Assembly (NCBI GenBank): GCA_040880805.1
Contig: JBBDHW010000067.1
Location: 1 to 35,418, forward strand
Length of the DNA: 35,418 nt
Reading direction: 5' to 3'
From: Acidimicrobiia bacterium
GTDB lineage: Bacteria > Actinomycetota > Acidimicrobiia > IMCC26256 > DASPTH01
In this document: in pieces, positions 1 to 35,418 of the stretch
How positions within the stretch are numbered: the first letter of the stretch is position 1
Layout of the letters: every line of letters starts with the position of its first letter
Program-made: the position numbers and the translations under genes
Notes under the pieces: model-generated
What the model saw: only the letters and a program-made list of their open reading frames with translations
Told to the model about the DNA's origin: nothing
Databases searched by the model: none

Positions 1-837
1 GACCTCGCCGAGACGGGCGAGTGCCGCCCCTTCGAGCGCGAGGCCGAGCGCGCGGAGGTCGGCGTCGTCGAAGCGCTGCCCGAACGCGAACGCCTCCTGC
101 GCGTACCCGCGCCCGGCTGCCGCGTCACCTCCGAGCAGCGCGAAGAGGGCGGTAGTCGCGACCACGTACCCCTGCTCGGGGCAGTCGTCACAACCCTCGA
201 GCAGACGCCGCGCGCTGTTCAACCAGCCGCCCGCGACCGACGGGGCGAGCCGGGCCGCGTGGTTGATGACGAGCGCGAGGGCGACCCGGGCCGCGCTCCG
301 TTGATCGCCGGCCGCGAGGTAGATGGAGTGGGCACGCTGGCGCGCCGCGATCGACTCGGGATGACGGTCGATGTACATCGCGGCTTCGCCGAGCAGCTCG
401 AGGTCGCCGGCGCCCAGCTCGGTGCCGGCGGATTCAGCCGCGACGAAGGCGTCGAAGGCTGCGGTCCAGTCGCGACCACCGGCCGCGGCGCGCGCCGGCC
501 CGAGTTGCTCCTCAACGGCCTGGCTGGGAGCCTCGCCCGATGGTGAGGAGGCGAGCAGGTCGGTGCGGGTGAGGACTCCGCGCTCCATGACCGCGTTGGC
601 GAGATGCACCCGCCGACGACCGCTGTCGTCGTAGATCTCGAACTTGTCGTACAGGCGCGCCAAGTGCTGCTTCACTGCGGCTTCGCTCACGAACAGTGAA
701 TCGGCGATCTGGCGGATCGACGCCGGCTCTGTGAACGCGTCGCCCGACGCGGCGAGGGGCCTGCACAACTCGATGAGCACGTCGCGCTCGCGCGGGGTCA
801 GCCGGGGTGACGACGGGTCGCCGGGCGGGTCACTCAC
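1..837 (-). CDS. LuxR-type HTH regulator with TPR-like region (partial, C-terminus off the window)
   Basis: The minus strand reads open from a GTG at 837 to the window edge, 279 codons without a stop. The start is supported by GGAGGGGG eight bases upstream. Residues about 12-75 form a helix-turn-helix: an opening LTPRERDVL like LuxR/GerE domains, then IRQIADSLFVSEAAVKQHLARLYDKF as the recognition region, here split by an insertion so it also resembles the DNA-binding domain fused to FHA or TPR proteins in actinobacteria. From about residue 100 on the protein is Ala-rich and helical, with repeated patterns such as WTAAFDAFVAAESAG and SIAARQRAHSIYLAAGD that look like TPR repeats. The likely role is a cytoplasmic transcription factor; its ligand and targets cannot be told. 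The gene lacks an ATG start, so simple ATG-based ORF finding misses it. Confidence 0.72.
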   Translation of the reverse strand, partial: MSDPPGDPSSPRLTPRERDVLIELCRPLAASGDAFTEPASIRQIADSLFVSEAAVKQHLARLYDKFEIYDDSGRRRVHLANAVMERGVLTRTDLLASSPSGEAPSQAVEEQLGPARAAAGGRDWTAAFDAFVAAESAGTELGAGDLELLGEAAMYIDRHPESIAARQRAHSIYLAAGDQRSAARVALALVINHAARLAPSVAGGWLNSARRLLEGCDDCPEQGYVVATTALFALLGGDAAAGRGYAQEAFAFGQRFDDADLRALGLALEGAALARLGEV

Positions 838-927
838 TGCCGGATCCCCCTCCGCGCGTGCTCGACTCCTGGCTTGCCGAGCCCGACGATACCGCGACGC
901 GATCGCGGTCGGGCTAGAGCTTGAAGA

Positions 928-1086
928 TCACGGGGTACCCGGGTTCGTGACGAGCACCACCGTGTACCCGTCGGGCGACCGAGGACCTCGGCGCGCGCGG
1001 ACTCCTCGGACCCGACCCCACGGCATCCACTCTTGGTCGTCCGACGGATTGATATCCCAGCCCTCGAGTGAGATCTCGGTGGTCAT
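928..1086 (-). pseudogene. Decayed cupin-type protein fragment
   Basis: This lies in the 358-base gap between the regulator and the next gene. From an ATG at 1086 the minus strand encodes about 52 residues including WMPWG and DGYTVVLV, which recall the start of small actinobacterial cupin proteins (W-MPWG, a short basic stretch, then DGYTVVLV-EPGY). The stretch between the two motifs reads better one base over, as GSEESARAEVLG, and after LV the phrase EPGYPVIFKL appears in yet another frame, ending at a stop at 914-916. At least two or three indels would be needed to restore a single frame, and the metal-binding half of the fold is missing. I infer a decayed gene. It could still be expressed as a short peptide, but I see no evidence for that. 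Confidence 0.45.
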
Positions 1087-1182
1087 GATGCGTCTCGCGC
1101 ATAACTGCCGAACTGCGACGTGCTTGCGATACGCGATCCCGTGCAGAACGTGGCTACCGAATGCCCGGGGCAGGCGAGGGTC

Positions 1183-1188
1183 TAACTT
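1183..1188 (+). promoter_or_regulatory. Leaderless-type -10 box before 1196
   Basis: TAACTT fits the actinobacterial -10 pattern TANNNT and ends seven bases before the ATG at 1196. Transcription from it would begin at or next to the start codon, and there is no Shine-Dalgarno sequence. No good -35 box is visible. Confidence 0.4.
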
Positions 1189-1195
1189 CGAGACC

Positions 1196-1696
1196 ATGAC
1201 GCCTCGGAAGGCTCCGACGGCTGAGGATCGCCTCCAGGCGATACGGATCGCGCTCTCGGGGATCGGGTCCGGCGCCGATCTCGGCGAGTTGCGATTCGAG
1301 CTGTATTCCTTGCATCCGAAGAACGACACGTTCCCGGGTGAGGTCTTCTTGGAGCTGGCAGCAGATGCCATCGAGGAAGCGGGCGCGTCACGTGACGAGC
1401 CGATCGATTTCGAGGGGATCCGTGAGCGGTACCTGCCTGAGTGCACCGCGCACACCAAGGTCCAGCATCAGCACAGCGAGTACGCGCTCAGAGCGGCCGC
1501 GATGATTCGCGCTGGTGTCGATCCCGGACTGCTCGACGAGGTGGTCTGGTGGCAGAGCGACGACTTGTGGGTCTGGGCCCTCGACGCGCTTGCGGTCTAC
1601 GTGCGCGTGGCGGCAGACCGTAGCGGGGTGCAGGCGGCGGAGATCTGCGAGCGGCTGGCGCGCCGCCACGGCGTTGATCTCGGCGTACCGAGCTGA
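1196..1696 (+). CDS. Hypothetical protein, 166 residues
   Basis: The ATG at 1196 is preceded by a leaderless-type -10 box. The reading frame stays open far upstream (to 644), but that part is low-complexity and antisense to the LuxR-type gene, so the shorter form is preferred. The protein has no signal peptide or membrane segment. Visible features are a motif FELYSLHPKNDTFPGEVFLELAAD-like start, YLPEC near residue 80, and a Trp-rich patch VVWWQSDDLWVWALDALAVYVR in the C-terminal third. Similar small proteins of unknown function occur in other actinobacteria, as far as I recall, with the same order: an LHP-GDTFPGEVFL block, then YLPE, then LLDEVVWWQTDDFW. It stands alone on the plus strand. 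No function can be assigned. Confidence 0.7.
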   Translation: MTPRKAPTAEDRLQAIRIALSGIGSGADLGELRFELYSLHPKNDTFPGEVFLELAADAIEEAGASRDEPIDFEGIRERYLPECTAHTKVQHQHSEYALRAAAMIRAGVDPGLLDEVVWWQSDDLWVWALDALAVYVRVAADRSGVQAAEICERLARRHGVDLGVPS

Positions 1697-1872
1697 CGCA
1701 CAGAATCACGCGCCGACGCGCACCGAATGTCGCAGAGAAGGCAGATATCCGGCGATCGGGGCGCGGCCGCGCGCGTCGACGGCGCCTTCGACAACCCTGC
1801 GCAGCCGTTCGGATTCCACTATTGAATCGCTTGGGTCGGTCGAACCGTGCGAGCGTTGACACGGACGAGGAA

Positions 1873-2114
1873 GTGGCGTCGACGCTCGCGAAGCTCGACG
1901 AATGGGTCTACCGGAACCCATGGAAGTGGGCGACCGTCGACCCTTGATTGTTCTGCTGTTGCGCTGGGCAGCGGGCGCGCTCATGTTCGGCGTCATTCTT
2001 TCCGTCGTTCGTAGCTTTCGGCTGGAGCGCGAGCGGGGGGGCCCGGGCGTCGATCCCTCGAGCGACGCGTTCGACCCCGCCGCTCGAATGGAGTTGCTTC
2101 CCGACCCCCCTTGA
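1873..2114 (+). pseudogene. Small one-TM membrane protein interrupted by a frameshift
   Basis: This lies in the 445-base gap before the hydrolase. From a GTG at 1873 (or an upstream non-ATG start) one frame encodes VASTLAKLDEWVYRNPW-KWATVDP and meets a TGA at 1945-1947. A frame shifted by one continues without a break as LIVLLLRWAAGALMFGVILSVV, a membrane segment, then a charged tail to the TGA at 2112-2114. The two halves join naturally as ...KWATVDP/LIVLLL.... The usual reading would be one small protein of roughly 80 residues with a cytoplasmic N-terminus and one transmembrane helix. The second half alone could also start at the ATG at 1902. This may be a pseudogene, a sequencing indel, or a frameshift at the CCCTTGA site; the sequence alone cannot decide. 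The rest of the gap shows nothing else. Confidence 0.45.
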
Positions 2115-2127
2115 AGCGAGTCACACT

Positions 2128-2133
2128 TAAGCT
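2128..2133 (+). promoter_or_regulatory. Leaderless-type -10 box before the hydrolase
   Basis: TAAGCT fits TANNNT and ends eight bases before the GTG at 2142, with no Shine-Dalgarno sequence between. This favours GTG 2142 over the in-frame ATG at 2166. Confidence 0.35.
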
Positions 2134-2141
2134 CTCGCGCC

Positions 2142-3971
2142 GTGGCGGTTTGCGCGATCGAGTCGATGACGGTCGAGCCGTACGAAGAAGGCACTTCGTT
2201 CGGCGACGCAGGGGCGTACGAAGCGGTGCGCGCGGTCTTACGGTACGCGGTCGATCCAGCCACCGATGCGAGCCTGCGGATCGTCGACCTGGATCGTGCA
2301 CTCCGCGACGCGAACGGGTTGGTGACATTCGAGTCCGATCTCGTCGTGTTGCGTCCCGTCGACCCCGACGCCGGCAATCGCGGGCTGCTCTACAGCGTCG
2401 CGAATCGGGGCTCGGTGCCGAGCCTGCCGTTGAGCGTGGGCGCGTTCGCGATCCCGGGCCTGTCGGATCGCATCGAACCCGGCGACGGCTTTCTGCTCCG
2501 CCGCGGGTACACCGTCGCGTGGTCCGGTTGGCAGTGGGACATCGTGCGGCGCGCGGGCATGGTCGGAGTCGCTGCGCCGGAAGCTCTCGGTGACGACGAT
2601 CGACCGATCACCGGCCCGGTGCGCGTGCGGGTCCAGCCACCCACGGCTGCCGGCACCGTGCGCCTCGCCGGGCTCGCCCTCGACCCGAACCTCGCGCCGC
2701 CGCTCCCGTATCGGCCCGCCGATCTCGCCGATCCCCACGCCACATTCACCGTGCAGGACGCCCCCGAAGACCGCGGCACGCCGATCGAGCGCGGGTCGTG
2801 GCGCTTCACCGATGCCGAGCACATCGCGCTCGACGGTGGCTTCGAGGCGGGTCGTATCTACGAAGTCGTGTACCGCACCGCGCGCTGCCCCGTGGTCGGT
2901 GTCGGGTTCCTCGCGGTGCGCGACGCGGTGTCGTGGCTCCGACGTGCCGACGCGTCCGACGGCAACCCGGTCGCCGGACGCGTCGACTTTACCCTCGCGA
3001 CGGGTGCGTCGCAGTCGGGTCGCTTCCTCCGGCACTTCCTCTCCGAGGGCATGAACGTCGACGAGAACGGGAACGCGGTGTTCGACGGCGTGCATGTGCA
3101 CATCGCGGGTGGTCGGCGCGGTGAGTTCAACTGTCGCTACGGGCAGCCCGGTGTGATCTGGCGCGGCCCGGGCGACGTGGCGCCGTTCACGACGAACGCG
3201 TTACTCGAACGCCAGCGCGCAGTCGGCGGCATGCCCAAGGTCGTGGCGACGAATAGCGCGGCCGAGTACTGGCGCGGCGACGCGTGGCTCGCGCACGGCA
3301 ACGCGGTAGCGCGCACCGACGTCGATGACGCGCCCGGCGTGCGGCACTATCTCCTCGCGGGTGTCGACCATCTCGGCGAAATAGGTGCGTTCGCGGCGGC
3401 GATGATCCCCGCCGTCAATCCGCCGAACGGGCTGAGCGCCGTCGGTCCCGAACGAGCGATCTTCGTGGCGCTCGAGCGGTGGGTGCGCGACGACGTCGAG
3501 CCGCCGCCCAGTCGTGTGCCCCGCCTCGACGACGGCACCGCGATCGACCGCGCCGAGGCGCTGGCCCGGTTCGCGGCGCGACCCGGCGTGTACACGCCCA
3601 CGCCCGACGCCCTTCCCGGCGGAGGTGACGACGCGTCGGCCGTGATCGTGAGCGCGCTCGACGAACACGGGAACGAGATCGCGGGTGTGCGGCTCCCGCA
3701 ACTCGTCGAGCCGGTCGCCGCGTACACGGGCTGGAACGTCCGCCCCTCGATCGACGGCCTGCCCGACCTCATGCCCGACTTCATCGGCAGCCGGCTGCCG
3801 TGCACCGGCCCACCGCCAGAGCAGCGGTACACCGACCACGCCGACTACGAGGCGAGGGTCCGTGAAGCCGCCGGGGAACTCGTCGTGGAGCGGTTTCTCC
3901 TTCCCGAAGACGTCGATCTCGTCGTGGGGGACGCGCTGCACCGCTACGACGAAACGGTCGCGGGTCGCTGA
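2142..3971 (+). CDS. Alpha/beta hydrolase domain protein (Abhydrolase_10 type)
   Basis: This encodes 609 residues from GTG 2142 (in-frame alternative ATG 2166). The opening VEPYEEGTSFGDAGAYE, the phrase GYTVAWSGWQWDI near residue 125, and the nucleophile region GASQSGRFLRHFLSEGMN with the probable catalytic Ser at 290 are typical of the large actinobacterial and proteobacterial proteins annotated only as alpha/beta hydrolase domain-containing. HIAGGRRGEFN follows shortly after, and HYLLAGVDHLGE near residue 405 may carry the catalytic His. There is no clear signal peptide. The family's substrates are largely unknown; ester or lactone hydrolysis is an inference from the fold. It is a single gene, with hisS starting 24 bases after its stop from its own promoter. 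The length agrees with the family. Confidence 0.85.
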   Translation: MAVCAIESMTVEPYEEGTSFGDAGAYEAVRAVLRYAVDPATDASLRIVDLDRALRDANGLVTFESDLVVLRPVDPDAGNRGLLYSVANRGSVPSLPLSVGAFAIPGLSDRIEPGDGFLLRRGYTVAWSGWQWDIVRRAGMVGVAAPEALGDDDRPITGPVRVRVQPPTAAGTVRLAGLALDPNLAPPLPYRPADLADPHATFTVQDAPEDRGTPIERGSWRFTDAEHIALDGGFEAGRIYEVVYRTARCPVVGVGFLAVRDAVSWLRRADASDGNPVAGRVDFTLATGASQSGRFLRHFLSEGMNVDENGNAVFDGVHVHIAGGRRGEFNCRYGQPGVIWRGPGDVAPFTTNALLERQRAVGGMPKVVATNSAAEYWRGDAWLAHGNAVARTDVDDAPGVRHYLLAGVDHLGEIGAFAAAMIPAVNPPNGLSAVGPERAIFVALERWVRDDVEPPPSRVPRLDDGTAIDRAEALARFAARPGVYTPTPDALPGGGDDASAVIVSALDEHGNEIAGVRLPQLVEPVAAYTGWNVRPSIDGLPDLMPDFIGSRLPCTGPPPEQRYTDHADYEARVREAAGELVVERFLLPEDVDLVVGDALHRYDETVAGR

Positions 3972-3983
3972 ACCCCGCGCCGG

Positions 3984-3989
3984 TACCAT
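3984..3989 (+). promoter_or_regulatory. Leaderless-type -10 box of hisS
   Basis: TACCAT fits TANNNT and ends six bases before the hisS GTG at 3996. No Shine-Dalgarno sequence lies between, so the hisS-aspS message is probably leaderless. No convincing -35 box is visible. Confidence 0.45.
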
Positions 3990-3995
3990 GCGCCG

Positions 3996-5300
3996 GTGCC
4001 TGAGGAGTCGCGTGCCGACGACGACAAGTCGCGCTTTCGCGCGCCGATCGGCACGCGCGACGTCCTCCCTCCCGAGTCCGACCGCTGGCAGGCCTTGATC
4101 GCGACCTTCGCGGAGCGCGCGTCGCGTTTCGGATTCGACCTCGTCGTCACACCGATCTTCGAGCACCTCGAGGTGTTCCAGCGAGTGGGTGAGTCCACCG
4201 ACGTCGTCCGCAAGGAGATGTACGAGTTCGAGGACAAGGGGGGACGCCGGCTGGCGCTGCGCCCGGAAGGCACCGCGTCGGTCGTGCGCGCCTTCGTGCA
4301 GCACCATCCGCCTGTGCCGTGGAAGGTCTGGTACCTCGCGCCCCACTTCCGCTACGAGCGCCCACAGAAGGGCCGCTACCGCCAGCACTGGCAGGTGGGC
4401 GTGGAGGTGCTCGGGGTCGAGGATCCCGACGTCGACGTCGAGGTGATCGCGCTCGCCGACGGGTTCTACCGTGCCCTCGGGCTGGAGCGCTTCCGTCTGT
4501 TGCTGAACTCGATGGGCGATCCCGCGAGCCGATCCGTCTACGTCGAGAAGCTGCGCGAGCACCTGCTTGCCCACTCCGGCACGCTGGGTGACGACTTCCG
4601 GGAGCGCGTCGAGCAGAACCCGCTGCGTGTGCTCGACAGCAAGCGCGACGACTGGCAGGACGTGATCGAGCACGCGCCGCAGATCACCGAGTACCTGAGC
4701 GACGCGTCGCGCGATCACTTCGAGCGCGTCCAAACAGGCCTCGACCAACTCGGTATCGCGCACGAGCTCGATCCTCGGCTCGTACGTGGCTTCGACTACT
4801 ACACGAGCACTACGTTCGAGTTCCTGCCCGCCCTCGTCGACGCCGCGCAAACGTCGATCGGTGGCGGGGGTCGATACGACCAGCTCGCGGAGCAGCTCGG
4901 CGGTAAGCCCGCTGCCGGGATCGGGTTTGGCGTAGGCATCGAGCGCGTGCTCATCGCCTGCGACGCCGAAGGCGTGTTCACCGAGCAGCGGCCGCGTGCC
5001 GCCGTGTTCGTCGTGAACGGTCTCGGCCTAGAGGGCTCGCGCGAGGTCACGTTGCTCGCGATCGACTTGCGCGAGAGCGGATGGCGCGTCGAGCGCGCGT
5101 ACGGCGACCGTTCCGTCAAGGCGCAGTGGAAAGCTGCTGACAAGTCCGGCGCCGCGTACGGCGTCATGCTCGGTCGCGACGAAGCCGAGCGCGGCGCGGT
5201 CGTGGCCAAGGATCTCCGCTCGGGCGAGCAGGTCGAGGTTCCCCGCGACACGCTTGCCGCATGGCTCCAGGCTCGTAAAGACGAGGAAGCCACACGATGA
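3996..5300 (+). CDS. hisS: Histidine--tRNA ligase
   Basis: This class II aminoacyl-tRNA synthetase charges tRNA-His with histidine in the cytoplasm. The product is 434 residues, the usual size. GTRDVLPPE at residues 19-27 is the family's N-terminal signature, RPEGT at 89-93 is part of motif 2, LVRGFDYYTSTTFEF at 262-276 is the HisA signature with the catalytic Arg at 264, and GFGVGIERVLI at 310-320 is motif 3. The C-terminal anticodon-binding domain starts near residue 335 (AAVFVVNG). The start is GTG 3996, preceded by a leaderless-type -10 box; an ATG at 3988 is out of frame. The stop overlaps the aspS start by four bases (ATGA), so the two synthetases are translationally coupled. Confidence 0.97.
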   Translation: MPEESRADDDKSRFRAPIGTRDVLPPESDRWQALIATFAERASRFGFDLVVTPIFEHLEVFQRVGESTDVVRKEMYEFEDKGGRRLALRPEGTASVVRAFVQHHPPVPWKVWYLAPHFRYERPQKGRYRQHWQVGVEVLGVEDPDVDVEVIALADGFYRALGLERFRLLLNSMGDPASRSVYVEKLREHLLAHSGTLGDDFRERVEQNPLRVLDSKRDDWQDVIEHAPQITEYLSDASRDHFERVQTGLDQLGIAHELDPRLVRGFDYYTSTTFEFLPALVDAAQTSIGGGGRYDQLAEQLGGKPAAGIGFGVGIERVLIACDAEGVFTEQRPRAAVFVVNGLGLEGSREVTLLAIDLRESGWRVERAYGDRSVKAQWKAADKSGAAYGVMLGRDEAERGAVVAKDLRSGEQVEVPRDTLAAWLQARKDEEATR

Positions 5301-7051
5301 TGCGTACCGATCGCGCCGGTGACCTTCGTGCTGCCGACATCGGCCGCGAGGTCGTGGTGTGCGGGTGGGTCGACAGTCGTCGCGACCACGGCGGCGTCGT
5401 GTTCCTCGACGTCCGCGACACCGCAGGGATCGTGCAGGTCGTCGTCGATCCCGAGAGTCCCCGTGGCGCCGACGCGCACCGCGTGCGCGGGGAGTATGTC
5501 GTCCGCGTGGAAGGTCCGGTGCGGGCCCGACCCGAGGGGACCGTCAACGACACGCTGCCGACCGGCGCGGTCGAGGTTGCGGCGACCCTGCTCGAGGTAC
5601 TGAGCGAGGCCGACACCTCCCCGTTCCCGATCGACGACCGCATCGATGCCGACGAAGTGCTCCGCCTGCGGCACCGCTACCTCGATCTTCGCCGGCCGCG
5701 TCTGCAGCGCAACCTTCGCATCCGCGCCCGCGTGAACTCGTCGCTGCGCCGCGGGCTGGACGCGCAGGGGTTCGTCGAGGTGGAGACGCCGATGCTCATC
5801 GCGTCCACGCCCGAGGGCGCGCGCGACTTCGTGGTGCCCTCGCGCCTCTCACCCGGCTCCTTCTACGCGCTCCCGCAGAGCCCGCAACTCTTCAAGCAGC
5901 TCCTGATGGTCGGCGGGCTCGATCGTTACTACCAGATCGCGCGCTGTTTGCGCGACGAAGACCTCCGCGCCGACCGGCAGTTCGAATTCATGCAGCTCGA
6001 CGCGGAGATGAGCTTTGCGGGCGCCGACGACGTGATGGCCGTGATCGGAGAGATTGTGCTCGACGCGGCGGAGGAGATCACCGGCACGCGCCCCGGCCCG
6101 GTCGAGCACATGACATGGCATCACGCCATGGAGTTCTACGGATCCGACAAGCCCGACGTGCGTTTCGGGCTCGAGCTCCGCGGTCTGAGTGAAGTGTTCG
6201 CCGCCACCGAGTTCCGCGCGTTCCAGGCGCCCGCGGTGAAGGGGATGCGGCTCCCGGGCGAGGGCGGAATGTCGCGGGCGCAGGTCGACAAGCTGGTCGA
6301 CCGCGCGAAGCAGCTCGGAGCAGCCGGCCTCGTGTGGATGCGGGTGTTGGAGCACGGCGCGCTCGACTCGCCGGTCACGAAGTTCCTGGGCGTTGCCGAG
6401 CAGCTCGGGCTGTGCGACGCGCTGGGGGCGCAGACGGGCGATCTGTTGCTCGTCGTTGCGGGCACGCAGCGACTCGTCGACCACGTGCTCGGCACCTTGC
6501 GGGTGGAGCTCGGTCGACCGCCGGTGCACGAGGGCGGCCTGCACTTCTTGTGGGTCGTCGACTTTCCCTTGTTCGAGGGCATCGACGACGACGGCAACCC
6601 GATCCCCGCACACCACCCGTTCACGATGCCGCACCCCGACGACATGGAGATCCTCGAGCACGGAACGGGCGAGGACCTCCTCGGTGTTCGCTCGCAGGCG
6701 TACGACCTCGTGCTGAACGGTTGGGAGCTCGGTTCCGGCAGCGTGCGGATTCACCGCCGCGACGTCCAGCAGCGGATCTTCTCGCTGCTCGGTATCACCG
6801 CGGAGGAAGCGCAATCGCGCTTTGGGTTCCTGCTCGACGCGTTCCGTTACGGCGCGCCTCCGCACGCGGGCTTCGCGTTCGGTATCGACCGCCTGGTCGC
6901 GGTGCTCGCCGGTGAGGACAACATTCGTGAAGTGATCGCGTTCCCGAAGACGCAGTCGGGCGCCGACCCGCTCACTGGTGCACCCACTCCAATCGATCCT
7001 GCACAGCTCGTTGAGCTCGGCCTGAACGTCACGCCCCGCCCTAAGCCGTAG
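5297..7051 (+). CDS. aspS: Aspartate--tRNA ligase (bacterial type)
   Basis: This charges tRNA-Asp, or both tRNA-Asp and tRNA-Asn if the enzyme is non-discriminating, which cannot be read from the sequence alone. The product is 584 residues with the bacterial layout: an N-terminal OB-fold (CGWVDSRRDHGGVVFLDVRD), motif 1 near RHRYLDLRR, motif 2 with Arg 219 in CLRDEDLRADRQ, a GAD insertion domain roughly from residue 285 to 415, and motif 3 GFAFGIDRL at 525-533 followed by EVIAFPKTQSG. Most bacterial enzymes read RQPEFTQ after motif 2; here it is RQFEFMQ at 227-233. The start ATG at 5297 overlaps the hisS stop. The gene ends at a strong hairpin that overlaps the stop codon. Confidence 0.97.
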   Translation: MMRTDRAGDLRAADIGREVVVCGWVDSRRDHGGVVFLDVRDTAGIVQVVVDPESPRGADAHRVRGEYVVRVEGPVRARPEGTVNDTLPTGAVEVAATLLEVLSEADTSPFPIDDRIDADEVLRLRHRYLDLRRPRLQRNLRIRARVNSSLRRGLDAQGFVEVETPMLIASTPEGARDFVVPSRLSPGSFYALPQSPQLFKQLLMVGGLDRYYQIARCLRDEDLRADRQFEFMQLDAEMSFAGADDVMAVIGEIVLDAAEEITGTRPGPVEHMTWHHAMEFYGSDKPDVRFGLELRGLSEVFAATEFRAFQAPAVKGMRLPGEGGMSRAQVDKLVDRAKQLGAAGLVWMRVLEHGALDSPVTKFLGVAEQLGLCDALGAQTGDLLLVVAGTQRLVDHVLGTLRVELGRPPVHEGGLHFLWVVDFPLFEGIDDDGNPIPAHHPFTMPHPDDMEILEHGTGEDLLGVRSQAYDLVLNGWELGSGSVRIHRRDVQQRIFSLLGITAEEAQSRFGFLLDAFRYGAPPHAGFAFGIDRLVAVLAGEDNIREVIAFPKTQSGADPLTGAPTPIDPAQLVELGLNVTPRPKP

Positions 7052-7074
7052 CGCAGGGCGGGGGCGGCTACGGC
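7034..7074. terminator. Two overlapping hairpins at the aspS stop, possible bidirectional terminator
   Basis: CCCCGCCCT at 7034-7042 pairs perfectly with AGGGCGGGG at 7055-7063 (9 bp, 12-base loop). GCCGTAGC at 7045-7052 pairs perfectly with GCTACGGC at 7067-7074 (8 bp, 14-base loop). The two stems interlock, so they could form a pseudoknot or act as alternatives. The aspS stop TAG (7049-7051) lies inside. There is no U-tract, as is common for actinobacterial terminators. The site separates convergent aspS and the 7128-7631 gene. Confidence 0.5.
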
Positions 7075-7127
7075 CGGGCGGGGCGGACGGACGGCGATCC
7101 GATCGAAGACCGGCCCGCCGGATCAGT

Positions 7128-7631
7128 TCAGAGAGGAGTCAACGTGCCGAGGTCGAGCGTGTTCACTCCCGCGTCGAGTGTCATCGTGATGGACCTGTAC
7201 GCGATTCGTGCGGTACCGATGTCGACGCCGCGCTCCGTGGGGCCCGCCGGAGGGCCGTCGACGGTGACAAAGACGCTGTAGGTACCCGGCGCGATGTCAT
7301 GGCCGAAGTGGACCGTACCGCTCGCGTCGGCCTCACCTGAAACTGTGCTGTCGCCGTTCTTCAGGTCGACCTGCACGGTGGAACGTGGTTCCAGCGTCGA
7401 AGACTTGACCTGCAGGATGGCGACCGGCGCCGTTCCCGATCCGCCGGCCGTCAGCGCGGCGGCGCCGAGGGCGACGATCACCACGACGGCGAGCGCGCTC
7501 GCGCCTTGCGCCACGCGTCGGCGGCGGCCGAGTTGCGTGGCCCGAGCACGCACCGCCGCGCGTTCGCGGTCGCCCGGAACGGGCGGAGAGGGATCTGAGA
7601 GGTCGATTGTGGTCAGGGTAGGGGTCGGCAT
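7128..7631 (-). CDS. Single-pass membrane protein paired with the ECF sigma factor
   Basis: The start is the ATG at 7631, which overlaps the stop of the sigma factor gene by one base (TGATG). This gives 167 residues; the longer reading from 7718 lies inside the sigma gene. The N-terminal 45 residues are polar and rich in Arg (ERAAVRARATQLGRRRRVAQG) and would be cytoplasmic. One membrane helix follows (ALAVVVIVALGAAALTAG). The outer part has a beta-sandwich look (TVQVDLKNGDSTVSGEADASGTVHFG, PGTYSVFVTVDG), like carboxypeptidase-regulatory or Ig-like domains. It has the topology and gene position of an anti-sigma factor but no zinc-binding HxxxCxxC motif. An anti-sigma role is therefore an inference; it may be only a co-expressed surface protein. 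Confidence 0.75.
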   Translation of the reverse strand: MPTPTLTTIDLSDPSPPVPGDRERAAVRARATQLGRRRRVAQGASALAVVVIVALGAAALTAGGSGTAPVAILQVKSSTLEPRSTVQVDLKNGDSTVSGEADASGTVHFGHDIAPGTYSVFVTVDGPPAGPTERGVDIGTARIAYRSITMTLDAGVNTLDLGTLTPL

Positions 7632-8173
7632 CACGCCACCTCCCGGGAAGCGCCCATCGTCGTACGCAATGCGGCGAGCCCGCGACTCGCATGGACTTTC
7701 ACTGATCCCACGGAGCATCCGAGCGCCTTCGCCACATCCGCCTCGGGCAAGTCGGCGAGGAACCGCAGCACGAGCACCTCGCGTTGCCGTCGCGACAGCG
7801 TGTGGAGCGCTCGGTGGAGGTCGACCCGGGCCACATCAGGCTCGGGAGCGAGCGAGTCGGGAGCGGCCCCGTGCTGGAGGCGACGGGTCCGACGCCACGA
7901 ATCGATCGCGAGGTTGCCGGCCACCCGAACCACCCACGCTTCGGCGTAGTCGCGGATTTTCCACCAGTGCACGAACGCACGCGCCAGGGTCTCCTGGGCG
8001 ACCTCTTCGGCTTCACTGCGGCGGCCGAGCAGTTGGAAGGCCGTACCGTACCCGCGTGTGTACAACTCCTCGAAGGATTCTTCGAAGACGAGATCGATCG
8101 TGACCGAGACTGGTGGCGTGCCCTGCTCCTCGTCCCGGCCGACCACTGATGCAGCCTCCGTAGCCACGCCCAC
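7631..8173 (-). CDS. RNA polymerase ECF sigma factor (SigE/RpoE-like)
   Basis: The product is about 180 residues, the usual ECF length. Region 2 runs from about residue 28 (FEELYTRGYGTAFQLLG, then EAEEVAQETLARAFVHWWKI and AWVVRVAGNLAIDSWRR). Region 4 runs from about 120 (ALHTLSRRQREVLVLRFLADLPEADVAKALGCSVGSVKVHASRGLAAL). It would direct RNA polymerase to promoters of the type AAC-N16/17-CGT. The GTG at 8173 is the longest start and GTG at 8167 is an alternative; conservation begins only at about residue 23. The gene is co-transcribed with the downstream membrane protein (one-base overlap) and is divergent from rarA. Confidence 0.93.
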   Translation of the reverse strand: MGVATEAASVVGRDEEQGTPPVSVTIDLVFEESFEELYTRGYGTAFQLLGRRSEAEEVAQETLARAFVHWWKIRDYAEAWVVRVAGNLAIDSWRRTRRLQHGAAPDSLAPEPDVARVDLHRALHTLSRRQREVLVLRFLADLPEADVAKALGCSVGSVKVHASRGLAALRTTMGASREVA

Positions 8174-8180
8174 ACGAAGA

Positions 8181-8209
8181 GTACGCCCGAGTACCTCCGA
8201 ACGTTGACA
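8181..8209 (-). promoter_or_regulatory. Possible ECF-type, self-controlled promoter of the sigma factor
   Basis: On the minus strand TGTCAAC (8209-8203) is followed after 17 bases by CGTAC (8185-8181). This resembles the ECF pattern (G)AAC-N16/17-CGT. It sits immediately upstream of the sigma factor start, where autoregulated ECF promoters are usually found. The match is short, so confidence is low. Confidence 0.3.
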
Positions 8210-8255
8210 GGCGCATCACAAAATCACCCAAGAAACTCGGAACGCGCGGCGGCCG

Positions 8256-8261
8256 TACCAT
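8256..8261 (+). promoter_or_regulatory. Leaderless-type -10 box of rarA
   Basis: TACCAT, the same hexamer as at hisS, ends seven bases before the TTG at 8269. No Shine-Dalgarno sequence is present. The ATG at 8262 is in another frame and leads nowhere. Confidence 0.4.
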
Positions 8262-8268
8262 ATGTCCC

Positions 8269-9585
8269 TTGCCCGACGACCTCTTCTCTGCGGCGGTTGC
8301 GGAGCGATTGCAAGCGCGCGCACCACTCGCGGCTCGGCTTCGCCCGCGAACGCTCGACGACGTCGTCGGCCAGCAGCACCTCCTCGGTCAGGGCAAGCCC
8401 CTGCGCGTGCTGATCGAGGGTGACCGGCTGTCGTCGGTGATCCTCTGGGGACCGCCGGGCACCGGCAAGACCACGATTGCGCGTCTCGTCGCCGGCGCGA
8501 CCGAGAAGGCGTTCGAGCCGTTGTCGGCCGTCACCGCGGGCGTGAAGGACGTCCGCGAGATCGCCGAGCGCGCCCGCGCCCGAATGGGCGAGCACGGCCG
8601 CGGCACGATCCTGTTCCTCGACGAGGTCCACCGTTTCAACCGCACGCAACAGGACGCGCTCCTTCCGCACGTCGAAGAAGGACTGTTGGTGCTCATCGGC
8701 GCGACCACCGAGAACCCGTTCTTCTCGCTCACGAGTCCACTGCTGTCCCGCTCGACGCTGTTCCGGCTCGACCCGCTCTCTCCCGACGACCTGCGTCTGC
8801 TGTTGCAGCGCGCGCTCGATGACGCCGACCGCGGACTCGGCAGCGAGCACCTCACCGTCGACGAGGATGCGCTCGACCATCTCGTCGATCGCTCCGAGGG
8901 CGACGCCCGACACGCGCTCACCTCTCTCGAGGTCGCCGCCGCGCTCGTTGCAGAAGAGGCGCGCGACACCGTCCACCTCGGCGACGCGGAAGCCGCGCTC
9001 GCGTTGCGCGCGCTGCGCTACGGCGACGACGAGCACTACGACGTGCTGTCGGCGTTCATCAAGAGCATCCGTGGCTCCGATGTCGACGCCGGTCTCTACT
9101 GGCTCGCGCGCATGGTGGAGGCGGGGGAGGATCCGCGATTGATCGCGCGGCGGATGGTGATCCTCGCGTCCGAAGACGTCGGCATGGCCGATCCGCAGGG
9201 ACTTGTCGTTGCCGACGCGGCGGCGCGCGCCGTGGAGTTCGTCGGCATGCCCGAGGCTCAGCTCAACCTCGCGCACGCGGTCGTGTACCTCGCGACCGCA
9301 CCGAAGTCGAACTCCGCGGCCACTGCGCTGTGGGCCGCACAGGCCGAGGTGCGCGACGAGCCGGCTGGCACGGTCCCGCGCCACCTCCGCGACTCCAGTT
9401 ACCCTGGCGCGGCGAAGTTGGGGCACGGCAAGGGGTACGTGTACCCCCATGACGAGCCAGGAGGCTGGGTGGATCAGCAGTACCGACCGGACGAACGTGA
9501 CGACGTGTACTGGCGCCCGAGCGGCCGGGGCGCCGACGTCGACCGCCGCCCGAGGCGATCGAACGCAGACGGCGAGGAGCCATGA
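8269..9585 (+). CDS. rarA: Replication-associated AAA+ ATPase RarA (MgsA)
   Basis: RarA is a clamp-loader-like AAA+ ATPase that acts at stalled replication forks. The product is 438 residues, the usual size. PLAARLRPRTLDDVVGQQHLLG at the N-terminus matches the family, Walker A is GPPGTGKTT at 61-69, Walker B is ILFLDEVHRF near 120, sensor 1 is IGATTENPFFSLTSPLLSR, and the C-terminal oligomerisation domain includes RRMVILASEDVGMADPQ. The TTG start at 8269 is chosen because a leaderless-type -10 box lies just before it and the conserved DDLFS begins directly after. It is followed by two membrane proteins with overlapping start/stop codons (ATGA at 9582-9585), so the three form one unit. Confidence 0.95.
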   Translation: MPDDLFSAAVAERLQARAPLAARLRPRTLDDVVGQQHLLGQGKPLRVLIEGDRLSSVILWGPPGTGKTTIARLVAGATEKAFEPLSAVTAGVKDVREIAERARARMGEHGRGTILFLDEVHRFNRTQQDALLPHVEEGLLVLIGATTENPFFSLTSPLLSRSTLFRLDPLSPDDLRLLLQRALDDADRGLGSEHLTVDEDALDHLVDRSEGDARHALTSLEVAAALVAEEARDTVHLGDAEAALALRALRYGDDEHYDVLSAFIKSIRGSDVDAGLYWLARMVEAGEDPRLIARRMVILASEDVGMADPQGLVVADAAARAVEFVGMPEAQLNLAHAVVYLATAPKSNSAATALWAAQAEVRDEPAGTVPRHLRDSSYPGAAKLGHGKGYVYPHDEPGGWVDQQYRPDERDDVYWRPSGRGADVDRRPRRSNADGEEP

Positions 9586-9953
9586 GCGGCAGCGAATGGG
9601 CGGCGATCATCGGCGCGCAGATCTGCCTCGTGCTGCTCGTCGTGCTCGTGGTGATGATCGTGCGCCTCGACCGCGCCACACGCGCCCTGCGAACCGCCGC
9701 GTCGGAGTTCCGCCGTGAGTCGGGCGCCGCGCTGCGGGAGCTGCGTGAGGCCGTACGCGACGCCGACTACGAGCTCGACCGGGTCGACGCGCTCGTCAGC
9801 GGCGCCGAGCGGGTCACCGACCGAGTGGATGCCGCATCGGCCCTCGCCGATCGGGTGATCACGAGCCCGGTCGTGAAGGCGATGGCCGTCGGTACCGGCA
9901 CGCGCCGCGCGGTGCGGAAGCTGCGCGGCAACGGCAATGGGAAACGCAGCTGA
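9582..9953 (+). CDS. Small membrane-anchored coiled-coil protein (DUF948-like)
   Basis: The product is 123 residues. A membrane helix (IIGAQICLVLLVVLVVMIVRL, about residues 9-29) is followed by a charged helical stretch (RATRALRTAASEFRRESGAALRELREAVRDADYELDRVDAL) likely to form a coiled coil, then a short Ala-rich part ending in a basic tail (RRAVRKLRGNGNGKRS). It resembles DUF948-type proteins found before alaS in actinobacteria; the function is unknown. It overlaps rarA by four bases and shares one base with the next gene (TGATG at 9951-9955), so it is translationally coupled on both sides. Confidence 0.8.
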   Translation: MSGSEWAAIIGAQICLVLLVVLVVMIVRLDRATRALRTAASEFRRESGAALRELREAVRDADYELDRVDALVSGAERVTDRVDAASALADRVITSPVVKAMAVGTGTRRAVRKLRGNGNGKRS

Positions 9954-10189
9954 TGTTCAAGCGAGCCACGTGGCTCACCGTGGGCTTCGGCATCGGCGTC
10001 GGCACCACCGTCGCCGCAGCGCGGCAAGTGCGCAAGCGGGTCAATCGCTACCAGCCGCGCGCTGTCGCCAACCGCATGACCGACTCGCTCTCGTCGTTGC
10101 GCGACCAGCTCGCGGCTGCGGTCGACGAGGGGCGTTCGGCTGCGCACGAGCGTGAACTCGAGTTGCGTGCGCGTCCTCCTCGGCGCTGA
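9953..10189 (+). CDS. Small membrane protein, DUF6167-like
   Basis: The product is 78 residues, starting at the ATG at 9953 that overlaps the preceding stop. It has a short hydrophobic N-terminal segment (WLTVGFGIGVGTTVAAA), a basic linker RQVRKRVNRYQP and a helical tail. Small proteins like this, directly upstream of alaS, are common in actinobacteria and labelled DUF6167; their role is unknown. The gene ends 153 bases before the alaS start. Confidence 0.7.
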   Translation: MFKRATWLTVGFGIGVGTTVAAARQVRKRVNRYQPRAVANRMTDSLSSLRDQLAAAVDEGRSAAHERELELRARPPRR

Positions 10190-10329
10190 CGACAACTTCC
10201 TGTCTCGGCGCCGGAAACGCTGCCCGTGCGCCTTCGAACTCGGCCCTTGATCCGGCCCAGCCCCTGCGCGTCCTCGTTGCGCTCCGCCGCGGCACGAGTT
10301 TGTCGCAGGTTGGGCGTTCCGACTGCCTG

Positions 10330-10335
10330 TACGAT
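10330..10335 (+). promoter_or_regulatory. Leaderless-type -10 box of alaS
   Basis: TACGAT fits TANNNT and ends seven bases before the alaS GTG at 10343. This decides the start in favour of 10343 rather than the longer reading from 10226. The rest of the 153-base gap before alaS shows no gene. Confidence 0.45.
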
Positions 10336-10342
10336 TTGTCCC

Positions 10343-12985
10343 GTGGCGGCGCCCCGAACGGCTGACGAGCTCCGTGCTGCGTTCACCGACTTCTTCGCCG
10401 CGCGCGGCCACACCGTGGTGCCGTCGTCGAGCCTGATCCCGCACGACCCTTCGGTGATGCTGACGATCGCGGGGATGGTGCAATTCAAGCCCTACTTCGT
10501 GGGTGACGAAACGCCGCCGTACAAGCGCGCCACCTCGGTGCAGAAGGTGGCCCGTGCCGGGGGCAAAGACAGCGATCTCGACAACGTCGGGCGCACCAAC
10601 CGGCACCTCAGCTTCTTCGAGATGCTCGGCAACTTCAGCTTCGGCGACTACTTCAAGGCCGAGGTGATCCCCTGGGCGTGGGAGCTCGTCACCCAGGTGT
10701 ACGGGCTCGATCCCGACCGGATCTGGGTCACGGTGCACGCCACCGACGACGAAGCGGAGCAGATCTGGACCGACGTCGTGGGCCTGCCTGCCGAGCGCGT
10801 CCAGCGGTTGAGCGACAACAACTTCTGGCGCATGGGCGACACCGGTCCGTGCGGCCCGTCGTCCGAGATCTTCTTCGACCTGGGTCCGGAGTACGGGCCC
10901 GACGGCGGGCCGGCCAAAACCGAGGACCGCTACCTCGAGATCTGGAACCTCGTGTTCATGCAGTTCGACGCGCAGCCGGACGGCGAGCTCCTGCCGCTCC
11001 CGAAGCCGTGCGTCGACACCGGTGCCGGTCTCGAGCGGAACCTCACCGTTCTGCAGGGCGTCGCGTCGGCGTGGGAGACCGACCTCCTCCTCCCGCTGGT
11101 CGAGGCGGCCGCGAGAGCCACCGGCACGCAGTACGGCGGCTTCCCCGGCGGTGAGCACGACCTGTGGCTGCGCATCCTGGCCGACCACGGGCGCACGATG
11201 ACCTTCCTCGTCGCCGACGGCGTGGTGCCCTCGAACGAAGGGCGCGGCTACGTGCTGCGGGCGATTATCCGGCGGGCGGTGCGGCACGCGTTCCTCCTGG
11301 GGGCCCAGCAGCTCGTTACGCCGGCGCTCGTCGACGCGACGGTCGACGTGATGGGGAACGCTTACCCGGAGCTCGTGAAGCAGCACGGGCTCGTGCGCTC
11401 CGTCGTACAGCGAGAAGAGGAGCGGTTCCGGCAGACGCTCGCGCGCGGGCTCGATCTCCTCGACGGGATCCTCGCCGAAGGCGACGTCACCGGCTCCGAC
11501 GCTTTCTTCCTGCACGACACGCTCGGCTTCCCGATCGACCTCACGCGCGAGATCGCGGCTGAGCGCGACCACGTCGTCGACCTCGACGCGTTCACCGCGC
11601 TCATGGACGAACAGCGCGCTCGTGCCCGTGAGGCGCACGCGGCGGCCGGCGGCAAGGGTGACGATGCGCCGGTCGAGCTCTACCGCGAGCTGCTCGACGA
11701 GCTCGGGCCCACCGAGTTTACCGGCCGCCAGGAGTACGAGACCACCGGCGCGAAGGTGCGCGCACTACTGGTCGGCGGCGAACGTGTCGCGCAGGCGAGC
11801 GACGGCACGCGCGTCGAGGTGGTGCTCGACCGCACACCGTTCTACGCGGAGTCCGGTGGTCAGATCGGTGACACCGGCGTTCTCGATGCTTCCGCAGGCG
11901 CGCGCGTTCGTATCGAGGATACGCAGTACGGCCTGCCCGGACTCGTGCTGCATCGCGGCATCGCGGAGGCGGGCACGTTCTCGGAGGGCGATGAGGTCAC
12001 CGCACGGATCGACGGCGAACGGCGCGACCGGATCCGGCGCAACCACACCGCGACGCACGTGCTGCACTGGGCGTTGCGCGAGGTGCTCGGCTCACACGTG
12101 AAGCAGGCCGGTTCACTCGTATCACCCGATTATCTGCGCTTCGACTTCAGCCATCACGAGGCGCTCACCCGCGAGCAGCTCGACCGGATCGAGGCGCTCG
12201 CGAACGCCGAGGTCATCGGCAACGCGCCCGTTCGCCACTACGAGACCACCAAGGACCATGCCGAGAGCCTCGGCGCGATCGCGTTCTTCGGGGAGAAGTA
12301 CGGCCACCTCGTGCGCGTGCTGGAGGCGGGGGAGCACTCGGTCGAGCTGTGCGGTGGCACGCACGTGCACGCGCTCGGCTTCATCGGGCCGGTCAAGATC
12401 ACGAGCGAGGGCTCCATCGGCGCCAACCTCCGGCGCATCTTCGCGGTCACCGGCACCTCCGCGCTCGCCCGCATCCACGACGAAGAGGTGCAGCTCCGCG
12501 AGCTGGCCGATTCGCTCAACGTCAGCCCGGCCGAGCTGCCCGAGCGTGTGGCCCGGCTCGTCGGGCAGGTCAAGGAGCTCCAAGACGAGCTCGGAGCCGT
12601 TCGGTCGAAGCAGGCGGGTGCCGAAGCGGTCACGCTCGCGGCGAACGCGACCGACGGCGTGGTCGCCGCGCGGCGCGACGGCATGACCGTCGACGATCTG
12701 CGCCAGCTCGCGATCGCGACGCGGAACGCGCTCGGGCACGGAATCGTCGCGCTCGTCGGTCTCGCACCCGACGGCACGAAAGCGGGTCTCGCGGTTGCCG
12801 TCACGAGGGATCTGGTCGACCGCGGTGTATCGGCCGCCGATCTCGCACGCGATGCGGCCAAGGCGCTCGGCGGAGGGACCGCCAAGAATTCCGAGCTGGT
12901 GCAGGGTGGGGGGCCGAAGATCGAGGCGATCGACGACGCGCTCGCGCTCCTCACCGAGGCCGCGGGCGGCGCCGCGCGCGCCTGA
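10343..12985 (+). CDS. alaS: Alanine--tRNA ligase
   Basis: This charges tRNA-Ala and edits mischarged Ser/Gly through its second domain. The product is 880 residues, the usual length for the full enzyme. The N-terminal catalytic domain has FFAARGHTVVPSSSLIP and the signature MVQFKPYF...GRTNRHLSFFEMLGNFSFGDYFK. The editing domain carries the zinc ligands His 568 and His 572 (HTATH) with Cys 670 and His 674 (CGGTH). The C-terminal part contains the coiled coil and the DHHA1 domain (GIVALVGLAPDGTKAGLAVAVT, GGGTAKNSELVQGGG). The frame is open to 10226, but conserved sequence begins at 10343 where a leaderless-type -10 box is placed. It leads a unit with ruvX, mltG, aroE and a prepilin peptidase. 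Confidence 0.97.
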   Translation: MAAPRTADELRAAFTDFFAARGHTVVPSSSLIPHDPSVMLTIAGMVQFKPYFVGDETPPYKRATSVQKVARAGGKDSDLDNVGRTNRHLSFFEMLGNFSFGDYFKAEVIPWAWELVTQVYGLDPDRIWVTVHATDDEAEQIWTDVVGLPAERVQRLSDNNFWRMGDTGPCGPSSEIFFDLGPEYGPDGGPAKTEDRYLEIWNLVFMQFDAQPDGELLPLPKPCVDTGAGLERNLTVLQGVASAWETDLLLPLVEAAARATGTQYGGFPGGEHDLWLRILADHGRTMTFLVADGVVPSNEGRGYVLRAIIRRAVRHAFLLGAQQLVTPALVDATVDVMGNAYPELVKQHGLVRSVVQREEERFRQTLARGLDLLDGILAEGDVTGSDAFFLHDTLGFPIDLTREIAAERDHVVDLDAFTALMDEQRARAREAHAAAGGKGDDAPVELYRELLDELGPTEFTGRQEYETTGAKVRALLVGGERVAQASDGTRVEVVLDRTPFYAESGGQIGDTGVLDASAGARVRIEDTQYGLPGLVLHRGIAEAGTFSEGDEVTARIDGERRDRIRRNHTATHVLHWALREVLGSHVKQAGSLVSPDYLRFDFSHHEALTREQLDRIEALANAEVIGNAPVRHYETTKDHAESLGAIAFFGEKYGHLVRVLEAGEHSVELCGGTHVHALGFIGPVKITSEGSIGANLRRIFAVTGTSALARIHDEEVQLRELADSLNVSPAELPERVARLVGQVKELQDELGAVRSKQAGAEAVTLAANATDGVVAARRDGMTVDDLRQLAIATRNALGHGIVALVGLAPDGTKAGLAVAVTRDLVDRGVSAADLARDAAKALGGGTAKNSELVQGGGPKIEAIDDALALLTEAAGGAARA

Positions 12986-12995
12986 GTAGCGGTCT

Positions 12996-13421
12996 GTGAG
13001 CCGGGTTCTCGGCGTCGACCTCGGCAGCCGCCGTATCGGGCTCGCCGCCACCGATCCGTCCAACACGCTGGCGAGTCCGCTGGCCGTCCTCGAGCGTGGC
13101 GACGACGTGAGCGACGATCACCAGGCCATCCTCGCCGCGGCGCGCGAGATCGGCGCCAAGCGGATCGTCGTGGGCCTCCCGGTGAGCCTCGACGGCCGGC
13201 AGGGACCCGCCGCCCGTGCGGTGCTGGACGAGGTGGGCAAGCTGAAGTGGCTCGCGCGCCCCGAGCGCGTGAGGGTCGACACCTACGATGAGCGCTTCTC
13301 GACGGTGATCGCAGAGCAGAATCTGAAGGACGCCGAGGTGCGGAAAGGCAAGCGGCGCAGGATGGTCGACGCAGCCGCCGCCACCGTCATCCTCCAGTCG
13401 TGGCTCGAGGCGAACGGTTGA
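12996..13421 (+). CDS. ruvX: RuvX/YqgF family RNase H-like nuclease
   Basis: The product is 141 residues, the usual size. The RNase H-like fold is visible as VLGVDLGSRRIGLAATD at the N-terminus with the first catalytic Asp, RIVVGLPVSLDGRQGPAA in the middle, and YDERFSTVIAEQNLKD followed by DAAAATVILQSWL at the C-terminus with the last acidic residue. The family is described as a Holliday-junction resolvase-like enzyme and is needed for 16S rRNA 5'-end maturation in E. coli. GTG 12996 lies ten bases after the alaS stop. The stop overlaps the mltG start by four bases (TTGA). Confidence 0.95.
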   Translation: MSRVLGVDLGSRRIGLAATDPSNTLASPLAVLERGDDVSDDHQAILAAAREIGAKRIVVGLPVSLDGRQGPAARAVLDEVGKLKWLARPERVRVDTYDERFSTVIAEQNLKDAEVRKGKRRRMVDAAAATVILQSWLEANG

Positions 13422-14500
13422 GCATCGACACCGAAACCGACACCACTACTGGGCTCCCCGCGCTCGACGACACCGTCACCCGGCGGGAAGCGCGCGCGCG
13501 GCAACGGCGTCGCAGTTTCCTCGCGCTCGGGATCATCGCCGCGCTCGTGCTGCCGTTCGTGTTCGTCGCCGGGTGGTTCGTGTGGGAGCTGAGCCCGCCA
13601 GGAAACGCCGGCGCCGCGGTCACGGTGGAGATCCAACCGGGCTGGGGCGCGCAGGAGGCCGGCGACGAGCTGCAAGCCCGTGGCGTGATCGGTTCGTCGC
13701 TCGCGTTCCAGATCTGGGCGAAGGTGTCGGGCACCAGCTTCCAGGCCGGCACCTACGCGCTCAACGAGCATCTCGGCGTGCGCGACGCGGCGGCCGAGTT
13801 GCGACGCGGGCCCGGCGCGGCGTCGCACCTCACCCTGGCGTTGCCGCCCGGGCTCACCCTCGGCCAGATCGCCGACCGCATCGGGCAGCTTCCCGGGCAC
13901 AGCCGTGACGAGTTCCTCCAGACCGCGGCTTCGGGAGTGGTGCGCTCGAAGGTCCAGCCCGCGGGCGTCTCGTCGCTCGAGGGACTCACCTGGCCCGACA
14001 CCTACTTCATCGGCGAGCACCAGACCGATGCGGAGATCCTCCGCACGATTGTGTCGGCCTTCGACGACCACGCGACCGCGGCCGGTGCCATTGCAGCAGG
14101 TGCCACGGCGTACGACACGGTGAAGATCGCGTCACTGATCCAGGCCGAAGCCGGCGCGACCGACGACGCGCCACTTGTGTCCGCGGTGATCGCAAACCGG
14201 CTCGCGCGGGGGATGCAGCTCCAGATCGACGCCACGCTCTGCTACGCGAAGGGCGGCTGCCCGCCGGTGCCGAACAACGCCGACAAACAGATCAACTCGC
14301 CGTACAACACCTACAGAGTGACGGGCCTGCCGCCCACGCCGATCATGACGGTCACCGATCCCACGCTGCGCGCCGCGCTGCATCCCGCCGCCGTGCCGTA
14401 CCTCTATTACGTCACCGGCACGGACGGTGTCACGCGCTTTGCCACAACCCTGCAAGAGCATCAGCGCAACATCGACGAGCACGGGGTGAGTGGCGAGTGA
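13418..14500 (+). CDS. mltG: Endolytic murein transglycosylase MltG (YceG)
   Basis: MltG cleaves nascent glycan strands and so limits peptidoglycan chain length. The TTG at 13418 overlaps the ruvX stop (TTGA) and has GAGG seven bases upstream; a GTG at 13400 in the same frame is possible. From 13418 the product is 360 residues. A basic cytoplasmic segment is followed by one membrane helix (FLALGIIAALVLPFVFVAGWFVW), a LysM-like region, then the catalytic domain with EGLTWPDTYFI, VKIASLIQAEAG (the Glu of this block matches the catalytic residue region), INSPYNTYRVTGLPPTPI and HPAAVPYLYYVTGTDG. The catalytic part would be outside the membrane. The stop overlaps the aroE start (GTGA). Confidence 0.95.
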   Translation: MSIDTETDTTTGLPALDDTVTRREARARQRRRSFLALGIIAALVLPFVFVAGWFVWELSPPGNAGAAVTVEIQPGWGAQEAGDELQARGVIGSSLAFQIWAKVSGTSFQAGTYALNEHLGVRDAAAELRRGPGAASHLTLALPPGLTLGQIADRIGQLPGHSRDEFLQTAASGVVRSKVQPAGVSSLEGLTWPDTYFIGEHQTDAEILRTIVSAFDDHATAAGAIAAGATAYDTVKIASLIQAEAGATDDAPLVSAVIANRLARGMQLQIDATLCYAKGGCPPVPNNADKQINSPYNTYRVTGLPPTPIMTVTDPTLRAALHPAAVPYLYYVTGTDGVTRFATTLQEHQRNIDEHGVSGE

Positions 14501-15321
14501 CGGTCACCGGCGCGACGCGCCTCGCCGCGGTAATCGGCGACCCGATCCGCCATTCGCGATCGCCGGCGATCCACAATGCCGCGTTCGCGGCTGCCGGCCT
14601 CGATTGGGTGTTCGTCGCGTTCGAGGTGCCCGAAGGCTCGGGCCGCGCCGCGGTGAAGGCGGTGCACAGCCTCGGCCTCGGCGGCATGAGCGTCACGATG
14701 CCGCACAAGCAGGACGCCGCATGGGCGTGCGACGAGCTTACGCCGGAAGCAACCACGCTCGGCGTAGTGAACGCCGTCGTCCCCACCGTTCGGGGCCGCC
14801 TGCTGGGCGCGTCGACCGACGGCGAGGGTTTCCTGCGCGCGGTGCGCGACGAGGGCGTCGACCCGGGCGGCTGCTCCGCACTGGTGCTCGGAGCGGGCGG
14901 TGCCGCGCGCGCGATCACGCTCGCGCTCGGCGCCGCCGGCGCACGGGTGACCGTTGCAGCACGCCGGATGGACGCCGCCGAATCGGCGGCCGGTCTCACC
15001 GCCGGTGCCGAAACTGCGCTCCTGTCGGCCTGCGACCCGGGCGCGTTCGACCTCGTGGTGAACGCCACACCTCTCGGAATGCAGGGGGAGGACGCTCCGA
15101 TCGACGCAAAGCGCCTCAACCCCGGACAGTCCGTGGTCGACACCGTGTATCACCCTATGGAGACGCCCTTCCTTGCCGCCGCCCGGGCCCGAGGAGCGCG
15201 ATGCACGAACGGCCTCGGCATGCTCGTACACCAGGCCGCGCTCGCGTTCGAGCTCTGGACCGGTGTCGACGCGCCGCTCGACGCGATGCGCGCCGCTGCG
15301 CGAATGGAACCGTCGCCATGA
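14497..15321 (+). CDS. aroE: Shikimate dehydrogenase (NADP+)
   Basis: This reduces 3-dehydroshikimate to shikimate, the fourth step of the shikimate pathway. The product is 274 residues. The substrate-binding domain shows SRSP at 20-23, TMPHK with the catalytic Lys at 71, and the catalytic Asp at 108 in STDGEGF. The nucleotide-binding domain has LVLGAGGAARAITLAL, and NATPLGM and GLGMLVHQAALAFELW are also characteristic. GTG 14497 overlaps the mltG stop by four bases and the aroE stop overlaps the prepilin peptidase ATG by four bases. Other pathway genes follow from 16087. Confidence 0.96.
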   Translation: MTVTGATRLAAVIGDPIRHSRSPAIHNAAFAAAGLDWVFVAFEVPEGSGRAAVKAVHSLGLGGMSVTMPHKQDAAWACDELTPEATTLGVVNAVVPTVRGRLLGASTDGEGFLRAVRDEGVDPGGCSALVLGAGGAARAITLALGAAGARVTVAARRMDAAESAAGLTAGAETALLSACDPGAFDLVVNATPLGMQGEDAPIDAKRLNPGQSVVDTVYHPMETPFLAAARARGARCTNGLGMLVHQAALAFELWTGVDAPLDAMRAAARMEPSP

Positions 15322-16016
15322 CCGCCACACTCGTCGCTGCACTCTCCGTGGTGGGGCTCACAGTCGGCTGGTTGCTCGACCCCGTGATCACGCGCGTGCC
15401 TCGCCGCCAGCCCGTCACCGGTCCGGTGGAGGACGAGAGCGTCGTCTATTCGTCGTCGGCCGCGCGCCAGGTGACGGTCGCGATCGTGTGCGGCGCACTG
15501 TTCGGCGCGCTTGCCGCGCGATTCGTTGACTCGTGGGCGCTTCCCGCGTACCTCGTGCTCGCGGTGGCGCTCGTCGAGCTGTCCGCGATCGACCTCGAGC
15601 GCTACATCCTGCCCAACCGCATCGTGTATCCGCTCGCGCTCGCGATGATCGCGCTCCTCGCGATCGCGTCGCTCGGCGACGACGACCTCGACGCATTCGT
15701 GCGCGGGCTCGCCGCCGGCCTGATCGCATTCGCGATCTTCTTCGTCCTCCACATGATCTCGCCGCGGAGTATGGGCTTTGGCGACGTGAAGCTCGCGTTC
15801 GTGCTCGGCTTGTCGCTCGGCTGGCTCGGTTGGGGAGAGGTACTGCTCGGGCTCTTCCTCGGCTTCCTCTACGGCGCGGTCGTCGGGGTCGTGTTGATCG
15901 CCACCCGTCGCCGCCAGCGCAATCAGGCGCTCCCGTTCGGGCCGTTCCTCGCCGCCGGCGCGCTCACGGCAATACTCGTTGGCGACGCGGTCATCACCTG
16001 GTACCGCGGCGGATAG
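15318..16016 (+). CDS. Prepilin peptidase, A24 family
   Basis: The product is 232 residues, a polytopic membrane aspartic protease that cleaves type IV or Tad pilin leader peptides. The two catalytic Asp motifs are present: SAIDLERYILPNRIVYP near residue 93 and SMGFGDVKLAFVLG near 153. About seven membrane helices can be seen. The N-terminus GWLLDPVITRVPRRQPV is the usual start of the A24 N-terminal (methyltransferase) domain, but that domain is very short and the four zinc-binding cysteines (two CxxC pairs) of the GspO/PilD type are absent. It probably acts as a peptidase only. The ATG overlaps the aroE stop (ATGA). No pilin or secretion genes are in the window. Confidence 0.88.
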   Translation: MTATLVAALSVVGLTVGWLLDPVITRVPRRQPVTGPVEDESVVYSSSAARQVTVAIVCGALFGALAARFVDSWALPAYLVLAVALVELSAIDLERYILPNRIVYPLALAMIALLAIASLGDDDLDAFVRGLAAGLIAFAIFFVLHMISPRSMGFGDVKLAFVLGLSLGWLGWGEVLLGLFLGFLYGAVVGVVLIATRRRQRNQALPFGPFLAAGALTAILVGDAVITWYRGG

Positions 16017-16043
16017 ACCCCCGTCGTCGTCGCGCCGCCCCGG

Positions 16044-16049
16044 TATCCT
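16044..16049 (+). promoter_or_regulatory. Possible -10 box of the aroC operon
   Basis: TATCCT lies 37 bases before the aroC GTG. Transcription would start near 16056, giving a leader of about 30 bases that contains the ribosome binding site GAGG at 16076-16079. No clear -35 box is seen. Confidence 0.3.
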
Positions 16050-16086
16050 GGACCCTCCACTGCCGAGGTCCGAGTAGAGGTCAACC

Positions 16087-17241
16087 GTGCTTCGCTACCT
16101 GACCGCCGGCGAGTCGCACGGCCCCGCCCTCACGGTGGTGGTCGAAGGGCTTCCCGCCGGTCTTTCCGTCACCGACCAACAGCTCCAGGACGAGCTGGCC
16201 CGACGCCGCCTGGGGTTCGGCCGCGGTCCGCGGATGCGTTTCGAGCGCGACGACGTCGAGATCCTCGGTGGAATTCGCCATGGGCTCACGCTCGGTTCGC
16301 CGGTCTCGATCGTGATCCACAACACCGAGTGGCCGAAATGGCAGGACGAGATGTCGCCCGCGCCCGGCGCCACCGAGAAGCCGCTGCACACGCCGCGACC
16401 CGGCCACGCCGATCTCGTCGGGATGCAGAAGTACGGATTCGACGACGCTCGCAACGTCTTGGAACGCGCGAGCGCGCGCGAGACGGCGGCGCGCGTCGCT
16501 GCGGGCACGCTCGCGAAGCTGCTGCTCGCCGAACTGGGCACGCAGGTCATCAGCCATGTCATCCAGATGGGTGCCGCACGCGCGACGGCCGAGCAGCGCC
16601 CAACCCCTGAGAACCTCGCGACCGTCGACGAGTCACCGGTGCGCTGCTTCGATCCCGAGGTGGAGGCTGCGATGATCGCCGAGGTCGAAGCCGCGGCCAA
16701 GGTCGGCGACTCCCTCGGCGGGATCGTCGAAGTGCTCGGCTACGGCGTACCGCCAGGGCTCGGGTCGCACGTGCACTGGGATCGCAAGATCGACGGCCTG
16801 CTCGCACAGGCGCTCATGAGCATCCAGGCCATGAAGGGTGTGGAGATCGGCGACGGGTTCGAGGTCGCCGGCAAACGCGGGAGCGAGGCGCACGACGAGA
16901 TCTTGTGGGATGCCGACGCCGACGAGTACGTGCGCGCGTCCACGCGCGCCGGTGGCACCGAGGGTGGCATGACCACGGGTGGCTTGCTGGTCGCACGCGT
17001 CGCGATGAAACCCCTGTCGACGCTGAACCGTCCCGTGCTCCGTACTGTCGACGTCGAGACGAAGGAAGAAGCGGTGTCGTTCAAGGAACGCACCGACGTC
17101 ACCGCGGTACCGGCCGCGGGCGTCGTCGCGGAGACGATGGTCGCGCTCGTCCTCGCGTCAGAAGTCACCCGCAAGTTCGGCGGCGACTCGATGGCCGAGC
17201 TCACCCGCAACTTCGAGGCGTATACCGCTTCGCTGCACTGA
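16087..17241 (+). CDS. aroC: Chorismate synthase
   Basis: This makes chorismate from EPSP, the last step of the shikimate pathway, using reduced FMN. The product is 384 residues. Signatures are LTAGESHGPALTVVVEGLPAG at the N-terminus, RRRLGFGRGPRM, the block DDARNVLERASARETAARVAAG, and TRAGGTEGGMTTGGLLVARVAMKPLSTL in the C-terminal half. GTG 16087 is preceded by GAGG seven bases upstream. aroK begins one base after the stop. Confidence 0.97.
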   Translation: MLRYLTAGESHGPALTVVVEGLPAGLSVTDQQLQDELARRRLGFGRGPRMRFERDDVEILGGIRHGLTLGSPVSIVIHNTEWPKWQDEMSPAPGATEKPLHTPRPGHADLVGMQKYGFDDARNVLERASARETAARVAAGTLAKLLLAELGTQVISHVIQMGAARATAEQRPTPENLATVDESPVRCFDPEVEAAMIAEVEAAAKVGDSLGGIVEVLGYGVPPGLGSHVHWDRKIDGLLAQALMSIQAMKGVEIGDGFEVAGKRGSEAHDEILWDADADEYVRASTRAGGTEGGMTTGGLLVARVAMKPLSTLNRPVLRTVDVETKEEAVSFKERTDVTAVPAAGVVAETMVALVLASEVTRKFGGDSMAELTRNFEAYTASLH

Positions 17242-17242
17242 C

Positions 17243-17764
17243 ATGCAAGGCCATCTCGTTCTGGTCGGCCTCATGGGCGCGGGCAAGACCACCGTCGGAA
17301 AGCGATGCGCCGAGCTTCTTGGCCGGCCGTTCGTCGACACCGACGAGCTCGTCGTCGCGGCGGCCGGCGTCCCGTTCGAGGAGCTGTGGGCCACCGAGGG
17401 CGAAGCGGGATTCCGCGCGCGCGAGCGCGTCGCGGTCGCTGACGCCGCCGCGTCGCCGGCGGCCCTCGTCATCGCGGGCGGCGGCGGCGTGGTGCTCGAC
17501 CCCGACAACCGTCGGGTCCTGCGTGGCTCCGGCTTCGTCGTATGGCTCGACGCGCCGCCTGCGGTCCTCGCGTCCCGTCTGGGGGGCGACGACTCACGAC
17601 CGCTGCTTGTCGGCGGTGACCGCGTCACCACGCTCACGCGTCTGGGCGACACGCGCGCTCCGGCATACGAGGCAGCGGCGGACGTCACCGTCGACACCGA
17701 GGGCCGCACGGTCGACGAGGTTGCCGCCTCGGTGCTCGAGGAGCTGCACGCGTGGAACGCGTGA
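17243..17764 (+). CDS. aroK: Shikimate kinase
   Basis: This phosphorylates shikimate at position 3 using ATP. The product is 173 residues. The P-loop is GLMGAGKTT at 9-17, the shikimate-binding DTD is at 32-34 (RPFVDTDELV), GGGGVV near residue 77 is the central binding loop and DDSRPLL near 113 is the lid with its Arg. The ATG at 17243 lies one base after the aroC stop. The end overlaps the aroB start. Confidence 0.96.
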   Translation: MQGHLVLVGLMGAGKTTVGKRCAELLGRPFVDTDELVVAAAGVPFEELWATEGEAGFRARERVAVADAAASPAALVIAGGGGVVLDPDNRRVLRGSGFVVWLDAPPAVLASRLGGDDSRPLLVGGDRVTTLTRLGDTRAPAYEAAADVTVDTEGRTVDEVAASVLEELHAWNA

Positions 17765-18864
17765 CCGTCGCCATTCCCGGCGCGCCCTACGACGTGGTCG
17801 TGGGCGAGGGCGCGCTGGCCGAGGTCGCGGGCGCGGTCGGCGCCCGGCGGAAGGTCGCGGTGGTCAGCCAGGCGGGCGTCGCCGACTTCCACGCCCCCGT
17901 GCTCACCACTGCCCTGCACGGTGCCGGCGCCGAGACCGACGTGTTCCTCATCGGCGACGGCGAAGAGGCGAAGACCCTGGCGACCGTCAACGAGTTGTGC
18001 TCGAAGCTCGCGCGCTGGGGGCTGCTGCGCGGCGACGCGATCGTCGCGCTCGGCGGGGGCGTGGTCGGCGACACCGCCGGATTCGTCGCGTCGGTGTACT
18101 ACCGAGGCATCGCGGTGGTGCAGGCCCCAACCACGTTGCTCGCGCAAGTCGACGCCGCGATAGGCGGCAAGACCGCAGTGAATCTCCCCGAGGGTAAGAA
18201 CCTCGTGGGTGCTTTCCACCAGCCCGTCGCCGTGCTCGCCGACGTGTCGACCCTCGCGACGCTCCCACCGCGCGAATACCGTGCCGGGCTCGGCGAGGTG
18301 GCCAAGTACGCGCTCATGCCCGGCGGCGAGCGCGTCGCCGCGATCGTGCGGAACCATGCCGACGCGGTGATCGCGCGCGACGCCGGCGTCCTCCCGGGGC
18401 TCGTCGCAGCGTGTGTCGCGATGAAAGCCAGCGTGGTCGCGGCCGATCCCGAGGAGCGTACCGGCATCCGTGCATCGCTCAACTACGGCCACACTCTCGC
18501 CCACGCGCTCGAGACGGCCGGCGGCTATGAGCTGCTCCACGGCGAGGCGGTCTCGGTCGGCCTCGTGTTCGCGGGCGCGCTTGCCGGCGCGCTGGAGCGG
18601 CTCGACGCCGAAGCCGTCGACCGGCACCGCGTCACGGTCGAGTCGCTCGGGCTCCCGATCACCGCGCCGGGCGGGATCAGCGCGGCCGACCTTCTCGACG
18701 TCATGCGCCGCGACAAGAAGTCGGTCGGAGGGCTCACGTTCGTGCTCCCCGGCGCCGAGGGCCTCGAGATCGTGCACGACCCCGACCCCCGTGCGCTCGA
18801 CGTCGCGTTCGCGGCAGTCGGCGTGAAGGTCGATGGTTCGCGCGAGGCTGGGGACACGCGGTGA
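17752..18864 (+). CDS. aroB: 3-Dehydroquinate synthase
   Basis: This converts DAHP to 3-dehydroquinate, the second step of the pathway, with NAD and a divalent metal. The start is taken as GTG 17752, with GAGGAG eight bases upstream (17738-17743), giving 370 residues and a 13-base overlap with aroK. GTG 17761, with a 4-base overlap, is possible. Signatures are the NAD-binding GGGVVGDTAGFVASVYYRG, TTLLAQVDAAIGGKTAVNLPEGKNL, and the metal ligands in NYGHTLAHALE and LLHGEAVSVGL. Its stop is followed by the repeat region that separates it from aroQ. Confidence 0.96.
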   Translation: MERVTVAIPGAPYDVVVGEGALAEVAGAVGARRKVAVVSQAGVADFHAPVLTTALHGAGAETDVFLIGDGEEAKTLATVNELCSKLARWGLLRGDAIVALGGGVVGDTAGFVASVYYRGIAVVQAPTTLLAQVDAAIGGKTAVNLPEGKNLVGAFHQPVAVLADVSTLATLPPREYRAGLGEVAKYALMPGGERVAAIVRNHADAVIARDAGVLPGLVAACVAMKASVVAADPEERTGIRASLNYGHTLAHALETAGGYELLHGEAVSVGLVFAGALAGALERLDAEAVDRHRVTVESLGLPITAPGGISAADLLDVMRRDKKSVGGLTFVLPGAEGLEIVHDPDPRALDVAFAAVGVKVDGSREAGDTR

Positions 18865-18902
18865 ACGGAGCGACCGGAGGGAGCGAAGTGAACTCGCCAC
18901 TC

Positions 18903-19004
18903 GAGCGAACGGCCGCGAGCCGGGTATCCCGGCTGGCAGAGAGCGAGCCATGGTGGGGGAGCGAACGGCCGCGAGCCGGGTATCCCGGCTCGCAGAGAGC
19001 GAGC
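18903..19004. repeat. Tandem pair of REP-like hairpin repeats between aroB and aroQ
   Basis: Two 46-base copies (18903-18948 and 18959-19004) differ at a single position. Each starts GAGCGAACGGCCGCG and ends GCAGAGAGCGAGC. The centre AGCCGGGTATCCCGGCT is a perfect 7-bp hairpin with a 3-base loop in copy 1 and extends further in copy 2. Related copies lie at 23236-23281 (inverted), 26140-26161 (half) and 33669-33712 (diverged). The preceding 38 bases (18865-18902) carry related GGAGCGA-type motifs. The repeat contains no gene of its own. Confidence 0.85.
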
Positions 19005-19012
19005 GAATAAGT

Positions 19013-19456
19013 ATGCCCACCATTCTCTTGCTCTCCGGGCCGAACTTGAACCTCTTCGGGCAGCGTGATCCGGCGGTGTACGGCACCGACACGCTCGACG
19101 ACATGGTCGGTGACGCGCGGCAGGCCGCGGCCGCCCACGGCTACGACCTCGAGCACGTCCAGTCGAACCACGAAGGCGAGATCGTCGACGCCATCCACGA
19201 CGCGCGGAACCGGTGCGATGCGATCGTGGTCAATCCCGGCGCGTTCGGTCACTACAGCTACGCCATCGCCGACGCGCTGCAGACCTACGAAGGTGTGAAG
19301 ATCGAGCTGCACGTGTCGAACACCGCGGCGCGCGAGGAGTGGCGGCACCACTCGGTCATCTCGGCCTACGTCACCGGCACCATCGCCGGCCTGGGTCGCA
19401 CGGGATATCGCCTTGCGATCGACGGTGCGATCGCAAGGCTGGGAGCCGACTCGTGA
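19013..19456 (+). CDS. aroQ: 3-Dehydroquinate dehydratase, type II
   Basis: This dehydrates 3-dehydroquinate to 3-dehydroshikimate. The product is 147 residues, the usual size for the dodecameric type II enzyme. Signatures are ILLLSGPNLNLFGQRDPAVYG with the catalytic Arg and Tyr at the N-terminus, SNHEGEIVDAIHDAR, VVNPGAFGHYSYAIADAL, and EVHVSN-like ELHVSNTAAREEWRHHSVIS. The ATG at 19013 is used; the frame is open back to 18833 but that part is the repeat region. The gene starts nine bases after the repeat and has no strong ribosome binding site. The stop overlaps the pepP start (GTGA). Confidence 0.95.
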   Translation: MPTILLLSGPNLNLFGQRDPAVYGTDTLDDMVGDARQAAAAHGYDLEHVQSNHEGEIVDAIHDARNRCDAIVVNPGAFGHYSYAIADALQTYEGVKIELHVSNTAAREEWRHHSVISAYVTGTIAGLGRTGYRLAIDGAIARLGADS

Positions 19457-20565
19457 CGAGCACGCTCGACACGTTGCCCGCGATGGCCGTTGCCTCGCGA
19501 GCCGGGTGTCTGCGCGAACAGTTCGACGCCGCGGAGATCGACGCGCTTCTCGTCACGTTCCTCCCCAACGTCCGCTACCTCACGAGCTTCACGGGCAGCG
19601 CCGCGATGCTGCTCGTCACGAACGACGCGCTCGTCTTCACCACCGATGGCAGGTACCGCACGCAGTCGGCGGAGCAGCTCGGTGCCGCCGGCGTCGATGC
19701 CACGATCGAGGTCGGCGCCACGATCGCCGAGCAGCGGGATGCACTGGCGCGCGCGCTGGATCCGGAAGCACGCGTCGGTCTCGAAGCGCATGCAGTCACG
19801 TGGTCGCAACAGCGTGCCTTCACGGACGTGTTCGGCCGCCACGAGCTCGTGGCCACCGAGGGCCTGGTCGAACGCCTCCGCCGGGTGAAGGAGCCCGGCG
19901 AGGTCGCCCGGATCCACGCGGCATGCCAGATCGCCGACGACGCGCTTGCCGCGATGTTGCCGAAGCTTCACGAGGGCCCCACCGAGCGTGAATTCGCCCT
20001 CGAGCTCGAGGTGGAGATGCGCCGCCGCGGCGCGAGCGGCAACAGCTTCGACCCGATCATCGCATCGGGCCCCAACGCGGTCAAGCCGCACGCGCGTCCG
20101 AGCGCGCGGCGCGTCGAACGCGGCGAGCTCGTGGTGATCGACTTCGGGTGCATCGTCGACGGCTACTGCTCGGACATGACCCGCACCGTCAGTGTGGGCG
20201 ATCCCGGTGCGGACGCGCGTCGTGTGTGGGAAGTGGTGCGCGACAGCCAGTGTGCCGGACGCGAGGCAGTGCGCGCGGGTGTCGATTGTGCGGAGGTCGA
20301 CCGTGCGTGCCGCGAGGTGATCGCGGCCGCGGGATGGGCAAATGCATTCGTGCACGGAACCGGTCACGGTGTCGGCCTCGAGATCCACGAGGCACCTCGG
20401 GTTGCGGCGAATGCCCGTGATACGTTGGAAATCGGCTCGGTCGTCACCGTCGAGCCCGGCGTGTACCTCCCCGGCGTGGGTGGTGTGCGCATCGAGGACA
20501 CCGTGGTCGTCACCCTCGCCGGCTCCGATCCCCTCACCGCCTTCCCGAAGGAACTCGTTCTGTGA
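19453..20565 (+). CDS. pepP: Xaa-Pro aminopeptidase (M24B family)
   Basis: This removes N-terminal residues before proline. The product is 370 residues with a creatinase-like N-terminal domain and a pita-bread catalytic domain. The five metal ligands are visible: Asp 230 (DFG), Asp 241 (SDMTRT), His 305 (HGTGHGVG), Glu 334 (EPGVYLP) and Glu 348 (RIED). The GTG at 19453 overlaps the aroQ stop by four bases; the frame open upstream to 19213 lies inside aroQ. The position just before efp is conserved in actinobacteria, where it is often called pepQ. The stop overlaps efp (GTGA). Confidence 0.93.
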   Translation: MTSTLDTLPAMAVASRAGCLREQFDAAEIDALLVTFLPNVRYLTSFTGSAAMLLVTNDALVFTTDGRYRTQSAEQLGAAGVDATIEVGATIAEQRDALARALDPEARVGLEAHAVTWSQQRAFTDVFGRHELVATEGLVERLRRVKEPGEVARIHAACQIADDALAAMLPKLHEGPTEREFALELEVEMRRRGASGNSFDPIIASGPNAVKPHARPSARRVERGELVVIDFGCIVDGYCSDMTRTVSVGDPGADARRVWEVVRDSQCAGREAVRAGVDCAEVDRACREVIAAAGWANAFVHGTGHGVGLEIHEAPRVAANARDTLEIGSVVTVEPGVYLPGVGGVRIEDTVVVTLAGSDPLTAFPKELVL

Positions 20566-21125
20566 GTGTCTCCACCAACGACCTGAAGAACGGCATGGCG
20601 CTCGACCTCCCCCAGGAGGGGTTGGTCACCGTCGTCGAGTTTCAGCACGTGAAGCCCGGAAAGGGCGGCGCGTTCGTCCGTACGAAGCTCAAGAAGGTCG
20701 CGAGCGGCGCCGTCGTCGAGCGTACGTTCCGTGCCGATGAGAAGGTCCCGCTCGCCGTCATCGACAAGCGTGAGATGCAGTACCTGTACCGCGAGGGCAA
20801 CGCGCTCGTCTTCATGGACAACGAGACCTACGACCAGCTCCAGGTTGAGCTCGCCGATCTCGGGGGCACCGTCTGGTACCTCAAGGAAGGCGACACCGCG
20901 ATCCTCATGATGTACTCGAGCCGAGTCGTGGGCGTGGAGCTCCCGGCAGCCGTCGAGCTGACCGTCACCGAGACCGAACCCGGCGTGCAGGGCGACAGAG
21001 TCTCGGGTGCCCGAAAGTCCGCGACGCTCGAGACCGGGCTCGTCGTGCAGGTGCCGCTGTTCGTCGAACCCGGCGAGCGGGTCAAGGTCGACACCCGCAC
21101 GGGGGAGTACCTGGCGCGGGCCTGA
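20562..21125 (+). CDS. efp: Elongation factor P
   Basis: EF-P relieves ribosomes stalled at polyproline. The product is 187 residues, with the KOW-like domain I followed by two OB-folds. The loop reads KPGKGGAF with Lys 34 at the tip, the position that is modified in some bacteria; actinobacterial EF-P with the PGKG loop is thought to work without modification. No modification genes (epmA/B, earP, ymfI) are seen here. GTG 20562 overlaps the pepP stop and the stop overlaps nusB by one base (TGATG). Confidence 0.96.
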   Translation: MSVSTNDLKNGMALDLPQEGLVTVVEFQHVKPGKGGAFVRTKLKKVASGAVVERTFRADEKVPLAVIDKREMQYLYREGNALVFMDNETYDQLQVELADLGGTVWYLKEGDTAILMMYSSRVVGVELPAAVELTVTETEPGVQGDRVSGARKSATLETGLVVQVPLFVEPGERVKVDTRTGEYLARA

Positions 21126-21535
21126 TGGCAGTCACCGGCAGCCGCCGTGAGGCGCGGGAGCGGGCCCTCGGCCTCTGTTACGAGCTCGAGGTCCGCGAGC
21201 TCACGGCCGATGCGCTGCTCGACGAGCAACCGGCACCGCCCGACGCGTACGCCGCGCATCTCGTGCGCGGGGTCGAGGAGCACCACGCCGATGTCGACGC
21301 GCTGTTGCGCAAGTTCTCCGAGCACTGGGCGCTCGAGCGGATGCCCGCGGTCGACCGCGCCGTGCTGCGGCTCGGCGCGTACGAGCTCGGGTGGGAACCC
21401 GAGATGCCCACGGCCGTCGTGATCAGCGAGGCCGTCGAGCTCGCGAAGCAGTACTCCACGAAGGACTCGGGTCGCTTCGTCAATGGCCTGCTGAGCCGCC
21501 TAGCCGTTGAACTGCGCGCTGACACTCGGCAATGA
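21125..21535 (+). CDS. nusB: Transcription antitermination factor NusB
   Basis: NusB acts with NusE (S10) in rRNA antitermination. The product is 136 residues and all-helical, starting SRREARERALGLCYELEVRE; the block LERMPAVDRAVLRLGAYELGWEPEMPTAVVISEAVELAKQYSTKDSGRFVNGLL is the family signature. The stop codon (21533-21535) lies inside a short tandem repeat. Confidence 0.95.
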   Translation: MAVTGSRREARERALGLCYELEVRELTADALLDEQPAPPDAYAAHLVRGVEEHHADVDALLRKFSEHWALERMPAVDRAVLRLGAYELGWEPEMPTAVVISEAVELAKQYSTKDSGRFVNGLLSRLAVELRADTRQ

Positions 21536-21565
21536 TCCACTCGGCAATGATCCACCCAATGATCC
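21524..21565. repeat. 15-base tandem repeat across the nusB stop
   Basis: ACTCGGCAATGATCC occurs at 21524-21538 and 21539-21553, followed by a 12-base version ACCCAATGATCC at 21554-21565. The nusB stop codon is in the first unit. The repeat fills most of the gap before clpS (21586). Confidence 0.85.
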
Positions 21566-21585
21566 ACCGGGCGTAGCGAACGACC

Positions 21586-21876
21586 ATGACCACCGCACCG
21601 GTCGAGATCCGCGATCCCGAGGTCGGCGAGGAGACCACGAGCGACCGCCCGTGGATGGTCATCGTGTGGAACGACCCGGTGAACCTCATGTCGTACGTGG
21701 TGTACGTGTTCCAGAAGCTGTTCGGCTACTCGTTGGCGAAGGCTACGAAGCTGATGCGCCAGGTCCACGAGGAGGGGCGCGCGGTCGTGTCCGACGGCTC
21801 GCGCGAGAAGTGCGAGGCCGATGTCGCCCGGCTCCACGCGCGCGGGCTCTGGGCCACGATGGAACACGACGCGTGA
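21586..21876 (+). CDS. clpS: ATP-dependent Clp protease adaptor ClpS
   Basis: ClpS hands N-degron substrates to ClpC/ClpA. The product is 96 residues. A flexible acidic N-terminus is followed by [20 protein letters not shown] with the Asn/Asp of the binding pocket, and [23 protein letters not shown] with the conserved His. The stop overlaps the next gene (GTGA). Confidence 0.93.
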
Positions 21877-22370
21877 GCCCGCGCTGGCGTCGGTTCCGGA
21901 AAGGACCCGACGACACGCTCATCGTGTCGCTCGCGCCCGAGGAGCTCGGGCTGCTCACTGGCCTGCCCGATGAATTGCGCGCGGTGTTCGCGGCACCCGA
22001 GCGCGACGCGGCCGCGCAACGACTCTTCCCGCAGGCGCACCTCGAACCTACCGAGGAGGAAGCGGAGGAGTGGCGCGCGATGGTGCACCCCGACCTGCTT
22101 CGTCAGCGCCTCGACGCGCTGGAGCTGGTCACGAGCTCACTCGCGCGTGTGACGGAGAACAAGGACTGGCGCGAGATCGCGTTGACGCAGGACGACGTGC
22201 AGGCGTGGCTCGGCGTGCTCAACGACACGCGTCTGGTGCTCGGCACGCGCCTCGGCGTGACCGAGGACGAACCCGACATCGATCCTGACGCGCCTGAGGC
22301 GCGCGGCTACGCCATCTACTACTGGCTCACGCACTTGCAGGGTGAGCTCATCGACATGCTCTTGAGGTGA
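21873..22370 (+). CDS. DUF2017 protein, ClpS partner gene
   Basis: The product is 165 residues, starting at GTG 21873 that overlaps the clpS stop by four bases. It begins [34 protein letters not shown] and ends [20 protein letters not shown]. It is an acidic, helical, cytoplasmic protein. DUF2017 genes are found directly after clpS in many actinobacteria; the function is unknown, but the tight coupling suggests a link to Clp proteolysis. Confidence 0.85.
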
Positions 22371-22375
22371 AGCCC

Positions 22376-22381
22376 TAGTCT
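22376..22381 (+). promoter_or_regulatory. Leaderless-type -10 box before the SDR gene
   Basis: TAGTCT fits TANNNT and ends six bases before the ATG at 22388. The gap after the DUF2017 stop is only 17 bases, so the SDR gene may be read both from upstream and from here. Confidence 0.4.
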
Positions 22382-22387
22382 TCGGCC

Positions 22388-23230
22388 ATGCAGGAGTTCC
22401 AGGACAAGGTCGCGGTGATCACAGGCGCGGCGAGCGGAATGGGGCGCGCCTTCGCAGACCGATTCGCAGCCGTTGGGATGAAGCTCGCGCTCGCCGATAT
22501 CGAGGAACCTGAGCTCGCGCGTGCCGTCGATGAATTGAAGGCAGCGGGCGCGGAGGTGATCGGTGTCCGTACCGACGTGGCGCGGATCGAAGACGTGCAG
22601 GCGCTGCGCGATCGCGCGCTTGACGCGTTCGGCTCGGTGCATGTCGTCTGCAACAACGCGGGGGTCGCCGGCGGTTCGGTGATCGACTCACCGATCGAGA
22701 TGTGGCAGTGGGTGCTCGGCGTGAACCTGTGGGGCGTGATCCACGGGTGCAACGTCTTTCTCCCGCTCCTGCTCGAGCAGGACGAAGGGCACGTGGTCAA
22801 CACGGCGTCGATCGCGGGTCTCGGTGGTGCCGCCGGTCTCGGCGTTTACTGCACGAGCAAGTTCGCGGTGGTGGGCCTGAGCGAATCGCTCCACCACGAT
22901 CTTCTGGCTCGGCAGTCGCACGTCGGTGTGTCGGTGCTGTGTCCCGGATTCGTCCAGACCCGCATTTTCGAATCACACCGCAACATGCCCGACGAGGTGC
23001 GCGCAGTGGTCGAGGCCAATGCCGACGCCGACGAGATCCAGCGCACGGTGATCGGTTTCGGGATCCCGCCGGCCGCCGCCGCCGATGCGGTATTCGCGGC
23101 GATCAGCGAGAATCGCTTCTTCGTGCTTCCCCACGAACGGGCCGCGCGCGCGTACATGGAGAGCCGGCTCGAGTGGATGCAGGGTGGCGAGCCCGCGGCG
23201 TTCGACATCGAGTCTCTGATCCGCCCCTGA
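22388..23230 (+). CDS. Short-chain dehydrogenase/reductase
   Basis: The product is 280 residues of the classical SDR type. The cofactor-binding TGAASGMG is at about 13-20, LALADIEEPE contains the Asp that usually selects NAD(H), NNAG is near residue 86, and the catalytic residues are Ser 141, Tyr 154 and Lys 158 (YCTSK). The C-terminus is longer than a minimal SDR and carries a helix (AARAYMESRLEWMQGG) that may close the substrate pocket. The substrate is unknown. It is the first gene of the accessory block; the next feature is an inverted copy of the REP-like repeat just past its stop. Confidence 0.9.
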   Translation: MQEFQDKVAVITGAASGMGRAFADRFAAVGMKLALADIEEPELARAVDELKAAGAEVIGVRTDVARIEDVQALRDRALDAFGSVHVVCNNAGVAGGSVIDSPIEMWQWVLGVNLWGVIHGCNVFLPLLLEQDEGHVVNTASIAGLGGAAGLGVYCTSKFAVVGLSESLHHDLLARQSHVGVSVLCPGFVQTRIFESHRNMPDEVRAVVEANADADEIQRTVIGFGIPPAAAADAVFAAISENRFFVLPHERAARAYMESRLEWMQGGEPAAFDIESLIRP

Positions 23231-23235
23231 CGATG

Positions 23236-23281
23236 GGTCGCTCACTGCGAGCCGTGATACCCGGCTCGCGGCCGTTCGCTC
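23236..23281. repeat. REP-like hairpin repeat, inverted copy
   Basis: This 46-base stretch matches the reverse complement of the copy at 18959-19004 with three mismatches. Downstream, 23294-23337 has a similar build (GTTCGCTGCGA, then CGCAGG-GTA-CCTGCG as a 6-bp hairpin, then ACGCTC) and may be a diverged second copy in tandem. It starts six bases after the SDR stop. Confidence 0.8.
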
Positions 23282-23347
23282 CTGACCCGACTATTGGCTC
23301 GTTCGCTGCGACGCAGGGTACCTGCGCCGCGGACGCTCAGTCCCGAC

Positions 23348-23375
23348 CGTCGCGTAGCCTCGAAGCTTCGCGACG
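23348..23375. promoter_or_regulatory. Inverted repeat around a possible -10 box
   Basis: CGTCGCG (23348-23354) and CGCGACG (23369-23375) form a perfect 7-bp inverted repeat. Between them lie TAGCCT (23355-23360), a possible -10 box, and the palindrome CGAAGCTTCG (23361-23370). It could be an operator for the AAA gene starting at 23399, or a transcript hairpin. Confidence 0.3.
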
Positions 23376-23398
23376 CTGACAGAGGGGCGGGCCCGGGG

Positions 23399-24622
23399 GT
23401 GGACGACAAGGTGGACGACGTCGACATGACGGAGCCGGTACTCGCCGATTCACTCGCGGAACGGTCCATCCACGAGCGGTTCCTGATCGACCGCGCCGCC
23501 CGAGAGTCCGAGATCGTGGCCATGCTCGCGCTGTCGCCGTTCGTGCGGGGCGACGAACCGTGGATGGCGAAGTTCCGCATCGACGCCGAGGTCGCGCCAC
23601 TCGACATCCTTCCCGACGGCACCGAGATCGATCGGTGGGTCGAGACGAGTTGGTCGGTGAGTGCGGCGGCGCGCTGGCGCGAGGTGACGCTCTTCGTCGA
23701 GACGTACTCGGGGGGTGCGCGCGTCACGATCACCGCGCCTACTCGTGAGCTCGTCGAAGAAGCTCGGGCCATTGTCCGCGAGCGAAGCCCGGAACCCGAC
23801 CTGAGCGACGCGGTGCAGGTCGCGTTCTGGCGGTGGGGCGATCATGGCGCGCACGAGACGACGCGCGCGCTCGATACGCCGAGCTGGGCCGAGATCCGGC
23901 CCAACTATTCCGGCACTGCGGGCACGCGGCTCGACGAGCTCATGAAGCTCGAGGCGCCCACCGGCGGAGGGAAGCTCCTGCTGTGGCACGGCGAGCCCGG
24001 CACCGGCAAGACCACTGCCATCCGTTCGCTCATCCGTGAATGGCGCGGGTGGTGCGACCCGCAGTACGTCACGGACCCCGAACGCTTCTTCAACGAGGCG
24101 AACTACATGCTCGACGTGCTGCTCTCGTCCGACCGTCGGGAGATGCGTCCGGGGGTGCGAGGCCTGCCCGGTGGGCTCGGGCCCGGTGGACTCGGGCCCG
24201 GTGGACTCGGGCCCGGTGGACTCGGGCCCGGTAGCGGGATGGTCCCGAGCGACCGCTGGAAGCTCGTGATCGCCGAGGACGCCGACGAGTACGTGCGGAG
24301 TGACGCGCGCCGTCGCGCCGGCGCGTCACTCGGCCGCCTGCTCAACGTTGCCGACGGCATGCTCGGCCAGGGACTCAACACGCTCGTGCTCCTCACGACG
24401 AACGAGGAGATCGCGCGTCTGCATCCGGCCGTGGTGCGCCCGGGCCGGTGCCTGTGCCTCATCGAGTTCGAACGGTTCGACACCGCCGGAGCGCGTGCCT
24501 GGCTCGGCGACGACTCCGTCACCGACGAGCCCACGCTCGCCGAGCTCTACGAGCGCCGCGACAACCCCAACGGCCTCCTTCGCGAGACCGCACCCACGCA
24601 CAGGCCCGCTGGCTACGTCTGA
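23399..24622 (+). CDS. AAA-family ATPase with DUF5925-like N-terminal region
   Basis: The product is 407 residues from GTG 23399 (GAGGGG upstream at 23382-23387; ATG 23426 is an alternative). The first 180 residues resemble the DUF5925 region found before AAA domains in actinobacteria. The ATPase part has Walker A GEPGTGKTT at 198-206, an acidic Walker B LVIAEDADEYV at 289-299, sensor-like VLLTTNEEIARLHPAVVRPGRC, and LIEFERF. Between Walker A and B lies an insert of four PGGLG units encoded by a 15-base tandem repeat. There is no signal peptide. The role is unknown; single-ring AAA proteins of this kind often remodel a partner protein, but no partner is obvious. The next gene starts 25 bases on. 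Confidence 0.85.
   Translation: MDDKVDDVDMTEPVLADSLAERSIHERFLIDRAARESEIVAMLALSPFVRGDEPWMAKFRIDAEVAPLDILPDGTEIDRWVETSWSVSAAARWREVTLFVETYSGGARVTITAPTRELVEEARAIVRERSPEPDLSDAVQVAFWRWGDHGAHETTRALDTPSWAEIRPNYSGTAGTRLDELMKLEAPTGGGKLLLWHGEPGTGKTTAIRSLIREWRGWCDPQYVTDPERFFNEANYMLDVLLSSDRREMRPGVRGLPGGLGPGGLGPGGLGPGGLGPGSGMVPSDRWKLVIAEDADEYVRSDARRRAGASLGRLLNVADGMLGQGLNTLVLLTTNEEIARLHPAVVRPGRCLCLIEFERFDTAGARAWLGDDSVTDEPTLAELYERRDNPNGLLRETAPTHRPAGYV
24167..24226. repeat. 15-base in-frame tandem repeat in the AAA gene
   Basis: Four units of CCCGGTGGACTCGGG (the first has GGGC in place of GGAC) plus a partial fifth. They encode PGGLG repeated four times in a loop between Walker A and Walker B. Confidence 0.95.
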
Positions 24623-24647
24623 GCTCGCCCACAGGAGGTGGGACGTC

Positions 24648-26165
24648 GTGGTGGTGGGGGGCGGACACAACGGGCTCACCTGCGCGGCCTACCTCGCGCG
24701 CGGTGGTCTCTCGGTTCTGGTGCTCGAGCGACGCGCGCAGGTCGGGGGTGCGTGCACGTTGGAGCGGCCGTTCGCCGACCAGCGCTTCGTGATGAGCCCG
24801 TGCGCCTACCTGGTGGGGCTGCTGCACCCGCTCGTCATCGCCGAGCTCGACCTACCCCGCCGCGGCTACCGCACGTTCCCCGTAGACCCCACGCAGTGGA
24901 CGCCATTCGAGGACGGCACCGCGCTCGTCCAGTGGCACGACGAGGCGAAGACGGCGCGTGCCGTCGCCGCGATCGCACCGAACGATGTGGAGGGGTTCCT
25001 TGCGTACGACGCGTTGTTCAGGCGCATCCGGGATCGTCTCCGCAACGGTCCCCGCGGCGACGTGTGGCTCGGTGACTCGCCCGATCGCGCCCAGCTCGAG
25101 GAACTCTTCGTCGACGACGCCGAGGCGCTCGAAGTGGTGCTCGACGCTTCGATCGCCGACGTGGTCGAGCGTCATGTGCGCGACGAACGCCTGCGCATCG
25201 CCCTGCACGGCCAGGGCGTGATCGGCACCTTCGCCGGACCCCGCGATCCCGGAACCGCGTGGATCCACGCCCACCACAGCCTCGGCCTCATCGGCGGCTG
25301 GTCGTTCGTGGAGGGAGGGATCGGCCGGGTGTCGTTCCTCCTCGCCGACGCCGCGCGCGACGCAGGGGCAGTGATCGCCGCGGGTGTACCCGTTGCTGCC
25401 ATCACACCGGGGGAAGGTGTGCAACTCGACGACGGCACGGTCATCGGGGCCAACGTCGTGGTGAGCAACGCCGACCCGGTCCGCACTCTCGCGTTGCTCC
25501 GCGCCGCGGGCGCGGGCGAGCCGACCTTCTCGCGGGCGGTCGATCGCTGGCGCATCACCAGCCCGGTGATCAAGCTGAATTGTGCGCTCTCACGCCTGCC
25601 GACGTTTCCTGCCGCCAACGGTGATCCCACGGTGTTCCGCGCGCAGATCGAGATCGCGCGCAGCATCGACGAGACGCAGGCGGCATACACCGCAGCCCGC
25701 CGCGGCGAGCCGGCGCCCGAGTGGTGCGAGCTCTACTTCCAGACCGCGTACGACTCGACGGTCGCGCCGTTCGGCCACCACACGATGAGTGTGTTCGCCC
25801 AGTTCGTGCCCTACCAGTTCGCGTCGGATACCTGGGAGAACCGGCGTGACGAGATCGGCGACGCGACCCTCGCGGCGATCGCGCGCTTCGCGCCCGACGT
25901 GGCCGACTGCATCGTCGACCGGCAGGTGCTCGGCCCACCCGACGTGGAGGAGCGGATCGGCCTCACCGGTGGACACATCTTTCAGGGCGAGTGCCTGCCC
26001 GACCAGATGTGGGACCGACGGTTCGCTGCGCGCACGCCGGTACCCGGCGTCTATCTGTGCGGCGCGGCCACACATCCGGGCGGCTCGGTGATGGGCGTGA
26101 ACGGCCGCAACGCCGCCGCCGCGGTGCTGGCCGACCGAGCCCGGCTCGCAGCCGTTCGCTCCTAA
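24648..26165 (+). CDS. FAD-dependent oxidoreductase, phytoene desaturase/PYROXD2-like
   Basis: The start is taken as GTG 24648, with a perfect AGGAGG nine bases upstream (24633-24638). It gives 505 residues beginning inside the dinucleotide fold (VVVGGGHNGLTCAAYLARGG). The frame is open further upstream but overlaps the AAA gene. After the Rossmann motif come VLERRAQVGGACTLE, the central substrate domain, a second FAD contact GVYLCGAATHPGGSVMGVNGRNAAAAVL near the C-terminus, typical of PYROXD2 and CrtI-like proteins. The substrate is unknown. The last residues (ARLAAVRS) are encoded by half a copy of the REP-like repeat. The stop overlaps by four bases the stop of the convergent acetoacetyl-CoA synthetase gene. 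Confidence 0.88.
   Translation: MVVGGGHNGLTCAAYLARGGLSVLVLERRAQVGGACTLERPFADQRFVMSPCAYLVGLLHPLVIAELDLPRRGYRTFPVDPTQWTPFEDGTALVQWHDEAKTARAVAAIAPNDVEGFLAYDALFRRIRDRLRNGPRGDVWLGDSPDRAQLEELFVDDAEALEVVLDASIADVVERHVRDERLRIALHGQGVIGTFAGPRDPGTAWIHAHHSLGLIGGWSFVEGGIGRVSFLLADAARDAGAVIAAGVPVAAITPGEGVQLDDGTVIGANVVVSNADPVRTLALLRAAGAGEPTFSRAVDRWRITSPVIKLNCALSRLPTFPAANGDPTVFRAQIEIARSIDETQAAYTAARRGEPAPEWCELYFQTAYDSTVAPFGHHTMSVFAQFVPYQFASDTWENRRDEIGDATLAAIARFAPDVADCIVDRQVLGPPDVEERIGLTGGHIFQGECLPDQMWDRRFAARTPVPGVYLCGAATHPGGSVMGVNGRNAAAAVLADRARLAAVRS
26140..26161. repeat. Half copy of the REP-like repeat inside the flavoprotein gene
   Basis: CCCGGCTCGCAGCCGTTCGCTC matches one half of the repeat (inverted orientation, as at 23236-23281) with one mismatch over 22 bases. 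It supplies the last seven codons of the oxidoreductase gene. Confidence 0.65.
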
Positions 26166-28144
26166 CAGGCCAGCTCGGGGAGCGCCACGATGGCTTCTAT
26201 CGCCTCCGGGTTCGCGAGCGCGTCCGTGTTCCGGACCGGGCGCCCGTGCACCGCGTCGGCCACCGCGAGCTCGACGAGCTTGTTGCTCCGCGTGCGCGGA
26301 AGGTCGTCGACCTGCGCGATCACCGCGGGCACATGCCGCGGCGAGCACTCGCGGCGGATCCGCGAACGGATCTCTGCTTTCAGCTCGTCGGTGAGCGTTG
26401 CGCCGTCGACGAGCCGGACCAGGAGCACGATCCGCACGTCGCCGTTCCACTCCTGGCCGAACGCGAGTGACTCCAACACCTCGGGTATGGACTCGGCGAC
26501 CCGGTAGATCTCGGCGGTGCCGATCCGCACCCCGCCGGGGTTGAGCGTCGCGTCGCTGCGCCCGTGGATCACCATGCCGCCCTGCACCGTCCACGACGCG
26601 AAGTCACCGTGCGCCCACACCTCGGGGAACCGTGCGTAGTACGCCGCGTGGTAGCTCGAGCCGGCTCCGTACCCGAACGGTAGACCGGTGGCGTCGCCCC
26701 AGAAGCCGAGCGGCATCGACGGGAACGGTGCGCGGCACACCAGCTCGCCGGGGATACCGGGCGACTCGCGCAGTGACGACCCGTCGTCGGCCGCAGCGTC
26801 CACCGCCATGCCGAGCGCGGGCCGCTGGATCTCGCCCGCGTACACCGGTCCGGTGGGATCGCCGCCCACGAGGCAGCCGCACAGGTCGGTGCCACCCGCG
26901 ATCGACGCGAGGTGCACGTCGCGCTTGACCCGCTCGTAGATCACGCGGAAGCCGTCGGGCGAGAGCGGCGAACCGGTCGAGCAGATCGTGCGAAGTTCGT
27001 CGAGCCTGTGCGTGGTGATCGGCTCGATGCCAGCCTTGCCGATCGAGTCGATGAACTTCGCCGAGACTCCGAGCAGCGTGAGCTGCTCAGTGTCGGCGAC
27101 GTCGAACAACACGTTCGGCCCGGGGTGGAACGGCGACCCGTCGTAGAGCACCGCGGTCGCGCCCGACGCGAGCGTGGACACGAGCCAGTTCCACATCATC
27201 CAGCCGGTCGTCGTGAAGTACATCACCCGGTCACCCGCGCGGATGTCGCAGTGGAGCTGGTGCTCCTTCACGTGCTGGAGCAAGACGCCGCCGGCGCGGT
27301 GCACGATGCACTTCGGCACGCCGGTGGTGCCCGACGAATAGAGCACGTACCACGGGTGGTCGAACGCGAACCGTTCGGGCGCGAGGGGAGTGCCGCGATG
27401 CGGTGCGAGGAACGCGTCCCACCCGATCGTGCCGGCCGGCTCCGTGCCCGAACGGGAAGCGGTCGCATCGCCCACCACCACCGTCGCGCGCAGTGTGGGG
27501 AGCCCGGCCCGGATATCTGCGAGTCGCTCGAGACAGTCGAAGTGCTTGCCGCCGTAGGGGTAGCCGTCAGCTGCGAACAGCACGACGGGCTCGATCTGCC
27601 CGAACCGGTCGAGCACACCGTGCGCACCGAAGTCGGGCGAGGTCGACGAGTACACGGCACCGATCGACGTGGCGCCGAGCATCACGACGACGGCCTCGAT
27701 CGAGTTCGGCAGCCACGCCACCACGCGGTCGCCGGGCTGCACGCCGAGCGAGCGGAGCGCGGTGGCCATCGCGCCCGCGTCGGCGCGCAGTTCCTGCCAG
27801 GAGCGCGACCTGCGCGCTCCGCTCTCGTCGACCGCGACCAAGGCCTCGGAAGCCGGATCGACGCCGGCGTGCGGCGACAGGAAATTCTCGGCGACCGAGA
27901 GGCGCGCGTCGGGGAAGAAGCGCGTGTCCCAGAAGTGTTCGCCGCGCTCGATCACCCGCGCGCCGGGTTCGCCCACGACCCCGCAGTCGTCCCACACCAG
28001 ACGCCAGAACTCCTCGGGCTGCTGGATCGACCACATGTGCAGCGCGTCGTAGTCCGGGGCACCGGCACGCCGTCGGAAGCTCGCGAGCCGTGTCGCTTCG
28101 GCGCGCGCGGCCGAGGGCTCCCAGAGCAGTGCGTCGGCGCGCAT
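26162..28144 (-). CDS. Acetoacetate--CoA ligase (acetoacetyl-CoA synthetase)
   Basis: This activates acetoacetate to acetoacetyl-CoA with ATP. The product is 660 residues, the usual length of the family. The N-terminal linker domain (YDALHMWSIQQPEEFWRLVWDDCGVVGEPG) is typical. The AMP-binding signature is YVLYSSGTTGVPKCIVH near 275, then YFTTTGWMMWNWL, GGTDLCGCLVGGDPTGPVYAGEIQ, and GRSDATLNPGGVRIGTAEIYR near 555; the catalytic Lys lies in RTRSNKLVE near 625. Acetoacetate is inferred from these family features; a related short acyl acid is possible. The ATG at 28144 shares one base (TGATG) with the stop of the CoxL-type remnant, so the two were once an operon. It is convergent with the flavoprotein gene. 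Confidence 0.93.
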   Translation of the reverse strand: MRADALLWEPSAARAEATRLASFRRRAGAPDYDALHMWSIQQPEEFWRLVWDDCGVVGEPGARVIERGEHFWDTRFFPDARLSVAENFLSPHAGVDPASEALVAVDESGARRSRSWQELRADAGAMATALRSLGVQPGDRVVAWLPNSIEAVVVMLGATSIGAVYSSTSPDFGAHGVLDRFGQIEPVVLFAADGYPYGGKHFDCLERLADIRAGLPTLRATVVVGDATASRSGTEPAGTIGWDAFLAPHRGTPLAPERFAFDHPWYVLYSSGTTGVPKCIVHRAGGVLLQHVKEHQLHCDIRAGDRVMYFTTTGWMMWNWLVSTLASGATAVLYDGSPFHPGPNVLFDVADTEQLTLLGVSAKFIDSIGKAGIEPITTHRLDELRTICSTGSPLSPDGFRVIYERVKRDVHLASIAGGTDLCGCLVGGDPTGPVYAGEIQRPALGMAVDAAADDGSSLRESPGIPGELVCRAPFPSMPLGFWGDATGLPFGYGAGSSYHAAYYARFPEVWAHGDFASWTVQGGMVIHGRSDATLNPGGVRIGTAEIYRVAESIPEVLESLAFGQEWNGDVRIVLLVRLVDGATLTDELKAEIRSRIRRECSPRHVPAVIAQVDDLPRTRSNKLVELAVADAVHGRPVRNTDALANPEAIEAIVALPELAC

Positions 28145-28574
28145 CAGCGGTGAATCAGCTCGAGGATGCGGTCGGGTGGGAGATACTTCTGCGTGACGGT
28201 CACGCCGAACGGAGCGAGGGCGTCCTCGATCGCGTTCGACAGCGCGGCGGGTGCTCCGATCGCGCCGGTCTCGCCGAGCTCGCGGAAGTCGATCGGGCCC
28301 GGCGGTGGAGACTCGAGGTGCTCGATCTCGATCATGGGCACCTCGGCGGCGGTCGGCAGCAAGCAAGATCCCACGCCCACGACGGCACTCCGCGTGCGTG
28401 GACGGAACCGTTGGAAAGCTCCACGTCGCGCGGATCGAGCTCGTGCTGCTCGGCAAAGGTGTCGACGATCCGCTCGCGCAGCGCGGCCACCGCGCCGACG
28501 ACCGCGCCGCTCGCGAGCGTCGCAGCCCGGCTGCCGCCGGTGCCGACCAGCTTTGTGTCCGCGGCGTCGTTCAC
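28144..28574 (-). pseudogene. Remnant of a molybdopterin-binding dehydrogenase large subunit (CoxL/XdhA-like)
   Basis: Two pieces in different frames match this family. 28574-28332 reads VGTGGSRAATLASGAVVGAVAALRERI...DPRDVELSNGSVHARGVPSW, the Mo-cofactor domain. 28380-28144 reads CLLPTAAEVPMIEIEHLESPPPGP...ELGETGAIGAPAALSNAIEDAL, the extreme C-terminus. In an intact subunit roughly 200 residues separate these parts; here they are joined near 28370-28385, so an internal deletion has occurred. The N-terminal several hundred residues are also gone: the frame is cut at the stop of the permease gene (28571-28573). No small FAD or iron-sulfur subunit genes are present. The gene is almost certainly dead. 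Confidence 0.8.
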
Positions 28575-31018
28575 TCAGTGCGAAGTATGCGCGCGGGCCG
28601 GACTCGCTGTGCGACTCGCGCCGGGATCGCCGCCGCGAGGATCCCGACCAGGAGCGCGAGGGCGCTGATCGCGAGGATCAGCAAGAAGGGTGTCGAGGGC
28701 TCGGGCACGACGTCGAGGCCCCGGGCAAACACGCCCCAGAGCCATCGTCCGGCGATGATGCCGACCGGCACTCCCACCAGCAGGCCGACCGCGACGGTGA
28801 CGCTCGCCTGCCAGCGCACCGTCGCCGCCAACTGGCGCCGGGTGAACCCGAGTGTCTTGAGCAGCGCCAGGTCGTGCCGGCGGCGGCGGACCGACGATCC
28901 GAGCGTGAGCGCCAGCGACGCCAACGCCGCGAACACGAGTGCGCCGGCGAGGATTGTGGGAGAAGACCCGATATCGCTGGCGTTGACAATCTCGGCCGGA
29001 CGCTGCGCGCGTACGACGACGATCTCCCCGGTGGTCTCGGCGATGTTCGGTGCCACTCGCCGCAGATGCGCGAGCGCCGTCGCGTGATCGACTCCGTCGC
29101 GGAACCGTACGAAGATCACGTTGGGCCCGACCGCGCCGGCGGAAACCGAGCGCGCGTAACCGGGCACGAGCGTGGAGTCGACCATTGCTCCCACGCCGAG
29201 GGACGTATACGCGCCGTGTACGGTGCCGATCGTGGGGAGGGTCGCGGTACCGACGATGCGAAGCTTCTTCGCGGTCGTGCCGTCGCCGATGATCAGCGTG
29301 TCACCGATGTGCTTGTGGAGCTGACGGAGTGTCTCCGAGCCGAGCACGACGTCGCGCGCGGACTCGATCGTACGGCCCGTGAGGATGGGTGGGTGCACGC
29401 TCGTTCCCGGCGTCATACCGAGGAGTGGCACGTTGGTACCGTCGAGCGTGTCGGTCCCGAAGAACGCGCCGGCCCACGCGTCGACGTTCGGATCACGGTC
29501 GAGCAGCTTGTGCGCGACGTCCTCGCGTGCCTGCCCGTACCCAGCACTGTCGACGAGCGTGGCATCCCAAGCCCAGCCGAACAGGCGCGGCTGGTCGACC
29601 AGCGCGTTGAGGCTGCTCCCGAACGTCGTCGCAGCCACGAGCGCGAGGACTGCGATGGCAACGCCGAGCATCACCGACCGGACGGGTACCGCGGTGCGGC
29701 CGCGCCCCGGTTCCATGGCCAGTCGCAAGCCGGCGACGCCCGCGGGTGAGAGGCCCGCTCCCTGCGCGGCCGCGACGAGCTTCGACGGGCGCGCGGTGGG
29801 TTCCTGTTCGGTGAGGCGGTGGGGAACAACCCGCCACGCGGTGAACCCGACGACGGTACCGAGCACCCCGCAGAGCAGGAGCGCGCCGAGACCGAGCACC
29901 GTCCAGTCGGCGTCGAGGCCGGGTGCGACCTCCCCCGCGCGCACCTTCCCGATCGGCATGAATGGCGATGCGGCAACGGCCAGGACAATGGCGAGCGCTG
30001 CGCCGGCGAGCACCGCGACGAGGGGGCCGGTGGCGGCCGCGACGCTCGACGCGCCGGGCGCCGCACCCATGGCGCGGAGCACCGCGCGCTCCTCGCGTTC
30101 TGAGCGCAGCTGACGGCTGAGCCCCAGCCCGACGAGCACGAGACATGCGAAGAACGCGATGGCCCCGAACAGAGTGAGCGCGATGGAAAGGGGTCGCACG
30201 GCCTGCTGCGTATGGAACGTCGTGACGGATGTGACGCGGAAGAACTGCGGATTGCCCGCATCGAGGATGCGCAGGTAACGCTGTTTCACCGCGTCGACGT
30301 CGGCGTCGCCGCGCTTCAGCACGAGTCCCTGCCACTCGTATTGCACGTAGGGGAGCGCCTTCCGCGTGTACGCAGGCGTGAAGAGGACCAGCGGTGAGCG
30401 GTCGGTGTCGTCTTGCACGACCTCTTCGGGGAACAGCCCGATGCCGACGACCGTCGCGGTCATGCGGAGCTTCGGAGCCGTCGGGTTCTGGAAGAAGTCC
30501 TGGCTGATCTCGTTCGGGTCCCACGTGCCGAGGTCGAGCTTCTGGCCGACCCGGTAGCCGAACCTCTTCGCGGCGGTCTCGTTCACCGCGATCTCGTCGA
30601 TGCGCTTCGGATCCGGCAGCCGACCGTGCGTGGGTGTGAAGCGGTCCTGGTCGAAGAATCGTCCGTCGAGGCTGGCGAGCGCCTCGAAGTCCTCAGAGAA
30701 CACGGGCTTCCCGCGTACCAACCGTCCGACCACGGGAGCGACATACACCCGCGACTGAACGACTTCTGGGAACGACGCGATGGTCGCGACGGTCTTGGCG
30801 TCGTACGTGCCGGTGTCGACCGCCATCGTCGACGCGTTCGCTTCGCGCAGGAACCGCGGATACGCCGACTGCGTGCGCCGCGCGCCCGCGAGTGCGAAGA
30901 GGCTCAGCCCTCCCGTGACCCCGAGGAGGGTCACGATGCCGAGGTAGCTCCGCCAGCGGTTGCGGAACGTCGCGCGGAACCAGTAGGCGGCGAAGCTCAC
31001 CAGCCCACCAGAGCGCAT
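28571..31018 (-). CDS. ABC transporter permease, FtsX/LolC type
   Basis: The product is 815 residues. An N-terminal membrane helix (YLGIVTLLGVTGGLSLFALAGA) is followed by a large periplasmic MacB-like domain, a first block of three helices (SIALTLFGAIAFFACLVLVGLGL, LVAVLAGAALAIVLAVAAS, LGLGALLLCGVLGTVVGFTAW), a second N-terminal-like helix and outer domain, and a second FtsX block near the end (ILAGALVFAALASLALTL, RRRRHDLALLKTLGFTRRQL, PFLLILAISALALLVGILAAAIP). This duplicated layout is usual for actinobacterial FtsX permeases. Start ATG 31018; an in-frame GTG about 18 bases in is an alternative. The ATPase partner that normally sits next to it is absent. The substrate is unknown. Confidence 0.9.
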   Translation of the reverse strand: MRSGGLVSFAAYWFRATFRNRWRSYLGIVTLLGVTGGLSLFALAGARRTQSAYPRFLREANASTMAVDTGTYDAKTVATIASFPEVVQSRVYVAPVVGRLVRGKPVFSEDFEALASLDGRFFDQDRFTPTHGRLPDPKRIDEIAVNETAAKRFGYRVGQKLDLGTWDPNEISQDFFQNPTAPKLRMTATVVGIGLFPEEVVQDDTDRSPLVLFTPAYTRKALPYVQYEWQGLVLKRGDADVDAVKQRYLRILDAGNPQFFRVTSVTTFHTQQAVRPLSIALTLFGAIAFFACLVLVGLGLSRQLRSEREERAVLRAMGAAPGASSVAAATGPLVAVLAGAALAIVLAVAASPFMPIGKVRAGEVAPGLDADWTVLGLGALLLCGVLGTVVGFTAWRVVPHRLTEQEPTARPSKLVAAAQGAGLSPAGVAGLRLAMEPGRGRTAVPVRSVMLGVAIAVLALVAATTFGSSLNALVDQPRLFGWAWDATLVDSAGYGQAREDVAHKLLDRDPNVDAWAGAFFGTDTLDGTNVPLLGMTPGTSVHPPILTGRTIESARDVVLGSETLRQLHKHIGDTLIIGDGTTAKKLRIVGTATLPTIGTVHGAYTSLGVGAMVDSTLVPGYARSVSAGAVGPNVIFVRFRDGVDHATALAHLRRVAPNIAETTGEIVVVRAQRPAEIVNASDIGSSPTILAGALVFAALASLALTLGSSVRRRRHDLALLKTLGFTRRQLAATVRWQASVTVAVGLLVGVPVGIIAGRWLWGVFARGLDVVPEPSTPFLLILAISALALLVGILAAAIPARVAQRVRPARILRTE

Positions 31019-31081
31019 CCCGCCAGGTCGGTGAAGGGCACCAGCCCCGTCAACCGGGTGATGCCAGCATCCCGGTGGGTC

Positions 31082-31927
31082 TCACAGCCACTGCCCCTCG
31101 AGCTCCGACAGGTCGAACGAGCCGGCCTGCGCCGGCAGGACGTAGTTGTTGAGCCGCTCGGGCTTCCAGATGCTGGTGAGCCCGCGTGCGTTCCGGCCGA
31201 TGCCGCCCGTGCGGGCGAGCCGCATCGCCTGATCGTGCGCGCCGCGGCTCAGCGCGGACTCTGCCACCTCCACGCTCTCCCACGCGGAGAACGTCCAGTT
31301 GCGCTTGCCGACCGTCGCGAAGCACGTGCCGAGGTACCCGGGGTTGTCGAGGAGCTCCACGACGATCTTTTCGGTTGCGTCGCTGAGCGCGCCGGCGTCC
31401 TCGGGCTCGACCTCGATCCACGTGACGGTGAACGCACCCGGGATCGTGTCGCGGCCCGTGTCCACCCGGATGCCCAGCCCGAACTTGAGGAACGGGTCCA
31501 TGTCGGCCGGACTGAGGTGCACTTGCAGGCCGAGCTGCGTGAGCATCAGCCCAGTGTCGAAGTAGCCGACCACCGTGCTGATCCGATCCGCGTCGGGGTC
31601 GTAGGTGAGGAAGTCGGCTCCCGGGAGGTCGACCGTGCCGCCGGTCGCCGGGCCAATCGGCATCGAGCCGGTGTTGGTGCCCTGCATGCGCCACTCCGCC
31701 GCCGCCGACGTGGCGCTCGTGGGCGCGACGGTCCCGAGCTCGAAGTGCAGATCGGGAAAGCCGCCGACGAGCCCGTTGACGTTCGCCGCGAGCGCGTCGC
31801 CGCGGAGCGGACCGCCGGTGGTCGGGTCCTCGTAGGTGCCGTCGTCGGTGAGCGCGGCGACGACGCCGTCGCCGTCGTGCGCGTTCCAGGCGGCGAAGTA
31901 GCGATCGAGCGCATCAGCAATGGCCAT
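31082..31927 (-). CDS. SnoaL-like domain protein with C-terminal ABM/dimeric-barrel-like domain
   Basis: The product is 281 residues from ATG 31927, with GGAAGGAGG six bases upstream. The first about 130 residues are SnoaL/NTF2-like (ADALDRYFAAWNAHDGDGVVAALTDDGTYEDPTTGGPLRG, then FPDLHFEL and AEWRMQGTNTGSMPIGPATGGTVDLPGADFLTYD...DRISTVVGYFDTG). The second half (TVTWIEVEPEDAGALSDATEKIVVELLDNPGYLGTCFATVGKRNWTFSAWESVEVAESAL) looks like an antibiotic-biosynthesis-monooxygenase or dimeric alpha-beta barrel domain. The fold pair suggests binding of a small hydrophobic compound; the reaction is unknown. It is divergent from pyrR and followed on the same strand by the permease after 63 bases without any gene. 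Confidence 0.8.
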   Translation of the reverse strand: MAIADALDRYFAAWNAHDGDGVVAALTDDGTYEDPTTGGPLRGDALAANVNGLVGGFPDLHFELGTVAPTSATSAAAEWRMQGTNTGSMPIGPATGGTVDLPGADFLTYDPDADRISTVVGYFDTGLMLTQLGLQVHLSPADMDPFLKFGLGIRVDTGRDTIPGAFTVTWIEVEPEDAGALSDATEKIVVELLDNPGYLGTCFATVGKRNWTFSAWESVEVAESALSRGAHDQAMRLARTGGIGRNARGLTSIWKPERLNNYVLPAQAGSFDLSELEGQWL

Positions 31928-31986
31928 GAGCGCCTCCTTCCTCGGTGCGGGCGCGTTGATGCTCCCATAGAGGCCTCGGCTGCGGG

Positions 31987-31992
31987 TAACCT
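31987..31992 (+). promoter_or_regulatory. -10 box of the pyr operon
   Basis: TAACCT fits TANNNT. Transcription would start near 31999, so the RNA would begin with the PyrR-binding hairpin at 32001. No -35 box is clear. Confidence 0.45.
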
Positions 31993-32000
31993 GGTGCGAA

Positions 32001-33652
<1,652 letters not shown>

Positions 33653-33653
33653 G

Positions 33654-33739
33654 CGAACGGAGCGAATGGAGCGAGCGCAAGCAATCCGGTTATTCCGGCG
33701 AGCAGCGAGCGGAAGTAGCGAAGTGGGAGCGGAAGAGAA
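33654..33739. repeat. Diverged REP-like repeat between pyrB and pyrC
   Basis: The core 33669-33712 (GAGCGAGCG, then CCGGTTATTCCGG as a hairpin, then CGAGCAGCGAGCG) lines up with the repeat at 18903-19004; both arms changed while the hairpin was kept. Flanking motifs GAGCGAACGGAGCGA (33653-33667) and TAGCGAAGTG also occur near 18865-18895. The end of this stretch supplies GGAAGAG, the likely ribosome binding site of pyrC. Confidence 0.6.
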
Positions 33740-35026
33740 GTGACGGAGCTGGTCATTCGCGGCGGGCGCGTGGTCGACCACGACGGCGAACGCGTGGCGG
33801 ATGTGCTGGTGCGCGGCGGTCACGTCGTCGAGGTTGGCACCGGTCTCACCGGCGACGAGACGCTCGACGCGTCGGGCTGCATCGTGGCGCCCGGCCTCGT
33901 CGATCTCCACGTGCACCTGCGCGAACCGGGCATGGAGGAAGCGGAGACCGTCGAGACCGGCGCGCGCGCCGCCGCCCTCGGTGGCTTCACCGCGGTCGTC
34001 GCGATGCCCAACACCGAACCCGCGCTCGACGATCCCGCCATCGTCGCATCGGTGCTCGCGGCGGGGGTGCGCGCCGCGTGCGACGTGGTCTCGTCGGGCT
34101 GCATCACGAAGGGCCGCGCCGGAGAGACGCTCGCGCCCATGGGCGAGTTGCACGGCCTCGGGGTGCGGATCTTCACCGACGACGGCGCGTGCGTCGCCGA
34201 CGCGGGCGTGATGCGGCACGCGCTCGAGTACTCGCTCGCGTTGCCGGGCGCGGTTATCGCGCAACACGCGGAAGATGCCGGGCTCGCGGGAGGTGGATCG
34301 ATGCACGAGGGTGCCTGGTCGAGCCGCCTCGGCATCCCGGGCCGGCCCGCCGCCGCCGAAGACATCATCGTCGCCCGCGACCTGATCCTCGCCGAGCTCA
34401 CGGGTGCGCGTGTGCACTTCCTGCACCTGTCAACGGCCGGCGCGGTCGAGTTGGTGCGCGCCGCGAAGGCTCGCGGCCTCGCGGTCACTGCCGAGGCCGC
34501 GCCGCACCACTTCACCCTCACCGACGAGTGCTGCGCGAGCTTCGACCCGGTGTTCAAGGTGCATCCGCCGCTGCGTACCCACGCCGACGTCGAGGCGATC
34601 AAACGCGGACTCGCCGACGGCACCATCGACGCCATCGCCACCGATCACGCGCCGCACCCGGTGGAGCAGAAGGAGCGGCCGTTCGAGGAGGCACCCCCGG
34701 GGATGCTCGGCCTCGAGACGTCTTTCGCGCTCACGCTCACCGAGCTCGTCGAACCGGGTGTGCTGTCGCTCGTCGACGCTTTCGCGCTCCTCTCGTGGCG
34801 CCCCGCCGCGATCGCAGGGCTCGCGCATCACGGGCAGCCGATCACACCCGGCGCCGTCGCCAACCTCTGCGTCATCGACCCTGCCGTCACCTGGGAGGTC
34901 GACCCGCTGCGCCTCGCCAGCAAGGCCCGCAACACGCCCTTCGCCGGCCGCAAGCTCACCGGCCGCGTGCGCCACACCATCCTGCGCGGCGATCCCGTCG
35001 TCGTCGACGGCGAGGCCCGGCGATGA
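33740..35026 (+). CDS. pyrC: Dihydroorotase
   Basis: This cyclises carbamoyl-aspartate to dihydroorotate, the third step of pyrimidine synthesis. The product is 428 residues, the class I (long) type. The zinc-binding HxH is at 57-59 ([10 protein letters not shown]), followed by [70 protein letters not shown] and the catalytic Asp in [15 protein letters not shown] 33740 follows the repeat region. The stop overlaps carA (ATGA). Confidence 0.95.
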
Positions 35027-35418
35027 CGCGTCGCGAAGCGGTCCTCGTCTTGGCTGACGGCGCCGAGTTCGAGGGCGAGGCGATCGGCGCCGACGTGCCC
35101 GTGACGACCGGGGAGGTCGTGTTCAACACCGCAATGTCGGGCTATCAGGAGATCCTCACCGACCCGTCGTACTCGGGACAGGTCATCATCTTCACCTACC
35201 CGCACATCGGCAACTACGGCGTCAACGCCGAAGACGACGAGAGCCGCCGCCCGTTCTGCTCCGGCATCATCGTGCGCGATCTCGCGCGCCGCCCCAGCAA
35301 CTGGCGCGCCGAGCGAACGCTCGACGACCTGCTCCGCGAGCACGGCGTGCCCGGCATCGCCGGCATCGACACGCGGCGGCTCACACGCCACCTCCGTGAC
35401 GAGGGCGCGTTGCCCGGC
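35023..35418 (+). CDS. carA: Carbamoyl-phosphate synthase small subunit (partial, N-terminal part)
   Basis: 132 codons are visible from ATG 35023 to the window edge. The opening [58 protein letters not shown] and [22 protein letters not shown] are the conserved N-terminal domain of CarA. The glutaminase domain lies beyond the window. The start overlaps the pyrC stop by four bases, so it continues the pyr operon. CarA releases ammonia from glutamine for carbamoyl phosphate synthesis. Confidence 0.95.

Follow-up and report, generated by a model that had tools for sequence, protein, structure and literature searches.

A REP-like and MIRU-like extragenic repeat with a covarying stem-loop in one order of Acidimicrobiia

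We describe a family of 46-bp repeats that occurs in high copy number in an Acidimicrobiia genome, lies mostly outside genes and carries a stem-loop whose pairing is maintained by covariation. On balance, we regard the repeat as a small non-autonomous mobile element whose plus strand folds, which inserts at gene ends and stop/start junctions, and which is probably moved in trans by an enzyme. The repeat is both REP-like and MIRU-like, the latter by comparison with the description of MIRUs, and is probably not a REP/RAYT family. REP-like repeats are usually ascribed to RAYTs, and the Acidimicrobiia family behaves alike without any, making it a clean case for finding other spreaders of REP-like repeats.

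Copies in the window and in the source genome

The window, that is, the whole 35,418-nt stretch of DNA analysed, contains five core units and one half copy according to a pattern search combined with a covariance model (Table 1). The initial annotation had listed a near-identical tandem pair, an inverted copy with three mismatches, a half copy and a diverged copy near 33669–33712 with its hairpin kept; all of these were recovered, but a fifth unit, in tandem with the inverted copy, had been overlooked. The tandem pair has a 56-bp period and one mismatch, and its second copy has an identical 46-mer at C5:2812–2857 of the source genome (G000). The inverted unit sits 3' of a short-chain dehydrogenase gene (22388–23230), and the additional unit beside it has the stem GCGGCGCAGG-TAC-CCTGCGTCGC, in which the arms are altered and pairing is retained. 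Similarly, the diverged unit retains CCGG...CCGG and the outer pairs. An Rfam scan of the window gave no match.

Table 1 Repeat units and associated features in the window (CM, covariance model).
Feature	Position	Strand	Remarks
Degenerate hairpin 2 of composite form	18858–18899	+	Outer arms and bulge shared with hairpin 2 of other copies
aroB predicted stop codon	18862–18864		Within 5' end of degenerate hairpin 2
Core unit, tandem copy 1, aroB/aroQ gap	18903–18948	+	1 mismatch to genome consensus; CM E 1.9e-15
10-bp spacer CATGGTGGGG	18949–18958	+	Variant of the CATNGTNAGG tail found after single-core copies
Core unit, tandem copy 2	18959–19004	+	0 mismatches; 8 bp upstream of aroQ start (19013)
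Inverted core unit	23236–23281	-	3 mismatches; pair 7–38 is A-T
Extra core unit, in tandem with 23236–23281	23297–23342	-	CM E 4.3e-11
5' half of core unit	26140–26161	-	Weak CM score (E 0.016); clear by eye
Diverged core unit, gap between pyrB (end 33652) and pyrC (start 33740)	33669–33714	+	CM E 3.4e-11

Other repeats were also seen in the window. A low-complexity repeat (GAGCGGAAGTAGCGAAGTGGGAGCGGAAG; AAGCGCAGCAAAGAGTTTGG), possibly a separate family, occupies junctions at 33700–33740 and in a related genome (G046; L155, L166). Two 15-bp tandem repeats lie within genes: a perfect one of 3.7 copies (32666–32721) encodes (NQDEA)n at the C terminus of a pyrR-like gene (32139–32732), and one of 4.5 copies (24166–24232) encodes (GPGGL)n in an AAA/DUF5925 protein (23399–24622).

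The unit is not restricted to the window. In the source genome (3.49 Mb in 69 contigs, 95% complete), a search with the 46-base unit returned 23 copies at ≤3 mismatches, with none for the reversed-pattern control, and BLAST with a 62-base consensus found about 42 distinct places. A covariance model trained on 25 copies gave at least ~145 matches at a threshold of E<1e-4 among the matches listed; together with the 23 copies against none, this excludes chance. The density is about one copy per 24 kb. For 11 of the 82 full-length copies an identical 46-mer exists elsewhere in the genome, and for a further 14 of the 82 the nearest copy has a single-base difference, so that part of the spread looks recent, with local tandem duplicates contributing.

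Copies occur in several forms. Single-core copies are ~57 bp long and end in a CATNGTNAGG tail, which also serves as the spacer in tandem arrays with a 55–56-bp period. In a composite form of ~85–110 bp, the core is preceded by a second stem-loop, GCGGCGxxx...xxxCGC-T-CGCCA, which has a bulged T and inner arms that are variable but complementary; this form makes up about a third of the copies in the source genome and most of those examined in G030, a genome of the genus g23 compared below. A subfamily found in three other genomes (G018, G002 and G048; L207–L210) has the 5' arm GAGCG-GCGAGCG and the tail GAGCGCGACNAT, with the inner stem kept.

We mapped copies relative to genes called with a codon-based caller trained on long ORFs of the source genome, which recovered the expected window genes. 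Copies are not placed at random: of the 93 examined, 84 are clear of any called gene, compared to 6.9% of random 46-mers from the same stretches (P 8e-87); six fall entirely within a called gene and three overlap the 3' end of one. The initial annotation placed all window copies between genes or at gene ends; the half copy is not intergenic but forms the last codons of a gene. As a separate observation, at 26140–26165 this half copy supplies the C-terminal codons of an FAD-dependent oxidoreductase gene (24648–26165) whose stop codon overlaps that of a convergent AMP-binding gene. Of the 81 non-overlapping copies with both neighbours called, 33 in sense and 22 in antisense orientation separate codirectional genes, 19 separate convergent genes and 7 separate divergent ones. 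Stop codons frequently abut the unit: an antisense gene ends 2–6 bp past the 3' end of the unit at 23 copies (TCAGG in 16/23, TTAGG in 3/23), and the TAG of a sense gene touches its 5' end at 6 copies. Among the neighbouring genes are aroB/aroQ and pyrB/pyrC in the window, with rplK and rpsN-like genes, named from N-terminal sequences, elsewhere in the genome. Insertion at gene ends and junctions would rarely damage coding sequence, even in essential operons. Copies within operons would, by analogy with REPs, place hairpins in polycistronic mRNA, and the many natural hairpin insertions between essential operon genes are useful for gauging effects on expression.

Fold of the core unit

The initial annotation had described a perfect 7-bp hairpin, AGCCGGG-TAT-CCCGGCT; the hairpin is real, but its stem has 10 bp (GCGAGCCGGG-TAT-CCCGGCTCGC) and lies within a longer fold, a 44-nt stem-loop of the 46-bp unit in which the inner stem is enclosed by an outer helix. 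In an alignment of 106 distinct cores taken from two genomes, 95.5% of the inner-stem cells are paired versus 84.2% in shuffles (0/1000, with statistics that ignore the kinship of copies), and sliding the stem by 1–2 columns lowers pairing to 33–49%. In the outer helix, pair 7–38 covaries (39 A-T, 42 G-C, 2 A-C and 2 G-T; P 2.5e-19, kinship again ignored), with A.A at these positions in a further 33 copies, mainly of the composite subgroup. Pair 4–41 covaries from C-G to T-A (P 4e-4, on the same terms as to kinship), pair 3–42 changes from G-C to A-T in four copies, and 92–98% have G.A or A.G at positions 1.44, 2.43, 5.40 and 6.39. Because these three pairs covary and the mismatches between them are conserved as G.A, the apparent direct repeat GAGCGA...GAGCGA is, as predicted from the aligned sequences, an antiparallel helix with tandem G.A steps. 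The two GAGCGA arms would contribute a G-C pair, a C-G pair, the covarying A-T/G-C pair and two tandem G.A steps. Consistent with this, the six strongest signals among all column pairs after average-product correction belong to the proposed fold, and a compensatory change was observed at one orthologous site (GTGCCGGG/CCCGGCAC in G030, GGGCCGGG/CCCGGCCC in G045). The covariation-defined fold is unusually clear, so that the recognised structure is directly testable.

The two strands are not equivalent. Within the inner stem, G.T outnumbers A.C (21 versus 4, P 9e-4), indicating that the plus strand is the folding strand; each unit would thus fold on this strand when single-stranded. As copies occur both with and against the direction of transcription, the selected folded molecule is in our view more likely single-stranded DNA than mRNA, while covariation alone fits both and the numbers split by orientation are small.

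The arms also recall a quadruplex motif in which AGCGA forms G-A and G-C pairs in DNA (PMC5442326): GAGCGA includes AGCGA, and one tandem pair of units provides four such tracts. However, the covariation found here supports a fold in which two arms pair on either side of a stem-loop, and the tracts are farther apart than in the oligonucleotides studied.

Orthologous sites and distribution

Next to its placement and fold, the repeat differs in occurrence between close relatives. We searched the flanks of ~16 copies of G030 in its congeners of genus g23 (G044, G045 and G046; ~80% DNA identity), naming junction genes from N-terminal sequences and gene order. The atpH|atpA junction bears a copy in G030 and none in G044 (ATCTAGATGGCAG), the rpsL|rpsG junction bears one in G030 and none in G045 and G046 (CCTGAGATGCCGCGC, TCCTAATGCC), and junction b11 has no copy in G044. 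Junction b10 is empty in all three relatives of G030, which favours insertion over loss. At sites b3 and b6, several relatives also have a copy, with pairing kept despite changed arms. Presence and absence at orthologous junctions therefore points to mobility, though with relatives only ~80% identical some of the missing copies could be precise losses. Short repeats at copy ends (GTGA, CTGA, AGATG) are possible target duplications; they differ between sites, and the ends are approximate. A fixed TNAG target, as in IS200/IS605, fits many single-core copies but was rejected, as the insertion-free orthologous sites have no one consistent target.

The covariance model matched 16 of 58 genomes of the host's order, with 1 to >130 copies each; among 246 genomes drawn from the class, it matched solely members of that one order. 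The repeat is patchy within the order and uneven within one genus. Named carriers among the relatives are lake and soil MAGs of Acidimicrobiia and Actinomycetota, and an exact-pattern scan of viral contigs detected no repeat. One further record bearing the repeat, CAMDCC010000040.1 (L076), is labelled as a Bifidobacterium breve MAG; this label is probably wrong, as the repeat is otherwise found only in this order of Acidimicrobiia.

Candidate mechanisms and relation to known repeats

The most likely scenario is that the folded single strand serves as substrate for an enzyme that copies or moves the units in trans, with gene ends and stop/start junctions as insertion sites, frequently next to TAG or TCAG stops. 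More tentatively, the family may represent a class of mobile repeats that travel in folded single-stranded form by means of an enzyme outside the known Y1/Y2 HUH transposases; the stem flanked by tandem G.A steps would be recognised, and insertion would be at stop codons.

The initial annotation read the repeat as a mobile or structural element in the style of REP/BIME sequences. REPs are short extragenic hairpin repeats of >100 copies, with alternative complementary stems, G.T pairs, clusters and a patchy distribution (PMC3733652). The Acidimicrobiia repeat shares these properties: its palindrome is extragenic and of high copy number by the counts above, its hairpin is of REP size and covaries, its copies cluster in tandem arrays, and sites without the insertion exist in relatives. 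This part of the annotation stood, and the same likeness could reflect a true REP family in which the RAYT was lost or became unrecognisable through divergence, so that the copies would be relics or be moved by an undetected RAYT. We searched all 58 genomes of the order for Y1, Y2 and reverse-transcriptase families. Y1_Tnp (PF01797), which the annotation had suggested seeking as a RAYT-type enzyme in the same genome, was found in none of the 16 carrier genomes, although positive controls were detected, and the four genomes of the order that do possess it are all without the repeat; absence across 16 draft assemblies makes an assembly artefact unlikely. Moreover, 11 cores of the source genome have an identical second copy, a recent-looking spread despite the lack of a Y1 enzyme. 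A GTAG or CGTC tag was likewise not found at the stem end, where the column consensus of 106 cores has GNCC and AGNG at the feet; a RAYT and such a tag are the two defining marks of RAYT-linked REPs. The 55–56-bp direct tandem arrays, the outer helix with tandem G.A steps and the second stem-loop set the repeat apart from REPs. We therefore judge a true REP family to be unlikely, even if CGTC-tagged palindromic repeats are likewise REP-like hairpins with no dedicated transposase (PMC3733652); compared to these, the Acidimicrobiia unit has no CGTC tag and a different stem and flanks. REPs with GTAG/CGTC have been reported from other phyla and none from Actinobacteria (PMC3733652), and in a survey of Y1 enzymes the Actinobacteridae carried only the IS200-type subclass (PMC6006769), in line with the absence of RAYTs from the carriers. 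Our literature search found no paper on such repeats in Acidimicrobiia, nor on RAYTs together with Actinobacteria.

The bulged-T stem-loop would also fit a REP family or a mini-element of the IS200/IS605 type. Substrates of IS200/IS605 contain a stem-loop with a bulged T, and mini-elements of this type have subterminal hairpins, a fixed target tetranucleotide and a TnpA acting in trans. The repeat has hairpins and a TNAG-like flank, but TnpA was found in none of the 16 carriers. As mobilisers, Y2_Tnp and RVT_1 were both rejected, since the occurrence of neither tracks the repeat across the 58 genomes. Reverse transcriptases bearing YADD (L203, L204, L205) occur in the source genome (C69, C38), with a homologue in G030 (C31); by eye they are of the group II intron type, and the stretches examined around their genes held no repeat copy.

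Slightly less probable than a true REP family is a repeat of the mycobacterial MIRU type, or a close relative, which would insert at overlapping stop/start codons and keep the genes translationally coupled through a short ORF. MIRUs form tandem arrays and may follow a DTGA target rule on insertion. They are inserted at start codons within operons, and their small ORF overlaps the next gene by 4 nt (PMC12548453). By this description, the Acidimicrobiia repeat is similar in being actinobacterial, tandemly arrayed, apparently mobile and, in part of the copies, inserted at start codons or junctions of operons, and by analogy its site preference resembles that of mycobacterial MIRUs at least as much as that of REPs. 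Several orthologous comparisons show insertions at stop|start junctions, and some copies have GTGA or ATGA at both ends (for example GGTGAGCGAACGG...GCAGGTGACC). In G030, 10 of 15 sense junctions contain a bridging small ORF, against 4.1 ± 1.4 after shuffling; in the source genome only 8 of 30 do, where 4.9 ± 1.8 were expected, so that the ORF is clear in only part of the copies. Furthermore, the repeat occurs in both orientations, with 22 of 56 codirectional copies in the source genome antisense, and many copies lie between convergent genes.

We regard as improbable a host-owned mRNA element, such as a terminator, attenuator or processing site, kept for gene control. The strong structure with compensatory change, the occupation of the same site in relatives (b3, b6) and the location at gene ends and inside operons would agree with such a role, but the copies face both ways relative to transcription (34 sense and 22 antisense in the source genome) and their positions are not conserved between congeners. 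In addition to the lack of an Rfam match, no T-run of an intrinsic terminator follows the stem: the 3' flank is AGNGAGCGA, and the 5' flank on the other strand also has none. Finally, spread as a binding site for a chromosome-organising protein would suit a structured, intergenic repeat at ~1 copy/24 kb, but is very improbable given that most genomes of the order are without the repeat, that it is uneven within one genus, and that its fold is strand-specific.
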